From Flagellimonas sediminis (GTDB lineage: Bacteria > Bacteroidota > Bacteroidia > Flavobacteriales > Flavobacteriaceae): a stretch of DNA of 64,000 nt. The notes beneath the pieces were generated by a model, which worked only from the letters and a program-made list of their open reading frames with translations, ran no database searches and was not told the origin of the DNA. Position numbers and translations under genes: made by a program. The stretch spans positions 124,001 through 188,000 of the forward strand of contig NZ_JAAAMI010000006.1 in NCBI RefSeq assembly GCF_010500845.1, in the 5' to 3' direction. This document shows, in pieces, positions 1 to 64,000 of the stretch (position 1 is the first letter of the stretch; each line of letters opens with the position of its first letter).

Positions 1-1
1 G

Positions 2-2413
2 GATGGGGGCAACACGTGGACCGACATTTCCACAAATTCCGGCTTACCCGGATTTCCTTGGGGAATTGTGGGCATTGCCATTTCTCCATTGGATTCGGAT
101 AGGGTTTGGGCCATCATTGAGGCCAAGGACGGAGGGGTGTTCCGTTCAGATGATGCCGGAAAGACTTGGAAAAAAATCAATGAAGATCGTGCCCTTCGCC
201 AACGGGCATGGTATTACAGTAGAATTTATGCCGACACCCAAAATATTGACAAAGTCTGGGTAATGAACGTAAGCTATGGCGTTTCCACTGACGGTGGAAA
301 AACGTTTACTTTAAAAAATGCGCCACACGGCGACCACCATGATCTATGGATCGACCCCAACAACAACCAACGCATGATCATTGCTGATGATGGCGGCGCA
401 CAGATTTCGAACGACGGTGGCAACAATTGGACCACCTATTACAACCAGCCTACCGCCCAGTTTTATCGTATTGCTACAGACAGTATTTTTCCCTATCGCA
501 TTTATGGTGCCCAACAGGACAACACCGCGTTGCGCATCTCCCACCGATCCTCTGGCAATGCCATTACGGAAAAGGATTGGGAACCCACCGCTGGAGGTGA
601 GAGCGCCCACTTGGCCCCTGACCCAAAAAACAATCAATTAGTGTATGGTGGCACCTATAAAGGCTACATGAACCGAATGGACCATACCACGGGCCAGACC
701 ATTTCCACCAATGTGTGGCCGGACAATCCTGCCGGTTCTGGAGCTGAAATCATGAAGTACCGCTTTAACTGGAACTATCCGGTCACTTTCAGCAGACATG
801 ATTCCAATGTACTTTATGCAGGCTCCAATTATCTGCATGCCACTACCGATGGTGGCCAGTCTTGGAAAACCATTTCGCCTGATCTTTCAAGGAGTCTTCC
901 CGAGACCATTATGTCTTCCGGTGGACCCATCACCCAAGACAACACCGGGGCAGAATTCTATTCCAATGTTTTTGTGATCAGTGAATCCATTCTTGAAAAA
1001 GGGGTGATATGGACAGGAAGTGACGATGGTCTCATCCATGTGACCCGGGACAATGGGATTACTTGGGAAAATGTAACGCCTCCATCCTCCATGTCGCCCA
1101 AATTGAACATGATCAATTGCATCGACCCAAGCCCTTTTAAAAAAGGGACCGTATACGTGGCTGCAACTTCGTACAAGTTTGGGGATTATACACCCTACCT
1201 CTACAAAACCGATGACTACGGCAAAACATGGAAACTTATCACCAATGGCATTAAGGAGGATTATTACACCAGGGCCATTCGTTCAGATAAGACCCGCGAA
1301 GGATTGTTATACACCGGAACGGAATGGGGCATGTTCATCTCCTTTGACGATGGGGAGTCTTGGTCTCCTTTCCAGTTGAATTTGCCGATTACCTCCATCA
1401 GAGACCTCCATGTTAGGGACAATGATCTTATTGCCGCGACACATGGTAGAAGCTTTTGGATGATCGATGACCTGACCCCGCTGCATCAACTATCGGACGA
1501 GGTCACCAAGAGTGATTTTTATCTGTACAAACCGGACATGGCCTACCGAATGCACCAAAGCGGTGGTTGGCAAGAGCCGGACACCAAATTGGTGGGTGAA
1601 AACCATCCGAACGGTGCCATCATCAATTTTTACCTGAAAGATGTAAAGGAAGGGGATAAAGTTAACCTGGATATTTTGGAAATGGATGGCACGATTATCC
1701 GTAGTTACGCCAATACCGCTTCGGCAGACAAAATGAACCCTGCTTCCACCCAAAAGTTGGAAGTGGCCAAAGGCGGAAATCGCATGGTATGGAACATGAG
1801 GTATCCTGGTTTTGAAGAATTCAAGGGAATGATTTTTTATTCCTCGCCCAATGTGGGTCCAAAAGCGGTACCCGGCCACTACAAAGTGCGGTTGACATAC
1901 AATGGGAACTCCATGGAGCAGACCTTGTCCATTGAAAAAGACCCGCGCATTACCAACACGCAAGACGATTTTCAACAACAATTTGACTTTTTGATGGCTG
2001 TTCGAGATCAGGTAACACGCGCGAACAAGGCCGTCATCAACATAAGGGACATTAAAAAGGACCTGTCATATCTTAAGGAAAAGACCACGGATAATGCTGA
2101 AATCCAAAAGCTAGTGGACGCCTTCGAATCCGAGCTTTCCACAATTGAAAACAATATCCATATGACCAAAAACCAAAGCAGTCAAGATCCTTTAAACTTT
2201 GGTATCCGAATCAATAATAGACTTGCTTTTCTATTGGCAGACTCGCAGCGTGGGGATCAAAGACCAACCAAACAGGCCCAGGATTTTTTTGGGGAAGTCA
2301 CCAAAGAGCTCGATGCACAAATCAATGCACTGAATACCCTGGTCCAAAAACAGGCCACTGCCATTAATGAAAAAGTGGAAGAAAACCATATCAAAATGAT
2401 TTCGATGGAATGA
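2..2413 (+). CDS. VPS10/sortilin-type BNR-repeat propeller protein, 5' end outside window
   Basis: The frame is open from base 2, so about 803 C-terminal residues are visible and the start lies upstream. Asp-box (BNR) repeats mark a sialidase/sortilin-like beta-propeller: SDDAGKTW, STDGGKTF, SNDGGNNW, TTDGGQSW, TRDNGITW, TDDYGKTW and SFDDGESW lie in the first ~450 visible residues. A FlgD-like Ig segment follows (VNLDILEMDGTIIRSY), then a helical, charged C-terminal tail. Such proteins in Flavobacteriia are exported and usually annotated as glycosyl hydrolase or VPS10-domain proteins. No catalytic residues can be assigned, so enzymatic activity is unproven. It converges on the LVIVD lipoprotein gene and shares a bidirectional terminator with it. 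The family call is secure; the substrate is unknown. Confidence 0.85.
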   Translation, partial: DGGNTWTDISTNSGLPGFPWGIVGIAISPLDSDRVWAIIEAKDGGVFRSDDAGKTWKKINEDRALRQRAWYYSRIYADTQNIDKVWVMNVSYGVSTDGGKTFTLKNAPHGDHHDLWIDPNNNQRMIIADDGGAQISNDGGNNWTTYYNQPTAQFYRIATDSIFPYRIYGAQQDNTALRISHRSSGNAITEKDWEPTAGGESAHLAPDPKNNQLVYGGTYKGYMNRMDHTTGQTISTNVWPDNPAGSGAEIMKYRFNWNYPVTFSRHDSNVLYAGSNYLHATTDGGQSWKTISPDLSRSLPETIMSSGGPITQDNTGAEFYSNVFVISESILEKGVIWTGSDDGLIHVTRDNGITWENVTPPSSMSPKLNMINCIDPSPFKKGTVYVAATSYKFGDYTPYLYKTDDYGKTWKLITNGIKEDYYTRAIRSDKTREGLLYTGTEWGMFISFDDGESWSPFQLNLPITSIRDLHVRDNDLIAATHGRSFWMIDDLTPLHQLSDEVTKSDFYLYKPDMAYRMHQSGGWQEPDTKLVGENHPNGAIINFYLKDVKEGDKVNLDILEMDGTIIRSYANTASADKMNPASTQKLEVAKGGNRMVWNMRYPGFEEFKGMIFYSSPNVGPKAVPGHYKVRLTYNGNSMEQTLSIEKDPRITNTQDDFQQQFDFLMAVRDQVTRANKAVINIRDIKKDLSYLKEKTTDNAEIQKLVDAFESELSTIENNIHMTKNQSSQDPLNFGIRINNRLAFLLADSQRGDQRPTKQAQDFFGEVTKELDAQINALNTLVQKQATAINEKVEENHIKMISME

Positions 2414-2430
2414 CCATGAATATGTAAAAA

Positions 2431-2463
2431 CAAAAAAACGCCCTGTTAATGGGGCGTTTTTTG
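2431..2463. terminator. Bidirectional rho-independent terminator
   Basis: The arms ACGCCC and GGGCGT flank a short TTAAT-type loop, with an A-run on the left and a T-run on the right. It can therefore serve both converging genes. Confidence 0.85.
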
Positions 2464-2482
2464 TTACTATTCGTTATCAACA

Positions 2483-3736
2483 TCAATCAAGGCCGATTTG
2501 ACTCAAGAGTTTGATGTTGCTATCCAAATATTCATATTGATAGAGTACTCCGTCCCCGACCATGATCAGGTGGGTCTCCAAGGGAATCACATCAAAGGTG
2601 ACAATATCTTCAAAATGGTTCAATTCCTGAAGATCATGGATATCACTTTTATCATAGACCTTCAACCCGGACGAGCCATCACAAACAAATAATTTTTCAT
2701 CTTTAATACCCAGACCATAAGGTCCATCCAAAGGATAGGATTCTGCAAGTTCCGGGTTTTCAATATTGGTGATGTCCACAATGAAGAGACCGCTTTCCGT
2801 TGCCCCACACTTATTCCCGCCGCGTAAGGTAACATAAGCATAATTGCCATCCACCACCACAGGGTCACATGCTGTTCCATGTTGAAATTCGGATACAAAT
2901 GTTGGGGTGGCAGGAGTGGTAATATCATAAATGTACATCCCGCTCATGCTTCCCAAAAAAAGGTAATTGCCCTGATTAAAAATGGTCTCGATATCGAATC
3001 CGGCAAATACATCCTCCAAATCCTTGGGACTGTCCAGATCAGAGATATCAAAAATATTGATGTTGTGGCTATCCACTGCATACAAGTATTGGTCCACAAT
3101 CTTGAAACGGGCCAATGACCCTCCTTGTCCAGTTCCACTATCGGCAGATTCCGAAGCCATCAATCCATCCATAAACACCACACCACCATTTCTTTGTTCC
3201 ACTTCAGATCTCAACCTTCTTTCAGTTGTGGTATCCCACCCTACTATGATTTCCGTATCATAGTCATAGTCCTCATATTCGAACAAATCGGCCTCCATCG
3301 GAAAAAACACATTGTTGTACAATACATCCTCCAACCGATTGACCAGTTTTATGTTATTGATATCCGAAATATCAAGTACCACCAAATCCATCATGCTGTC
3401 CGCAAACAGATAATCATTCTTAATAGAGATATCTATGTTCCCAGGAATATTGATAAACCCGACCTTTAAAGGCTGTTGGGGATTGCTATTGTTGATGATA
3501 TGGATACCACGATATTTGTCGTTGATGAAGATAAAGTCCCCATAGGCATACACCTTTCCCGATTCTTCAATGGGTTGGGGTGCAATAATGGTAACACTGG
3601 TGGCAAACTCTGCCTTGGACATGACCAGTGGTCTTGCCACAATATATTCCGCATATTGATCATCCGAATTATCATTGGAACAAGAAACCAAGAACAATGT
3701 GCTCAGGGAAAATAAAAGGAAGAGGGTCTTTTTCAT
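2483..3736 (-). CDS. LVIVD-repeat beta-propeller lipoprotein
   Basis: The ATG at 3736 gives a proper lipoprotein signal (MKKTLFLLFSLS...LVSCS, lipidated Cys near residue 19). A GTG seven codons upstream would spoil it. The mature protein carries repeats of the form x-hydrophobic-D-I-(S/T): LVVLDISDIN, INIFDISDLD, MYIYDITTPA, LFIVDITNIE and LKVYDKSDI. These are the LVIVD repeat, which builds a cell-surface beta-propeller. About 417 residues. Flavobacterial homologues are exported lipoproteins with no known enzymatic role. The gene stands alone, convergent with the upstream propeller gene. Family certain, function unknown. Confidence 0.85.
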   Translation of the reverse strand: MKKTLFLLFSLSTLFLVSCSNDNSDDQYAEYIVARPLVMSKAEFATSVTIIAPQPIEESGKVYAYGDFIFINDKYRGIHIINNSNPQQPLKVGFINIPGNIDISIKNDYLFADSMMDLVVLDISDINNIKLVNRLEDVLYNNVFFPMEADLFEYEDYDYDTEIIVGWDTTTERRLRSEVEQRNGGVVFMDGLMASESADSGTGQGGSLARFKIVDQYLYAVDSHNINIFDISDLDSPKDLEDVFAGFDIETIFNQGNYLFLGSMSGMYIYDITTPATPTFVSEFQHGTACDPVVVDGNYAYVTLRGGNKCGATESGLFIVDITNIENPELAESYPLDGPYGLGIKDEKLFVCDGSSGLKVYDKSDIHDLQELNHFEDIVTFDVIPLETHLIMVGDGVLYQYEYLDSNIKLLSQIGLD

Positions 3737-3897
3737 AGCGGTTTGTCTTTTAACCACATAGATGAAAAACCCTTAAAAAGTTGCGCGCCATCCACCTTAA
3801 AATCTTACTGTCTTTTCAACATTACCGATAGCATCCATCACCAAAAACAGACCGGACCCGGGCTTTCCTCAATTTAATCTTAAAAAATACTGCCATA

Positions 3898-3929
3898 TTG
3901 TCACTAAAATGGAATAAGCACTATCTTTG
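3898..3929 (+). promoter_or_regulatory. Probable housekeeping promoter of miaB
   Basis: TTG at 3898-3900, a 21-base spacer, then TATCTTTG at 3922-3929. This fits the Bacteroidota -33 TTTG / -7 TAnnTTTG pattern. The start point would fall about 10 bases before the miaB ATG. Confidence 0.6.
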
Positions 3930-3946
3930 CACCCCATTGAAGCAAT

Positions 3947-5410
3947 ATGATCAAGGACGAAAGCGTAGAGAAAGTAATAGACGAGAGCCAACAGGGAACC
4001 CCTTTGGCCCTTCAACATAATGTTAAAAACACCCGCAAGCTTTATATTGAAAGTTATGGGTGCCAAATGAATTTTTCCGATAGCGAGATCGTGGCCTCCA
4101 TCTTGGCCAAGGAAGGTTTCAATACCACCGAACTATTGGAAGAAGCCGATTTGGTCCTGGTCAACACTTGCTCCATTCGTGAAAAAGCGGAGCAGACCGT
4201 GCGCAAGCGTTTGGAAAAGTTCAACGCCGTTAAAAAAGTCAATCCGGGAATGAAAGTGGGCGTATTGGGCTGTATGGCCGAACGCCTTAAAAGCAAATTC
4301 CTGGAAGAGGAAAAAATTGTGGACATGGTGGTAGGACCCGATGCTTACAAAGACCTCCCCAACCTGATCCAAGAAATTGACGAAGGCCGAAATGCCGTGA
4401 ACGTGATCCTCTCCAAGGACGAAACCTATGGCGATGTGGCCCCCGTTCGTTTGAATAGTAATGGGGTGACTGCATTTGTGTCCATCACCCGAGGTTGCGA
4501 CAATATGTGTACCTTCTGTGTGGTTCCCTTCACCCGTGGCCGCGAGCGCAGCCGTAACCCACAATCCATTTTGGAAGAAGTGAACGACCTTTGGGAACGG
4601 GGCTTTAGGGAAGTGACCCTTTTGGGCCAGAATGTGGACAGTTACCTTTGGTATGGCGGTGGCCTCAAAAAAGATTTTGAGAAAGCCTCCGAAATGCAGA
4701 AGGCCACTTCGGTGAACTTTGCCAAACTACTGGAACTGGTAGCGCAGGCACAACCCAAGATGCGAATCCGCTTCTCAACTTCCAACCCACAGGACATGAC
4801 CTTGGATGTGATCGAGAGCATGGCCAAATATGACAACATCTGCAAATACATCCACTTGCCCGTTCAAAGTGGGAGCAACAGGATTTTGCAGGCCATGAAT
4901 CGTCTGCACACCCGTGAGGAATATTTTGAGCTGATCGACAACATCAGAAAAATCATTCCCGACTGTGCCATTAGCCAAGACATGATCACTGGATTCCCGA
5001 CGGAGACCGAGGAAGACCATCAGGATACCTTGAGCCTTATGGAGTATGTTAAGTACGATTTCGGTTTTATGTTCGCCTATTCTGAGCGACCCGGAACCTT
5101 GGCGGAACGCAAAATGGATGACGATGTTCCCGAAGAGACCAAAAAGAGACGCCTTCGCGAAATCATCGACCTGCAACAAAAGCACGGTCTCTTCCGTACC
5201 CAAGAACATGTAGGTAGGGTTGAAGAAGTACTTATCGAAGGGCCTTCCAAAAAATCCGATGCCCATTGGATGGGTAGAAATTCGCAGAATACCGTGGTCG
5301 TTTTCCCAAAGGAACAGTACCAAGTGGGCGATTTTGTCAACGTAAAGATCAATGAATGTACCTCCGCCACCTTGATCGGTGAAGCAGTGGGCTACTCAAA
5401 AAATAATTAA
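3947..5410 (+). CDS. miaB: tRNA (N6-isopentenyl adenosine37-C2)-methylthiotransferase MiaB
   Basis: A radical-SAM enzyme of 487 residues that converts i6A37 to ms2i6A37 in tRNAs reading UNN codons. The N-terminal methylthiotransferase domain carries the three cysteines of the auxiliary Fe-S cluster (in [18 protein letters not shown] and LGCMAERL). The radical-SAM motif CDNMCTFC follows (CxxxCxxC, about residue 185). A C-terminal TRAM domain starts near residue 420. Length and domain order are standard; a ~25-residue charged N-terminal extension precedes the KLYIESYGC core. It leads the run that continues with the sigma-54 activator, an order common in Flavobacteriia. Confidence 0.97.
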
Positions 5411-5431
5411 CCACTTTTTGTTAACCCATAT

Positions 5432-5457
5432 GGTTGCTTCGACTACGCCTAGCAACC
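5432..5457. repeat. Short intergenic hairpin between miaB and the sigma-54 activator
   Basis: GGTTGCT (5432-5438) and AGCAACC (5451-5457) are perfect 7-base arms around a 12-base loop. There is no T-run, so it is not a classical terminator. It may be an mRNA-processing or attenuation element, or a copy of a short flavobacterial intergenic repeat; no second copy was spotted in the window. Confidence 0.5.
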
Positions 5458-5509
5458 GCTTGAGGAACAAAAAAGAAAAGATTCCTGCCACTGCAGGTAC
5501 AAGAACAAA

Positions 5510-6793
5510 ATGGAAAGTGTACAATCCATAAAACAACGGTTTGAGCTGATCGGTAACGATGTAAAACTCAACCGAGCGATAGAAAAAGCCATTCAAGTGG
5601 CACCAACGGACATTTCGGTTTTGGTGACCGGGGAAAGTGGTGTAGGAAAGGAATCCATCCCAAAGATCATCCATGCCCTTTCGCACCGAAAACATGCCAA
5701 GTATATTGCGGTAAACTGCGGGGCCATTCCAGAGGGTACCATAGACAGTGAACTTTTTGGGCACGAGAAAGGTGCCTTTACCGGGGCCACCCAAACCCGT
5801 AGCGGTTATTTTGAAGTGGCCGATGGCGGAACCATCTTTTTGGACGAGGTAGGGGAACTGCCCCTTACCACCCAGGTACGTTTGCTCCGCGTATTGGAAA
5901 ACGGGGAATTCCTTAAAGTAGGTTCTTCCCAAGTACAGAAGACCGATGTACGCATTGTGGCAGCGACCAACATCAATATGTTCGAGGCCATCAAAAAGGA
6001 AAAATTTAGGGAAGACCTTTATTATAGGTTGAGTACCGTGGAAATCCATATTCCACCATTAAGGGAAAGACGGGAGGACATTCATTTGCTGTTCCGCAAA
6101 TTTGCTTCGGATTTTGGCCAAAAATACAAGATGCCGACCATTCGTCTGGAAGACGATGCCGTGCATTTGTTGTTGAAATACCACTGGCCCGGGAACATCA
6201 GACAGTTGAGGAACATAGCCGAGCAAATCTCTGTGCTCGAAGAAAACCGGACCATTACGGCCGCTACGTTGAACAGCTATCTGCCAGATGCCGCGGGCTC
6301 CAATTTGCCAGCCGTGGTAGGTCAACCCAAAAAGGATGGCGATTTCAGTAACGAACGGGAAATCCTGTACAAGGTTTTGTTCGATATGAAAAGTGACCTG
6401 AACGACCTTAAAAAATTGACCTTGGAACTGTTGAAGGACAACGACACCTCCAAAGTGCACAAGGAAAATGAAAACCTGATCCGCAAAATCTATGGCAGCC
6501 ATGAAGAGGAAGAGGATATAGATCTTGAAGAAAATGTGGCAACAGAAGTTTTAGGTCTACCAGAACCGGTGATGGAGGCAACAACTCCAACCGCCGCCGT
6601 ACAGCCTCAGGAAGACCGTTATCATTTTGCCGAAGAGATCCAAGAGGAAGAAACCTTATCTTTACAGGAGAAGGAAATCGAACTGATCAAAAAATCATTG
6701 GAACGCAACCGTGGCAAAAGAAAGGCCGCAGCGGCAGAGCTGGGCATTTCGGAAAGAACCCTTTACCGCAAAATAAAACAATACGATCTTTAA
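5510..6793 (+). CDS. Orphan sigma-54-dependent transcriptional activator (AAA+ / Fis), no receiver domain
   Basis: A bacterial enhancer-binding protein of 427 residues. The AAA+ domain starts almost at the N-terminus: Walker A GESGVGKE (41-48), the sigma-54-contacting loop GAFTGA (88-93) and Walker B GGTIFLDE (106-113). An acidic linker (~310-395) with EEEEDIDLEE follows. The Fis-type helix-turn-helix is at the end (AAAELGISERTLYRKIKQ). There is no receiver, GAF or PAS domain, so the input signal is unclear; activity may depend on abundance or a partner. The stop overlaps the lptE start by one base (TAATG), so the two are co-transcribed. A GG-N10-GC promoter in front of groES, three genes on, is a plausible target. 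Confidence 0.93.
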   Translation: MESVQSIKQRFELIGNDVKLNRAIEKAIQVAPTDISVLVTGESGVGKESIPKIIHALSHRKHAKYIAVNCGAIPEGTIDSELFGHEKGAFTGATQTRSGYFEVADGGTIFLDEVGELPLTTQVRLLRVLENGEFLKVGSSQVQKTDVRIVAATNINMFEAIKKEKFREDLYYRLSTVEIHIPPLRERREDIHLLFRKFASDFGQKYKMPTIRLEDDAVHLLLKYHWPGNIRQLRNIAEQISVLEENRTITAATLNSYLPDAAGSNLPAVVGQPKKDGDFSNEREILYKVLFDMKSDLNDLKKLTLELLKDNDTSKVHKENENLIRKIYGSHEEEEDIDLEENVATEVLGLPEPVMEATTPTAAVQPQEDRYHFAEEIQEEETLSLQEKEIELIKKSLERNRGKRKAAAAELGISERTLYRKIKQYDL

Positions 6794-7335
6794 TGAACAT
6801 GATTGCAAAGCATATGAGGATACGAAATGAATTTAGGGTCGCATTGTTGGGATTGATTTTATTTCTTTCCGGTTGTGGAGCCTATAATTTTTCGGGTGCA
6901 GATGTTGGCGAAGCCAAGACCTTTCAGGTAAACTTCTTCCAAAATTACGCGGACCAGACCCCTGGCTCCATTATTGTTCCCAGCTTGGATAGGGATTTTA
7001 CCCTCTCCCTTCAGGACATGATAAACAACCTGACCAGCCTTTCCCTAACCGGCAACAATGGCGATTTAATATATGAAGGTGAAATTGTGGAGTACAAGGT
7101 CATCCCCATGACGGCCACCTCGGATCAACGAACTGCGCAGAATAGGCTCACCATGAGTGTAAACGTTCGTTTTTTCAACACCAAAAAACCTGACAACGAT
7201 TTTGAGCGAAGGTTCTCCTTCTTTTATGATTTTGATGCCGCCGCATCGCTGACATCCGTTCAGTCCGCGGCACATGAAGAGATTTTTGAACGACTGACAC
7301 AGGATATTTTCAACGCATCCCTGGGCAATTGGTAA
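6793..7335 (+). CDS. lptE: LptE-family LPS-assembly lipoprotein
   Basis: 180 residues, with a lipoprotein signal ending in LFLSGCGAYNFSGADV. The GCGAY(N/S)F start of the mature chain is typical of Bacteroidota LptE. LptE plugs the LptD barrel in the outer membrane and helps insert lipopolysaccharide. The body is the usual mixed alpha/beta, with a C-terminal helix (FERLTQDIFNASLGNW). The ATG at 6793 overlaps the activator's stop by one base; another in-frame ATG (6814, MRIRNEFRVALL) is an alternative start nearer the signal peptide. Translationally coupled, same operon. Confidence 0.88.
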   Translation: MNMIAKHMRIRNEFRVALLGLILFLSGCGAYNFSGADVGEAKTFQVNFFQNYADQTPGSIIVPSLDRDFTLSLQDMINNLTSLSLTGNNGDLIYEGEIVEYKVIPMTATSDQRTAQNRLTMSVNVRFFNTKKPDNDFERRFSFFYDFDAAASLTSVQSAAHEEIFERLTQDIFNASLGNW

Positions 7336-7342
7336 CCGTATT

Positions 7343-8248
7343 ATGAACGTTTCGGATTTTATACATATTCTTCAAAACTCCAATACCATCCTTTCCCCAA
7401 AGCAAACGCGGGAGCTGGAAGATATTATCGAGGAATACCCTTACTTTCAGGCAGCAAGGGCCTTGCACCTGAAAGGGTTGAAAAATCTGGACAGCTATAA
7501 ATACAACAATGCCCTAAAGGTCACCGCCGCCTACTCTACCGATCGGGATGTTTTGTTCGACTACATTACCTCCAACGAATTTGTCCAAAACAATATAGCC
7601 GACGCCATTGCCGGCCGGGGCTCCAAATTGGAGGATCAAAAGGCCATTTCGGAAGAAATAGAACCGAATCCGCTTGCGGAAAGTATGCTGGTTGAGTCCG
7701 AGGAACCTGCGTTGCCACAAAACCTTCAGGATGCGGAACAGATCTTGAACCCGGAACTTTTCAAAACCAGACCTATAGAAAAAGAACAATCTGTTCCGTC
7801 AACCAAAGAGGAACGGGCCCAGAACGAAAAGGAATTGAATTTGGGCAAACCCATCCCCTTTACCAAAAAGGAGAAACATTCGTTCACGGAATGGTTGCAA
7901 CTCACTTCCAAAAGTGAAGAACCGGAATCCGAAGAAACATCGGAGGAAAATGTTATGGAAGAGTTGGAGCGCAAGAAAAAGTTTGAGCTCTTGGACAAAT
8001 TCATTGAAACCAACCCAAAAATTGTCCCTTCGGCATCCACCAACGTCAAAATCAACCTAAAAGAATCCTCAAAGTTCGATAAAAACGAGTTGATGACCGA
8101 AACCCTGGCCAAGGTATACTTGGAGCAGAAAAAATATAAAAAGGCAATTCAAGCCTTTAAAATATTGAGTTTGAAATATCCAGAAAAAAGTGGTTTCTTT
8201 GCAGACCAAATTCAGGCGGTGAAGAAGCTGCAGAACGAAAAAGAGTAA
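7343..8248 (+). CDS. Conserved TPR-like protein of the lptE-secG locus
   Basis: 301 residues, no signal peptide, probably cytoplasmic. The N-terminal ~90 residues (FIHILQNSNTILSPKQ, LEDIIEEYPYFQAARALHL) form helical repeats of tetratricopeptide character. A long acidic, low-complexity linker (~95-240) follows. A clear TPR-like hairpin is at the end (ETLAKVYLEQKKYKKAIQAF). Homologues sit between lptE and secG across Flavobacteriia and have no assigned function. It begins 7 bases after lptE and ends 9 bases before secG, so it is part of the operon. The linkage suggests an envelope-biogenesis accessory role, but this is inference only. Confidence 0.8.
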   Translation: MNVSDFIHILQNSNTILSPKQTRELEDIIEEYPYFQAARALHLKGLKNLDSYKYNNALKVTAAYSTDRDVLFDYITSNEFVQNNIADAIAGRGSKLEDQKAISEEIEPNPLAESMLVESEEPALPQNLQDAEQILNPELFKTRPIEKEQSVPSTKEERAQNEKELNLGKPIPFTKKEKHSFTEWLQLTSKSEEPESEETSEENVMEELERKKKFELLDKFIETNPKIVPSASTNVKINLKESSKFDKNELMTETLAKVYLEQKKYKKAIQAFKILSLKYPEKSGFFADQIQAVKKLQNEKE

Positions 8249-8257
8249 AATAAAGAG

Positions 8258-8623
8258 ATGAGCACGTTTACAATTTTTTTGATATTGATCATTATCGTGT
8301 GCCTTTTGTTGGTCTTGGTCATCATGGTCCAAAACCCTAAAGGTGGTGGTTTGTCCTCTTCTTTTGGAGGAGGTGGAACCCAAGTTGTGGGTGGCGTAAA
8401 GAAAACAGGTGACTTTTTGGACAAAAGTACCTGGACCCTTGCCACCGTATTGATTGTGTTGATTTTGCTTTCCAATGTTTCCTTGAAGGGGAACTATGGG
8501 AGCGCAGATTCAAAACTTTTGCAGGGCGATGACATCGAGACGGTTCCTGAAACGGTTCCCGAAGAAGTCCCGGAACAACTTCCACCCGCCGGCACTACCA
8601 ATCCGACAGACACCATCGGGTAA
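8258..8623 (+). CDS. secG: Preprotein translocase subunit SecG
   Basis: 121 residues with two transmembrane helices (STFTIFLILIIIVCLLLVLVIM and STWTLATVLIVLILLSNV) around the family signature MVQNPKGGGLSSSFGG. SecG supports SecYEG-mediated export in the inner membrane. The acidic proline/glutamate C-terminal tail (PETVPEEVPEQLPP) is usual for Bacteroidota SecG. It is the last gene before the hairpin terminator. Confidence 0.95.
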   Translation: MSTFTIFLILIIIVCLLLVLVIMVQNPKGGGLSSSFGGGGTQVVGGVKKTGDFLDKSTWTLATVLIVLILLSNVSLKGNYGSADSKLLQGDDIETVPETVPEEVPEQLPPAGTTNPTDTIG

Positions 8624-8641
8624 TTGAAGTGACAAAGCGTA

Positions 8642-8680
8642 CAAAAATGCCAGCTTGAATGACAAGCTGGCATTTTTGTT
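8642..8680. terminator. Strong hairpin terminator after secG
   Basis: TGCCAGCTTG and CAAGCTGGCA form a perfect 10-base stem around AATGA, followed by TTTTTGTT. It separates the miaB-secG operon from groESL. Confidence 0.88.
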
Positions 8681-8697
8681 CTACAGAATGTCAGTTT

Positions 8698-8724
8698 TTG
8701 GGCATTGGCACAATTTCTGCCCAA
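8698..8724 (+). promoter_or_regulatory. Candidate sigma-54 (-24/-12) promoter of groESL with overlapping inverted repeat
   Basis: TTGGCAC (GG at 8707-8708) and GC at 8719-8720 are separated by exactly 10 bases, the invariant sigma-54 spacing. The -12 side reads TTTCTGC. The predicted start is near 8732, about 36 bases before the groES ATG. A perfect 7-base inverted repeat, TTGGGCA (8698-8704) and TGCCCAA (8718-8724), spans the element. No good TTTG/TAnnTTTG promoter was found in this gap. Confidence 0.6.
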
Positions 8725-8767
8725 TAGATTCGAGAATTTTTAAATCAAATACCTAAAAATTAATTAT

Positions 8768-9046
8768 ATGGCTAAAGTTAATATCAAACCATTGGCAGAT
8801 AGGGTACTGATCGAGCCGCTACAGGCCGAGACCAAGACTGCTTCCGGTATCATTATTCCTGACAACGCAAAAGAAAAACCACAAAAGGGAACTGTTGTGG
8901 CCGTTGGCCCGGGCACCAAAGATGAAAAGGTGACGGTTAAAGTCGGTGATACCGTTCTATATGGAAAATATGCCGGAACCGAACTTAAATTGGACGGTAC
9001 CGACTATTTGATGATGAGAGAGAGTGATATTTTGGCAATTGTTTAA
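8768..9046 (+). CDS. groES: Co-chaperonin GroES
   Basis: 92 residues, the standard 10-kDa chaperonin lid. The family core [11 protein letters not shown] is at the N-terminus, the mobile loop ([18 protein letters not shown]) follows, and the C-terminal [10 protein letters not shown] is present. It forms the heptameric cap on GroEL in the cytoplasm. The intact hairpin terminator upstream shows it starts a new transcript. groEL begins 23 bases downstream. Confidence 0.98.
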
Positions 9047-9063
9047 TCAAAAAAATCAACTAA

Positions 9064-10698
<1,635 letters not shown>

Positions 10699-10719
10699 TG
10701 CACAAAGCATTCATATAAA

Positions 10720-10758
10720 AAAAGGACGCCCTGACTTTCATCAGGGCGTTTTTCTTTT
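10720..10758. terminator. Terminator after groEL, shared with the opposing small gene
   Basis: ACGCCCTGA (10726-10734) pairs with TCAGGGCGT (10741-10749) around CTTTCA. A-runs lie on the left and TTTTTCTTTT on the right, so it can work in both directions. Confidence 0.9.
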
Positions 10759-10797
10759 GCTTTAGTAGGGGATCCACCAGTGGACCCAAATACCAAG

Positions 10798-10893
10798 TTA
10801 CTTTTTCTTACCAGTAGCTTGGGTAGTCTTCTTAGCAGCTGGTTTTACAGCTTTGGCAGGAGATGACTTTCCAGTTGACTTCGCTTGTTTCAT
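10798..10893 (-). CDS. 31-residue lysine/alanine-rich basic peptide (histone H1-tail-like)
   Basis: A small ORF whose protein begins MKQAKSTGKSSPAKAV and ends QATGKKK, with TAA at 10798-10800. About a third of the residues are Lys, the rest mainly Ala, Pro, Ser, Thr and Gly, with no acidic residue: the composition of histone H1-like or AlgP-like tails. An in-frame TGA just upstream of the ATG fixes the start. The ORF converges on groEL and lies upstream of the terminator, where a real transcript would end. A DNA- or RNA-binding role is suggested by charge only. Coding status is likely but not proven. Confidence 0.6.
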   Translation of the reverse strand: MKQAKSTGKSSPAKAVKPAAKKTTQATGKKK

Positions 10894-11023
10894 GAGTCAA
10901 TAAATTAAAAACTATAGTAAATGTATCTCAGTTTTGAATCCAAAAATTTTTGTTGGCTAAATATTAACTAAAATCCTTTTAATAATTCTAAACAGATAAC
11001 ATAACTCGTTGTTTTTTAAGCAA
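10894..11023. other. A+T-rich spacer downstream of the copper cluster
   Basis: About 130 bases with no ORF and no hairpin followed by a T-run for the minus-strand operon. It holds a 12-base palindrome CAAAAATTTTTG at 10941-10952. It must contain the promoter of the small basic peptide gene, but no convincing -33/-7 pair was found. Confidence 0.5.
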
Positions 11024-12760
11024 CTAATTAATAGTTGAGACAACACTGCCACAGGTGAGCATGGCATCGCCATAATAGGGATTCCGGATTTCCTCATCCA
11101 GACTCAACCAATTGGCTCCCTTGTTATTGTCGGCCATTGGGCAATGTTGCACGAACACTTTTTCGTTCAAACCTTTCATTTGGTTGCCCATCATGATCAT
11201 ATTTTCAGACAACATAATAAAATCTTCACGTTGTTTTTCAAGGGAGCTGGCTTTGGAAATTGAAGTTAACTTTTCACTGATAATAGCGAGGTGTTGCTTG
11301 GCCATATCATTCATGTCGGTTGTGCTCATTTGCTTTGCAACTTCAACTCCTTCCTTGGCCAGTTGCTGCACCTGTGTAGCATCGGAAGCAACCAAACCAT
11401 CCTTTAATTTCATATAACTGCCCAGCAATTGCTCAAACATGTTTTGGGCTTTTTCGGAAAATTCCATCTTCATGGCGGAAGACATGCCCATGTGGCCCTC
11501 ATGGTCCGTCATGGTTTTGCCACCATCTTGGTTCATCATGGATTTCTTTCCCTGTAGTTGCGCTGCGGCATCAACTGTAAATGTACCCTTGGCGACCACA
11601 CGATCTCCTGATTTCAAACCAGAATGGACCACATACACGTCATTCATTAGGTTTCCCAATTCCACTTCACGCAGTTCAAATATGGGGCTGTTGCCATCGG
11701 GTTGCACATAGACAACGGATCTTTTACCGGTCCATAGCACAGCACTTTCCGGAACGGTCAATACTTCGGCGTTTTCCATTTTGGAAACTTCCACCTCACC
11801 CTGAACGAACATCTCCGGTTTTAGCAAGCCTTTTTTATTATCCAGTTCTGCTCGTACCTCGAGCGTTCTGGTTTGGGCGTTCAAAATCGGGTCTATGAAG
11901 GAAATTTTAGCCTTAAATTTTTCATTCGGATAGGATGTGGTGGTCACTTCCATAACCTGTCCGGTCTTAAACTGGCTCAATTGGTTTTCATAAGCATCAA
12001 AAACGGCCCAAACGGAATTAAGATCGGCCACTTTCACCAAAGGTGAACCTGTTTTGATGTAATCCCCTTCTTCCACCATGATAGCAGATACGACCCCGTT
12101 TACATTGGCATAAACCGGGAAATTTTCCACCACCTTGCCCGAGTTTTCAATTTGATCGATCTGGGCATCGGACAGTTTCCAAAGTTTTAATTTGTTGCGC
12201 ACCGCATTGTATAATTGTGGTTGGTTTGATTTCAACCCCGCAGCGGTCAACAATTCTTGCTGGGCGGACACCAATGCGGGAGCATAAATAGTGGCCAACT
12301 TTTGGCCCTTACGGACTTCTTCCCCTTCAAAATTGATGGACAGGCTTTCTATCCGACCATCAAAATAGGCCGATTGCACTGCATCCGAATTTTGGTTGAT
12401 GGCCACTTTCCCCGAAAGTTTGATTTGATCATCCCCCTGAACATCGGACCCCACAACAAGGGTTTCCACCCCGGCCAATACCATGGCATTTTCCGTCATT
12501 TTAATTTGATTGGCCGCCAAGCCTTCCCCATTGGCATCCGCAGGGATCAAATCCATGCCACAAATGGGGCAACTTCCTGGCTCTGGTTGCATAATTTGGG
12601 GGTGCATGGAGCAAGTCCACATTTCTTCGGCGGCAATCTCTGCATCATGGTTATGTGCATCCATTGAAGCGGTTTCAGCTTTACCGCCAAAAATGAAATA
12701 CCCCACAAGCAGCCCTACTATGACCGCAATTCCGATGTAAACAATATTTTCCTTTTTCAT
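11024..12760 (-). CDS. cusB: CusB-like RND efflux adaptor with N-terminal metal-binding module and C-terminal DUF3347
   Basis: 578 residues from the ATG at 12760, which starts the membrane anchor (MKKENIVYIGIAVIVGLLVGY); a longer frame upstream lacks a sensible N-terminus. Near residues 47-72 sits a heavy-metal-binding module (CSMHPQI...CPICGMDL). Membrane-fusion-protein lipoyl/barrel domains follow (YFDGRIESLSINFEGE, VNGVVSAIMVEEGDYI). A C-terminal DUF3347-type domain carries HCPMADNNKG and a late Cys (LTCGSV). It bridges the CusA pump and TolC channel in the periplasm and probably hands over Cu(I)/Ag(I). Last gene of the copper operon, 5 bases after the PepSY gene. Confidence 0.92.
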   Translation of the reverse strand: MKKENIVYIGIAVIVGLLVGYFIFGGKAETASMDAHNHDAEIAAEEMWTCSMHPQIMQPEPGSCPICGMDLIPADANGEGLAANQIKMTENAMVLAGVETLVVGSDVQGDDQIKLSGKVAINQNSDAVQSAYFDGRIESLSINFEGEEVRKGQKLATIYAPALVSAQQELLTAAGLKSNQPQLYNAVRNKLKLWKLSDAQIDQIENSGKVVENFPVYANVNGVVSAIMVEEGDYIKTGSPLVKVADLNSVWAVFDAYENQLSQFKTGQVMEVTTTSYPNEKFKAKISFIDPILNAQTRTLEVRAELDNKKGLLKPEMFVQGEVEVSKMENAEVLTVPESAVLWTGKRSVVYVQPDGNSPIFELREVELGNLMNDVYVVHSGLKSGDRVVAKGTFTVDAAAQLQGKKSMMNQDGGKTMTDHEGHMGMSSAMKMEFSEKAQNMFEQLLGSYMKLKDGLVASDATQVQQLAKEGVEVAKQMSTTDMNDMAKQHLAIISEKLTSISKASSLEKQREDFIMLSENMIMMGNQMKGLNEKVFVQHCPMADNNKGANWLSLDEEIRNPYYGDAMLTCGSVVSTIN

Positions 12761-12765
12761 CTCTG

Positions 12766-13473
12766 TTATTTTTTTCGTTGTATCAACTTGCGAACACTCG
12801 GCGACGAGGTAAACCACAGCAAGAATCCGCTCAACACCGTGACCAATCCTAAAAGTGAAAATGCTCGAAGTACGGTGGTGTTAAAATCGTCCCTGCCCTC
12901 ATAATCCATGGTATGGGTCATCCATAAAAAATCGAACCAACGCCAATTGCGGTGTCGGACGGTTTGAAACGAACCATCTTCTACGGACACATAGGCCTTG
13001 ATGTCTTCGGGCGAATCATACGAAATAACGTAGGCGGGTAATTTCTTCTCGCGGTATTCGTGGTGTTTGTCAGTTTCCGAAAGCACTTCAACACCTTTCA
13101 CCTTAAGATCAGGGGACATTTGATTATGGGCCACTTGCAGAGCTTCCTCCTTTGTAATGCCTTCTTTCAGTTTGCCCGTTCTGGCATCCACCAAAAATTT
13201 GTTGTTGATCCAGTAATAGGGTTTGCCCGCGATTTCCTTTAAACTTATTGCACTGATATTTTCGGTAACCTTAATCTCTGAAAGGCCGATCAGATCATTG
13301 AACGCCATGGGTTCATATTCCATGTTCCTAAAATGATCGCCATGGATCTCGTCAATGTCGGTCCAACTGAAATAGAGGCCACTGGCCGTCCACATAATGA
13401 ACTGAATGCCCAAAAACAGCCCCAAATACCGATGGGCCTTTCGAATTTTTACCGCCGTGGTTCTTTTTACCAT
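12766..13473 (-). CDS. PepSY-domain membrane protein of the copper cluster
   Basis: 235 residues. An N-terminal helix (RYLGLFLGIQFIMWTASGLYFSW) and a C-terminal helix (AFSLLGLVTVLSGFLLWF) enclose a periplasmic region with PepSY-like segments (ITKEEALQVAHNQMSP, TGKLKEGI). The layout resembles a short PepSY_TM protein. Such proteins accompany metal uptake or efflux genes in Bacteroidota; a role in periplasmic metal handling or electron transfer is suggested but unproven. It starts 2 bases after the copA stop and ends 5 bases before the adaptor start, so it is tightly co-transcribed. Confidence 0.82.
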   Translation of the reverse strand: MVKRTTAVKIRKAHRYLGLFLGIQFIMWTASGLYFSWTDIDEIHGDHFRNMEYEPMAFNDLIGLSEIKVTENISAISLKEIAGKPYYWINNKFLVDARTGKLKEGITKEEALQVAHNQMSPDLKVKGVEVLSETDKHHEYREKKLPAYVISYDSPEDIKAYVSVEDGSFQTVRHRNWRWFDFLWMTHTMDYEGRDDFNTTVLRAFSLLGLVTVLSGFLLWFTSSPSVRKLIQRKK

Positions 13474-13475
13474 AT

Positions 13476-15977
13476 TTAATCAATTGATTTTGTTCGTAAG
13501 CGCAATGCATTGCCTATCACCGATACCGAGCTGAAACTCATGGCCAGTGCGGCAATCATTGGTGACAACAGGATTCCAAAAAAAGGATAGAGCACCCCTG
13601 CTGCCACCGGCACACCTATCGTATTATAGATCAAGGCAAAAAACAGGTTCTGCTTGATGTTTTTCATGACCGCTTCACTGAGGTTCCTTGCTTTTACAAT
13701 ACCGTGAAGGTCGCCTTTGACCAGAGTGATCATGGCACTTTCAATGGCCACATCGGTACCGGTGCCCATGGCAATGCCCAAATCGCTTTTTGCCAATGCA
13801 GGGGCATCGTTGATGCCATCCCCGGCCATGGCCACAATCTTTCCTTCGGATTGTAGACGTTCCACTTCCTTCATTTTGTCCTCGGGCAAGGTCTCTGCCT
13901 TAAAATCGTCCAAGTTGAGTTCCTTCGCCACGGCAGCCGCTGTATTTTTGTTGTCACCAGTAAGCATAATCACGGAAATGCCCTTGTCCTGAATCGCTTT
14001 GATCGCTTTGGCACTGGTCTCCTTCACCTTATCCCCAATGGCTACATAGCCTCGACATTTGCCATCCACAGCAAGATAGGATATTGTTTTCCCTTGCTCT
14101 TGGGATTTGGCAACCTCATCCTTCATTTTTTGGGTAATCTCAATTCCGTTTTTGTCCATGAGTTTAGTATTGCCCAGCAGCACTTTTTTGCCGTCCACAA
14201 CACCTTCGACCCCCATGCCGGTTACTGAATTAAAATCCTTAGACTTTAAAATTCCAATATTATTTTCTTTTCCAAATTTGACGGTTGCCTGCGCCAAGGG
14301 ATGTTCACTATTGGCATTGACCGAAATCAGGTATTGGAGCAATTCCTCATTGGAGTAGTCGTCCCCAAAATTTCCAAAATGGTCGAAAGTAGGTTTGCCC
14401 TCTGTGATGGTTCCCGTTTTATCCACGATCAACGTATCTACCTTTGCCATTTTTTCCAAGGCTTCGGCATTCTTGATCAACACCCCGTTTTGGGCCCCTT
14501 TGCCCACACCGACCATTACGGACATGGGGGTAGCCAAACCCAAAGCACATGGACAGGCAATGATCAACACCGCAATGGCATTGATCAAGGCATACACATA
14601 GGGGGGCTGTGGTCCCCAAATGGCCCATACCGCAAAAGTGATGACTGAAATAAGGACCACCGTTGGCACAAAATAGGCAGATACCCTGTCTGCCAAATTT
14701 TGGATGGGTGCGCGGCTTCGACTTGCATCGTTTACCATATTGATGATCTGGGAAAGTAGGGTATCGCTGCCCACTTTCTCGGCTTTCATCAAAAAGGTTT
14801 GGTTACCATTAATGGTTCCACTGCTTACCTTGTCATCCACAGTTTTTTCCACTGGGATGGGTTCCCCAGTGATCATGGATTCATCCACAGATGTCTCCCC
14901 TTCTGTTATGACCCCATCCACGGGAATTTTCTCACCTGGTTTCACCCTAAGGATGTCCCCCAATTCTATCGCGTCGATATGGACTTCCTGTTCCTCACCA
15001 TCCACCACTTTGGTAGCCTTATTGGGAGCCAATTTCAATAGCTCCTTTACCGCATTATTGGTTTTACTATGAGCCCTAGCCTCCAACAATTGACCCAACA
15101 ATACCAAAGTGAGGATAACGGTGGTGGCCTCAAAATATACATGCACCGCACCGGATTCGTCTTTGAATTGATCTGGGAAAAAATCAGGAAACAACAGCCC
15201 CAATATACTGAACACAAAAGCGACCCCGGCTCCAATTCCGATGAGGGTGAACATGTTCAGGTTCCACGTTTTGATGCTCCGGTAGGCCCTCTCAAAAAAC
15301 ATCCATGTAGCATAAAATACCACAGGCAAAGACAAGGCAAACTGCACCCAATTCCAATATTTGGGCGACATGGCCTGGTACAAAGGGTTGTTGGGCACCA
15401 TATCGCTCATGGCGATCAAAAAAATGGGCAAGGTAAATCCAACGGCCAACCAAAACTTTTTCAGCAGTTTTTTATAGGTCTTCTCTTCTGCACTGGCTTC
15501 GGGTTTCATCGCTACGAGATCCATACCACAGATCGGACAGGAACCAGGCCCATCCTCCACCACTTCGGGATGCATGGGACAGGTCCATTTTTCCTTGGAA
15601 CCCGAGGTTATGTTCTGTTCTTCCACCAAATCCATCCCACATACGGGGCAGTCACCCGGTTGGTCGTACGTTTTGTCATCTTCGCAGCGCATGGGACAAT
15701 AAAAGGTGCCCGTTCCACCCTTGACCGGCCGATCATTCTTTTTTTTTGGCTCATGGTGGTGATGGCCGGGCATATGTATGGTATACCCACCACCATCGTT
15801 CTCCAATGCCTTTTCAAATGTTTCCAAGGGAATATGCTCCCCCATTTCTATCGTAGCCTCGGCCTTCTCCAAGTTCACCTCTACCGCTTGCACTCCATCC
15901 ACGTTGGAAAGGGTTTTCTCAACATGGCTTCTGCAGCCGTTACAGCTCATTCCGTGTATGTGATAGGTATGCTTCAT
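13476..15977 (-). CDS. copA: Copper-exporting P1B-type ATPase CopA with HMA and two extra metal-binding modules
   Basis: 833 residues. The N-terminal HMA domain has GMSCNGC (Cys12, Cys15). A GHHHHE linker (71-76) is followed by two heavy-metal-binding modules (CPMRCEDD...CPVCGMDL, 94-117; CPMHPEVV...CPICGMDL, 133-154). The ATPase core has TGEP (actuator), CPC in the membrane (475-477), the phosphorylated Asp519 in DKTGT, SEHPLA (nucleotide site) and [11 protein letters not shown]. The CPC motif fits Cu(I)/Ag(I) export from cytoplasm to periplasm. Normal CopA has one or two HMA domains; the tandem CPxCGM modules are a common Bacteroidota addition. It lies between the HMA-AraC regulator and the PepSY gene. 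Confidence 0.96.
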
Positions 15978-16046
15978 CTTGTTTGTTTTTTTATTTCAAA
16001 ACTAGTTGATCGCAGCTTGGAGGATTTTTACAATTTTGGGTTTCTT

Positions 16047-16598
16047 TTATACAATTTGATCTAAGGATTTCCTGTTCCAATCCTGTACATTTTTGTATTC
16101 GGACATCGACATTCCCGTTACGGTTTTAAACTGTTTTGCCAAATGACTGCTGCTTTTGTAATTCAGGTCATAGGCGATTTCAGAAAAGGTTTTGTTGTCC
16201 ATCTGAATCTCCTCCTTTACTTTTTCCATCTTCAGAAGGATAAAATATTTTTCAATGGTCAATCCTTCTTTCGCACTGAACAATTTACTCAGCATTGAGT
16301 ACTCTTTGTTCATCTTTTCTGATAGGTATGTCGAGAGATTCTGTGAAATGCCATTTTCAACAGCTTCGATCAAATGTTTTTTGATGTCCACAATGATGGT
16401 TTCATTCAAATCGGCGATCAATTCAAAGCCATTTTGGATCAGAATCTCTCGAATACGCTCTTTTTTTGCTTCGGCTCCATCTGCAAACCGAACTTCTCCC
16501 AGATCAATTTGCACCACCTCGATGCCTTCTTTCTGAAATTCACTTTTCAGAACGCTCTTGCATCTGTTGCAGACCATATTTTTGACCTTTATACGCAT
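16047..16598 (-). CDS. AraC-type regulator fused to an HMA-like CxxC domain
   Basis: 183 residues. The first ~65 look like a heavy-metal-associated ferredoxin-like fold: a beta strand MRIKVKNMVCNRCKS with Cys10-x-x-Cys13, a helix, then VVQIDLGEV and a second helix. An AraC/XylS DNA-binding domain fills residues ~100-170, with the second helix-turn-helix recognisable in FSEIAYDLNYKSSSHLAKQF and GMSMSEYKN. The cup-shaped AraC ligand domain is absent. The likely role is a cytoplasmic Cu(I)/Ag(I) sensor that controls this operon; that is inferred from the fusion and location. It sits 69 bases upstream of copA on the same strand. Confidence 0.88.
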   Translation of the reverse strand: MRIKVKNMVCNRCKSVLKSEFQKEGIEVVQIDLGEVRFADGAEAKKERIREILIQNGFELIADLNETIIVDIKKHLIEAVENGISQNLSTYLSEKMNKEYSMLSKLFSAKEGLTIEKYFILLKMEKVKEEIQMDNKTFSEIAYDLNYKSSSHLAKQFKTVTGMSMSEYKNVQDWNRKSLDQIV

Positions 16599-16629
16599 GG
16601 TTCAGGTTTTAAGGAGCCAAATGTGTCTT

Positions 16630-16986
16630 TTAGTTTTCGCCGTGCCCTTCTTGGTAATCTTCGTTCAATACGTAGGTCATTCCACAAACCGGACATTTTC
16701 CCTCAGCATCGCTACCGCTCCCTTCGCAGTGCATTGGGCAAACATATTTGGAGGTGTATTCTTTCCCCTGTTTATCGGCAGTGCCCATTTCACCCATATC
16801 GTGGTCTTTGTGGTCCATACTGTCCATTTCGTGGTTCATTTGATCGTTGCCGTGGTCCATATCGTGATCCATGGTTTCCTCCACAGCGGGTTCTTTGTTC
16901 TCTTCCGCCTTGCCTTTGCAGGATACCGTTAGTACCAATACAGATGCGAATGCGATTCCGATGATTGTTCTGATGTTTGTTTTCAT
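16630..16986 (-). CDS. Met/His/Asp-rich heavy-metal-binding lipoprotein
   Basis: 118 residues with a lipoprotein signal (VLVLTVSCKGK, Cys23). The middle is a dense Met-Asp-His run (MDHDMDHGNDQMNHEMDSMD and following), typical of low-affinity periplasmic Cu(I)/Ag(I) scavenging. A C-terminal heavy-metal-binding module (CPMHCEG...CPVCGMTY) matches those in CopA and the adaptor. It is probably an envelope copper buffer or chaperone feeding the RND pump. It lies between the TolC-like gene and the HMA-AraC regulator, 17 bases after the former. Confidence 0.87.
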   Translation of the reverse strand: MKTNIRTIIGIAFASVLVLTVSCKGKAEENKEPAVEETMDHDMDHGNDQMNHEMDSMDHKDHDMGEMGTADKQGKEYTSKYVCPMHCEGSGSDAEGKCPVCGMTYVLNEDYQEGHGEN

Positions 16987-17003
16987 GTCTGTTAAAATTA
17001 AAT

Positions 17004-18224
17004 TTACTTGTTGATTAAATAATTAATGATGGTAGATTGCATGTAATACAGCTGCACGGATTGTATTTGATTGGTTTGAAATTTCAATTGCAATTCCTGG
17101 ATATCCAGCACATCATTGAAATTGATGGTGCCCGTTTCATAGTTCTTGATCAAGATTTCCTCAGCATCCTTGGCCTGTTTTAGGTTTTGTGCTTGGGTTT
17201 CAAAGGAAATTCTGGCTTCGTTGCGCTGGGATACCGCTTTCGCGTAGGCATTCTCCAACACGTTCAAGCGCTCTTCTTTTTGAAACTCAATTTCTTTTTG
17301 TTTCAGTTCGTTCTGCTTGCTGACCGACTTGAATTTATTGTTGAAAATGGGAATGGAAAGGGTGACCATGGGCATTAAGATGTCCTTTCCATTGTCGCTG
17401 AACACCATATCGGGGCGCTCCGTCACGGGAATATAATCCAACCCAACGCCAAAACTTGGGGCATTTTCCTTTTGGTTGAGCACTTCGGATTGCACTACGG
17501 ATTCAAATAGTTGATCGTATTTTAAAAGTTCGGGGTTCAAGGACAGATCTTCTTTGTCGAACAAAACATCTTCCGCAGGAATTTGCATGTCGTCCACGAC
17601 TTCGACGAAAATACTTTCGTCCCGGTTCAATAGATTGTTGAAGACCGCCTGTTCGGCCATATACCGTTGGTCCAAAACTTGTTTCTTTTGTTGGAGTTCG
17701 TTCTGACGAATCTGTAGTTTAAGCACATCCACTGCCGAAGCCTTCCCCACTTCCACGGAAGTCAAGGCCAACTTTTCGTACGTTTTCAACAAGGCAATAT
17801 TCTCATCCAACACTTTTTGTGTTGCCTGTATGCCAAACAAAGTGTAATAGGATTGAGCTATGGACAACGCCAATTTTCGTTTGGCAATTACCAGTTCGGT
17901 GTACTCTGCATCCGCCATGGAACCGGCATAATTTTGTCTTGCGGTTATGGTCCCAAACCAGGGCAACATCTGGGAAACCGAAAAGCGGGCCCTCTGTGCA
18001 CCGGTTCGGGTTTCGGGTTCGCTCACAAAATATCCCGCACCGATTGTGGTATTGGGCAGTGTATTGACTTCGTTCACCTTTTCCGAGGCAATGGTGTGCC
18101 GCAGTTCCATGGCTTGAATTACGGGACTGTTCAACTCCGCTTCCTGAAGGTAGGCTTCCAGGGTCTGTGCTTTCGAGACCATGGCCATCAAAACAAAAAA
18201 CGATATCATGATTGTTCTTTTCAT
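17004..18224 (-). CDS. TolC/CusC-family outer-membrane efflux channel
   Basis: 406 residues with a signal peptide (MKRTIMISFFVLMAMVSKAQ) and two repeats of long amphipathic coiled-coil helices (LEAYLQEAELNSPVIQAMEL, and the region of KQNELKQKEIEFQKEERL). This is the outer-membrane factor fold. It trimerises to form the exit duct of a tripartite pump. Its start overlaps the stop of the RND gene by 4 bases (ATGA), so pump and channel are translationally coupled. Copper/silver is the inferred substrate from context. Confidence 0.93.
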   Translation of the reverse strand: MKRTIMISFFVLMAMVSKAQTLEAYLQEAELNSPVIQAMELRHTIASEKVNEVNTLPNTTIGAGYFVSEPETRTGAQRARFSVSQMLPWFGTITARQNYAGSMADAEYTELVIAKRKLALSIAQSYYTLFGIQATQKVLDENIALLKTYEKLALTSVEVGKASAVDVLKLQIRQNELQQKKQVLDQRYMAEQAVFNNLLNRDESIFVEVVDDMQIPAEDVLFDKEDLSLNPELLKYDQLFESVVQSEVLNQKENAPSFGVGLDYIPVTERPDMVFSDNGKDILMPMVTLSIPIFNNKFKSVSKQNELKQKEIEFQKEERLNVLENAYAKAVSQRNEARISFETQAQNLKQAKDAEEILIKNYETGTINFNDVLDIQELQLKFQTNQIQSVQLYYMQSTIINYLINK

Positions 18225-21200
18225 CGTTGTTGCATTTTAAGTTGTAACTCACTTTTCCAACTAAAGAGCACTGGGACCACAAAAAGGGTGATCAATGCGA
18301 TCAACATACCGCCAAAGCTAGGTATGGCCATGGGAATCATGATGTCGCTCCCTCTGCCTGTGCTGGTGAGCACCGGCAATAAAGCCAGTATGGTGGTGGC
18401 CGTTGTCATTAAACAAGGTCTTATTCTTTTCTCCCCGGCCTCAAGAACGGAAGCCCGAATACCTTTAATGGATTCCGGTTCGTTCTTCGCAAAGGTTTGG
18501 GTAAGGTAGGTGGCCATGACCACCCCATCATCCGTAGCAATACCAAAAAGAGCTATAAATCCGACCCAAACGGCCACGCTCAAATTGATGGTATGCATCT
18601 GGAATAGGCCCCTAACATTTTCACCCATAAAGCTGAAGTTCAGGAACCACTCCTGTCCATAAAGCCAGATCATCATGAAACCGCCCGCAAAGGCCACGGC
18701 AATCCCCGAAAAAACCATCAACGAGGTGGCCACAGACCTGAATTGAAAATAGAGGATCAAGAAAATGATCAACAGGGCCAATGGCACCACCACGGATAAC
18801 GTTTTCTTGGCCCTTAACTGGTTTTCGTAGGTACCTGTGAACTTATAGCTGATACCCTTGGGCACCACCAATTCCCCACTTTCTATTTTCTCAAGGATCT
18901 TGGCTTGGGCATTTTCCACCACATTCACTTCGGCAAAACCATCTTGTTTGTCAAAAAGAACGTAGCCTACCAAAAAGGTGTCCTCGCTTTTAATCACTTG
19001 TGGCCCCTGTTCATATTTAATGGTCACCAGTTCACTTAAGGGAACAGGGCTTCCCTTGGCAACTGGAACATAAATGTTCCCAATATCGGTAGGGTTCTCC
19101 CGTAATTCCCTAGGGTAACGGACACGGACCCCATATCGTTCCCTCCCCTCAACGGTTTGGGTAAGCGACATGCCGCCAATGGCCACCTCAAGAACTTGCT
19201 GTACATCTTCTATAACCAGTCCGTATCGCACCAATTTTTCACGATCAATATCGATCATCAAATAAGGTTTACCCACAATGCGGTCTGCAAAAACGGCCTC
19301 GTCCTTTACTCCATTGGCTTCTTTTAAAATAGATTCCAATTGAAGTCCAAAATTTTCAATTTCCTTCAAATCCTGCCCCTTTACCTTGATTCCCATGGGG
19401 GCCCTCATTCCAGTTTGGAGCATCACTAAACGGGTTTCAATCGGTTGTAGTTTGGGGGCAGAGGTAACTCCTGGCAATTTGGTTACCCTTACAATTTCGT
19501 TCCAGATATCATCCGGACTCTTGATTTCGGGGCGCCAGTTCCTAAAGTATTCCCCATCCGTATCAGGGATCAAAAGTGCCCTATCGATCTTAAGGGGTTC
19601 GGCAACGTGTAAATCCTTATACTTTTCTTCCCGCGTCACTTCCAAATTTGGATTGGCGGCAAATTTGCCGTCTTTTAGTTCGAAGTAACCATCCCTGTTT
19701 ACTTTGAACCTTTGTGGTTCTCCTGCCTCATTTTTTTGGTATTCTGATCTATACTGAATAATATTTTCATACATGGAAAGGGGTGCCGGATCCAAAGCCG
19801 ATTCGGTCCTTCCCGCTTTGCCTACCACAGTTTGAATCTCGGGGATGGTGGCCACGGCCATGTCCAATTGCTGCAATACCCGTTTGTTTTCCTCAACCCC
19901 GGCATGCGGCAAGGAGGTGGGCATCAATAAGAAAGAACCTTCGTTCAAGGAGGGCATGAACTCTTGACCCGTGTTGCGCATGATCAATACTCCAAAGACC
20001 ACGATTACGGTCGGGATGGACAAGAACATCAATTTGTTCTCCAATGCCCAGGTCAATATGCGACGATAATAGGTTCTGAACAGATAAAAAATACCCAACA
20101 ACACCCCACAGATCAGCGATACAAAAATCAAGTTGATGGCAATGCTCCTATGGAATCCCAAAGGTCTCCAATAGGTAGCCAAAAGAGCAACAATGGTGGC
20201 AATGCTTATCCCAACATTAAGGATGTTCCATTGCTTTTTGCTGATAACTTCCTTCAAACTCAAAATCCCAGAAATCCCAAAGGCAATCAACATCAATCCA
20301 AGCCAATAACCGAATATGATTGCCAACAATCCCAACACGATCAACAAGCCATTCCATATATGTTTAAAAATCGGTTTACGATCGTTCCTCTTAAAAATAA
20401 TGGCAGCAAACGGCGGTATCAGAAACAGGGCAACGATAATGGATGCTGTTAACGCCATAGTCTTGGTAAAGGCCAACGGACGGAACAATTTCCCCTCTGC
20501 ACCTACCATGGTGAAAACCGGTATAAAACTGATGATTGTTGTAAGTACTGCGGTTACAATGGCACCCGAAACTTCGGAAGTGGCATTGTAGACTAATTCG
20601 TTGATAGATAGTTTACCATCATCCTCATCCATGTGCCGAATGATATTTTCGGACAAAATCACACCCACATCCACCATGGTTCCAATGGCAATGGCAATAC
20701 CGGATAGCGCCACGATGTTGGCATCCACTCCAAAATATTTCATGGCGATAAAAACCATGAGCACTGCAACGGGCAGCAATCCCGAGATCAGAACAGAAGC
20801 TCTTAGGTTAAATACCATCACCACGATCACCAAAATGGTGATCAAAATTTCAAGGGTCAGGGCTTCGTTCAAGGTACCCAATGTTTCTTGAATCAGTTCG
20901 GTACGATCATAAAAAGGCACGATGGTCAATTGTGAGGTTCTTCCATCTTGCAGTTGTTTGGAAGGTAACCCCGCACTCAATTCCTTGATCTTTTCCTTCA
21001 CATTGTTGATGACCTCCAACGGATTGGCCCCATATCGTGCAACTACCACACCGCCAGCGACCTCCGCACCTTCCTTGTCCAAAATGCCCCTTCGTATGGC
21101 AGGACCCAAGGAAACATGGGCCACATCCTTTACACGAATCGAAGTATAATCGGTGGAAGTGACCACAGCATTTTTAATATCTTCTATAGATTTGATGTAC

Positions 21201-21958
21201 CCCAATCCCCTGACCAAATATTCTGCCTTGTTGACCTCCAAGGTTTGGGCCCCAATGTCACGATTGCTCTGTTTCACCGCTTTTACAACCTGCGCCAGTC
21301 CCACCTTGTACTGTTTCATCAACTCAGGATCTACATCCACCTGATATTCCTGAACAAACCCACCGATGGAAGCCACTTCGGACACCCCGGAAGCTGAGGA
21401 GAGGGCGTATTTTACATAGTAATCCTGAACGCTACGCAGTTCTTGAAGGTCCCAACCTCCCGTTACATTGCCATCTATGTCACGACCTTCCAACGTATAC
21501 CAAAAAATCTGCCCCAAAGCCGTGGCATCGGGTCCCAAAGCTGGGTTTACGCCGTCGGGCAACAGGTTATTGGGGAGGGAGTTCAATTTTTCCAGAATAC
21601 GGCTTCGGCTCCAATAAAATTCCACATCCTCATCAAAAATGATATAGATGCTCGAAAACCCGAACATGGAAGAGCTCCTGATGGTCTTAACCCCCGGAAT
21701 TCCCAGTAAAGATGTGGTCAGGGGATAGGTGATTTGGTCTTCAATATCCTGTGGTGAGCGACCAGGCCATTTCGTGAATACGATCTGCTGGTTTTCTCCG
21801 ATATCCGGAATGGCATCCACCGCAACAGGATCACTGGGTAGAAATCCCGTATCCCAATTGAAAGGAGTGTTCACGGTTCCCCATCCCAAAAAAAGCACAA
21901 GCAGTAAAATGGCTACCAGCTTGTTTTCGATTAGAAATTTGATGCTTTTGTTCAGCAT
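18221..21958 (-). CDS. cusA: CusA/CzcA-family heavy-metal RND efflux pump, enlarged
   Basis: 1245 residues; most CusA/CzcA proteins have about 1020-1050. The heavy-metal RND hallmarks are present: TKWPGRSPQDIEDQITYPL, GIAIAIGTMVDVGVI (TM4 region) and GIATDDGVVMATYL (TM10 region). Two insertions explain the extra size. About 95 residues at ~533-628, between TM6 and TM7, hold three or four additional hydrophobic segments. A periplasmic stretch near 740-820 is also longer. It is a proton-driven exporter taking Cu(I)/Ag(I) from periplasm or inner membrane to the TolC channel. It follows the HYC_CC_PP gene by 93 bases. Substrate inferred from the neighbouring copA. Confidence 0.93.
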   Translation of the reverse strand: MLNKSIKFLIENKLVAILLLVLFLGWGTVNTPFNWDTGFLPSDPVAVDAIPDIGENQQIVFTKWPGRSPQDIEDQITYPLTTSLLGIPGVKTIRSSSMFGFSSIYIIFDEDVEFYWSRSRILEKLNSLPNNLLPDGVNPALGPDATALGQIFWYTLEGRDIDGNVTGGWDLQELRSVQDYYVKYALSSASGVSEVASIGGFVQEYQVDVDPELMKQYKVGLAQVVKAVKQSNRDIGAQTLEVNKAEYLVRGLGYIKSIEDIKNAVVTSTDYTSIRVKDVAHVSLGPAIRRGILDKEGAEVAGGVVVARYGANPLEVINNVKEKIKELSAGLPSKQLQDGRTSQLTIVPFYDRTELIQETLGTLNEALTLEILITILVIVVMVFNLRASVLISGLLPVAVLMVFIAMKYFGVDANIVALSGIAIAIGTMVDVGVILSENIIRHMDEDDGKLSINELVYNATSEVSGAIVTAVLTTIISFIPVFTMVGAEGKLFRPLAFTKTMALTASIIVALFLIPPFAAIIFKRNDRKPIFKHIWNGLLIVLGLLAIIFGYWLGLMLIAFGISGILSLKEVISKKQWNILNVGISIATIVALLATYWRPLGFHRSIAINLIFVSLICGVLLGIFYLFRTYYRRILTWALENKLMFLSIPTVIVVFGVLIMRNTGQEFMPSLNEGSFLLMPTSLPHAGVEENKRVLQQLDMAVATIPEIQTVVGKAGRTESALDPAPLSMYENIIQYRSEYQKNEAGEPQRFKVNRDGYFELKDGKFAANPNLEVTREEKYKDLHVAEPLKIDRALLIPDTDGEYFRNWRPEIKSPDDIWNEIVRVTKLPGVTSAPKLQPIETRLVMLQTGMRAPMGIKVKGQDLKEIENFGLQLESILKEANGVKDEAVFADRIVGKPYLMIDIDREKLVRYGLVIEDVQQVLEVAIGGMSLTQTVEGRERYGVRVRYPRELRENPTDIGNIYVPVAKGSPVPLSELVTIKYEQGPQVIKSEDTFLVGYVLFDKQDGFAEVNVVENAQAKILEKIESGELVVPKGISYKFTGTYENQLRAKKTLSVVVPLALLIIFLILYFQFRSVATSLMVFSGIAVAFAGGFMMIWLYGQEWFLNFSFMGENVRGLFQMHTINLSVAVWVGFIALFGIATDDGVVMATYLTQTFAKNEPESIKGIRASVLEAGEKRIRPCLMTTATTILALLPVLTSTGRGSDIMIPMAIPSFGGMLIALITLFVVPVLFSWKSELQLKMQQR

Positions 21959-21995
21959 AAAAATTTGATTTAGACAATAGAACGAGTGAAAAAAG

Positions 21996-22030
21996 TGCGT
22001 AAACGCATTAGCCCGACCATAAGGATCGGG
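21996..22030. promoter_or_regulatory. Inverted repeats between the HYC_CC_PP gene and cusA
   Basis: Two elements lie in the 93-base gap. TGCGT-AA-ACGCA (21996-22007) is an operator-like palindrome. CCCGA (22012-22016) and TCGGG (22026-22030), with an inner CC/GG pair, form a bulged hairpin on the transcribed strand. They could set relative expression of cusA; no factor is known. Confidence 0.4.
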
Positions 22031-22051
22031 AATGGGTCAATCTATGTTAAA

Positions 22052-22438
22052 TCAAATAAGGAAAGTCTGGTCCAGAACCTGTACATCCCGTATTAACGGT
22101 GGGGGGTTGTACTCACTAAAATGATTAGGTTCCTTCTCGTCTACTTCAACAAAATGGAAATAGGTATGCACAAAGCTTACAATGAAGAACTGTTGGTCCA
22201 GACTAAAATCATCAAAGGTGATTTTCAGGTCATGTTGCCCTTGGATCGTAAAGGATTCATCGTCACAACAGGTTTTTTCCATATCCTTGGTCATCCCACA
22301 GTCATCCGCATGGGAAAACAGGGCAACATCCATCACCCGGCCCATACAAATATGCTTGTCCACCGTCCAAGAAACGGTAGAGGCCAAGACCAAAATGGCC
22401 ATTAGTGATGATATGAATCGATGGAAAATCTGCTTCAT
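22052..22438 (-). CDS. HYC_CC_PP family small exported protein
   Basis: 128 residues with a hydrophobic signal segment (ISSLMAILVLASTVSW). The family's three named features are visible: a His-x-Cys (DKHICMGR, His29/Cys31), a double Cys (TCCDD, Cys57-Cys58) after a lone Cys47 (DDCGM), and a Pro-Pro stretch (NPPPLI) near the C-terminus. This Bacteroidota family is of unknown biochemical role and often sits beside RND metal-efflux genes. Conserved Cys, His and Met suggest periplasmic metal binding or sensing. It is the first gene of the copper operon and is divergent from the GAF-protein gene. Confidence 0.85.
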   Translation of the reverse strand: MKQIFHRFISSLMAILVLASTVSWTVDKHICMGRVMDVALFSHADDCGMTKDMEKTCCDDESFTIQGQHDLKITFDDFSLDQQFFIVSFVHTYFHFVEVDEKEPNHFSEYNPPPLIRDVQVLDQTFLI

Positions 22439-22520
22439 TTGACTACAAAACTACAAAATATTAACATTTATTGCTTTGCTTAACAGAAGTTTATGTCTCT
22501 ATATGGTAATTTCCACTTCA

Positions 22521-22553
22521 TTTGTCGAACAAAAAACCAATTCAATACATTTG
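22521..22553 (+). promoter_or_regulatory. Housekeeping promoter of the GAF-protein gene
   Basis: TTTG at 22521-22524, a 21-base spacer and TACATTTG at 22546-22553 match the Bacteroidota consensus. The start point would be about 10 bases before the ATG at 22569, which supports that start over the longer upstream frame. Confidence 0.7.
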
Positions 22554-22568
22554 CAAAAAAAGAATACC

Positions 22569-23021
22569 ATGCTTACATCTTTGGAGCCCGAAGTGTTAAA
22601 AATCCTTGAGAATACATCCCAATCTGTTGAAACCCGTTTGGGTGAAATCTGCGAATTATTGCGGAATGAAGTAGCCTACTATGATTGGGTAGGGTTTTAT
22701 TTTAGGAACGGCGACAAAGAGGAATTGAAACTGGGTCCTTATGCCGGTGCACCAACCGATCATACCATTATTCCCTTTGGAAAAGGTATCTGCGGTCAAG
22801 TGGCTGTGAGCAACCAGAATTTTGTGGTACCCGATGTAGCCGCTCAGGACAACTATATCGCCTGCAGCATTACCGTTAGAGCGGAAATAGTGGTGCCCCT
22901 TTTTGTGAATGGTGAAAATGTGGGGCAAATCGATATTGACTCCAACACCCCAGACCCCTTCACGGAAGCCGATGAACGCTTTTTGGAATTCGTGAACCGA
23001 GAGGTGGCCAAAATTCTGTAA
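22569..23021 (+). CDS. GAF-domain protein, probable free methionine-(R)-sulfoxide reductase
   Basis: 150 residues made of one GAF domain. The order WVGFYF, LKLGPYAG, GKGICGQVA, DNYIACS, EIVVPLFVNGENVGQIDIDS matches YebR/fRMsr-type proteins. Cys residues in GICGQ and YIACS are at positions where the reductase keeps its redox cysteines. fRMsr reduces free Met-R-O in the cytoplasm using thioredoxin. The start at 22569 lies just downstream of a good promoter; an upstream TTG/ATG extension would overlap that promoter. Enzymatic identity is likely but rests on homology. Confidence 0.8.
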   Translation: MLTSLEPEVLKILENTSQSVETRLGEICELLRNEVAYYDWVGFYFRNGDKEELKLGPYAGAPTDHTIIPFGKGICGQVAVSNQNFVVPDVAAQDNYIACSITVRAEIVVPLFVNGENVGQIDIDSNTPDPFTEADERFLEFVNREVAKIL

Positions 23022-23114
23022 AACTTCTACGATTTTGTTGATAAACCGTTCTGCTTTTTCTTGACAAAAGGGGTAATTTTGTGCGCTTATTAAATTGATT
23101 CTAAGACACAGAAG

Positions 23115-24644
23115 ATGACTGCCAAAAAAGCCTCCGCTGCACTGATTTCCGTATTTCATAAAGATGGTCTGGAACCCATCGTAAAAAAACTGGACCAACT
23201 TGGGGTAACCCTCTATTCCACGGGAGGAACCGAAACCTTTATCCGTGATCTTGGCATTGATGTGGTGCCGGTTGAAGACGTGACCAGCTACCCTTCCATT
23301 TTGGGTGGACGTGTAAAGACCCTTCATCCTAAAGTTTTTGGAGGGATCTTGAACAGACAGGACAATGAAAGCGATGTGGCCCAAATGAAGGAATTCGATA
23401 TTCCGCAATTGGACATTGTGATCGTAGACCTATATCCATTTGAAAGAACAGTGGCGAGTGGTGCTTCCGAGCAGGACATCATTGAAAAAATAGATATCGG
23501 TGGCATTTCCCTCATACGGGCAGCCGCCAAAAACTTCAAGGATGTACTTTGCGTTTCCTCCATGGAAGATTATGCCGAGTTTTTGGAAATCATTTCCAAA
23601 GGAAATGGCATCACCACTTTGGAAGAGCGCAGGCGATTTGCCACCAAGGCGTTCAATGTTTCTTCCCATTATGACACCGCCATTTTCAATTATTTCAACA
23701 AGGACCAAGAAGAAGCGGTGTTAAAGATCAGCGAGACCAAGGGCCAAATATTGCGCTATGGTGAAAACCCGCACCAAAAAGGATATTTCTTTGGCGATTT
23801 TGATGCCATGTTCACCAAGTTGCACGGCAAGGAACTCTCCTATAACAACCTATTGGACGTGGATGCAGCCGTCAACCTTATCGGGGAATTTAAACATGAC
23901 GACCCCACCTTCGCCATCCTAAAGCACAACAATGCCTGCGGTCTGGCCACGCGAAGTACCATAAAACAAGCTTATGTGGATGCGTTGGCAGGAGATCCCG
24001 TTTCCGCATTTGGAGGTATTTTGATTTCGAATGTTGAAATTGACAAGGCTACTGCAGAAGAAATCCACGACCTTTTCTGTGAAGTGGTCATCGCTCCCAG
24101 CTATTCCGACGAGGCATTGGAAATTTTGAAAGGCAAAAAGAACAGGATTATTTTGGTTCAGAACGAAATAGAGCTTCCCGAAACTTTGGTTCGCACTTGT
24201 TTGAACGGTGTTTTGGTTCAGGAAAAGGATTCCAAAACCGATACCAAGGAAGACTTGACCCCTGTCACCGATAAAAAACCAACTACTGAAGAAATCGAGG
24301 ATCTTTTGTTTGCATCCAAATTGTGCAAGCACACCAAGAGCAACACCATTGTTTTGGCCAAGAACAAACAGCTTTGTGCCAGCGGTACGGGTCAGACTTC
24401 CAGGGTCGATGCTTTGAACCAGGCCATCCAAAAGGCACAGTCCTTCAATTTTGACCTAAATGGTGCCGTTATGGCCAGTGATGCCTTCTTCCCTTTCCCT
24501 GATTGTGTGGAGATTGCGGACAAGGCCGGCATCAAAAGCGTGATCCAACCAGGGGGTTCCATCAAGGACCAATTGAGCATCGATTATTGCAATGAAAACG
24601 GAATGGCCATGGTCATGACAGGTACTAGACATTTTAAACATTAA
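23115..24644 (+). CDS. purH: Bifunctional AICAR formyltransferase / IMP cyclohydrolase PurH
   Basis: 509 residues carrying out the last two steps of purine synthesis (AICAR to FAICAR to IMP) in the cytoplasm. The N-terminal MGS-like cyclohydrolase domain has ALISVFHKDGL, YSTGGTETFIRDLG and VKTLHPKVFGG. The C-terminal formyltransferase domain has RYGENPHQKG, LKHNNACGLA, SAFGGILISN and DAFFPFPDCVE, ending in MTGTRHFKH. Length is on the short side of normal for PurH but complete. It lies immediately upstream of mreB, a usual flavobacterial order. Confidence 0.98.
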   Translation: MTAKKASAALISVFHKDGLEPIVKKLDQLGVTLYSTGGTETFIRDLGIDVVPVEDVTSYPSILGGRVKTLHPKVFGGILNRQDNESDVAQMKEFDIPQLDIVIVDLYPFERTVASGASEQDIIEKIDIGGISLIRAAAKNFKDVLCVSSMEDYAEFLEIISKGNGITTLEERRRFATKAFNVSSHYDTAIFNYFNKDQEEAVLKISETKGQILRYGENPHQKGYFFGDFDAMFTKLHGKELSYNNLLDVDAAVNLIGEFKHDDPTFAILKHNNACGLATRSTIKQAYVDALAGDPVSAFGGILISNVEIDKATAEEIHDLFCEVVIAPSYSDEALEILKGKKNRIILVQNEIELPETLVRTCLNGVLVQEKDSKTDTKEDLTPVTDKKPTTEEIEDLLFASKLCKHTKSNTIVLAKNKQLCASGTGQTSRVDALNQAIQKAQSFNFDLNGAVMASDAFFPFPDCVEIADKAGIKSVIQPGGSIKDQLSIDYCNENGMAMVMTGTRHFKH

Positions 24645-24698
24645 TTTTAGTACTTTAGCCGATAATTTTTACCGTTAATCCGAAATAGACGCTTTTGT

Positions 24699-25727
24699 AT
24701 GGGATTTTTTGATTTCATGACCGAGGAGATCGCAATCGACCTTGGTACTGCAAACACCCTGATCATCCACTTGGACAAAGTGGTTGTGGACAGTCCTTCC
24801 ATTGTGGCAAGGGACCGCGTATCAGGAAAAATAATCGCGGTGGGCCGCGAAGCCAACATGATGCAGGGGAAGACCCATGAAAACATCAAGACCATACGAC
24901 CTTTGAAAGATGGTGTGATCGCCGATTTCGATGCTTCGGAGAAGATGATGAACATGATGATCAAGAGCATTCCTGCACTTAAGAAGAAATGGTTCCCGCC
25001 TGCCCTTCGTATGGTCATCTGTATCCCATCAGGAATTACCGAAGTGGAAATGCGTGCCGTTCGGGAATCCGCCGAACGTGTAAATGGCAAGGAAGTCTAT
25101 TTGATCCATGAGCCCATGGCCGCTGCCATTGGTATTGGTCTGGACATCATGCAGCCCAAAGGGAACATGATCGTGGATATCGGTGGTGGTACCACAGAGA
25201 TTGCCGTAATTGCGCTTGGAGGCATCGTATGCGACAAATCGGTAAAGATTGCGGGGGACGTTTTCACGAACGACATCATCTATTACATGCGTACCCAACA
25301 CAACCTATATGTGGGAGAAACCACCGCAGAAGCCATTAAAATTGAGATCGGTTCGGCTACGGAAGATTTGAAATCCCCCCCAGATGACAAAAGCATTCAA
25401 GGACGTGATTTGCTTACCGGAAAGCCCAAGCAAGTACAGGTTTCCTACAGGGAGATTGCCAAAGCACTGGACAAGAGTATATTAAGGGTTGAAGATGCTG
25501 TAATGGAGACCTTATCACAAACACCACCCGAATTGGCTGCTGACATTTACAATACCGGTATCTATTTGGCCGGAGGTGGTTCCATGCTAAGAGGTTTGGA
25601 TAGAAGATTGTCCCAAAAAACCGATCTTCCTGTTTATATTGCAGAAGATCCTTTGCGGGCCGTGGTACGTGGTACGGGAATCGCCCTTAAAAACTTGGAG
25701 CGCTATAAAAGTATTTTGATCAAATAG
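24699..25727 (+). CDS. mreB: Rod shape-determining protein MreB
   Basis: 342 residues, an actin-like ATPase that polymerises under the inner membrane and guides lateral wall synthesis. Actin-fold motifs are present: IDLGTANTLI (phosphate 1), VDIGGGTTEIAVIALGG (phosphate 2), MAAAIGIGLDI and YLAGGGSMLRGLD (adenosine). The N-terminus MGFFDFMTEEIAID is a short membrane-binding helix. First gene of the mreBCD-mrdA-rodA series. Confidence 0.98.
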   Translation: MGFFDFMTEEIAIDLGTANTLIIHLDKVVVDSPSIVARDRVSGKIIAVGREANMMQGKTHENIKTIRPLKDGVIADFDASEKMMNMMIKSIPALKKKWFPPALRMVICIPSGITEVEMRAVRESAERVNGKEVYLIHEPMAAAIGIGLDIMQPKGNMIVDIGGGTTEIAVIALGGIVCDKSVKIAGDVFTNDIIYYMRTQHNLYVGETTAEAIKIEIGSATEDLKSPPDDKSIQGRDLLTGKPKQVQVSYREIAKALDKSILRVEDAVMETLSQTPPELAADIYNTGIYLAGGGSMLRGLDRRLSQKTDLPVYIAEDPLRAVVRGTGIALKNLERYKSILIK

Positions 25728-25791
25728 TCCTGTTTTAGAACAGTTCTGTTACTTTATAGGTATTCAAAACCTTACTTAACGATACGATTGC

Positions 25792-26607
25792 ATGCAACGC
25801 ATCATCAACTTTATTTTACGCTACAGAAATGCTTTTCTTTATAGTTTTCTTGCGCTTATTTCGTTGGTGATGACCTTCAGGTCGCATTCCTACCATCAAT
25901 CCAAATTCTTCAATTCTTCCAGATGGCTTTCCGGAAATGTTTATGGTACCGGAAACGACATCTCATCTTATTTTGGGCTACGTGAGGAAAACGAAAGATT
26001 GGTAGAAGAAAATGAACAGTTGAGAAGAATGCTTTTCAACACCGAATTTGATACCATTCCATCCCTAGACTCCACTTATTTGGAATATGGGGTGCTAAGT
26101 GCCAAACTCATCAAGAACAGTTTTTCATCGCCCCGAAACTATCTCACCATAGACAAAGGCGGCAATGACGGTGTAAAACAGGATATGGGCGTGATCACCA
26201 CCAAAGGTATTTTGGGAATCATTGAAAATGTATCGAAAAATTTTGCCACCGTGCAGAGTGTGCTCAACACCAAATCCAACATCAATGCCAAGATCAAGAA
26301 CACCAACTATTTTGGGTCTTTGATCTGGAACGGCGAGAATTACACCACGGCGCAATTGATAGATATTCCCAGATTGGTGCCATTGGTCGTGGGCGATACC
26401 ATTGTTACGGGGGGCATGTCCAGCATATTTCCGGAGAACATCCCTATTGGGGTCATCAAAAAATACGACCTTAACGTCTCGCGTAGCTTTTACAATATTG
26501 ATGTGGAATTGTTCAACGACATGGCCAACATCAAAAATGTATATCTGATAGAGAACCGAAATAAGGAAGAAATCAAGGAATTGGAGAACAGAACCGTAAA
26601 TGAATAG
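25792..26607 (+). CDS. mreC: Rod shape-determining protein MreC
   Basis: 271 residues. One N-terminal transmembrane helix (AFLYSFLALISLVMTF) is followed by a coiled coil (LREENERLVEENEQLRRML) and the periplasmic two-barrel MreC domain (YLTIDKGGNDGVKQDMGVIT, GILGIIENVS, VVGDTIVTGGMSSIFPENIP). MreC links MreB filaments to PBP2 and RodA. It overlaps mreD by 8 bases. Confidence 0.96.
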   Translation: MQRIINFILRYRNAFLYSFLALISLVMTFRSHSYHQSKFFNSSRWLSGNVYGTGNDISSYFGLREENERLVEENEQLRRMLFNTEFDTIPSLDSTYLEYGVLSAKLIKNSFSSPRNYLTIDKGGNDGVKQDMGVITTKGILGIIENVSKNFATVQSVLNTKSNINAKIKNTNYFGSLIWNGENYTTAQLIDIPRLVPLVVGDTIVTGGMSSIFPENIPIGVIKKYDLNVSRSFYNIDVELFNDMANIKNVYLIENRNKEEIKELENRTVNE

Positions 26608-27106
26608 CACGATTTTAATTAACATATTCAGATTTGTGTTATTGATCTTGACCCAGGTCCTGATTTTCAACAACCTGAATTTTATGGGTTTCATCAATCC
26701 AATGGTCTATGTGATCTTTTTTTATTGGTACCCCATAAAGGGCAACCGTGCCCTATTTATGATCATAGCCTTCTTGCTAGGCTTCATTATCGATATTTTT
26801 TCCGACACAATGGCCTTGAATGCGCTGGCTTCATTGACTATTGCATATGCCCGACCGGTACTGATGCGTTTCTGCTTTGGGGTCAATTACGAATTTCAGA
26901 ATTTCAGCTTTAAGAATACCACAAATATCCAAAGGGTAACCCTTTTGGCCTTGATGGTACTCATTCACCATCTGATATTCTTTTCGCTGGAAATTTTAAG
27001 TATTGCCCATATCCTTTTAATTTTGAAAAAGGTTTTTGCCACAGGTATCGTAACTTTAATACTTTGTACATTGTTTAGTTCACTTTTTAGTCCGAAAAGT
27101 GAATAA
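26600..27106 (+). CDS. mreD: Rod shape-determining protein MreD
   Basis: 168 residues, nearly all membrane helices (about five), e.g. TILINIFRFVLLILTQVLIF, MVYVIFFYWYPIKG, FMIIAFLLGFIIDIFSDT and LLALMVLIHHLIFFSLEIL. The F-x-x-G-x-x-x-D-I-F signature of MreD in the third helix is present. It is an inner-membrane part of the elongasome, read from within the end of mreC. Confidence 0.94.
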   Translation: MNSTILINIFRFVLLILTQVLIFNNLNFMGFINPMVYVIFFYWYPIKGNRALFMIIAFLLGFIIDIFSDTMALNALASLTIAYARPVLMRFCFGVNYEFQNFSFKNTTNIQRVTLLALMVLIHHLIFFSLEILSIAHILLILKKVFATGIVTLILCTLFSSLFSPKSE

Positions 27107-27161
27107 TTTTGAAACTGCATCGTTGGATATTTAGAGCTAGTGTCTACAAATCTGGTCGATT

Positions 27162-29030
27162 ATGAAAAAATTGCTGTTATCGTCAATTATCGTCATTATT
27201 GGGTTCACCTTTATTGGGAGATTGTCTTATTTGCAATTGTTTCGATTTTCTCCCGATCAAATACTGGACGATCCCGCCATTAAAAAAATATACGACTATC
27301 CGGAACGGGGCTATATCTACGATCGTGACGGGAAGTTGATGGTTGGCAATCAACCTGCATACGACGTTATGGTCATCCCACGCGAAGTGAAACCCTTGGA
27401 CACTTTGGAGTTTTGTCAACTTTTGGGCATCGATAAATTGGAATTCCTCAGCAAAATGGAAAATGCAAGGAACTACTCCCCAAGGTTGCCCTCGGTTTTG
27501 GTACCCCAATTATCCAAAGAAGATTATGCCAAACTTCAGGAAAAAATGCGCCATTTTGTGGGTTTCTATATCCAAAAAAGATCACTCCGCTATTACAACA
27601 CCCATGGTGCGGCCAATGTTTTGGGCTATATCAGTGAAGTAAATGAGGGCGATCTTCTGAACAACCCCTATTATGTAGCGGGCGAACTCAAGGGAAGGAC
27701 CGGAATTGAAAAGCAATATGAGGAAATCCTTCGGGGACGGAAAGGGGTAAAACATATCCAAAAAGATCGCTTCAACAGGGACATTGGGCCTTACAAAGAT
27801 GGAAAATTGGATACCTTGCCAAAACAGGGCAAGGAAATCCATATTACTTTGGACAAGGAATTGCAGGAGTATGGAGAAAAGTTGATGCATGGCAAGCGAG
27901 GTGGTATTGTGGCCATAGAACCCAAAACAGGGGAAATTCTCGCTATGATTTCTGGCCCGACCTATGACCCGGCCCTTCTAGTGGGAAGAGAACGTTCCAA
28001 GAATTACAGCAAGCTCCATTACGACACCATTTCCAAACCTACTTGGGACCGTTCCATTTTGGCCCAGCCATCACCTGGTTCGCCCTTTAAAACATTGAAT
28101 GCGCTTATAGCCCTCCAAGAGGGTGTCATAGACCCGAGTACCAAGTTTAGGTGCTACCATGGTTTTTATGTGGGCAATACGTTGAGGGGTTGTCACTGCG
28201 GAGGTGGTGTCCGCGACCTGAACTCGGGTATTTACCAATCCTGCAACGCTTATTTTGCCGGGGTTTTTAGAAAGATATATGACAAATATGGCACCACCGA
28301 CGAAGGTATGGATGTTTGGGATAAGCATATGAAAAGTTTTGGCCTTGGTGACTATTTGGGCACCGACCTTCCTACGGGTGCCCCGGGAAGAATTCCGGAC
28401 AAGGAATATTATGACAAGTGGTATGGAGATGGCAGATGGGCCGCTTCCACGATCATTTCCAATTCCATTGGGCAAGGTGAGGTTGCCGCAACACCCCTTC
28501 AACTGGCCAATATGACGGCCGCCATTGCTAACAGGGGTTATTTCTACACACCGCATGTCATAAAAAGCGTGGGGAATTCTGGTGCCATAGACCCCAAGTT
28601 TACCACGCCCCATTACACCACCATTGATCGAAAATATTTTGAACCGGTGATTCAGGGCATGGCCGATGTTTACAACTACGGAACAGCCAGATGGTTGAAG
28701 ATTCCCGGTATCGATATAGCCGGGAAGACCGGAACGGTGGAAAACTATATTCGGGTGGATGGTGAACGTATGCAGCTAACGGACCATTCCGTCTTTGTTG
28801 CTTTTGCACCCGTTGAAAATCCCCAGATTGCCTTGGCAGTCTATATCGAAAACGGATATTTCGGTGCCAGGTATGCGGGACATATTGCTTCTTTATTGAT
28901 TGAAAAATATATCAATGGTGAAATTACCCGGAAAGATCTGGAAACACGCATGCTGGAAAAGACCTTGGAGCATGAATATGCCAAGCCTTATTCCGGTGAA
29001 CCTTTCAAGATAAACGAGCGTGAGTGGTAA
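27162..29030 (+). CDS. mrdA: Penicillin-binding protein 2 (elongasome transpeptidase)
   Basis: 622 residues. One N-terminal transmembrane anchor, a dimerisation domain starting YPERGYIYDRDGKLMVGNQP, and a class B transpeptidase domain. The active-site motifs are the SxxK serine in PGSPFK, the SxN motif in SCNAYF and the KTG triad in AGKTGTVENY. It cross-links peptidoglycan during side-wall growth and partners RodA. It overlaps rodA by 11 bases. Beta-lactams would target it; note the metallo-beta-lactamase encoded 16 kb away. Confidence 0.97.
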   Translation: MKKLLLSSIIVIIGFTFIGRLSYLQLFRFSPDQILDDPAIKKIYDYPERGYIYDRDGKLMVGNQPAYDVMVIPREVKPLDTLEFCQLLGIDKLEFLSKMENARNYSPRLPSVLVPQLSKEDYAKLQEKMRHFVGFYIQKRSLRYYNTHGAANVLGYISEVNEGDLLNNPYYVAGELKGRTGIEKQYEEILRGRKGVKHIQKDRFNRDIGPYKDGKLDTLPKQGKEIHITLDKELQEYGEKLMHGKRGGIVAIEPKTGEILAMISGPTYDPALLVGRERSKNYSKLHYDTISKPTWDRSILAQPSPGSPFKTLNALIALQEGVIDPSTKFRCYHGFYVGNTLRGCHCGGGVRDLNSGIYQSCNAYFAGVFRKIYDKYGTTDEGMDVWDKHMKSFGLGDYLGTDLPTGAPGRIPDKEYYDKWYGDGRWAASTIISNSIGQGEVAATPLQLANMTAAIANRGYFYTPHVIKSVGNSGAIDPKFTTPHYTTIDRKYFEPVIQGMADVYNYGTARWLKIPGIDIAGKTGTVENYIRVDGERMQLTDHSVFVAFAPVENPQIALAVYIENGYFGARYAGHIASLLIEKYINGEITRKDLETRMLEKTLEHEYAKPYSGEPFKINEREW

Positions 29031-30303
29031 GGGCCCCTTTGGAAGGATAGATTGGATCACAGTAATCCTTTATGCGTTGTTGGTATTTATTGGTTGGACC
29101 AATATTTATTCCACCTCTTTGACCGATCAAGGCACTTCCATTTTTGATTTTTCCACTCTTTATGGGAAACAACTCTTTTTCATTGGGTTGGCGTTTCTTG
29201 GAATCATTTTCGTGCTCTTTGTCGAATCCAGCTTTTTTGAACGTTTTGCTTCCATTTTCTATGTGGTTTCCATAGTCTTATTATTGGGGCTCTTTGTTTT
29301 TGGGAAAAAAATTGCCGGAGCCACCTCTTGGTACGATCTGGGATTTTTTAATTTTCAGCCTTCGGAGCTGGCAAAGGTTACCACCGCCTTGGCTTTGGCC
29401 AAATTCTTGAGTGATATCCAAACCGATATCCGGAATAGGAGACATCAATTGTATGCTTTGACCATCATTTTGTTGCCTGCATTGCTCATCCTGCCGCAAC
29501 CGGACCCGGGGAGTTCGTTGATCTATTTTTCCTTGTTCTTTGTGCTTTTTAGGGAAGGTTTTCCGCTGTATTACCTTGGAATTCTCCTAGTAATCGTAGT
29601 GTTGTTCGCCACCACGTTGATGTTCGGAACGGTATGGGTGGTGATCGGATTGGTGACACTTGCCTTATTGGTCTATACTTTTAAAAAAGCCTCTCTTAAA
29701 ATTCCTGTATTGCCTGTTATTGGGGCAATTGTGGTTTCAACGCTTTTTTCACTGTCTGTAAACTTTGTGTTCGAACATGTGTTTGAACAGCGCCACCGTG
29801 ACCGCTTCGTGCTTTGGCTGAGCTTGGAAAAGGATGAGAAGAAATTGGAAGAAATCCGAAAAACAATAGGATACAACACCTATCAATCGGAAAAGGCCAT
29901 TGAATCCGGCGGATTTTTTGGAAAGGGATTCTTGGAGGGTACCCGTACCAAAGGTGACTTTGTGCCGGAGCAACATAGCGATTACATTTTCAGTTCCGTT
30001 GGGGAAGAGTGGGGGTTTTTGGGTACTACCACGGTCATCATCCTGTTTTCGATTTTCTTTCTCCGGTTGATCTTTATTGCCGAAAGACAGAAAAGTGATT
30101 TTAGCAGAATGTACGGCTACGGGGTTATTTCATTACTGGTTTTTCACTATTTCATCAATATTGGAATGGTAATCGGATTATTGCCTACCATCGGGGTTCC
30201 CCTGCCCTTTTTTAGCTATGGCGGATCAGGACTCATCTTTTTCAGTATGTTGCTGTTCATCTTCCTGAAACTGGATTCTAACCGTTTGAAAGACGGTATC
30301 TAA
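29020..30303 (+). CDS. rodA: Peptidoglycan glycosyltransferase RodA (SEDS family)
   Basis: 427 residues, multi-spanning membrane protein with GTG start at 29020 inside the end of mrdA. SEDS motifs are present: FNFQPSELAKVTTALALAKFL, LPQPDPGSSLIYF, GEEWGFLGTT and the final loop PTIGVPLPFFSYGGSG. It polymerises lipid II glycan strands. Compared with classical RodA (~370 residues) it has a larger mid-protein cytosolic or periplasmic insert (LSLEKDEKKLEEIRKTIGYN), usual in Bacteroidota. Its TAA interlocks with the nuclease gene's stop (CTAA, 30300-30303). Confidence 0.96.
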   Translation: MSGKGPFGRIDWITVILYALLVFIGWTNIYSTSLTDQGTSIFDFSTLYGKQLFFIGLAFLGIIFVLFVESSFFERFASIFYVVSIVLLLGLFVFGKKIAGATSWYDLGFFNFQPSELAKVTTALALAKFLSDIQTDIRNRRHQLYALTIILLPALLILPQPDPGSSLIYFSLFFVLFREGFPLYYLGILLVIVVLFATTLMFGTVWVVIGLVTLALLVYTFKKASLKIPVLPVIGAIVVSTLFSLSVNFVFEHVFEQRHRDRFVLWLSLEKDEKKLEEIRKTIGYNTYQSEKAIESGGFFGKGFLEGTRTKGDFVPEQHSDYIFSSVGEEWGFLGTTTVIILFSIFFLRLIFIAERQKSDFSRMYGYGVISLLVFHYFINIGMVIGLLPTIGVPLPFFSYGGSGLIFFSMLLFIFLKLDSNRLKDGI

Positions 30304-31097
30304 AATTTCCATCCGGAAAATTCCACTTTTTGCTCGATGGCTTCTTGCCAAGATTCCGGCTGATTTTGAAAAAAATCGATTCCCGTTTTCTCTTCCAACT
30401 CATCTACCGAAACCAAGAAACGTTGCAATGGGACATTGCTTTCCGTAGCGGGGATCAAAAAGGCCAAAACTTGGGGCACACCTCCATTCTGTTTGAGAAC
30501 GATCTTATAAAAAGCCTTGGGCACATCTACATCTTCTTCCCCGATTTCACGTAAACCATCTTCCAGCACTCCTCCTGTGATGACAACAAGATCCCCATAT
30601 TTTTTACACCATCTTCTTACCTGCTGCTCCAATCGGTTCCAAACCCCTGCATTGAAATCTTTATCCTGCGGACTTATATTGCTGGTATAAAATGTCTCGT
30701 TATAGGCCAACTCTGAAAAGCGACGGTCCCCTGCCGGACATAAATGTCCGCGATCGTAACCGGAACCGCGATAGTTTTTCCAATCTGCGGATTTGGTGCT
30801 CACCTTCGGGTCTTCAATAAAGTGAGGTCGCTTTCTGTCATCATAGGTCAGTTGGCTTTTTGTAAGTTCATAGGCCACCCATTCCGCTTGCTCAAAAGGT
30901 TCATTATAGGAAAGGGAAAAAAATTGGTGGTGGACCACTTCCCCTGTAGTGGAACTCGGCAAAAAATTAGTATCAACCTCAACACTTCCAGGACTGTCCG
31001 GATCAGAATAGGTGGATGGGGCATAATAATTTTCTACCAACCAAAATGCAATCAGGCATAGGGCAAAAAGTACGGAGTAAAGTGTTTTTTTATTCAT
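30300..31097 (-). CDS. Membrane-anchored DNA/RNA non-specific endonuclease (NUC1 family)
   Basis: 265 residues from the ATG at 31097 (MNKKTLYSVLFALCLIAFWL), which gives a signal anchor. The betabetaalpha-metal nuclease motif is YDRGHLCPAGDRRF; the His of DRGH is the general base. The Asn that holds Mg2+ is in SPQDKDFNAGVWNRLEQ. It probably cuts DNA or RNA outside the cytoplasm, for nutrient recovery or defence against incoming DNA. It converges on rodA with interlocked stops and no terminator between. Confidence 0.9.
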   Translation of the reverse strand: MNKKTLYSVLFALCLIAFWLVENYYAPSTYSDPDSPGSVEVDTNFLPSSTTGEVVHHQFFSLSYNEPFEQAEWVAYELTKSQLTYDDRKRPHFIEDPKVSTKSADWKNYRGSGYDRGHLCPAGDRRFSELAYNETFYTSNISPQDKDFNAGVWNRLEQQVRRWCKKYGDLVVITGGVLEDGLREIGEEDVDVPKAFYKIVLKQNGGVPQVLAFLIPATESNVPLQRFLVSVDELEEKTGIDFFQNQPESWQEAIEQKVEFSGWKF

Positions 31098-31202
31098 GGA
31101 TAACCAAAATCGACACAAAATTAACCAAAATTGAGGGAGGAGTTTTGGCTTATTTGCGTTGATTTGTCATTACTTTTATACAGCATCCTAAGGTACCCAA
31201 CG

Positions 31203-32096
31203 ATGATTACCAAACAGATATTTCCCTTAACATATATTTTTAGCGAGATCAAAATCTCCCTGCTTACCGTTACACTTATCGGCGTAGTGGTGGATATTTT
31301 TCCAATCTTTTTTCCTGGTTTTTTACCAGACATTCCCATTTCAATAGCAACCACATTGGGCATTGCCATTTCCATTTTGATCTCTTTTAAGGTTAACCAG
31401 TCTTATGACAGGTGGTGGGAAGCCCGTAAAGTTTGGGGAGAAATTGTAAACGATTCCCGCACACTGGTTTTACAATTAAAAATGTATATGGATCCAAGCG
31501 ACCCCATAATCAAGACCATTGCTTACCGACAGATTGCGTGGTGTTATTCCTTGGGGCAATCTTTAAGAAAAACAGATCCATTAAAAAATTTGGGTGGATT
31601 GGTCTCTGAATTAGAACTAAAACAATTACAATCACAAAAAAATGTTCCCTTGGGTATTCTCAATTTTCAAATCGATCCCATTAGAAAACAATTTGACGAA
31701 GGAAAATTGGACGGTTTTTCGAGACTACAATTGGAAGGAACTTTGGCACGACTGACCGCATCGATGGGGAAATGTGAGCGAATTAAGAACACGGTGTTCC
31801 CTACCACATACCGTAAGGGCTTGCACTTGGCCATTTACCTGTTCGTGATTTTTCTAGCCATGTCAGAACCGCTCCGATTGTTCGTAGTATTGGAGGTTTT
31901 TATTTTGGTCATCATTTCCATGGTTTTCTTTTTTCTTGAAAAGGCTGCCTTCAGATTACAAGACCCTTTTGAAAATCAGCCTACCGATACCCCTGTAACA
32001 TCCATAGCGAGGACTATCGACATCAACTTAAGGCAACTTTTGGACGAAACGGGGATTCCACAGCCAATTGAATCCAACGATTTTTACGTTATGTGA
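31203..32096 (+). CDS. Bestrophin-family (UPF0187) anion channel
   Basis: 297 residues from ATG 31203 (MITKQIFPLTYIF). The pattern VNQSYDRWWEARKVWGEIVNDSR is the family signature. Transmembrane helices lie near the N-terminus and at ~220-260 (LHLAIYLFVIFLAMSEPLRLF, VLEVFILVIISMVFFFLEK), and the C-terminal DPFENQPTDTPV closes the bestrophin core. Bacterial members form pentameric ion channels in the inner membrane. The gene stands alone and converges on prc with a shared terminator. Confidence 0.9.
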   Translation: MITKQIFPLTYIFSEIKISLLTVTLIGVVVDIFPIFFPGFLPDIPISIATTLGIAISILISFKVNQSYDRWWEARKVWGEIVNDSRTLVLQLKMYMDPSDPIIKTIAYRQIAWCYSLGQSLRKTDPLKNLGGLVSELELKQLQSQKNVPLGILNFQIDPIRKQFDEGKLDGFSRLQLEGTLARLTASMGKCERIKNTVFPTTYRKGLHLAIYLFVIFLAMSEPLRLFVVLEVFILVIISMVFFFLEKAAFRLQDPFENQPTDTPVTSIARTIDINLRQLLDETGIPQPIESNDFYVM

Positions 32097-32107
32097 TTTT
32101 TGAACAT

Positions 32108-32142
32108 AAAAAAACCGACCCCAAAAAGGGTCGGTTCTTAAT
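32108..32142. terminator. Bidirectional terminator between the bestrophin gene and prc
   Basis: AACCGACCC (32113-32121) pairs with GGGTCGGTT (32128-32136). A-run on the left, TTCTTAAT on the right. Confidence 0.82.
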
Positions 32143-32157
32143 ATTGGATGAAATCGG

Positions 32158-34329
32158 TTATCCTTTTACACTGGCCAATTTCCTTTCTTGTTGTTTAATG
32201 TTGTTCAAATGAAGGTCTTTTAGCACGTTAACGGCCTCTTCAACATAAATATCGCGGGCCAAATCTTTGTGCCATCTGTCCCTCTTCTCCCTAAGCACAG
32301 AATCTTGGGTAAAGAGTTCCGTTTCATATTTCAATGAGCCAAAAGAAAGCTTGGAATCATAATCCCTTAATGTCTTGAACTTATCGGATTGTTTTTTGGC
32401 CTCTTCCGCCTTTTGAACATAGGCGTCATAGTTCAGGGAAATCACATTTTCATCTTGCTGAGCCTTGATCCATTTGGCATTTTCCTCAATTAACTTGATC
32501 TGCGGATTGTTTTCCATACGTTTTTTACTGTTGGCCACGGCTGTTTCAAAATCGATGTAGCCATCCCAAATTTTATAATCGGCTGGAGTGATCTTATCCC
32601 AACCCAATGGGTTTTGTTGATCGCGCTCCCCAAGGTCGATATAGCTGTATTTGTCCGGCATTACGATATCGCTCTTCACACCCTCCAACTGGGTAGAACC
32701 CCCGTTGATCCTATAAAACTTCTGGGTAGTCAATTTAATGGCCCCCAAATCACCTTGGTCGTTGCTTCTTACGATATTGTCCAAAGGAATCACGTTTTGA
32801 ACGGTTCCCTTACCAAAGGTCTGTTTGCTGCCTATGATAACGGCCCTCTTGTAATCCTGCATGGCCGCGGCCAAAATTTCGGAGGCGGAGGCAGACAATT
32901 CATTGACCAAAATTACCAAAGGTCCATCCCATTGAATGCGTTCGTCCTTGTCCTCATGTACTTCTTTGCGCTGTCCTGAGGATCGTACCTGTACTATAGG
33001 ACCATCTTTGATGAACAATCCGGCCATTTCCACAACGGTCTTCAAAGAACCTCCTCCGTTATCTCTAAGATCCAAAATGATACCTTCGGCACCGGCTTCT
33101 TTCAGTCTTTCTACCTCCTTGGCCACATCGGTAGCCGCGTTGCGTTCGGTGTAATCCTCAAAATCCACATAGAACTTGGGAAGGTTAATCAAACCATATT
33201 TGTGATCGTCACTGTCTATAGTGGCCGATTTTGCATAAGATTCTTCCAACTCTACCACATCCCTGACTATGGATACTATTTGAATGGTTCCATCCACTTT
33301 TCTAACGGTAAGGTCTACAGTGGTTCCTTTTGGGCCTTTGATCAGTTTGATGGCATCGTCAAGACGCATTCCCACGATATCGATAGGTTCCTCCCCCTGC
33401 TGACCTACTTTCAGGATTTCATCACCTACTTCAAGAGTCTGGTCCCTCCAAACAGGTCCACCGGAAATGATCTCCACAATCTTGGCACCTTCCGGCTTCT
33501 TCTGAAGTCGGGCACCGATACCTTCAAATTTACCGGACATACCAATATCAAATCGTTCCTTTTCCTCAGGAGCAAAATAGAAGGTGTGGGGATCAAATTC
33601 TTCCACAATGGTGTTCAAATATTGTACGAACCAGTCCTTGCGTTCCAAATCGTCCACAAAGTCGAAGAATTCGTCCAAAGTGTTTTTGGTCACTTCCCTG
33701 GCTTCTTGCTCAGTGGCAATTTTATCCACGTTTGTTGGAATGTCGTTGAAGGCTAAAATTGTTTCTGAGTCCACATTGGCCTCTTGGTTGGCATCAGAGA
33801 TCCTGTTGTCAACTTTGTTTTCAAAAACAGTAAGGGTATTGTACTTGAGTTGCTTTCTCCAACGTTCTTTCAACTGTTTTTTGTTGGCCGCGAACTCTTG
33901 GTTCTCGTAGTCAATGTTGATGGTTTCATCAAGGGTGTAATCAAATGGTTCTGCCAATACTTCCTTGTAGATTTCCTTGGCTTCTTCCATACGCACCATC
34001 AAGCGTTGATACACGGCATTGAAAAAAGTGATGTCGGTATTCTTGATCTCGTCATCGATCATAAACCGGTATTTCTCAAATTCCCTGATATCGCTTTCAA
34101 GGAAATATCTCTTGGTGGGATCTACAATGTCGATGAAGTCATCAAAAACATTGGAACTAAAATTGTCGTTTAGGTCTTTGGGCTCATAATGTCCCCTTTC
34201 CAAAACATACGTTATCAAATCCAGCAAAAGCTTATCCTTGTCGTCGTTTTCAAAAGACTTATTGGTAAAGCTACAAGAGGCTACTGCAACAAGAATAACC
34301 AAAAGTGCCAAGATAAAGTTCTTCTTCAT
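32158..34329 (-). CDS. prc: Carboxy-terminal processing (tail-specific) protease, Prc type
   Basis: 723 residues from ATG 34329, the only start giving a lipoprotein signal (MKKNFILALLVILVAVASC). Then a helical N-terminal domain, a PDZ domain (FEGIGARLQKKPEGAKIVEI...VGDEILKVG), and the S41 protease core: GIILDLRDNGGGSL, the nucleophile in NELSASASEI and the catalytic Lys in GSKQTFGKGTVQ. The C-terminal helical DUF3340-like part follows. It degrades or trims periplasmic proteins from their C-termini. Standard Prc length for Bacteroidota. Confidence 0.96.
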   Translation of the reverse strand: MKKNFILALLVILVAVASCSFTNKSFENDDKDKLLLDLITYVLERGHYEPKDLNDNFSSNVFDDFIDIVDPTKRYFLESDIREFEKYRFMIDDEIKNTDITFFNAVYQRLMVRMEEAKEIYKEVLAEPFDYTLDETINIDYENQEFAANKKQLKERWRKQLKYNTLTVFENKVDNRISDANQEANVDSETILAFNDIPTNVDKIATEQEAREVTKNTLDEFFDFVDDLERKDWFVQYLNTIVEEFDPHTFYFAPEEKERFDIGMSGKFEGIGARLQKKPEGAKIVEIISGGPVWRDQTLEVGDEILKVGQQGEEPIDIVGMRLDDAIKLIKGPKGTTVDLTVRKVDGTIQIVSIVRDVVELEESYAKSATIDSDDHKYGLINLPKFYVDFEDYTERNAATDVAKEVERLKEAGAEGIILDLRDNGGGSLKTVVEMAGLFIKDGPIVQVRSSGQRKEVHEDKDERIQWDGPLVILVNELSASASEILAAAMQDYKRAVIIGSKQTFGKGTVQNVIPLDNIVRSNDQGDLGAIKLTTQKFYRINGGSTQLEGVKSDIVMPDKYSYIDLGERDQQNPLGWDKITPADYKIWDGYIDFETAVANSKKRMENNPQIKLIEENAKWIKAQQDENVISLNYDAYVQKAEEAKKQSDKFKTLRDYDSKLSFGSLKYETELFTQDSVLREKRDRWHKDLARDIYVEEAVNVLKDLHLNNIKQQERKLASVKG

Positions 34330-34532
34330 AGTGTGATTTTTTTCTGGAGCGAAATAATCTGACCTCATACCGTCAAATCTTCGTTACGTCATCCGTCGTT
34401 CTTAATTGTATGAATTCTCTAAGATACAGAAAAAACCGTGCCAGTTCCGTTCGCTGCTTTTAATTTTTTGTTAAACGGTGAAGGCTCCATATCCTTATGA
34501 AAAACGTATTTTTATGCCTTTAATTATACCAC

Positions 34533-35309
34533 ATGGAAAAACCGCTCATTTTGGTCACCAATGATGATGGCATCACAGCTCCCGGGCTTAGGGCACTGAT
34601 CCGTACCATGAAAAAGATCGGAGAGGTGGTCGTCGTGGCCCCGGATAGCCCCCAATCGGGTATGGGACATGCCATTACGGTAGACAGCACGCTGTTTTCC
34701 AAGAAAGTGGTGGTAGACCACAAAGAAGGTGCCCCTAGCGAGTATAGCTGTAGTGGAACCCCGGCAGATTGCGTAAAATTGGCCCTTCGGGTAATCTTGG
34801 ACCGAACTCCTGATATCTGCGTAAGTGGCATCAACCACGGCTCCAACTCCTCTATAAATGTGATTTATTCAGGTACCATGAGTGCTGCCATTGAAGCGGG
34901 CATTGAAGGTATTCCCGCCATTGGGTTTTCCCTATGCGATTATTCCTGGAACGCCGATTTTGAACCTTGTTTGGGTGCTGTCAAGAAAATCGTTTCCGAG
35001 GCGTTGACCAACGGAATGCCCAAGGGAACCGTACTCAATGTGAACATTCCCAAAATTGAAAAACCCAAGGGAATAAAAATATGCAGACAGGCACGAGGGA
35101 ATTGGAAGGAAGAATTTGACAAACGCAGGAGTCCATCCGGAAAGGATTATTACTGGCTGACCGGGGAGTTTGAGCTTTTGGACAAAGGGGAGGATACCGA
35201 TGAGTGGGCCTTGTCACAAGGTTATATTTCGGTGGTTCCCACGCAATTTGACCTTACGGCGCATCATGCCATACCATTAATCAACAATTGGAACTTACAT
35301 GAACAATAG
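34533..35309 (+). CDS. surE: 5'/3'-nucleotidase SurE
   Basis: 258 residues. The metal-binding Asp pair is in ILVTNDDGITAPGLRAL, a conserved Ser/Asn follow in APDSPQSGMGHAIT and GINHGSNSSINVIYSGT. SurE removes phosphate from nucleoside 5'- and 3'-monophosphates in the cytoplasm and has a stress-survival role in other bacteria. It overlaps the next small gene by 11 bases and belongs to the surE - small membrane protein - lpxB group seen in many Flavobacteriia. Confidence 0.96.
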   Translation: MEKPLILVTNDDGITAPGLRALIRTMKKIGEVVVVAPDSPQSGMGHAITVDSTLFSKKVVVDHKEGAPSEYSCSGTPADCVKLALRVILDRTPDICVSGINHGSNSSINVIYSGTMSAAIEAGIEGIPAIGFSLCDYSWNADFEPCLGAVKKIVSEALTNGMPKGTVLNVNIPKIEKPKGIKICRQARGNWKEEFDKRRSPSGKDYYWLTGEFELLDKGEDTDEWALSQGYISVVPTQFDLTAHHAIPLINNWNLHEQ

Positions 35310-35586
35310 AAAAGAAATCATCATTGGCTTTGTGGTAGGACTCATTGCCAATACGTTCGGTACCTTGCTCTATATACTTCTCTTTTCAGACCTGAGCATC
35401 ATTGATACTTTTAATGCTGCTGTGGATCAAGGTCATATTGGCAGTTTGCTTGCGTTGGGCGCTATTTTAAACTTGATCGCCTTTTTTGGGTTTTTGAGGA
35501 TCAAAAGAGATCAAAGGGCCAAGGGGGTTATGTTGGCCACATTGGTTACGGCGTTGGTTATTTTGATGTATAAAGTACTATCATAG
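35299..35586 (+). CDS. Small three-helix membrane protein between surE and lpxB
   Basis: 95 residues with three hydrophobic segments (IIIGFVVGLIANTFGTLLYILLF, IGSLLALGAILNLIAFFGFL and GVMLATLVTALVILMYKVL). No known domain. It starts inside the end of surE and stops 26 bases before lpxB, so it is co-transcribed with a lipid A gene. Positional conservation in the family suggests an inner-membrane role, otherwise unknown. Confidence 0.8.
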   Translation: MNNRKEIIIGFVVGLIANTFGTLLYILLFSDLSIIDTFNAAVDQGHIGSLLALGAILNLIAFFGFLRIKRDQRAKGVMLATLVTALVILMYKVLS

Positions 35587-35612
35587 ATTAATTTTGAACT
35601 TGAACTTTCTCC

Positions 35613-36725
35613 ATGAAATACTACATCATAGCCGGTGAAGCCTCTGGGGACCTCCACGGTTCCAATTTGATCAAGGCCCTCAAAAAGGAGGATGCCTCAG
35701 CGGATATCCGTTGCTGGGGGGGTGATTTAATGGAAAAAGCTGGAGGAAAACTGGCCAAGCACTACAAGGACATGGCCTTTATGGGTTTTTTGGAGGTGTT
35801 CAAGAACATTCCCACCATTTTCAAAAATATTGCCTATTGTAAAGAAGACATTCAAAAATTCCAACCGGATGTCATCATTTTTATTGATTTTTCCGGATTT
35901 AACCTTCGGATTGCGAAATGGGCCAAGGAACAAGGTTTTAAGACCAACTATTACATCTCGCCCCAAATTTGGGCCTCTCGCGAGGGTCGAATCAAAAAAA
36001 TCAAAAGGGACATCGATGCCATGTATGTGATCCTTCCCTTTGAAAAGGATTTTTATGAAAAGAAACATGGCTTCCCTGTTCAGTTTGTGGGACACCCACT
36101 TATTGATGCCATCGAAAATACTGCGGTGGAAGAAAATGAATCTTTCAGAAAAGAAAACGGACTAGATCCTGAAAAACCGATTATTGCCCTTCTACCAGGT
36201 AGCCGGAAACAAGAGGTGCAAAAAATGTTGGATGTAATGCTATCCGTGAAAGGCGACTTTCCCGATTATCAATTTGTAATTGCAGGGGCGCCCAGCCTTC
36301 CCGATGAATTCTATGAAGCTTTTTTAAAAGGGAACAAAGTCGGGTACGTTTCCAACAAAACCTATACCCTCCTCAAACATTCCCATGCCGCATTGGTCAC
36401 CAGTGGAACCGCCACTTTGGAGACCGCACTTTTTGCCATTCCTCAAGTGGTATGCTATAAAGGAAATTGGATTTCGTACCAAATCGCCAAGCGGATCATC
36501 ACCCTGGATTACATCTCCCTGGTAAACCTTATTATGGACAGAGAAGTAGTTAAAGAATTGATTCAGAATGAATTGACATCAAAAAATCTTAAAAAAGAGT
36601 TGTTTAAAATTATCGGGGGACCGGAACGAGAACGCATTTTATCAGACTATAATCTGTTGCGTGAAAAATTGGGAGGAAGCGGTGCCAGTCAATTGGCGGC
36701 CAAATTAATCGTTGAAAATGTGTAG
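35613..36725 (+). CDS. lpxB: Lipid-A-disaccharide synthase LpxB
   Basis: 370 residues, a GT19 glycosyltransferase joining UDP-diacylglucosamine and lipid X at the cytoplasmic face of the inner membrane. Family motifs: AGEASGDLHGSNLIKALK, FIDFSGFNLRIAKWAK, YYISPQIWASREGRIKKI, FVGHPLIDAIE, LLPGSRKQEV and VTSGTATLETALF. Complete and normal length. Confidence 0.97.
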   Translation: MKYYIIAGEASGDLHGSNLIKALKKEDASADIRCWGGDLMEKAGGKLAKHYKDMAFMGFLEVFKNIPTIFKNIAYCKEDIQKFQPDVIIFIDFSGFNLRIAKWAKEQGFKTNYYISPQIWASREGRIKKIKRDIDAMYVILPFEKDFYEKKHGFPVQFVGHPLIDAIENTAVEENESFRKENGLDPEKPIIALLPGSRKQEVQKMLDVMLSVKGDFPDYQFVIAGAPSLPDEFYEAFLKGNKVGYVSNKTYTLLKHSHAALVTSGTATLETALFAIPQVVCYKGNWISYQIAKRIITLDYISLVNLIMDREVVKELIQNELTSKNLKKELFKIIGGPERERILSDYNLLREKLGGSGASQLAAKLIVENV

Positions 36726-36758
36726 TTTTATCTTCCAAGAAAGAAAATCTATTCTTGG

Positions 36759-37301
36759 ATGTTTCGAAAAACCATAATCTTACTGTTATTTTTTGCAGTG
36801 GCGGCCTGCGGTCCCGGCAAAAAAAAACGAACCTACAGCAGGACCCGGACCGTAACGGTTGAGGGGTCGACCGAAGACACTATCCCCTTAAAATCGGAAA
36901 AAGAGGAAATCGTGAACGAAAAGGCCGAGGCCATAATTTCCACAGCGATGTCCTATTCCGGCACACGTTACAAGTACGGGGGCACCACGAACAAAGGCAT
37001 GGATTGTTCTGGTCTGGTATATGTTTCCTTAAAGGAAAATGACATTATGTTTCCAAGGAGTTCCTATCAAATGTCCATGGAAGGTCAAAAAATTGAAGTG
37101 GGGGAAGTCCAAAAAGGCGACTTGCTTTATTTTCAGACTTCCAAAACCGGAAAGCGGATCAACCACGTGGGCCTGGTTGTTGAAGTGGACGGGGACGACA
37201 TTAAATTTATTCACGCCACAACCTCAAGGGGCGTTCTGGTATCCTCATTACGGGAAGGATATTGGAAATATGCCTTTGTAAAAGCCATGCGTATCCTATA
37301 G
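36759..37301 (+). CDS. NlpC/P60 cell-wall hydrolase lipoprotein
   Basis: 180 residues with a lipoprotein signal (ILLLFFAVAACGPGKKKR). The NlpC/P60 catalytic Cys is in KGMDCSGLVYVSL, the His in RINHVGLVVEV, and a third polar residue in FIHATTSRGV. It cleaves peptide stems of peptidoglycan in the periplasm. Its stop TAG is directly followed by, and overlaps with, a GTG that probably starts comEC. Confidence 0.93.
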   Translation: MFRKTIILLLFFAVAACGPGKKKRTYSRTRTVTVEGSTEDTIPLKSEKEEIVNEKAEAIISTAMSYSGTRYKYGGTTNKGMDCSGLVYVSLKENDIMFPRSSYQMSMEGQKIEVGEVQKGDLLYFQTSKTGKRINHVGLVVEVDGDDIKFIHATTSRGVLVSSLREGYWKYAFVKAMRIL

Positions 37302-39334
37302 TGCGCCAATTGAATTGTGTGTCCGTTAAACTCACCTTGTTTGTGATGACGGGCATTGTACTGGGCTATTACGGTGGGTTGCCACCATTGCCCTTTTTGT
37401 TAATGTTGCTGGTTCTGCTTCCCGTTTTGTATTGGACCGGCAAAAAACAGGCAAGGGATGGGTTCCCTGTTTTTGAGCTGACCACTACACTTTTTGGTAT
37501 TGGTCTGGGTGTTTTTGTGGTAGGCATAGCTGCATTCCCGGCCAATTCTTATCGAATTGATCTCGATTTGAATATGGAAAGCTCATGGCATCTCAAAATT
37601 ACGGAGAGGTTGAAGCCCAATTCATTCTCCCAAAGATATGAGGCAGAGGTTATTGCCCTAAACACCGAAAGTTCTTCAGGAAAAATGCTGTTGATCCTAC
37701 CATCTGACAGCACTGCTAAAACTTTTAAAGTTGGTGATGAACTTCTTGTTTGGGCACAACCTGAGACCGTTCCCCCTCCCCTTAACCCCCATCAATTTGA
37801 TTACCAAGCATATTTGAAAAAACAGGGCATTCATCATCGGATAAGGGCCAATAAAAATGCCTTGATTACCATTGAGAATCCATCCAAAACCCTATTTGGA
37901 ATAGCTTCAAATTTTCGGGAAAACATCATTGGAAAATTAAAAACCTATGATTTTGGCCAAGAAGAACTGGGCGTTATCCAAGCTTTGTTGTTAGGGCAAC
38001 GGGATGATATTTCCGATGATACCTACAACAACTATGTAAATGCCGGTGCCGTGCATATTCTGGCCGTTTCCGGACTTCATGTGGGGATTTTATTGCTTTT
38101 ATTGCAATTCCTCTTTTCCCCATTAGAGCAATTCCCCACCGGAAGAACATTTAAACTGGTCATTATTGTAACCTTGCTATGGGCGTATGCGTTTGTTGCC
38201 GGACTTTCCCCTTCCATCACACGTGCAGTAACCATGTTCTCCTTTTTGGCCTATGCCATGTATCTTAACCGACCTACGAATTCGTTCAACATTATTGCCT
38301 TGTCCATGTTGTTCATTTTGTTGGTAAAACCTTTGTTCCTGTTCCAGGTAGGTTTTCAAATGAGCTATGCCGCCGTGTTCGCCATTGTTTGGATCTATCC
38401 CAAAATGCAACGGTTTTGGTATCCCGATAACTTTTTAGTTCGAAAAACATGGCAATTGCTATCGGTCAGTGTGACAGCACAATTGGGGGTGTTGCCCATT
38501 AGTCTTTTTTACTTTCATCAATTTCCAGCTTTGTTTTTTGTGGCCAACCTGTTGATCATTCCTTTCTTGGGTTTGATATTGGGACTGGGCATCCTGATTA
38601 TTTTTTTAGCGCTGATGGATGCATTGCCAGCAACTTTGGCACTTGTTTATGGCCAAATCATCAAATTGATGGACACGATTGTTGCGTGGGTGGCGCATCA
38701 GGAAGGATTCATTTTTAAAGATATTCCGTTTGATGCCGTGCAAATGGTGTTGGGGTATGTGGTAATCATTGCATTGGTGATCTTTCTTTCCCGACCCAAA
38801 TGGAAATCGGCAATGATCCTACTATCCGGGATCATCGGTATGCAAAGCTGGAGCCTATGGAACCAATTGGAATTGCAAAACAAGGAAAACCTCATCTTGG
38901 CCCATCGTTCCAGAAACAGTGTTTTATTGCATCAAATAGGGAACTCCTTGCATATTTACACTTCCGATTCCCTTAATTTAGGGAGTTTGATCAAGGATTA
39001 TTCCGTGGGGGAACGGATTCAAGACAGAACTGTTCAACAGCTAAAAAACTATTATTCCATCAGCCAGAAAACCTTGTATGTAATGGATAGTTTGGCCCTG
39101 TATCCCCCCACTTCAAAAGTTGATTATTTATTGTTGACACAATCCCCAAAAGTGAATTTGGAACGTGTCATGGATTCCCTTCGACCTAAAATGGTATTGG
39201 CGGATGGCAGCAATTACAAAAGCGTGGTAAAACGGTGGGAGAAGACTTGCAAACAAAAAGAAATCCCTTTTCACTACACGGGTGAAAAGGGATATTTCAA
39301 TTTCAATAATGCTATTCCAAAACCTTCTAGGTAA
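37301..39334 (+). CDS. comEC: ComEC/Rec2-family DNA-uptake channel without an intact C-terminal metallo-beta-lactamase motif
   Basis: About 677 residues from GTG 37301 (VRQLNCVSVKLTLFVM), preferred because it abuts the NlpC stop and matches flavobacterial ComEC N-termini; an ATG at 37262 would lie inside the upstream gene. An N-terminal DUF4131/OB-like part precedes the Competence domain: GLLLGQRDDIS-like QALLLGQRDDISDDTYNNY, AGAVHILAVSGLHVGIL, FVAGLSPSITRAVTMF. After ~10 membrane helices a soluble tail of ~180 residues ends the protein. Where other ComECs have HxHxDH, this tail has LLLTQSPKVNLERVMDSL, with no metal ligands. It imports single-stranded DNA in natural transformation. Confidence 0.9.
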   Translation: MRQLNCVSVKLTLFVMTGIVLGYYGGLPPLPFLLMLLVLLPVLYWTGKKQARDGFPVFELTTTLFGIGLGVFVVGIAAFPANSYRIDLDLNMESSWHLKITERLKPNSFSQRYEAEVIALNTESSSGKMLLILPSDSTAKTFKVGDELLVWAQPETVPPPLNPHQFDYQAYLKKQGIHHRIRANKNALITIENPSKTLFGIASNFRENIIGKLKTYDFGQEELGVIQALLLGQRDDISDDTYNNYVNAGAVHILAVSGLHVGILLLLLQFLFSPLEQFPTGRTFKLVIIVTLLWAYAFVAGLSPSITRAVTMFSFLAYAMYLNRPTNSFNIIALSMLFILLVKPLFLFQVGFQMSYAAVFAIVWIYPKMQRFWYPDNFLVRKTWQLLSVSVTAQLGVLPISLFYFHQFPALFFVANLLIIPFLGLILGLGILIIFLALMDALPATLALVYGQIIKLMDTIVAWVAHQEGFIFKDIPFDAVQMVLGYVVIIALVIFLSRPKWKSAMILLSGIIGMQSWSLWNQLELQNKENLILAHRSRNSVLLHQIGNSLHIYTSDSLNLGSLIKDYSVGERIQDRTVQQLKNYYSISQKTLYVMDSLALYPPTSKVDYLLLTQSPKVNLERVMDSLRPKMVLADGSNYKSVVKRWEKTCKQKEIPFHYTGEKGYFNFNNAIPKPSR

Positions 39335-40829
39335 CGTCTCCCATCCATTTTTTGATGAACGGACTGGCGGCAAAGAATATGATTCCGGCACCAACCGAAA
39401 CCCACACCACATTGAGGAAGATATTCGGCATTTCAAGCACGTTTTCGGGGTCAAAGTTACCTCCAATGAGCCCAGCTATAAGGTTACCCAAAGCAGCTCC
39501 AACAAACCAGATACCCATCATTTGGCCCAAATATTTTCGTGGCGATAATTTGCTGGTGGCACTAAGTCCTACCGGGCTAATGGTCAACTCTCCGATAGAA
39601 TGCAAGAAATAAGTAAGAATCAAAGCAAACATTCCCGCCTTGGCACCACTGGCGGCCACATGGGCGGCCTCTACCATCACCCAAAAACCGATTCCAAGTA
39701 AAATTAATCCGATCGCAAATTTAAACGGGGTCCTGATATTAATGTTCCTAGCGGCCAATTTTACCCAAATGGCCCCAACAATCGGGGCAAAAATGATGAT
39801 AAAACCGGAGTTGAAGGATTGCAACATTCCCGCGGGCATTTCCCAGTCTCCGATAAATCTATCCGTAAAATCCCTGGCAAACAAATTCAAAGATGATGCT
39901 GCCTGCTCAAAACCTGACCAAAAAATGGCAATGCCCACAAACAAAATGAAAATTACGGACACTTTTTTCTTGTCAAGCACAGAAAGACCACCATTGAAAA
40001 GGATATTGAGAAAATATCCCATGGTGATCACAACGATGATAAGCCCCAAAGCCTGGGCAATTCCGGTTGCCGTGGTCACATCTATACTGCCCGTGAATTG
40101 AAGAACGACCAAAAGCACCAACACAATTGCAACAATGGCATAGGTGCCTTTTGAATTGGATTTTCCAATTTTTTCCAATTGTTTGACCTTGGGAACCATA
40201 CCTATATCTCCCAAATATTTTGGAGCAAATAACTTATAGGAAATGAGTCCCAATAACATTCCCACAGCTGCCAATCCGAAACCTAAATGCCAGTTGTATT
40301 CTGCCAAAAGAGGAACCAAGATCTGCCCAACGAAAGACCCTAGGTTGATCCCCATATAAAAAATGGAGAAACCGGCATCACGCATGGCACCATCCTCATT
40401 TTCGTAAAGTTCCCCAACCAAAGTACTGATGTTTCCTTTCAACAATCCGGTACCCAGGGCAACAAAGGCAAGTCCAGTAAAAAATATGATCGGAGAACCA
40501 GGTATGGCCAAAATCAAATGACCTATCATAATCAGGACACCTCCATAAAAAACGGCCTTTCGCTGCCCAAAGACATTATCGGCCAACCAGCCTCCGGGCA
40601 AGGTCATTAAATAAACCGAAGCCGTATAAAGTCCATAAACTGCACCCGCGGTCTCAGTGGTCAAGCCGAGCCCTTCTTGCGCAGCATCGGTGGTCATGAA
40701 CAAAATGAGGATGGCCCGCATACCGTAGTATGAAAAGCGCTCCCACATTTCGGCAGAAAACAGCACATACAATCCTCTTGGATGCCTGAATTTTGGTTTG
40801 CCTCCGGTTGATTTTAAAACATCTGACAT
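39327..40829 (-). CDS. Proton-dependent oligopeptide transporter (POT/PTR family)
   Basis: 500 residues, about 12-14 membrane helices. The POT proton-coupling signature ExxER is in SAEMWERFSYYGMRAIL; the PTR2 signature lies in FSIFYMGINLGSFVGQIL. It imports di- and tripeptides with protons. The gene converges on comEC with an 8-base overlap that contains both stop codons (39327-39334). The DPP-IV-type peptidase gene lies immediately upstream on the same strand, so secreted dipeptides and their importer are encoded together. Confidence 0.95.
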   Translation of the reverse strand: MSDVLKSTGGKPKFRHPRGLYVLFSAEMWERFSYYGMRAILILFMTTDAAQEGLGLTTETAGAVYGLYTASVYLMTLPGGWLADNVFGQRKAVFYGGVLIMIGHLILAIPGSPIIFFTGLAFVALGTGLLKGNISTLVGELYENEDGAMRDAGFSIFYMGINLGSFVGQILVPLLAEYNWHLGFGLAAVGMLLGLISYKLFAPKYLGDIGMVPKVKQLEKIGKSNSKGTYAIVAIVLVLLVVLQFTGSIDVTTATGIAQALGLIIVVITMGYFLNILFNGGLSVLDKKKVSVIFILFVGIAIFWSGFEQAASSLNLFARDFTDRFIGDWEMPAGMLQSFNSGFIIIFAPIVGAIWVKLAARNINIRTPFKFAIGLILLGIGFWVMVEAAHVAASGAKAGMFALILTYFLHSIGELTISPVGLSATSKLSPRKYLGQMMGIWFVGAALGNLIAGLIGGNFDPENVLEMPNIFLNVVWVSVGAGIIFFAASPFIKKWMGDVT

Positions 40830-40848
40830 AATTTTCTAGTTAGTTTGA

Positions 40849-43008
40849 TTATAGATTTTCCTTGACGAAGTTGGTCAATTTGGTAAACAGGTGCAATCGG
40901 GTGTTCCCACCATAAATACCATGGTTCTTATCAGGATAAATGGCCCAATCGAACGGTTTGTTGGCCTGAACCAACGCCTCGATCATGCGCATGCTGTTCT
41001 GTACATGCACATTGTCATCCCCGGATCCATGGACCAAGAGATATTTTCCCTTCAACATTTCAGGATAATTGAAAGGGGAATTGTCATCATAACCGCTTGC
41101 ATTTTCCTGCGGGGTCTGCATGTAACGTTCCGTGTAAATGGTATCGTAAAACCTCCATGAAGTAACCGGCGCCACGGCAATGGCCATTTCAAAAACATCA
41201 TTGCCCTTTAAAATACAGTTGGTGGACATGAAACCTCCATAGCTCCATCCCCAAATCCCTGTTCGGTCCTCGTCAATATATGGGAGTTCACTCAATTTTT
41301 TGGCTGCGGCAATCTGGTCCTCCACTTCGTATTTGCCCAATTCCTTTTGGGTCAATTTTTTGAAATCCCTGCCTTTTAATCCAGTTCCCCTACCATCCAC
41401 ACAGGCCACAATATAGCCTTCGGAAGCCAGCATTTCGTGCCAGTAATCGTTGCTGCCGATCCAACTGTTGGAAACCGACTGAGATCCCGGCCCACTATAT
41501 TGGAACATGAAAAGGGGATATTTTTTATTAGGGTCAAAATCGGCTGGTTTGATCATCCACATGTTTAGATCATACCCGTTGATATTGATGGTGGAAAATT
41601 CCTTGGGAGACATTTCATACCCATCCAATTTTTCCAACAAGGCCGTATTGTCCTTGATGGCTTTCACCAACTTGCCATCCGAAGCAGTGTGCAACGTAAA
41701 CTCATAAGGGGTGGTGGCATTGGAAAAGGTATTGATGTAATAGGTATAGTTGGTACTGAAGGCGGCCGAATTGGTGCCCACTTTGGTAGAAAGGCGTTTC
41801 TTTTTCTTCCCGTTGGTAGAAATACTATACACATCCCGATTGATGGAACCGTTCTCCACAGACTGATAAAAAATCCTATTGTTTTTTTTGTCATAGCCAT
41901 AATAGCGGGTCACTTCCCATGGGCCTTGGGTAATCTGGTTCTTCAATTTACCATCCTTACCATATAAATACAAATGGTTGTAGCCATCGCCTTCGCTGGT
42001 CCAAATGAAACTGTCGTCGGCCAAAAAAGTAAGGTCGTCATCAATATCCACATAAGCATTGTCCTTTTCTTCTAAAAGAAGTGAAACGGAATTATCAGTT
42101 GCCTTAACATCGAACAATTTCAGATCATCCTGATGTCTGTTCAACGTTTGCACGCTCAAATGATCAGGACTGTTCATCCATTTGATCCTAGGAATGTAAT
42201 AGGCATCGTTCAAATCCACATTTGAAATGGCCCCCGAAGCCACATCGAACATATGCAGGGTAACCAAGGAATTATTCTCGCCGGCCTTGGGATATTTGAA
42301 CTCATATTGATAGGGATATAGATTGGTCCCATAGATATCCATGGAGAAATTGGGCACCTCTGTTTCGTCAAAACGAAGGAAAGCGATCTTGGTTCCGTTA
42401 CTGTTCCATTCAAAGGCGCGAACAAAGCTAAATTCTTCTTCATACACCCAATCGGTCACACCGTTGATGATGGTTCCCTTGTTCCCATCCGTGGTCACTT
42501 TTTGTACCCCTTTGGATGAAAGATCCAAAATATAAAGGTTGTTATCCAAAACGTAGGCCACTTTAGAACCATCAGGGGAAAGCGTTGGCTCCTGTATTTT
42601 GGTTTCGGAAATCTTCACCAAACCTTTGGTGGCAATATCATACACATAATAGATGCCCAATCTGGATCTTCTGAAAATAGGCTCCACTTCGGTGGCCAGC
42701 AAGACTTTTGATTCGTCATCACTAAAGGAATAGGAAGAAAAATAGGGAACGGTTTCCGAGGAAGCCACAATGGTCTCCACCTTTTCCAAGGTTTCATAAT
42801 CATATTTGTCCAGACTGCTAGTTCTGGGGGAACGGTTAAAATTGAGGATGGTATATTGTTTACCGTTGTTCATGGAACGCAAGACGTCCATGTATTCGGT
42901 CCTGAATTCACCTCCCCAGATTTCTTCCAGGGTTATTTTTTTCTTTTGGGCCGTGGAAATCGTCAAAAATCCCAATAAGGAAATGAACAGGAGAAACTGT
43001 TTGTTCAT
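40849..43008 (-). CDS. Secreted prolyl oligopeptidase/DPP-IV-family S9 peptidase
   Basis: 719 residues with a signal peptide (MNKQFLLFISLLGFLTISTAQ). An eight-bladed N-terminal propeller (DPPIV_N; e.g. SPDGSKVAYVLDNNLYIL) is followed by an alpha/beta-hydrolase domain with the catalytic Ser in GWSYGGFM, Asp in VHGSGDDNVHVQ and His in PDKNHGIYGG. A Glu motif for substrate N-terminus binding is in YEEEFSF. It probably releases X-Pro dipeptides in the periplasm. It ends 19 bases before the POT gene, an apparent peptide-use operon. Confidence 0.96.
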   Translation of the reverse strand: MNKQFLLFISLLGFLTISTAQKKKITLEEIWGGEFRTEYMDVLRSMNNGKQYTILNFNRSPRTSSLDKYDYETLEKVETIVASSETVPYFSSYSFSDDESKVLLATEVEPIFRRSRLGIYYVYDIATKGLVKISETKIQEPTLSPDGSKVAYVLDNNLYILDLSSKGVQKVTTDGNKGTIINGVTDWVYEEEFSFVRAFEWNSNGTKIAFLRFDETEVPNFSMDIYGTNLYPYQYEFKYPKAGENNSLVTLHMFDVASGAISNVDLNDAYYIPRIKWMNSPDHLSVQTLNRHQDDLKLFDVKATDNSVSLLLEEKDNAYVDIDDDLTFLADDSFIWTSEGDGYNHLYLYGKDGKLKNQITQGPWEVTRYYGYDKKNNRIFYQSVENGSINRDVYSISTNGKKKKRLSTKVGTNSAAFSTNYTYYINTFSNATTPYEFTLHTASDGKLVKAIKDNTALLEKLDGYEMSPKEFSTININGYDLNMWMIKPADFDPNKKYPLFMFQYSGPGSQSVSNSWIGSNDYWHEMLASEGYIVACVDGRGTGLKGRDFKKLTQKELGKYEVEDQIAAAKKLSELPYIDEDRTGIWGWSYGGFMSTNCILKGNDVFEMAIAVAPVTSWRFYDTIYTERYMQTPQENASGYDDNSPFNYPEMLKGKYLLVHGSGDDNVHVQNSMRMIEALVQANKPFDWAIYPDKNHGIYGGNTRLHLFTKLTNFVKENL

Positions 43009-43055
43009 GTGGTAAGAAATTGATTAAAAACTCCCAAGTTTACTAATATTTATCG

Positions 43056-43087
43056 GAAAAATAAACTTTGATGTTGCATTTGCAACA
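43056..43087 (-). promoter_or_regulatory. Putative promoter of the DPP-IV gene with overlapping palindrome
   Basis: On the minus strand TTG (43085-43083), a 19-base spacer and TATTTTTC (43063-43056; one mismatch to TAnnTTTG). The -33 part lies inside a 16-base near-perfect palindrome, TGTTGCA-TT-TGCAACA (43072-43087), a likely repressor site in this divergent region. Confidence 0.5.
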
Positions 43088-43186
43088 AGAATCGGACCAA
43101 AGCATTTGGCCAAAACCCGGCAAATTTTTGGTGGTCATCGCCCAAAGTGGCAATATCCTTATATTTGAATCCTTTTACCAAACACT

Positions 43187-44503
43187 ATGAACACGCCAGT
43201 TGAAGGATTTTCCAAACTTTCCAAAGCTGAAAAGATGGATTGGATCGCCAATCAATGCACCAAGGACCCCGAAGCCACCAAAAAACTGTTGGAGCGCTAT
43301 TGGAACCCTGATCCCAACGTGCAAAAATTGCACGATGAGTTTATTGAGAACACCATATCCAATTATTATCTGCCCTTTGCCGTGGCACCCAATTTTTTGA
43401 TCAACGGGGAGTTTTATGCGATCCCCATGGCCATTGAAGAAAGTTCGGTTGTGGCCGCTGCCAGCAAAGCTGCCAAATTTTGGTTGGATAAAGGCGGATT
43501 CAAGACCACCATTTTGGGCACCGAAAAAGTGGGACAAGTACATTTTATGTATAATGGTGATGCCCAAAAACTGCAGGCCTTTTTCAAGAAGATCCATCCA
43601 ATTTTGTTTAGTAGTGTTGCCTCCATCACCCAGAACATGGAAAAACGGGGAGGCGGCATCAATGCCATTGAATTAAGGGATTGTACCGACAAGATTCCCG
43701 GATATTACCAGTTGCACTGCACCTTTGAGACCTTGGATGCCATGGGTGCCAATTTCATCAATTCGTGTTTGGAGCAATTTGCCAAAACATTAAAGGAAAA
43801 GGCCAAAGACCATCAAGATTTTTCGGAAGGGGAGAAAAACATAGAGGTGGTCATGAGCATTTTGTCCAATTATGTTCCCAATTGCTTGGTACGGGCAGAG
43901 GTGGAATGCCCGGTTGAAAAGTTGGTCATTAAGGACATATCGTCAGAAGACTTTTCCCAAAAATTTGTGCAGGCGGTGAATATTGCAAATGTGGAACCCT
44001 ATCGTGCGGTGACCCACAACAAAGGCATCATGAACGGAATCGATGCCGTGGTGCTCGCCACCGGAAACGATTTTAGGGCCGTGGAAGCGGGGGTACACGC
44101 CTACGCTTCTAAAAATGGGAGCTATTCCAGTTTGACGCATGCCGCCATCGAAGATGGGATATTTAAATTTTGGATTGAGATTCCCCTTGCCCTAGGCACG
44201 GTGGGCGGACTAACCTCTCTGCATCCCTTGGTGAAGTTGGCATTGGAAATCCTTCAAAATCCATCGGCCAAGGAATTGATGCAGATTGTGGCAGTTGCTG
44301 GATTGGCCCAAAATTTTGCCGCCGTAAAAAGTTTGGTGACCACAGGTATCCAAAAGGGTCATATGAAAATGCACCTGCTCAACATGCTCAACCAAATGGG
44401 GGCCACTGAAAGCGAAAAGGAGCAGCTTGTACATTATTTCAAGCATGAAACCGTAACCAACGCCTCAGTAAAGGAAGCCCTGGAAAAACTACAAAGATCA
44501 TGA
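43187..44503 (+). CDS. mvaA: Hydroxymethylglutaryl-CoA reductase, class II (degradative type)
   Basis: 438 residues. The class II layout is visible: catalytic Glu region NAIELRDCTDKIPGYYQLH, Lys in YRAVTHNKGIMNGIDAVVLATGNDFRA-type core (catalytic Lys and Asp), and the C-terminal His in KGHMKMHLLNML. Although named degradative in Pseudomonas, in Flavobacteriia it is the mevalonate-pathway enzyme (HMG-CoA to mevalonate) for isoprenoids. It overlaps the GYDIA kinase by 4 bases (ATGA) and shares a divergent promoter region with the peptidase gene. Confidence 0.95.
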   Translation: MNTPVEGFSKLSKAEKMDWIANQCTKDPEATKKLLERYWNPDPNVQKLHDEFIENTISNYYLPFAVAPNFLINGEFYAIPMAIEESSVVAAASKAAKFWLDKGGFKTTILGTEKVGQVHFMYNGDAQKLQAFFKKIHPILFSSVASITQNMEKRGGGINAIELRDCTDKIPGYYQLHCTFETLDAMGANFINSCLEQFAKTLKEKAKDHQDFSEGEKNIEVVMSILSNYVPNCLVRAEVECPVEKLVIKDISSEDFSQKFVQAVNIANVEPYRAVTHNKGIMNGIDAVVLATGNDFRAVEAGVHAYASKNGSYSSLTHAAIEDGIFKFWIEIPLALGTVGGLTSLHPLVKLALEILQNPSAKELMQIVAVAGLAQNFAAVKSLVTTGIQKGHMKMHLLNMLNQMGATESEKEQLVHYFKHETVTNASVKEALEKLQRS

Positions 44504-45411
44504 TGCAAAAGGAGTTTTACAGCAACGGAAAATTGTTGCTATCGGGCGAATATGCCGTGCTGGATGGGGCGCTGGCATTGGCCATCCCTACCAGTTATGG
44601 TCAATCACTCAAAGCAACCCCCATATCTTCTACACAACTGAATTGGGTAAGTTATGACGAAGCTGGGCACGAGTGGTTCCGTGCAGAATTTGATGTTGAA
44701 GACTTAAAAATCAAATCGACATCGGACCCGAAAATTGCCGAAACCCTAGTGGTTTTGCTGCAACAGGCTAAATGGGACAATCCCCTATTTCTTTCGGACC
44801 ATGATGGATTTTTGGTGGAAACCCACCTCAGTTTTCCAACGTCATGGGGCTTGGGCACCTCATCCACATTGATCAACAATTTGGCCCAATGGGCCCGGGT
44901 GGATGCCTATGAACTTTTGTGGAAAGCCTTTGGTGGAAGTGGTTACGATATTGCCTGTGCGCAGCACAATTCGCCATTAACTTACCAATTGAAAAAAGGA
45001 GTGCCACAAGTGGAAGAAGTCCAATTTGACCCTTATTTTAAGGATTCCTTGTTCTTTGTCCATCTGAACCAAAAGCAGAACAGCAAGGATGCCATTGAAG
45101 CCTATAGAAGCCGTTCCTTTGATAAGGAAGCACTGGTCAAACGCATTTCGGCCATTACCCTAAGAATGGTCTCTGCCCCCAATTTGTCGGAATTTGAAAT
45201 TTTGATGGAAGAGCATGAATCCATTTTATCCGAAGTCCTTGGTCTATCTCCCATTAAGCAAAAATTATTTCCTGATTATGCTGGAGCCGTTAAAAGTTTG
45301 GGAGCTTGGGGTGGCGATTTTGTGATGGCCTCGGGAGATGAATCATCCATCGCATATTTTCATGACAAAGGATACCCAACAGTATTCCCCTATTCCAAAA
45401 TGATTTTGTGA
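44500..45411 (+). CDS. GYDIA-family GHMP kinase
   Basis: 303 residues. GHMP-fold signs are the N-terminal GKLLLSGEYAVLDGALALA, an ATP-loop variant FPTSWGLGTSSTLINNLA, the name-giving FGGSGYDIACAQ, and the C-terminal GAWGGDFVMASGD. The family is Bacteroidota-specific and not biochemically settled. Its coupling to HMG-CoA reductase points to mevalonate or phosphomevalonate phosphorylation. The start ATG overlaps the preceding stop; a second ATG follows directly at 44503. Ten bases separate it from the beta-lactamase gene. Confidence 0.9.
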   Translation: MMQKEFYSNGKLLLSGEYAVLDGALALAIPTSYGQSLKATPISSTQLNWVSYDEAGHEWFRAEFDVEDLKIKSTSDPKIAETLVVLLQQAKWDNPLFLSDHDGFLVETHLSFPTSWGLGTSSTLINNLAQWARVDAYELLWKAFGGSGYDIACAQHNSPLTYQLKKGVPQVEEVQFDPYFKDSLFFVHLNQKQNSKDAIEAYRSRSFDKEALVKRISAITLRMVSAPNLSEFEILMEEHESILSEVLGLSPIKQKLFPDYAGAVKSLGAWGGDFVMASGDESSIAYFHDKGYPTVFPYSKMIL

Positions 45412-45421
45412 CTCCATCCCA

Positions 45422-46144
45422 ATGAAGCGATTTCTTCTATTTTCAGCACTTTTAGGATTGATGGGTTGCAAAACTTCTTCCCCTACGCTGGGCTATGAGA
45501 CTCCAACTTTAAAAATAGAACCTCTTACCGAGCACACCTATTTGCATGTATCGTATTTGCAAACCGAAAGTTTTGGGAAAGTAGCCTGTAATGGAATGAT
45601 CGTGGTTGATGATGGTGAAGCCATTGTTTTTGACACTCCAGTGAACAATGAAATTTCGGAAGAACTTTTAGAATGGGTAAAATCGAAAGATTTATATGTG
45701 AAAGCCGTAGTGGCCACACATTTCCATGATGATTGTTTGGGAGGTCTTCAAGCGTTTCACAATAGACTTATTCCTTCCTACGCCAACCAGAATACCATAG
45801 CATTGGTTCAGGACAAGGACGTAACCATTCCGTTAAATGGGTTTTCAAAAACTTTGGAGTTGCAAGTTGGCAATGAAACCGTTATCCTCGATTTTATGGG
45901 AGAAGGACATACCGTGGACAATATTATCGGTTATTTCCCAAAAGACCAAACCATGTTCGGTGGATGTTTGATAAAATCCGTCGGGGCCGGCAAAGGTAAT
46001 CTGGAGGATGCCAATACCGCAGAGTGGTCGCAGACCGTGGCCCAAGTCAAAGCGAAATATCCAAATGCTTCCCTAATTGTGCCTGGCCATGGACAATACG
46101 GAGACAGGCGGTTACTGGATTACACCATCGCACTTTTTAAATAG
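45422..46144 (+). CDS. Subclass B1 metallo-beta-lactamase, lipoprotein type
   Basis: 240 residues with a lipobox (LLGLMGCKTS, Cys16), so probably membrane-anchored like NDM-1. All zinc ligands of B1 enzymes are in place: His100, His102, Asp104 and Cys105 in THFHDDCLGGL (the Cys after Asp recalls CcrA), His163 in GEGHTVDN, Cys182 in FGGCLIKS, His223 in PGHGQYG. The substrate-binding Lys185 (GGCLIKS) and Asn in GNLEDAN are also present. It should hydrolyse penicillins, cephalosporins and carbapenems in the periplasm. It lies 10 bases after the GYDIA kinase, so it seems part of the HMG-CoA reductase operon. No regulator of the AmpR type is near. Confidence 0.93.
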   Translation: MKRFLLFSALLGLMGCKTSSPTLGYETPTLKIEPLTEHTYLHVSYLQTESFGKVACNGMIVVDDGEAIVFDTPVNNEISEELLEWVKSKDLYVKAVVATHFHDDCLGGLQAFHNRLIPSYANQNTIALVQDKDVTIPLNGFSKTLELQVGNETVILDFMGEGHTVDNIIGYFPKDQTMFGGCLIKSVGAGKGNLEDANTAEWSQTVAQVKAKYPNASLIVPGHGQYGDRRLLDYTIALFK

Positions 46145-46208
46145 TGTCCAAACCTTGACCGACCAATACATTTCTTCGATTTATAAATCCACAAAGGGCC
46201 TTCATCAA

Positions 46209-46240
46209 TTACACCTCCAGTGTAACTATAGTTTTTCGCA
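46209..46240. terminator. Hairpin after the beta-lactamase gene
   Basis: TTACAC (46209-46214) and GTGTAA (46220-46225) surround CTCCA, followed by ACTATAGTTTTTC. It could end the HMG-CoA reductase operon or act as an operator for the downstream AraC gene. The stem is only 6 bases. Confidence 0.4.
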
Positions 46241-46299
46241 CTTTAGCAATAAGAAGACCTAGGCAATTCAAAAATCTTCCAAAAAAAAGAAAAGATATT

Positions 46300-46980
46300 A
46301 TGTCGTTTTTTTGGAAGTACACATTATTGGTTTTAACAATTTCTGGGTTTCTAATCATCTTCTTTTTTCATCTGAAAAGGAAGTTAAAACTATCCAGAAA
46401 TAAAATAATTTTTATTTTCTTGTTTTTGTACTCATATAATGCGCTCTCGACCTTTTATAGTTGGGCGCAGCCGGATAATTCATTTTATGGTTTGGCTATA
46501 TACGGGCTGTTGGTTCCTTTATTTCTATACGGGATTCTCATATACCTTTGGGCATGGAGCCCCGAAGTTAGAAATGAACATTTTCTACTGAAGCAAAAGC
46601 ATTTAAAATATGAAAAAACTGGTTTGTCCGAATCATTTTCTTTGGAGCTAAAAAATAAATTGGAGCATTTGATGAGCTCAGAAAAGCTATACCTGAGACA
46701 TGAACTTAGGTTGGATGACATTGCCGAGTTGCTCGACATTTCCAGACATCACGCCTCCCAAGTAATCAATGAGAACTTTAATCTGAATTTCTATGATTTT
46801 GTAAATGCCTACAGAATAGAGGAAGCCAAAGCCAAATTATGCTCCGGTTTTGAAAATTCATCGGAATCCATTTCAGATATTGCGTACCAGTGTGGCTTCA
46901 ACAACCGAGTTTCGTTTTATAAGGCATTTAAAAAGATTACCCACACCACACCCACTGAATTCATGATAAGAGCCGCATAG
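46300..46980 (+). CDS. Membrane-anchored AraC-type transcriptional regulator
   Basis: 226 residues. The N-terminal ~90 residues hold three hydrophobic segments (YTLLVLTISGFLIIFFFHL, KIIFIFLFLYSYNALSTFY, GLAIYGLLVPLFLYGILIYLW). After a linker comes an AraC DNA-binding domain (LRHELRLDDIAELLDISRHH, ISDIAYQCGFNNRVSFYKAF, TTPTEFMIRAA). It would bind DNA while tethered to the inner membrane and sense a membrane or periplasmic cue. It is shorter than typical seven-helix AraC membrane regulators. It begins an A+T-rich stretch and may control the SusC/D genes or the beta-lactamase. Confidence 0.88.
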   Translation: MSFFWKYTLLVLTISGFLIIFFFHLKRKLKLSRNKIIFIFLFLYSYNALSTFYSWAQPDNSFYGLAIYGLLVPLFLYGILIYLWAWSPEVRNEHFLLKQKHLKYEKTGLSESFSLELKNKLEHLMSSEKLYLRHELRLDDIAELLDISRHHASQVINENFNLNFYDFVNAYRIEEAKAKLCSGFENSSESISDIAYQCGFNNRVSFYKAFKKITHTTPTEFMIRAA

Positions 46981-47414
46981 TATTTTCTTGAAACACATTT
47001 CTGGTGTCTTGAGTATAGCATTTTGGGATGGGTCCTGTCCCAATATGCTTTCCTATTATTTAGCCTGATCAACAGGACATCTCCATTACTTCCAGTAATA
47101 TACGAGTTTAAGGTTTCCCATAAAAGGCCAATGGCCTCCAATACCCTTTAATAGGTCACAAAACCATACTGAACCCTCAATCAATGTGTTAATGTTAATC
47201 TCGTTCGGGGATGTTGTAAAGGTTTTTAAGCCTTAACAAGGTCAGTCCATTCTTTTAGTTTTTTTGCTCGGCAATCCACAAGGTGGGGGCTCTAAAACTT
47301 ACTTCTTCCCAAATTTTAGTTTTCATTGTTCGGAAGATTATTTGAATTAGCCTACAAATAAGATTTTATCTCCTGCCTTGGGTGATTGCACTAACTAACT
47401 TTTAATCAATTTTT
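46981..47414. other. 434-base gene-free region before the SusC gene
   Basis: No ORF with coding character on either strand. It contains one hairpin (47017-47049) and, near the end, T-rich leader sequence before the SusC ATG at 47415. No clear TTTG/TAnnTTTG promoter was found. The length suggests a regulated leader for the SusC/D operon. The in-frame run after the AraC stop is open for 56 codons but has no start and no recognisable motif. Confidence 0.5.
47017..47049. repeat. Long hairpin downstream of the membrane AraC gene
   Basis: AGCAT-T-TTGGGA (47017-47028) pairs with TCCCAA-T-ATGCT (47038-47049), 11 base pairs with one T/T mismatch and a 9-base loop. There is no T-run after it. It may act as an mRNA end or be a relic of a mobile element. 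Confidence 0.45.
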
Positions 47415-50400
47415 ATGAGAACGAAAAATTATTGGATGGCGCTTGGGCTGTTTCTCTTTGTTTTTGGGACAGTTCTGGCTCAAGAAAAGAATGTTTCAGG
47501 TACGGTGACCGATCAAGAGGGCCTACCACTTCCTGGAGTATCAATCATAGTGGTGGGAACATCGGTCGGGACCCAAACCGACTTTGATGGAAATTACTCC
47601 ATCATGGCAAGTACAGGTAGTACTTTGCGTTTTAGTTATATAGGACAAAAGACAGTGGAAAGAAAAGTTGGTGCCTCCTCTGTTATCAATGTCTCCATGG
47701 AAGAGGATGCCCAAGCTTTGGAGGAAGTGGTGGTAACGGCTCTTGGAATAAAACGCAAGCCACGAGAATTATCTTATTCGGTGGCTTCTGTTGACAATTC
47801 CGCATTGACGAAAACTAGGGCTGTAAACACTGTGACAGCTTTGGCAGGAAAGGTTTCAGGCATGCAGATAAATACCATCAGCAACGGTGTAAACCCATCT
47901 ACCAGAATTGTACTTAGAGGCAATAGATCACTTTTGGGAAACAATCAAGCATTAATTGTAATTGATGGTTTTCCTGCTGATAGAAATGCACTGGATCGGT
48001 TGAATTCTGATGACATCAAAGAAATTTCCATACTTAAAGGTGGTAATGCCTCCGCATTATATGGATCGGATGCTGCCAATGGTGTTGTGATCATTACCAC
48101 TAAATCCGGAACTGGAAAAGCATCTATAACTTTCACATCTACCGCTCAATTGGATAACATTTCATTTTTACCTGAACTTCAGGATGAATTTGGCGTCGGC
48201 GGATTCCCTGATGGAACCATAAGACCGTTGGAAAATGTTGCATGGGGGCCCCGTTTTGATGGAAGTCTTGTAGATGCAAGCGAACAATATGAAGATGGCA
48301 GGGTTTGGAAAGTTCCTTACAGTCCGATTCCAGGCAACCATAAATCCTTTTTCCAAACAGGTAGTCTTATCAGGAATGGTTTTGAATTTTCAGGAGGCAG
48401 TGAAAAATCAAGCTTTCTTTTTTCCATTGATCACTCCAATATAGAAGGCACGGTTCCACAAGATAAGTTCAACCGAACCAATGCAAGGGCAAAGGGGATG
48501 TATGATTTTGGCAATTTGCAGGTAAGTTCCAATATATCCTTTTATCGGTCGCATTCAAATACTGTCGGTGTTGGTGGTCATCAGGCCAGACCCTTATACT
48601 GGTATCTTTTAAACACCCCACTACATATACCAATCAATCAAATGAAAAACTGGAGGACAGGTGAGTTTACCCGGAATGAAGTATCATATTATGCATTTTA
48701 TGAAAATCCATGGTTCATTATTGACACACAAAGAAATAAATCCAATGATTCGGAAATGATTTTTATTAGTGATGCAAACTACAAATTCACAGATTGGCTT
48801 TCAGCTTTAGTAAGGGTAGGCTATACCAAGTATACTTATGATTTAAAAGAATACCATGGCGGTTTATCATACTCGTTCGAATTACCTGTAACCTACTCAC
48901 GAATTGATGAGTTTTCTCCCTCGACCAGAGATTACATTTATAATAGTTCCCGCTTTAACAGTGATTTTATTGTGACGGCAAACAAAAATCTTTCGGATTT
49001 ATTGAATGTAAAGGCAAACCTTGGCCATAATATCAGAATGACAGACTACAAAGTCATTGATATAACGGGAAATAACCTGATTATCCCCGGTTTTTACAAT
49101 GTTTCCACACGTACAGGTGAGCTACAAGGAAGTGAAACATCCCAAAACTATAGAAAAGTTGGTGTTTATGGGGACATAACGTTAAGTATTGGTGATTTTC
49201 TATTCCTGAACGGCCAGGGAAGAAATGACTGGTCTTCATCACTTTCCAAAGAGAATAGATCTTTTTTCTACCCAGGAGGTGGTATCTCCTTCGTACCTAC
49301 AGATGCCTTTAAAGGATTAAAAGGCACCCTTCAATACTTAAAAGCAAGCTTCAGTATTTCGAAGACTGGAAATGACCCTGGGCCATATTCCAATAGCACC
49401 ACATTTAGCGCCCCTGCAGGGTTTCCATTTGGATCCACAGCTGGCCTTACGCTTTCTGGCACCGACAGAGATCCGAATTTAAAACCTGAGTTTACAAAAT
49501 CTATGGAAGCCGGTATTGAATTTGGCATTTTTAAAGATGATAGGCTATCAGGTAGTTTTTCCGTCTATCAGACCAATACTACCGATCAAATTGTCCCTAT
49601 TGACATTTCAACAACTTCTGGGGCTTCCAGATTGTACACCAACTTGGGAGAATTACAAAACCAAGGTATTGAGGTTGATTTAAAGGGTACTATCCTAAAA
49701 AGCGAAGATTTCAGTTGGAATTTAGGCATAAACTATTCATTGATCAAATCGGAAGTAGTTTCACTTACAGAAGGTGTGGACGAGGTGGTCGTTGGTGGCC
49801 CCTATTCGGACAATATTGCCTATGGTGCCGTGGTTGTAGCGCAAAAGGGACAACCATATCCTTTAATCAAAACTACAGATTACGAAAGGGATGACCTTGG
49901 AAGAGTAATTGTAGGTGAGGATGGAGACCCCATCCCAAGCAGCGACTTGATTGTTCAAGGCAAAACCACTCCAGATTATATCGTTGGCCTTAATAGCACA
50001 ATCAATTTTAAAGGGTTCTCGCTATATGCAGTTGCTGATTACCGAACTGGACATGTGTTTTACAACAACTTGGTAGATGCATTGGAGTTCACCGGACTAA
50101 CAAAGCACAGTGCAACCTCTGGCAGACAACCATTTGTTTTTCCCAATTCAGTTTATTCCGATGGAAATGATGGTTACATAGAAAACACAAATCGGTTGAC
50201 ATCAGGAGGAGGAAATGCCTTCTGGAGCACCTATAACGATACTAAATCCAACTATGTGACCGATGCAACTGTGTTAAAACTCCGGGAAGTATCCCTTTCC
50301 TATGCTTTTGAAAACAAATTGGCCAACAAGTTGGGCTTTCAGGATCTGAATTTTGGCATATATGGAAGAAACCTTTATATGTGGAGACCTGCGGACAATG

Positions 50401-50513
50401 TATACACGGATCCAGAATTCAACTACAACAGCGGCAATGCCGTGGGTTTTGGAACACAGAATCAAACTGCTCCCGTTAGACAATTTGGTATGACCCTTAC
50501 CGCTAAATTTTAA
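47415..50513 (+). CDS. SusC/RagA-family TonB-linked outer-membrane transporter
   Basis: 1032 residues with signal peptide (GLFLFVFGTVLAQ). A carboxypeptidase-like domain follows (VSGTVTDQEGLPLPGVSIIV, TDFDGNYSI), then the TonB-box region (ALEEVVVTALG), a plug domain (LRGNRSLLGNNQALIVIDG, ISILKGGNASALYGSDAANG) and a 22-strand barrel ending in a C-terminal aromatic (MTLTAKF). It imports oligosaccharides or peptides with its SusD lid. No carbohydrate enzyme gene is adjacent, so the substrate is unknown. Part of an A+T-richer block. Confidence 0.95.
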   Translation: MRTKNYWMALGLFLFVFGTVLAQEKNVSGTVTDQEGLPLPGVSIIVVGTSVGTQTDFDGNYSIMASTGSTLRFSYIGQKTVERKVGASSVINVSMEEDAQALEEVVVTALGIKRKPRELSYSVASVDNSALTKTRAVNTVTALAGKVSGMQINTISNGVNPSTRIVLRGNRSLLGNNQALIVIDGFPADRNALDRLNSDDIKEISILKGGNASALYGSDAANGVVIITTKSGTGKASITFTSTAQLDNISFLPELQDEFGVGGFPDGTIRPLENVAWGPRFDGSLVDASEQYEDGRVWKVPYSPIPGNHKSFFQTGSLIRNGFEFSGGSEKSSFLFSIDHSNIEGTVPQDKFNRTNARAKGMYDFGNLQVSSNISFYRSHSNTVGVGGHQARPLYWYLLNTPLHIPINQMKNWRTGEFTRNEVSYYAFYENPWFIIDTQRNKSNDSEMIFISDANYKFTDWLSALVRVGYTKYTYDLKEYHGGLSYSFELPVTYSRIDEFSPSTRDYIYNSSRFNSDFIVTANKNLSDLLNVKANLGHNIRMTDYKVIDITGNNLIIPGFYNVSTRTGELQGSETSQNYRKVGVYGDITLSIGDFLFLNGQGRNDWSSSLSKENRSFFYPGGGISFVPTDAFKGLKGTLQYLKASFSISKTGNDPGPYSNSTTFSAPAGFPFGSTAGLTLSGTDRDPNLKPEFTKSMEAGIEFGIFKDDRLSGSFSVYQTNTTDQIVPIDISTTSGASRLYTNLGELQNQGIEVDLKGTILKSEDFSWNLGINYSLIKSEVVSLTEGVDEVVVGGPYSDNIAYGAVVVAQKGQPYPLIKTTDYERDDLGRVIVGEDGDPIPSSDLIVQGKTTPDYIVGLNSTINFKGFSLYAVADYRTGHVFYNNLVDALEFTGLTKHSATSGRQPFVFPNSVYSDGNDGYIENTNRLTSGGGNAFWSTYNDTKSNYVTDATVLKLREVSLSYAFENKLANKLGFQDLNFGIYGRNLYMWRPADNVYTDPEFNYNSGNAVGFGTQNQTAPVRQFGMTLTAKF

Positions 50514-50523
50514 AAAATTCACC

Positions 50524-52023
50524 ATGAAAAATTCATATAAATCAATAAAAAGTAGCTTCATCCTAGTGGCATTGATGCTATCTGCAAGTTGCAGTGATAA
50601 TTTTTTTGATGTAAACGAAAATCCAAACAACCCCCCTGTATCAACACCTGGCCTTACACTACCCGTCGCACAGAATACATTTGCATCCCTGAATGGCACA
50701 ACCATGACCTATTTAGGGAACATGGTCATGTATAACTGGGCAACACCTTCCAATTGGTCTGCCAACGGTCAGTTGTTTAGATATGAGTTCACAAACTCCT
50801 TTAACAATTCTGTATTTACCACACCTTATGGTTCAATTTTTAAAGATCTTACCTATATCCAAGGTTATGAAGACCCCACTGGTGCGGTTGATTATACCGC
50901 TTATAAGGTAATCGCACAGGTCATCAAAGGATTTCAATACCAATATTTGGTTGATCTTTATGGTGATGTCCCCTATACCGAGGCCAACAAACGAGCCGAG
51001 AATACAACACCGAAATATGATGATTCCGAAACCATCTATAAAAGTGTCATCGACTCATTGACCATTTATTCGGAAAAGGCTTTGAACTTGCCAGAAATTG
51101 CAGAAAATCCTGAAAGCAGTGATATTATTTTTGGCGGTAATATGGAGCAATGGGTACAATTTGCCAATACCATAAAACTCCGAATGTTAATCCGATTGAG
51201 CAACACAGGACAAGATAATTACATTAAGCAACAAATCGATCTAATCAACAATAACGGTGCAGGCTTCATAACAGAGGACGTGGTTGCCAATCCCGGTTAT
51301 TCCAAAGACACCAACAAGCAAAGTCCATTTTGGAACTATGCAGGTTACAACACTTCGGACTCCGAGCAGGACAGGCATGACTATACAGTTGCATCAGATT
51401 ACACTATTGACTATTTGACCACTACCAACGATCCAAGAATTGGATATCTATATTCAGCATCTGAGAATGGAGGAGAATTTAAAGGTGTATGGCAATCTAC
51501 TGCATTGCCTGGAGAAGGATTTACTTCAGGAGACCTTTCCAAGATCGGTGTAGGTCTATTGAAAAGTTTTGATCAGGACCAACCCATCATGCTATTGAGC
51601 GAAGCTCTATTCTTGCAGGCCGAAGCCGTTGTTCGAGGTTACCTCCCTGGTGGATCAGGTGAAGCACAAGACCTTTACGAAAAAGCAATTACGGCTTCAT
51701 TTGATTATTTAGGCGTAGTCGAAAACCCTAGTGATTACTATAACCAAGATATACCTAATGTAAGCTGGAATGCATCCACCGATAAAATACAAGCAATAAT
51801 TGTTCAAAAATGGATTGCTTTAAATGGAACATCCTCTATTGAATCATGGATGGAATGGGTTCGTACCGGGTTTCCCAATAATCTTCCAACACCTGATGAT
51901 TCCGACGGGGTTCGCCCAGTAAGGTTGCTTTATCCCACATCAGAGTATTCTACCAACGGAGATAATGTTCCTCCAAGTTCAATTAATGATGCTTTTACTA
52001 AATATCCTTTTTGGAAACAATAA
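50524..52023 (+). CDS. SusD/RagB-family nutrient-binding lipoprotein
   Basis: 499 residues with a lipobox (ALMLSASCSDNFFDVNEN). The SusD-like-2 architecture is visible: N-terminal NPNNPP, TPR helices (YKVIAQVIKGFQYQYLVDLY, GDVPYTEANK), EALFLQAEAVVRGY and C-terminal IIVQKWIALNG. It forms the surface lid that captures substrate for the SusC channel. It starts 10 bases after SusC, one operon. Confidence 0.94.
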   Translation: MKNSYKSIKSSFILVALMLSASCSDNFFDVNENPNNPPVSTPGLTLPVAQNTFASLNGTTMTYLGNMVMYNWATPSNWSANGQLFRYEFTNSFNNSVFTTPYGSIFKDLTYIQGYEDPTGAVDYTAYKVIAQVIKGFQYQYLVDLYGDVPYTEANKRAENTTPKYDDSETIYKSVIDSLTIYSEKALNLPEIAENPESSDIIFGGNMEQWVQFANTIKLRMLIRLSNTGQDNYIKQQIDLINNNGAGFITEDVVANPGYSKDTNKQSPFWNYAGYNTSDSEQDRHDYTVASDYTIDYLTTTNDPRIGYLYSASENGGEFKGVWQSTALPGEGFTSGDLSKIGVGLLKSFDQDQPIMLLSEALFLQAEAVVRGYLPGGSGEAQDLYEKAITASFDYLGVVENPSDYYNQDIPNVSWNASTDKIQAIIVQKWIALNGTSSIESWMEWVRTGFPNNLPTPDDSDGVRPVRLLYPTSEYSTNGDNVPPSSINDAFTKYPFWKQ

Positions 52024-52032
52024 AACTGAGCC

Positions 52033-52809
52033 ATGAAAAAAAGTATTAATACCTTAGTTTATACTGCTACATCTCTGTTGATGTTAAGCTTAGTTGCGTG
52101 TGACGCACTATTAGATCAGGAAGAAACCGATTTTGGAAAAGGTCCAATTGTTGTTCAATTTCAACAAAAATCAATAACAAATAACTTTTTACAAGACGGT
52201 AGTGGAACAGTTTATGATTTTGAAATTCCTATTGAATATCAAGGCGCAGATGGTAATCCCTTAGGAGAAGATGTTACGGTAACCATTGGCATAAACAGTG
52301 AGTCCACGGCAAATGAGGATGTTGAATTTAGTTTGAGCCAAACTGAGTTTGTAATTCCTGCAGGCCAAAAATCTGCCAATGTGGTAATCCAAGTGAATTC
52401 TGAAAGCTTGGACGCATTAAATCCAAAAACCGTTATTCTGGAGATTTTAAACTCATCACAAACAGTATCCGACAAAAATACAACTGCTATCACCTTACAG
52501 GCCATTTGCCCATCCAATTTGGAAGGTAATTATATGTATATAAATGGGAATGAAAGTGCAGTGACAATCACAAGTACTGGCACGGGAACTTATGAAGTTA
52601 GCAGGGACAATGCTTTTACAAATCCATACCCCCTGTATATTTCTGATGTATGCAATACCTTAACCATACCCGGAAGTTACATTATGGACAATTTTGGAAT
52701 TGCAACTTCAGGTGCTGGAAGTGTTGATCCAGACACAGGTACCATTACCCTGTACTATACAGTAGATGGTTATTTTGCTGATCGAGAAATGATATTGATA
52801 AAACAATAA
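52033..52809 (+). CDS. Surface lipoprotein with Calx-beta/DUF1735-like fold, SusCD-linked
   Basis: 258 residues, lipoprotein signal (LLMLSLVACDALLDQEE). Residues ~60-160 form a beta-sandwich with the Calx-beta-like pattern (IPIEYQGADGNPLGEDVTV, ANEDVEFSLSQTEFVIPAGQ, VILEILNSSQ). The C-terminal ~85 residues are another beta-rich module (CPSNLEGNYMYINGN to YFADREMILIKQ). Such third genes of SusCD operons are usually surface glycan-binding lipoproteins. It starts 9 bases after SusD. Ligand unknown. Confidence 0.82.
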   Translation: MKKSINTLVYTATSLLMLSLVACDALLDQEETDFGKGPIVVQFQQKSITNNFLQDGSGTVYDFEIPIEYQGADGNPLGEDVTVTIGINSESTANEDVEFSLSQTEFVIPAGQKSANVVIQVNSESLDALNPKTVILEILNSSQTVSDKNTTAITLQAICPSNLEGNYMYINGNESAVTITSTGTGTYEVSRDNAFTNPYPLYISDVCNTLTIPGSYIMDNFGIATSGAGSVDPDTGTITLYYTVDGYFADREMILIKQ

Positions 52810-52831
52810 ACTTATTCACCATACAATTTTA

Positions 52832-52870
52832 GGGGAGGCTTCAAGTCAAACTTGACCTCCCTTATTATTT
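52832..52870 (+). terminator. Terminator of the SusCD operon
   Basis: GGGAGG (52833-52838) and CCTCCC (52856-52861) enclose a second stem TCAAG/CTTGA (52841-52855), followed by TTATTATTTT. Confidence 0.8.
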
Positions 52871-52978
52871 TGCTCAAATCCATCCTGCATACATCCAAAT
52901 GGGGTGTTCATCAATTCTCATCAAAAAATCCCAGCCTTTGCCCCTATGTTTGGAGTCAGTCACCAATTTTAGGGCCAT

Positions 52979-53560
52979 ATGTTTCAAGTTCTTCAAAAAA
53001 TTTCCCGTGTTCTGGTCATAGGATGCTCCTTCATCTGTTCCTTCAACTGCCTTTCACAAGTCAAGGGGCAAGCTTCCAAGAGATTGGACAGGTTCATAAG
53101 TGAAAGTTGCAAAACCACCTACGAAGAAATTGATTCCGTACGTATTTCCGAAGTACTCAAATACAAAGTATACCGCATAACCCAAGAAATTAAAGACATA
53201 TACGGCCAAAAGAGCACAAACACCAATATATTCATTGTCATTGATGATGGAAAACAAGCACAAGCCTTTGAACACGTTGGTAAAAACACCAACTTACCCA
53301 AACTTCTTGGTTATATAAAGGAAGATTTTGTCCTGAATGCAGAGTCCGCCTCCCTATTTCAAACCGTATTGGATGCCATTTATCCCCTTCCAACATGGAA
53401 ACCAGACAAAAGGGAATACTTTTCCCAAAATGGAAAATGGTACTTTCTCCGCGATGCCTATTTCAGGAGCAAACAAGGTTTTGAAGTGACCATCGATCCA
53501 TCCGGAAAAATAACAGGCATCTGTTATAAAATGAAATGGGATGAAAATGAACGGTCGTGA
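52979..53560 (+). CDS. Unrecognised secreted protein
   Basis: 193 residues. The N-terminus (VLQKISRVLVIGCSFICSFNCLSQ) looks like a signal peptide with cleavage after the Ser-Gln stretch. The body has a mixed alpha/beta pattern (TNTNIFIVIDDGKQAQAFEHV, LPKLLGYIKEDFVLNAES, GFEVTIDPSGKITGICYKMK). No family is recognised. It follows the SusCD terminator by ~110 bases and shares a strong terminator with ppiD, so it is a single gene. The ATG at 52979 is chosen because it yields the signal sequence. Confidence 0.75.
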   Translation: MFQVLQKISRVLVIGCSFICSFNCLSQVKGQASKRLDRFISESCKTTYEEIDSVRISEVLKYKVYRITQEIKDIYGQKSTNTNIFIVIDDGKQAQAFEHVGKNTNLPKLLGYIKEDFVLNAESASLFQTVLDAIYPLPTWKPDKREYFSQNGKWYFLRDAYFRSKQGFEVTIDPSGKITGICYKMKWDENERS

Positions 53561-53584
53561 CCAGAACTATTTCCGTTAAAAAGC

Positions 53585-53622
53585 TAAAACAAAAAGCCCC
53601 CCAAATTGGGAGGCTTTTTGTT
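53585..53622. terminator. Bidirectional terminator between the secreted-protein gene and ppiD
   Basis: AAAAAGCCCCCC pairs with GGGAGGCTTTTT (one C/A mismatch) around AAATT. A-run left, TTTTTGTTTTT right. Confidence 0.88.
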
Positions 53623-53640
53623 TTTCTATATGTAGGGATC

Positions 53641-55761
53641 CTAGTAAAAAATCCCTCTGTTGTCCTCGATTTCGGCCTTGTCTTTCAAAGCATTGTAAAC
53701 AGCGCCATTTACCCTAGCGGCCGCACTGCTTCTCAAACTGTTGGCATAGGTAGTAAAATTGTCCACTTCGGGAGCTGCCTCCTTTTTTGTCACTTTGACC
53801 ATAAACACCCCTGTTTCACCCTCGATCAAATTGGAGGTCTGGCCTTGATCCAATGCAAAGGCCGTTCCTACCACCAAAGCCTCGCGACCCGCACCTGGCA
53901 ATGTTGGTGACTTAATAGTTACAGCGGATGCTGTACTCAAGCTCACATTGTTATCTGATGCAATAGTCTCCAAAGCCTTGCCCTTATTCGCAGCAATGAT
54001 TCGTTCTGCCTTGATTTCCTTTCTGATTTCAGGCAAAGCCATAACCGATGCATCTTCTGTTGACATTAATCCTTTTTTGTACTTTTTGGTCAACTGCACC
54101 ACAGCATATCCATTGGTCACGTTGAATCTTCTAATATCGCCTACATTGGTGTCTTCATTAAAGGCCCATTGTACCACGCTTCTTTGAGCACCAAGACCTG
54201 GAAGGTTCTCATCCATTTCCCCGATTTTGTTCACAGGTCTTACCGTAAAGGAACTTTCCCTTGCAATGTCGCCAAAATTTTCAGGTTCAGAATCCATACT
54301 GGCCATTTCAAACTTGGTGGCATCCGTGAAAATCGCATTGATGGTTTCTTCCGAAGGTTCCAGTTCCCTGGCCAAAGTAGCAACCTGTATGATATCCTGT
54401 TTGTCATCAACTTTTATAATGTGGTATCCAAATTGAGTCTCTACCAATCCAATGGTACCAACCGCGTTATTAAAACAGAAATCATTGAACGCATCAGCCA
54501 TTATTCCTTCTTGAAAATAACCCAGATCCCCGCCACGTGGAGCAGAAGGACCGTCTGAATTATCCCTGGCCAACGCAGTGAATACGGCATCTTCCTTTTT
54601 GGCCTCCGCCAAAAGTTCCTTTGCCTTTGCCTCGGCTTCCTCCTTGGTCCTGGTTACCGTTGGGCTTACCCTTTCGGCACCGGCCCAAGAAATCAAGATG
54701 TGGCTTGCCTTAACGGTTCCGTTGGGCTTTTTCCCCATAACCTTGGAAAGTTTGTAGTAATCGCCATCCTTGTAAGGACCGTAGATCTCACCTACCCCCA
54801 TGGCCATCAAGGTATCGGCAACCGAAGAAGGTAGCTCATTTTTGGCCTTGTAAATGGTATCAAATTTGGTATCGGAATGTCTATCCAAGAAGGCAACCAT
54901 GTCCTTAGTGGTCCTGAAACCTGGAACGGTATCATATGAATCACTTCCTTGTGAATACTCTACGGTATCATCCAATAAAGCAGTAATCTCAGCTTTTACA
55001 TTGCTCTCATCGGTTGCAGAAGGCTTTTCTTCAAAAAACACGAAACGGATATCACGGGCCACATTCTGTTCGAACAAAGCTTTGTGATCATCAATATACG
55101 CCTGGATCTGCTCCTTGGAAACTTCAATGGTGCTATCTGGAATGGAAACATAAGGAATACGAACAAACTGCATATCCACTTTATCATTGGCCAATTTGTA
55201 ATCGAATTTGCCTTCGGCCAATGTAGCGCCTACACCCCCTTTGATCAAGTTGAAGTACATACGCTCTTTGGCAGCTTCTATTATGGCTTTTTCATCTTGC
55301 AACCATGCGTCATAACGCAAGGGATCGTTGGCCCTCCAATCGGCAATGGCATTTTTAAAAACCTCTTCGTTAAAGATTCCGTTCTCATCCTGGAAATCAG
55401 GAATTTGTGCATAACCAGAAGTTTTTACAAACTCAATGATCTGGTCGCTTTCCACATCAATGCCCAAATCCTGGAACTGTTGGTTCAAAATGGCCTTACG
55501 AACTTCTTGATCGTACACCATGTTCACCAACTGCATGGAAGTGAAACTAGGGGGATAACTTCTAGACGCGGTTTCTACTTTACTCCTAAAATCTTCAATG
55601 GAAATATCCTCACCATTTACTTCGGCCACAGAAGACCCTACTTTACCACCTCCAAAACCATCACTTTTGAAAACTCCGGATATTACAAATGCGAACAAAG
55701 CCAGACCTATGATCAAGATCAAAACGGTTGTCCGTTTTCTAATACTCTCTAATATTGCCAT
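53641..55761 (-). CDS. ppiD: PpiD-type periplasmic peptidylprolyl isomerase (SurA_N/parvulin)
   Basis: 706 residues from ATG 55761 (MAILESIRKRTTVLILIIGLALFAFVI), a single N-terminal membrane anchor. SurA_N-like chaperone domain follows (VNGEDISIEDFRSKVE, RKAILNQQFQDLGIDVESDQ), then a parvulin domain (ASHILISWAGAE...LARDNSDGPSAPRGGDLGYF, LVETQFGYHIIKVDDKQD). It assists folding of outer-membrane proteins leaving SecYEG. Bacteroidota-typical long form. It leads downstream of the CNNM gene on the same strand. Confidence 0.94.
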   Translation of the reverse strand: MAILESIRKRTTVLILIIGLALFAFVISGVFKSDGFGGGKVGSSVAEVNGEDISIEDFRSKVETASRSYPPSFTSMQLVNMVYDQEVRKAILNQQFQDLGIDVESDQIIEFVKTSGYAQIPDFQDENGIFNEEVFKNAIADWRANDPLRYDAWLQDEKAIIEAAKERMYFNLIKGGVGATLAEGKFDYKLANDKVDMQFVRIPYVSIPDSTIEVSKEQIQAYIDDHKALFEQNVARDIRFVFFEEKPSATDESNVKAEITALLDDTVEYSQGSDSYDTVPGFRTTKDMVAFLDRHSDTKFDTIYKAKNELPSSVADTLMAMGVGEIYGPYKDGDYYKLSKVMGKKPNGTVKASHILISWAGAERVSPTVTRTKEEAEAKAKELLAEAKKEDAVFTALARDNSDGPSAPRGGDLGYFQEGIMADAFNDFCFNNAVGTIGLVETQFGYHIIKVDDKQDIIQVATLARELEPSEETINAIFTDATKFEMASMDSEPENFGDIARESSFTVRPVNKIGEMDENLPGLGAQRSVVQWAFNEDTNVGDIRRFNVTNGYAVVQLTKKYKKGLMSTEDASVMALPEIRKEIKAERIIAANKGKALETIASDNNVSLSTASAVTIKSPTLPGAGREALVVGTAFALDQGQTSNLIEGETGVFMVKVTKKEAAPEVDNFTTYANSLRSSAAARVNGAVYNALKDKAEIEDNRGIFY

Positions 55762-55844
55762 TTTACTGCGTTTTTCTTTAAATTCAGTGGGCGAAAATAC
55801 CACTTTCTTTTCAAATAGGAAAGATTAAAAAGCTGTGGAAATGA

Positions 55845-57134
55845 TTAATCCTCAGTATTGATACGCACACTTACCAAATCAATTTTGGTATTGGACACTT
55901 CAAGGATTTTAAAGGTAAATTGATCTACGATGACTTCCGAGTCTTGTTCCGGGATTTCTCCGGTCCGGTTCACTATCAAACCGCCCAATGTTTCGTATTC
56001 CTCCCCTTCGGGCAGCTCCAATTTATAGTTTTCGTTGATATAGTCCACCTCCAATCGGGCCGAGAACCGATACTCATCCTCACTGATTTGTTCTTCCAGC
56101 AAATCGGTAGTATCGTGCTCATCCTCTATTTCCCCAAAAAGTTCCTCAATGATGTCCTCCACGGTCAAAATTCCAGCTGTTCCGCCATATTCGTCCAACA
56201 CCACCGCCATACTCTTTCGTTTTTTGGTCAACACGTTCAGAATATCCTGAATCAACATGGTTTCGGGGACAAACTCCACCGGCATTAAAATGCTCTTGAT
56301 AGTTTTTGGTTTTTTAAAAAGTTCATAGGAATGCACATAGCCTATGATCTCATCAATATTGTCCTTATAGACCAATATTTTGGAATAACCCGTTTCCGTG
56401 AACAGTTTGGTCAGGGTTTTTGGAGTTTCATTGAGCTCAACTGCCGTTATTTCGGTACGGGGGACCATAACCTCTCGGGCTTTCACGGTTGAAAACTCAA
56501 GGGCATTCTGGAAAATTTGTATTTCGGAATCCACTTCATCTTCTTCCTGCACGGTTTCCATTTGTTCGTTGATGTAATCGCCCAGTTCCAATTTGGTGAA
56601 AGAAAGTTGTACCTCATCCCCTTTGGTCTTAAAGAATACCCGAAGGATAAAATCGGAAACCTTGATCACGAACCAGGAGATGAACGAAAACAGCACATAA
56701 AAGATATAGGCCGGAATCGCGAACAATTTCAAGAGAGTGTTGGCGTATATCTGGAATAACACTTTTGGTAAAAACTCCGCGGTCAATAAAATGATCAGGG
56801 TGGAAATGATGGTCTGGGTCAACAGGCTAAAATCGGTCAGGATCGAATTCAAAAACTCAGACTCGGCGGGCAACATCCCTTGGAACCATTCCATAAGCAC
56901 TTCACCCATGAACAATCCGTAGACCACAAGGGCAATATTATTGCCAATAAGCATGGTTGCAATAAACTTGGAAGGTTTTTCTGTAAGGAGGCCCAGTACT
57001 TTTGCCAAAAATCCTTCTTGCTTTTTCTCAATCTCGATATGAATCCTGTTGGCGGATATAAATGCAATTTCCATTCCCGAAAAAAATGCCGAGAACAACA
57101 GGCAAAGAAGTATGATGATGATCGAGGTATCCAA
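55845..57134 (-). CDS. CNNM/CBS-domain membrane protein (CorB/hemolysin-C-like, GldE relative)
   Basis: 429 residues. TTG at 57134 is the likely start (next in-frame ATG removes the first helix). Four hydrophobic segments form the DUF21/CNNM domain (SIIIILLCLLFSAFFSGMEIAFIS). Two CBS repeats follow (VMVPRTEITAVELNETPKTL, SILMPVEFVPETMLIQDIL with DEYGGTAGILTVEDIIEELFG), then a CorC_HlyC domain. CorB/CorC proteins regulate Mg2+/Co2+ efflux; the gliding protein GldE has the same architecture, so the sequence alone cannot decide. Confidence 0.9.
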   Translation of the reverse strand: MDTSIIIILLCLLFSAFFSGMEIAFISANRIHIEIEKKQEGFLAKVLGLLTEKPSKFIATMLIGNNIALVVYGLFMGEVLMEWFQGMLPAESEFLNSILTDFSLLTQTIISTLIILLTAEFLPKVLFQIYANTLLKLFAIPAYIFYVLFSFISWFVIKVSDFILRVFFKTKGDEVQLSFTKLELGDYINEQMETVQEEDEVDSEIQIFQNALEFSTVKAREVMVPRTEITAVELNETPKTLTKLFTETGYSKILVYKDNIDEIIGYVHSYELFKKPKTIKSILMPVEFVPETMLIQDILNVLTKKRKSMAVVLDEYGGTAGILTVEDIIEELFGEIEDEHDTTDLLEEQISEDEYRFSARLEVDYINENYKLELPEGEEYETLGGLIVNRTGEIPEQDSEVIVDQFTFKILEVSNTKIDLVSVRINTED

Positions 57135-57139
57135 GATGG

Positions 57140-57340
57140 TTATTGATTTTCCTTCTTTCTTTGCTCAAAACGTTTCCGGTATCGCCTCCTAAAAACGAAC
57201 ATGGCCACGGACACTATGGCAAAAAAGATAAAAATATAGGTATCCTTGGGGTTGATGCTCCACAAGGTGGCAATCTTATAAAGGGATATGGCCGCTACGG
57301 CCAAGTATAGGTATTCTGTGTATCTTAAAATTTTGATCAT
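57140..57340 (-). CDS. Small two-helix membrane protein between lptC and the CNNM gene
   Basis: 66 residues: two hydrophobic segments (LYLAVAAISLYKIATLW and TYIFIFFAIVSVAMFVF) and a strongly basic tail (RRRYRKRFEQRKKENQ). The ATG overlaps the lptC stop by 4 bases (ATGA), so it is translationally coupled, and the gene ends 5 bases before the CNNM start. No family known by name. A small inner-membrane accessory protein is inferred. Confidence 0.8.
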   Translation of the reverse strand: MIKILRYTEYLYLAVAAISLYKIATLWSINPKDTYIFIFFAIVSVAMFVFRRRYRKRFEQRKKENQ

Positions 57341-57948
57341 AATTGTTCCTCTTCTTCTTTTATGGTCATAAGACCAAAGGTCTTGTTGGCTTTAAAAAAG
57401 CTAAAATCTTTGTTGAAGTCCATCCCTTCGCCATCCATGACGGTGCCATCATCGGGATTGGTGTAGGTAAAGGCGGCTTCGGTGAAAATCCAGTTATTCT
57501 TATTGTCAAAATATAACTGGTCGGTTTTGAGTTTTTTACCGTCATAACTATCAATGACCACATTTCCCTGCAAATCTATCAAATTGGTCTGTGTGTAAAT
57601 AATACCATAGTCTGCAGTCACCACACTTTTTTGGCCTTTGTCGTCAAAGAAATCGACCTTGAGTCCTTTAGGAAAGGTACGGAATTTGAAGCTTTGGTTA
57701 TCGAAATTTTCGGTGATGGGACTTGTAAGTACTGCAATGACTCTGGAATTGGCAGAATCCTGAGAGCTCATGGCTTCTATAGTTTCGGTATAGGTGAGCG
57801 TAAAGTTTTGGGCTATCCATTGAGGAAAAATGGGTTTCACGGCTTCTTCGCCCACCCTTTTGTAATCATCCTCACAGGACATAAAAAGGATTGCCACGGT
57901 AAAGACCGTGGCAAAACACTTTAAAATATTTCGTGATGTTGGTATCAA
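57337..57948 (-). CDS. lptC: LPS-export periplasmic protein LptC
   Basis: 203 residues starting at TTG 57948 (no ATG in the N-terminal region). An N-terminal segment ends in a lipobox-like FMSCEDDY. The LptC beta-jellyroll is recognisable (NFTLTYTETIEAMSS... , VVTADYGIIYTQTNLIDLQGNVVI, DQLYFDNKNNWIFTEAAFTY). It carries lipopolysaccharide from the LptBFG exporter towards LptA. Its start lies 2 bases after the TPR gene's stop. The lptE homologue is at the other end of the window. Confidence 0.9.
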   Translation of the reverse strand: MIPTSRNILKCFATVFTVAILFMSCEDDYKRVGEEAVKPIFPQWIAQNFTLTYTETIEAMSSQDSANSRVIAVLTSPITENFDNQSFKFRTFPKGLKVDFFDDKGQKSVVTADYGIIYTQTNLIDLQGNVVIDSYDGKKLKTDQLYFDNKNNWIFTEAAFTYTNPDDGTVMDGEGMDFNKDFSFFKANKTFGLMTIKEEEEQL

Positions 57949-57950
57949 AC

Positions 57951-59321
57951 TTATAGATTAGGTACCGTAACGCTACCACCTACCCAACAGCTAAAGCTTA
58001 CTGTTTTACCTGCCATACCGGAACTAAAAATCATTTCCTTGGTAGGTGCTTTGGCTTCGTAGCTGACCGCGGTTTGGTTAGCATGGCCACTTATGGCGGG
58101 GTCTACCCTACCGGCCTTTCTGGCCATTTCCGCAGCTTTCCAGTAGATAGCCCTTTTCTCGAATGGGGTACTACCACAATCGTTGGCACTTCCTGCATAC
58201 AAGTTGGCGATCAACAAATACGCTTTTCCATTGGAGGCGTTGGCCTCAATTGCCTTAAGGGCGTAGTTCCTAGCTTGGGATGGGCTACTTCTGCGCACAC
58301 TGGTTGCGATTTTGTAAAGAATGTTGGACTTTTTATAGGAATTGGTTTCCAATTCCGCAGCCTTATTGTAATCAGCAATAGCCCCTTTCATATCACCAGA
58401 TTGAAGCTTTAAAGCACCGCCGTACACGTAAGCATCGGCAGATGGGTCAAGGGCCAACTGGGCCTCGAACAATTTTCTGAACATGGGATCATCCGTACAA
58501 TCTTTGGAGAACATTCTACCTACGGCACCTTTCACCCATTTTACATCGCTTTTTCTGGCTTCATAATTTTTTTCATAAAGTGGAATCAAGTTGTCGCAAT
58601 CGGCAAGGGCACCCAATTTGGAATCTACGCTACTGGCCACTTTACCAAAAGATTCAGAGTTTACGGTAGCTGCTTTTAAGATACTGCTCTCTTTTTTGGT
58701 CAAAGTCCCCAATGAATCTTTGGGCAACAATTTGGTTACGACATCTGTCAATTTTTGGTTTTCCTCATCCAATTTTAAGGTCACATCATCATACGTATCA
58801 AAAACATCCTGAAGATCCTTTTTACCCGCACCATGCAAATCTACCAAGCTGGAGAAATAAAGGTAAAGTGCCTTTGGGTTGGTGAAGTTTTCCCTGTCCT
58901 CTTTGAAGGCCTTGTCCAGCATACTGAACAATTGCTCATCGGAAGCCATTTTATTGTCGTACAACAACAAGGCCTTATCAATGGCCACATCGGCTTTTGT
59001 ATAATTGGTAGGGAAATATTTTATACTATTGTCATAAAGGGAGAGTAATTCTTGAATAAATCTATCCTTTTCCGCTCCGGATGACTTGTCAATTTTATGT
59101 TCCAAAATCTTTTCACCATAGGAAAAGTTGGCCTTGTTGATATCGGGGCAGCTTTCATATACCATTTTCCATGGCTCGTAAGCTGCATCGTAATTTTTTA
59201 CTTTGGCATGCTCTGCGTAAATGGAAAGATTCGTCATGCACTCGGGGTTCTGTGCTTGGGCCATACTTAATCCCGTCAACATAACGACCGTTATCATTGT
59301 TAAGTAGTGTCTCTTTTTCAT
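57951..59321 (-). CDS. Exported TPR protein upstream of lptC
   Basis: 456 residues from ATG 59321 with a signal peptide (MKKRHYLTMITVVMLTGLSMAQAQ). Repeated helix pairs fit TPR motifs, e.g. DAYVYGGALKLQSGDMKGAIADY and SSPSQARNYALKAIEANASNGKAYLLI. The C-terminal stretch is beta-rich (VSFSCWVGGSVTVPNL). Homologues in this position are conserved in Flavobacteriia between coaX/outer-membrane protein and lptC; function unknown, probably envelope assembly. Its ATG overlaps by four bases the stop of a possible 13-codon leader ORF. Confidence 0.85.
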   Translation of the reverse strand: MKKRHYLTMITVVMLTGLSMAQAQNPECMTNLSIYAEHAKVKNYDAAYEPWKMVYESCPDINKANFSYGEKILEHKIDKSSGAEKDRFIQELLSLYDNSIKYFPTNYTKADVAIDKALLLYDNKMASDEQLFSMLDKAFKEDRENFTNPKALYLYFSSLVDLHGAGKKDLQDVFDTYDDVTLKLDEENQKLTDVVTKLLPKDSLGTLTKKESSILKAATVNSESFGKVASSVDSKLGALADCDNLIPLYEKNYEARKSDVKWVKGAVGRMFSKDCTDDPMFRKLFEAQLALDPSADAYVYGGALKLQSGDMKGAIADYNKAAELETNSYKKSNILYKIATSVRRSSPSQARNYALKAIEANASNGKAYLLIANLYAGSANDCGSTPFEKRAIYWKAAEMARKAGRVDPAISGHANQTAVSYEAKAPTKEMIFSSGMAGKTVSFSCWVGGSVTVPNL

Positions 59322-59359
59322 CTTACTAATTTTAAAGTGGTTAAAGTACAAATTTTCAT
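59318..59359 (-). CDS. Possible 13-codon leader ORF with strong Shine-Dalgarno, coupled to the TPR gene
   Basis: ATG at 59359-59357, then Lys-Ile-Cys-Thr-Leu-Thr-Thr-Leu-Lys-Leu-Val-Arg and TGA at 59320-59318, which overlaps the TPR gene ATG as ATGA. AGGAGG (59373-59368) lies 8 bases upstream of the ATG, a rare perfect signal in this phylum. The motif is partly folded into a hairpin, ATCCT/AGGAT (59366-59380). Coding status is uncertain; it could be a translational-coupling leader. Confidence 0.35.
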   Translation of the reverse strand: MKICTLTTLKLVR

Positions 59360-59424
59360 TATAAAATCCTCCTAAAGGATCCCTAATGGGTGGTTATTTA
59401 TCAAATTTTAAAAAAAAGGTCCCA

Positions 59425-60690
59425 TCAATTTATTTTTCTTTTCTGAAACCATATGTCATTTAAGGATAACCCTACATTGACCTTCAAATAACTTTCCTCT
59501 ATAAGGTTCGCGTCCGTGGTTCCCCTTCTACCCAACTCAAACCCGAGGTTTACATTGGAGAAGGTACCACCCAACGGCATACCAAGACCAAAAGTTATGC
59601 CAAAATTGTTTATCTCTTTTCCGTTGACCTCCAAACCGCTTACGTCATACCGCAATCCAGCACGGTAGGTAACCCTTTTAAAATAGCCGGACAAGGCACG
59701 GTAATCAGGCACCCAATACCCTCCAAAGGCATAGGTGGCCGCATCATTGTACGTCACATTTTGGAGTCCCAAAAAGGCGTTGTCAAAATCGCTGTACTGT
59801 TGAAAACTGTACTCAACCCCCATGAACCATTTTTTATCCTCCCCAAAACCGAGTCCCAGAGTGGTGCGTGTGGGTATCTTCAACTCGGTGTTCCTTAAAT
59901 TACTTGCATCCAAATTCACATCCACCACTTCCACATTGTTCCCATTGGCAAGTGAGAACGACCCTAAGGTTTGGGTGTTCTTGGACACTAAATTTCCTTG
60001 GGTGTTCACCAAAACGGAAGCGAACAGCGTATACTTATCCTTTATTGTTGGAGTGTAGTTCAAGGCATAGTTAAAATCATAGCCGTTGATCTTTGAAACG
60101 CGGTCGTCCAAGGTACCGAATTGCACTCCTTCCACACTTTGTATCCTTTGGTATTTAAGGGAGCCAAAATTAAAATTGGCGGTTATTCCCAAGCTAAGGT
60201 TCTTGATAGGTTCAAAACCGATGGAAGTATATAATCGGTTCAACCCACCATCGCCGGTATAAATATTGGTTACTTCTGCACCCTCACTGTTGGTTCTAAC
60301 ATTGTTCAGGCTATACCCCACGGAAGTAAATGGCATTACCCCGAATCCCATCCCTATTTTTCGGGAAAGTGGAAACGCTATGGACAGATAGTCCAAAGTG
60401 GTCACCGAGGTATTCTGCTGTTCCGACCAATCCTTTAATCGGTATTCCCTGCGTGAAATTCCAGCGGTATAGGTAGTTACCCTTAGTTTAGAATAGGCGG
60501 CCGGGTTAGTCAGGTTGATATGGATACTGTCTCCATACATTGATATACCTCCCATCATTTGATTTTCCACAGACCCTTGGTCCCTATGATCCCCGATACC
60601 AAAATAAGAGTATGGTGAAATGGTCCCATTTTGCGCGAACATGCCGTGGGCCATCACGCAAAAAAATGCAATCAGAATTTTTTTAACCAT
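59425..60690 (-). CDS. Outer-membrane beta-barrel protein (FadL/OmpP1-like)
   Basis: 421 residues with signal peptide (MVKKILIAFFCVMAHGMFAQ). The mature start NGTISPYSYFGIGDHRDQGS is shared by a Bacteroidota family of outer-membrane porins resembling FadL. Alternating hydrophobic strands and a C-terminal strand (SLNDIWFQKRKIN) fit a barrel. It is directly downstream of coaX (stop adjacent to start) and upstream of the TPR gene. Transport substrate unknown. Confidence 0.85.
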   Translation of the reverse strand: MVKKILIAFFCVMAHGMFAQNGTISPYSYFGIGDHRDQGSVENQMMGGISMYGDSIHINLTNPAAYSKLRVTTYTAGISRREYRLKDWSEQQNTSVTTLDYLSIAFPLSRKIGMGFGVMPFTSVGYSLNNVRTNSEGAEVTNIYTGDGGLNRLYTSIGFEPIKNLSLGITANFNFGSLKYQRIQSVEGVQFGTLDDRVSKINGYDFNYALNYTPTIKDKYTLFASVLVNTQGNLVSKNTQTLGSFSLANGNNVEVVDVNLDASNLRNTELKIPTRTTLGLGFGEDKKWFMGVEYSFQQYSDFDNAFLGLQNVTYNDAATYAFGGYWVPDYRALSGYFKRVTYRAGLRYDVSGLEVNGKEINNFGITFGLGMPLGGTFSNVNLGFELGRRGTTDANLIEESYLKVNVGLSLNDIWFQKRKIN

Positions 60691-61419
60691 TTAGTCTTTG
60701 TTGTATTCCAGCAGGCCATTGAGCCCCTCCAAGAGAAATTTGGAGTTCGCAAATATGGTGTTTTTTAGCCTTTTGGCAAAAAAATGGGAGTCGCCGCCTG
60801 TTAAAATAACTGTTAAATGTTGAAAGCGTGAACGATACTGGTCTATAACCCCATCCACTTCACAGGCCACCCCATTGATTACACCACTATGCATACAGGT
60901 ATGGGTAGCGTTGCCGATGAAGTCGAGAAAATCTTGCGGTTCCAATAATGGAAGACTGGCCGTTTGCTCGTGCATGGCCCTGTAACGCATGAGAACACCC
61001 GGCGAAATGGCCCCACCCATATATTCCCCGGCATTGTTCACCATTTCATAAGTAATGCAAGTACCGGCGTCGATGACCAAGGTGTTTCCTGATGGATTTT
61101 GGCAAAACGCTGCGGTGGCCAGTGCCAACCGATCTACACCCAATGTTTGCGGCGTGGCATAACTGTTCTTAAAAGGCACTTTGGAGCTACTGGATAGCAC
61201 ATGCACCTTACAGAACAAAGACAAAATATCTCGTTCCTTATGGTCCAATTTACCCACTGAAGATATGATGGCATGACCAATCTTGGGGTAAGCCTCAAAA
61301 AGTTCCTTGACCTTGGACAGGAACAGTCCCGATTCTGAGGCTTGGTCGTAAATAATTTTACCATTTTCAAAAACGGCATATTTTACCAAGGTATTCCCGA
61401 TGTCGATCACAAGGTTCAT
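60691..61419 (-). CDS. coaX: Type III pantothenate kinase CoaX
   Basis: 242 residues of the ASKHA fold: N-terminal IDIGNTLVKYAVFE, YATPQTLGVDRLALATAAF, VIDAGTCITYEMVN, GAISPGVLMRYRAMH and VILTGGDSHFF. It phosphorylates pantothenate in coenzyme A synthesis and is K+-dependent and pantothenamide-insensitive. It starts the minus-strand cluster that runs to ppiD, divergent from the tRNA gene. Confidence 0.96.
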   Translation of the reverse strand: MNLVIDIGNTLVKYAVFENGKIIYDQASESGLFLSKVKELFEAYPKIGHAIISSVGKLDHKERDILSLFCKVHVLSSSSKVPFKNSYATPQTLGVDRLALATAAFCQNPSGNTLVIDAGTCITYEMVNNAGEYMGGAISPGVLMRYRAMHEQTASLPLLEPQDFLDFIGNATHTCMHSGVINGVACEVDGVIDQYRSRFQHLTVILTGGDSHFFAKRLKNTIFANSKFLLEGLNGLLEYNKD

Positions 61420-61471
61420 GGTACAAAGATCGAGAATTGGAAAAAATTCGATGCCTTTTTTCTTCTTTTTG

Positions 61472-61502
61472 TTTGTATATCCTAATTTTGAAATTATATT
61501 TG
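61472..61502 (+). promoter_or_regulatory. Consensus housekeeping promoter of the tRNA-Phe gene
   Basis: TTTG (61472-61475), exactly 19 bases, and TATATTTG (61495-61502): a perfect match to the Bacteroidota TTTG-N19-TAnnTTTG consensus. The start falls about 10 bases before the tRNA. Confidence 0.85.
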
Positions 61503-61519
61503 CACCCGCTTTAGGGCAT

Positions 61520-61595
<76 letters not shown>

Positions 61596-61597
61596 CA

Positions 61598-61644
61598 CCC
61601 CCCCCCCCCCCGCATCCACAAGGATTGCGGGGGTTTTGTTTTTT
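61598..61644 (+). terminator. tRNA terminator with a 14-base poly-C tract
   Basis: Fourteen consecutive C (61598-61611) follow the CCA. CCCCCGCA-TCC (61607-61617) pairs with GGA-(T)-TGCGGGGG (61622-61633), one bulged T, then TTTTGTTTTTT. The left part of the stem is the poly-C run. Confidence 0.85.
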
Positions 61645-61714
61645 GGCCTAATTCAAAAGGAATAGAGCCAAATCCAGACCAACTTTATTGATTAAAGTAA
61701 AGAATCGCAATGGA

Positions 61715-62095
61715 TTAAGAAATGGCCATCAATGAGGTCTGCAGATCGGAGAGCAACCTTTTTTCAACCTCTTCTTGAGCCGTATTGATCTGAACAAAAT
61801 TTCGTTCCACCAAGGAATACAAAGGTTCTGGGGTATCGTTGTGCACCGATACCTGTCCGTTTCGACAATCGATATCCAAAACGATCAGGGAAAGATAATC
61901 CATCAAATGTTCGGCTTCATTGATCAAAATGCGAATGATCTGCAGTTGTACCGCATATTCCAAATTGATGCGTTGCACTTGATCCAGTGCATTGGCCGCC
62001 GAAAGATGTTTCCAATGGATTTCCAAACCTAATTTTTTTACAAAAATAGGATAATTTGCAAATAAATTTACGATTAATAAACATTCAATTAACAT
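61715..62095 (-). CDS. Hypothetical small helical protein downstream of the AraC regulator
   Basis: Up to 126 residues; no family recognised. The core (from ~residue 24, EIHWKHLSAANALDQVQ) is mostly amphipathic helix with VHNDTPEPLYSLVERNFVQI in the middle. The true start is unsure: a -7-like TATTTTTG lies at 62041-62048 on the minus strand inside the first codons, which would favour a TTG start near 62026. It follows the AraC regulator by 26 bases on the same strand. Confidence 0.6.
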   Translation of the reverse strand: MLIECLLIVNLFANYPIFVKKLGLEIHWKHLSAANALDQVQRINLEYAVQLQIIRILINEAEHLMDYLSLIVLDIDCRNGQVSVHNDTPEPLYSLVERNFVQINTAQEEVEKRLLSDLQTSLMAIS

Positions 62096-62121
62096 TGAAA
62101 TGGATTGACCTTGGGTGGTTC

Positions 62122-63144
62122 CTATTTTCTTTTGCTCGCCATAAAATCGCTTGGGCTTACCCCAAATTTTTCCTTGAAAATCTTGGAAAAATAGCTCCTA
62201 CTGGTAAAACCTATGGAGTAGACCACCTCCGAAATGTTCATCTCCGAATTGGCAATCAGGTCTCGGGCCACTTCCAACCTGGCGTTCCGGATGTATTCCG
62301 TTACGGTCTTGTTGTAGAGCAACCTAAAACCTTCCTGCAATTTGGCCTGGGTAAGCCCGGTTTCTGCAGAAATCTCTTCCAACGAAAACTCCTTGGCAAT
62401 ATTGTCCTCAATTTTTTTGGCGTATTCCCTAATTTCCTTCAATTCCCTTTTTAACAGCGAAGTGGGCAATTGCTTGTTCTTTACTTCCTTATTGTGTTGC
62501 ATAATATGCATGGACAGGATCTGATAGACCAAACCTTCAATTTGCATGATACGGATCATGCCCTTACCCTTCACTTCGCGAAGGGCGGTCATCAAATCGG
62601 CCATTTTCAGATTGTACGACCCAAAGTAGGCGAACACTTTTTCATGGTCAGTATCCATGAACACTTCATACAATTGTCTATTTAGAGAGTCTCCCTGGTT
62701 CAACCTTCTTTTTAAAAAAGGTTTTCGGCGTACCTGGATCACACTAAGGGAAATGGTCACATCTTTTGGAAAATAACGATCGCTTATACCCCCACTTCTA
62801 TTGGTCAAGATTACGGACTGAAATTGTTCAATAAACTTGATCTCATCCGTGGATTGGTACCCGAACTTGTGGCCGCTATATCCTTCTAAACAGTAGTAAA
62901 AGTTGATAGGGTTGAATTTTGACGTATCCACAATGATGGTCACTTCATCAAAAAAGATCAACTCATACTCCACCAAGCTCACGCCCCATTCAAATTCGAT
63001 GTACCTCATATGCCCGCGGGCCTTTTCATTGTCAACCTCAAGGGTATATTGTCCCCAGCGCTCCATAATGGTTCCACCTATAACTTCTCGTACTTGCTCC
63101 ACCGAATCGGCAGTTTTCTGGGCCTCTATATAAATTTTTATCAT
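62122..63144 (-). CDS. AraC-family transcriptional regulator with novel N-terminal domain
   Basis: 340 residues from ATG 63144 (MIKIYIEAQKTADSVEQVRE); a longer frame upstream would cover the promoter. The N-terminal ~230 residues are a beta-rich sensor-like domain (IIVDTSKFNPINFYYCLEGY, RSGGISDRYFPKDVTISLSV) of no named family. The C-terminal AraC domain is complete (FSLEEISAETGLTQAKLQEGF, NISEVVYSIGFTSRSYFSKIF, GVSPSDF). It is divergent from the SRAP-like gene with a 193-base shared region. Target genes unknown. Confidence 0.88.
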   Translation of the reverse strand: MIKIYIEAQKTADSVEQVREVIGGTIMERWGQYTLEVDNEKARGHMRYIEFEWGVSLVEYELIFFDEVTIIVDTSKFNPINFYYCLEGYSGHKFGYQSTDEIKFIEQFQSVILTNRSGGISDRYFPKDVTISLSVIQVRRKPFLKRRLNQGDSLNRQLYEVFMDTDHEKVFAYFGSYNLKMADLMTALREVKGKGMIRIMQIEGLVYQILSMHIMQHNKEVKNKQLPTSLLKRELKEIREYAKKIEDNIAKEFSLEEISAETGLTQAKLQEGFRLLYNKTVTEYIRNARLEVARDLIANSEMNISEVVYSIGFTSRSYFSKIFKEKFGVSPSDFMASKRK

Positions 63145-63189
63145 AGGTGTTCCGTACTGACCAACGTTAATACATATTTCGCCAACCAA

Positions 63190-63219
63190 TAAAGATAGTT
63201 TTTGTTTGATCTTGCACAA
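63190..63219 (-). promoter_or_regulatory. Probable promoter of the AraC gene
   Basis: Minus-strand TTG (63219-63217), 19 bases, then TATCTTTA (63197-63190), one mismatch to TAnnTTTG. It supports the start at 63144. Confidence 0.6.
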
Positions 63220-63337
63220 TCACCATTTCCATTTATTTTGATTTTACATATTTTAAAGCAAAAGCATCATCATTAAACCCTTTTGAGTCAACCCTTTTTC
63301 AAAATAACAGGTTATTTGCCCTAAAAATTGAAAAGCT

Positions 63338-64000
63338 ATGATTTACAAACTTTCAAATGCTGCTGAAAAAAATGACATAGAAAATGAGTTTGGTATCCCT
63401 TTCAAGTATCCCAACCTGTACACCCAAAATCCGTTGGTCAATGGGTTCCATGAGACCAATCTCTGCGTTGTCACAACGGATAACCAAAGAGAGATCACCT
63501 TTGCCATTTGGGGACTGATGCCCCAAAACTTCAAGGAAGACTGGTATATTTTCCAGAACAACGCCAATACCCTAAATGTTCAATTGAACGATCTGGAGCA
63601 AGTGGATTGGATGAGGGCATCCTTCCACCAAAGAAGATGTTTGATCGTGGTAACCGGTTTTTACACCCATATGATCAAGAATGGTAACACCTGTAGCTAC
63701 TATCTATGCAAACCTGATGAACGACCCTTTTTCTTGGCGGGGGTATACAATACCTTGGAAGATGGGTTCCAGTGCACCGCATTGATCACCACAAAGATGG
63801 GTCCATTTGTTTCCAGCTATCACGACATAAGCAATCTGGCCCCCATCATGGTCCCCAATGAGAGGGCCAATTTTTGGTTGTCCAATAATACCAAGATTGA
63901 AGACCTTAAAGATTTTATCCAAGATCCTCCCGAGGTGAGCCTTAAGGCCAACCTTATGTCGAACGAATTCTTCCTCAACAACATCACTTATAATGTTTAA
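63338..64000 (+). CDS. SRAP (HMCES/YedK)-family protein lacking Cys2
   Basis: 220 residues, complete and ending on the window's last base. Fold landmarks of the SOS-response-associated peptidase family are present: FAIWGLMPQNF (for WGL-P-W), NNANTLN (for INARxET), RRCLIVVTGFYTH (for RCLxPxxGFYEW) and SSYHDISNLAPIMV (for the His-RMP-V motif). Residue 2 is Ile, not the catalytic Cys that crosslinks abasic sites, and the Glu of FYEW is Thr110. Asn75 and His162 are kept. It should not form the thiazolidine link. Function may be DNA binding or something new; divergent from the AraC gene. Confidence 0.85.
   Translation: MIYKLSNAAEKNDIENEFGIPFKYPNLYTQNPLVNGFHETNLCVVTTDNQREITFAIWGLMPQNFKEDWYIFQNNANTLNVQLNDLEQVDWMRASFHQRRCLIVVTGFYTHMIKNGNTCSYYLCKPDERPFFLAGVYNTLEDGFQCTALITTKMGPFVSSYHDISNLAPIMVPNERANFWLSNNTKIEDLKDFIQDPPEVSLKANLMSNEFFLNNITYNV

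Follow-up and report, generated by a model that had tools for sequence, protein, structure and literature searches.

A copper operon of Flagellimonas sediminis encodes a protein of 183 amino acids that is predicted, from profile searches and structural models, to consist of a divergent HMA domain of the CopZ/Atx1 type, bearing the motif Cys10-x-x-Cys13, joined directly to an AraC-type DNA-binding domain. We consider it probable that this protein serves as a one-component transcription factor responding to metal, and most likely it activates the copA regulon in a Cu(I)-dependent manner; its metal binding, its DNA binding and its activating role are inferred. The gene lies on the reverse strand at 16047..16598 of the window, i.e. 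the entire 64,000-nucleotide stretch that was analyzed (contig NZ_JAAAMI010000006.1, positions 124,001 to 188,000). It represents a real open reading frame, since a chance reading is excluded by the conservation of the whole HMA-AraC fusion across many genera. An earlier reading of the DNA, made without database searches, had placed it between a gene for a metal-binding lipoprotein and copA, and the coordinates of these two neighbors (16630-16986 and 13476-15977) agree with this.

The genes of the operon are all on the reverse strand. Its first gene encodes a member of the HYC_CC_PP family (22052..22438; NF047658, 1.8e-29), followed by a cusA/czcA-family RND efflux gene (18221..21958), a TolC-like outer membrane efflux gene (17004..18224), whose best NCBIfam matches are below their cut-offs, and the lipoprotein-like gene (16630..16986), which has no NCBIfam match. 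Then come the regulator, copA (13476..15977), which codes for a P1B-type ATPase with an N-terminal HMA domain and the CPC, YN and MxSS motifs, a conserved gene of 235 amino acids (12766..13473) without an NCBIfam match, which we take to be PepSY-like, and finally a cusB-like RND adaptor gene (11024..12817).

Predicted domain architecture of the regulator

The AraC-type domain (residues ~65-176; 16071..16406, reverse strand), delimited by Pfam matches and structural alignment, is unambiguous: Pfam HTH_18 is recovered at 8.2e-13 over residues 92-169, and the curated cut-offs are exceeded both for this model (48.9 bits against 33.6) and for HTH_AraC (38.5 against 26.6), bearing out the helix-turn-helix pair recognized in the sequence-only reading. 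The HMA-like domain (residues 1-62; 16413..16598, reverse strand), which was recognized by a combination of profile search, models, structural alignment and conservation, is missed by a single-sequence search, as it scores below the Pfam gathering threshold of PF00403 (E 0.044, 14.6 bits against 24.8). Only 14 of 81 relatives match Pfam HMA at E<=0.01, and by these searches the HMA part is too divergent for detection from one sequence. A profile of residues 1-72 (51 sequences) nevertheless reaches solved copper HMA domains, namely CopA (1p6t) at 3.6e-6 and CopZ at 7.6e-6, with ATP7B as its best match (3e-11, summed over the ATP7B repeats), and the KNMVC-x-R-C of the regulator aligns on the KGMTC-x-x-C of ATP7B.

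Structural modeling points in the same direction. Residues 1-72 modeled alone with AlphaFold2 (pLDDT 83.3) are predicted to adopt a complete ferredoxin-like beta-alpha-beta-beta-alpha-beta fold, and VIA-align matches this model to TM0320 (Z 9.1), Ccc2a (8.3), ZntA (8.2), GolB (8.2) and HAH1 (8.1), the range for CopZ, Atx1, Ccc2a, HAH1, GolB and ZntA being 7.8-8.3. Of the nine rows reaching Z>=8, all but one (5fii) correspond to HMA domains. Foldseek E-values for the HMA model are weak (best 0.014, with a probability of ~1). In the full-length model (pLDDT 90.4) residues 1-62 match CsoZ (Z 8.5, rmsd 2.1 A) and CopZ (Z 8.3, rmsd 1.7 A), residues ~63-176 match AraC-type domains (6swi, Z 14.7; 1bl0 MarA, Z 13.4), and a helix comprising residues 61-82 leads from the HMA domain straight into the AraC domain. 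The absence of any other ligand domain, as had been claimed, thus holds in the model. The sequence-only reading had also proposed the HMA-like fold of the N-terminus and would have been refuted had this region folded otherwise; profile search, AlphaFold models and structural alignment agree on that fold.

The M-x-C-x-x-C motif of metal-binding HMA domains is present at the junction of loop 1 and helix 1 (motif KNMVCxRC; Cys10 codon 16569-16571, Cys13 codon 16560-16562, reverse strand), and the domain ends in G57-F58. Residues M8, V9, C10, C13, L33, G34 and F58 are invariant in 81 sequences and R12 is nearly so. This set was partly motif-selected, one of the patterns used to find loci being the motif itself, and the census given below is the fairer count.

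Distribution of the family and linkage to copper genes

Members of the family are present in 182 of the 395 Bacteroidota genomes of a phylum-wide sample (E<=1e-15). Within Flavobacteriaceae, 125 of 299 genomes carry at least one member at E<=1e-20, in a scan that scored about 11 candidates per genome, and the genome from which the window derives has seven at the same threshold. Stretches from the 59 nearest genomes yielded 89 full-length relatives, 76 of them distinct, and the named relatives among the matches listed come from several classes of Bacteroidota as well as from Balneolota and Ignavibacteria. Hence, the fusion does lie inside a copper operon, as the sequence-only reading had it, but it is no local oddity, being phylum-wide and often represented by several paralogs per genome. 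A survey of such fusions near copA and cusA in Bacteroidota, proposed earlier as a check, came out in favor of the idea: the fusion is found across the phylum, mostly beside copA/cusA-type genes. On plasmids, the matches listed (25 of 36 records; 25 of 25) are named as AraC-family, helix-turn-helix, response regulator or "hypothetical protein", or are unnamed, and in none of these listed matches does a gene name mention copper.

Of 79 loci, 73 have at least one of three kinds of gene within 5 kb, namely for a CopA-type ATPase, for an HMA protein or for CusA; an eightieth locus, L128, was left out as its gene was not called by the ORF filter. Among the 79 named loci, a CopA-type ATPase occurs within this distance at 57, CusA at 33 and a CusB-like protein at 43, the last figure being a cluster count, as a metal-binding motif that is shared inflates counts based on single BLAST labels. 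Downstream, the first gene in the same orientation encodes an ATPase at 39 of these loci and an HMA-only protein at 8. CPC and its companion ATPase motifs are of the Cu(I) type; the neighboring ATPases have CPC in 56 of 58 cases and CPH in two, and all three Cu(I)-type motifs sought are present in 49 of the 58. As a control, 20 AraC genes without an HMA domain were taken down the list of the same genome search, and none of the 20 has a copper gene within 5 kb.

In a census of the 76 distinct proteins both cysteines are retained in 58, of which 55 lie within 5 kb of copper or metal-export genes. The pair is lost in the remaining 18, and metal genes are nearby in only two of these, both in tandem with a CxxC member. 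The proteins lacking the cysteines form a single clade (SH-aLRT 93, in a quick tree in which the motif columns were kept), so the association between the cysteines and copper genes amounts to one event, for which we claim no p-value; the census association was accordingly dropped as a statistical test (Fisher 1.2e-11), and a test on independent pairs has just one pair. No recognized copper neighbors were found for 3 of the 58 CxxC members in the census and at 6 of the 79 loci.

A probable operator between the regulator gene and copA

Directly after the stop codon of the regulator, in the gap preceding copA, is a conserved block (15997-16055). It contains a 9-bp direct repeat with 21-bp spacing, situated upstream of a TAnnTTTG element, and we regard this repeat as a probable operator (16025..16054, reverse strand), for which there are no binding data. 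Half-site A (TTGTATAAA; 16046-16054, reverse strand) overlaps the last codons and the stop of the regulator gene, and half-site B is TTGTAAAAA (16025-16033, reverse strand). The -7-type promoter element of copA is TAGTTTTG (15997..16004, reverse strand), and 19 nt separate its end from the start codon of copA; TAnnTTTG is the consensus of the -7 promoter element according to the accessible part of a published account (PMC7366714).

Two sets of such sites, one of 28 and one of 17 sequences, can be aligned over some 60 nt with no internal gap and have a common layout: half-site A is followed by CC(A)nAAT, by half-site B at 21 bp from A and, past 20-22 nucleotides that are not conserved, by the -7 element. 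The latter reads TAnnTTTG in group 1; in group 2 it is usually nAnnTTTG. The repeat is wholly upstream of the -7 element at a near-fixed spacing. In group 1, half-site A overlaps the last codons of the regulator and coding constraint could mimic conservation there; in group 2 it lies past the stop codon, where coding constraint cannot explain the conservation. Self-comparison of the chosen sites peaks at a spacing of 21 bp (5.7 of 9 matches, all other spacings giving 1.9-3.9), and the peak recurs among matrix matches, in which this spacing is favored by the matrix itself. A matrix built from 21 loci outside the genus gives its top score within the window to this site (29.3 bits, the next being 3.2), and it remains first, by a small margin (16.2 against 12.2), if only noncoding columns are used; with these columns the best site falls elsewhere in one of 16 other loci (L036). 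No motif common to the regions preceding the regulator genes emerged when these were aligned in three groups.

Two models of the site, R1 and R2, derived from sequence alone, were scanned over the 59 genomes. Their training sites were picked by eye from the 79 loci: R1 was trained on the window and 27 further loci, including some of the same genus, and is not independent of a scan of that genus, a dependence avoided by the 21-locus matrix above; the 17 training loci of R2 are, by their titles, outside the genus of the window (three are from unclassified Bacteroidetes MAGs). Every one of the 34 R2 matches at E<1e-3 has a CxxC member at no more than 35 kb, the distance being at most 6 kb for 28 and at most 2 kb for 20; between E 1e-3 and 1e-2 the count near a CxxC member drops to 1 of 6 matches. 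The six sites beyond 6 kb are on G015:C2 (four), G002:C16 and G027:C1, and sites precede other genes at distances of up to 24 kb from the regulator. For R1 at E<1e-4, 20 of 21 matches are within 2 kb of a CxxC member, the remaining one being at a contig end directly before copA. A match to either model at E<1e-3 is present in 29 of the 32 genomes with a CxxC member and in one of the 27 without, at that same contig end (2.4e-12 for the two-by-two table of genomes, uncorrected for relatedness). Three genomes with a CxxC member (G037, G039 and G051) have no R1 or R2 match at this threshold, and the window's own site is absent from the R2 matches at E<1e-3.

In the phylum sample, which may include some genomes with R2 training loci, R2 has matches at E<=1e-3 in 42 of 395 genomes, 39 of which carry a family member; the other three (G067, G165 and G370) have weak matches (E 4.7e-4 to 9.6e-4). 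These 39 are only a fraction of the 182 carriers of the family, and given that most carriers have no match, R2 describes only part of the family and the site differs from it or is weaker in most of them.

A local matrix with cut-offs of our own choice (24 and 22) found 63 sites in the 89 fetched loci (1.26 Mb), spread over 49 loci, and none in 2.1 Mb of shuffles of these 49. The next gene after the site encodes a CopA-type ATPase in 27 cases, an HMA-labeled protein in 7 and a 73-aa CopZ-like protein, judged by eye, in 4; HYC_CC_PP follows 2 of the others and a family member 3, and the rest include a Cys-rich protein of 114 aa and a protein of 804 aa. At 31 of 35 R2-type sites in the fetched loci the following gene begins 14-42 bp further on, and it is often copA or codes for a CopZ-like protein.

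The operon promoter and loci lacking the regulator

A second conserved element, TAAACTTCTGTTAAGCAAA (22475..22493, reverse strand), is found at the promoter of the operon. In many Flavobacteriaceae this strongly conserved box (consensus TAAAsTTCTGTTAArCAAA) precedes HYC_CC_PP-cusA operons, with TAnnTTTG 35-37 bp downstream of it; as TAAASTTCTGTTAARCAAA it is conserved, at a near-fixed distance to TAnnTTTG, not only within the genus but also in Aquimarina, Psychroserpens and Winogradskyella. It was considered as the operator of the regulator and rejected: an exact copy occurs in 29 Flavobacteriaceae genomes, only 10 of which have a family member at E<=1e-20, compared with 125 of the 299 Flavobacteriaceae genomes scanned, and it precedes HYC_CC_PP-cusA operons lacking the regulator in G022, G033 and G017.

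At the loci of G022 and G033 both the regulator and copA are absent and the rest of the operon is kept with its own promoter box, and in G017 copA is kept without the regulator, with a gap too short for the operator site. The regulator is hence not indispensable, as these genomes keep copA or the remaining operon without it, and their patterns suggest that the functional unit is probably the regulator together with the copA site, the cus part having its own promoter. The probable target, in the absence of binding data, is the adjacent copA promoter along with other copper genes rather than the promoter of the whole operon, whose conserved box does not track the regulator. In the regulator-less operon of G017 (L247) cusA is split into two frames of 1100 and 135 aa.

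Inferred mode of action and competing explanations

Computation establishes the predicted domains, the copper-gene linkage, the repeat and the tight association of this repeat with the regulator. That the protein binds the repeat, that Cu(I) is its ligand via C10 and C13, that it dimerizes and that it activates rather than represses are inferences. In the mechanism we propose, the HMA domain would capture Cu(I) through Cys10 and Cys13, in the manner of CopZ or Atx1, and Cu(I) might bridge two HMA domains to give a dimer. In the Cu(I)-bound form the fused AraC domains would bind the 21-bp-spaced direct repeat, which ends ~20 bp upstream of the -7 element, and this would bring RNA polymerase to copA, with genes for CopZ-like and other copper proteins as additional targets in other genomes. 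The near-fixed position of the repeat upstream of the -7 element is compatible with an AraC activator that contacts the polymerase. If the Cu(I)-bridged assembly is true, copper capture and transcription would be a single step.

The same site could in principle serve a metal-responsive repressor, with the apo-protein on the repeat blocking the copA promoter and Cu(I) releasing it, as in CsoR and CopY, which are apo-repressors released by Cu(I) binding; occupancy just upstream of the -7 element might well hinder the polymerase. We regard this as improbable, given that most AraC-family proteins are activators and that a repeat that lies entirely upstream of the -7 element, separated from it by an unconserved gap of 20-22 nt at near-fixed spacing, occupies the usual place of an AraC-activator site, upstream of the promoter core element. 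The block after the stop codon might instead belong to copA promoters in general and be recognized by some other factor, and the operon promoter box, which turned out not to track the regulator, illustrates how a conserved element could mislead in this way. This is nonetheless very unlikely for the probable operator, as 26 of the 27 genomes without a CxxC member have no site at E<1e-3 (the exception being the contig end), every R2 match at this threshold falls within 35 kb of such a member, and sites also precede genes other than copA, well away from the regulator.

Little credence can likewise be given to the possibility that the HMA domain senses not copper itself but a partner, such as CopZ or the metal-binding domain of CopA, or the oxidation of the CxxC thiols. 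HMA domains dock with each other during copper transfer, and the regulator gene often has as its neighbor a gene for a further HMA protein or for a CopA that itself carries an HMA domain; against this, the M-x-C-x-x-C and G-F of metal-binding HMA domains are retained, and 27 of 63 predicted sites precede a CopA-type ATPase and 11 of 63 an HMA-type protein. Among the other site-following genes that could be named by eye (many remain unnamed) there is no oxidant-defence gene, which speaks against thiol oxidation. That another soft metal (Ag, Zn, Cd or Hg) is the physiological ligand appears extremely unlikely. The HMA domains of ZntA, ZiaA and GolB also match structurally, and the CopA of the window passes the cut-off of the NCBIfam cadmium family (411 against 313.5), but it scores higher on the copper model (589.9, cut-off 397), and the motifs of the neighboring ATPases described above are predominantly of the Cu(I) type. 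The Cu(I)-dependent activator is thus the reading that we retain. We further lean, if only slightly, towards a wider proposal, in which the family is a phylum-wide, undescribed one-component Cu(I) sensor whose metallochaperone domain replaces the ligand domain of AraC proteins, with a Cu(I)-bridged HMA pair assembling the activator on the 21-bp repeat, duplication into several copper regulons per genome, and loss of the cysteines and of copper control in one clade.

Relationship to known copper sensors

The regulator shares with CopZ, Atx1 and the metal-binding domains of Cu-ATPases (HMA, PF00403) the predicted fold, the MxCxxC motif and the terminal GF/GY, and differs from them in being fused to a DNA-binding domain, in scoring below the Pfam cut-off and in the nearly invariant Arg before the second Cys. 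With the AraC/XylS family (HTH_18), including bare forms such as MarA and SoxS, it has in common the DNA-binding domain; proteins of this family bind, upstream of the promoter, to half-sites repeated in direct orientation at about two helical turns, and the predicted site associated with the regulator gene, a direct repeat with 21-bp spacing, is of that kind. Its sensor is, however, an HMA domain rather than a cupin or other ligand domain. Ada likewise has a small cysteine-metal domain fused to an activating AraC domain; that domain is a Zn-Cys4 methyl acceptor of another fold, and its signal is methyl damage to DNA rather than copper. CueR (MerR), CsoR and CopY exert one-component, cytoplasmic Cu(I) control over copA-type genes, as we propose for the regulator, but their DNA-binding folds are unrelated to its AraC domain. 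CusRS is also tied to cus-type efflux, but it is a two-component system with periplasmic sensing and a phosphorelay, whereas the HMA-AraC regulator is a single polypeptide. Among the Pfam matches of the regulator at E<=10, from which weak matches had mostly been filtered out, there is no family of the MerR, CsoR or CopY type; with its AraC domain and predicted HMA fold the protein is distinct from CueR, CsoR, CopY and CusRS, just as the sequence-only reading had argued.

In the accessible part of a survey of marine bacteria (PMC10141476), the copper systems reported for the Bacteroidota covered are all of the two-component or ECF type. In the titles and opening lines of abstracts in the open literature, which leaves out most subscription journals, we found no description of a copper-linked AraC or HMA-AraC regulator. 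Both domains are known, and as far as the open literature shows their combination as a sensor is undescribed, making the family a candidate for a new class of copper sensor within the AraC regulators. It could be a missing cytoplasmic copper sensor of Bacteroidota and, if so, would constitute a new sensor class and explain the control of copA in many flavobacteria.

Observations on individual loci

Copper islands with several predicted operators were seen in two genomes (L366 and L178 on G015:C2; L367 and L170 on G002:C16), where these sites precede genes for CopZ-like, MFS-like, Cys-rich and other proteins. At L045:9624-9685 a predicted site is found right after the stop codon of a CxxC member and before a 419-aa permease-like gene (R2 E 2.7e-5, G058:C2:136127); this member is among those counted as having no metal neighbors. 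At L116 a CxxC member has no recognized copper gene within 5 kb and is followed by selenouridine synthase-like and SelD-like genes, as judged by eye. At L175 and L166, members of the Cys-lost and MMCNCC subgroups adjoin a SulP-like permease and a carbonic-anhydrase-like gene, also by eye. Relatives lacking the cysteines stand directly before a receiver-like gene of 147-155 aa at L050, L167, L169, L168 and L173, and at the first three of these loci a 723-aa gene, kinase-like by eye, is also beside them; these relatives have likely taken on another role since the metal site was lost. At L168:7418-7479 a weak copy of the operator (R2 E 0.0097) is situated ~190 bp upstream of the Cys-lost relative's own gene.
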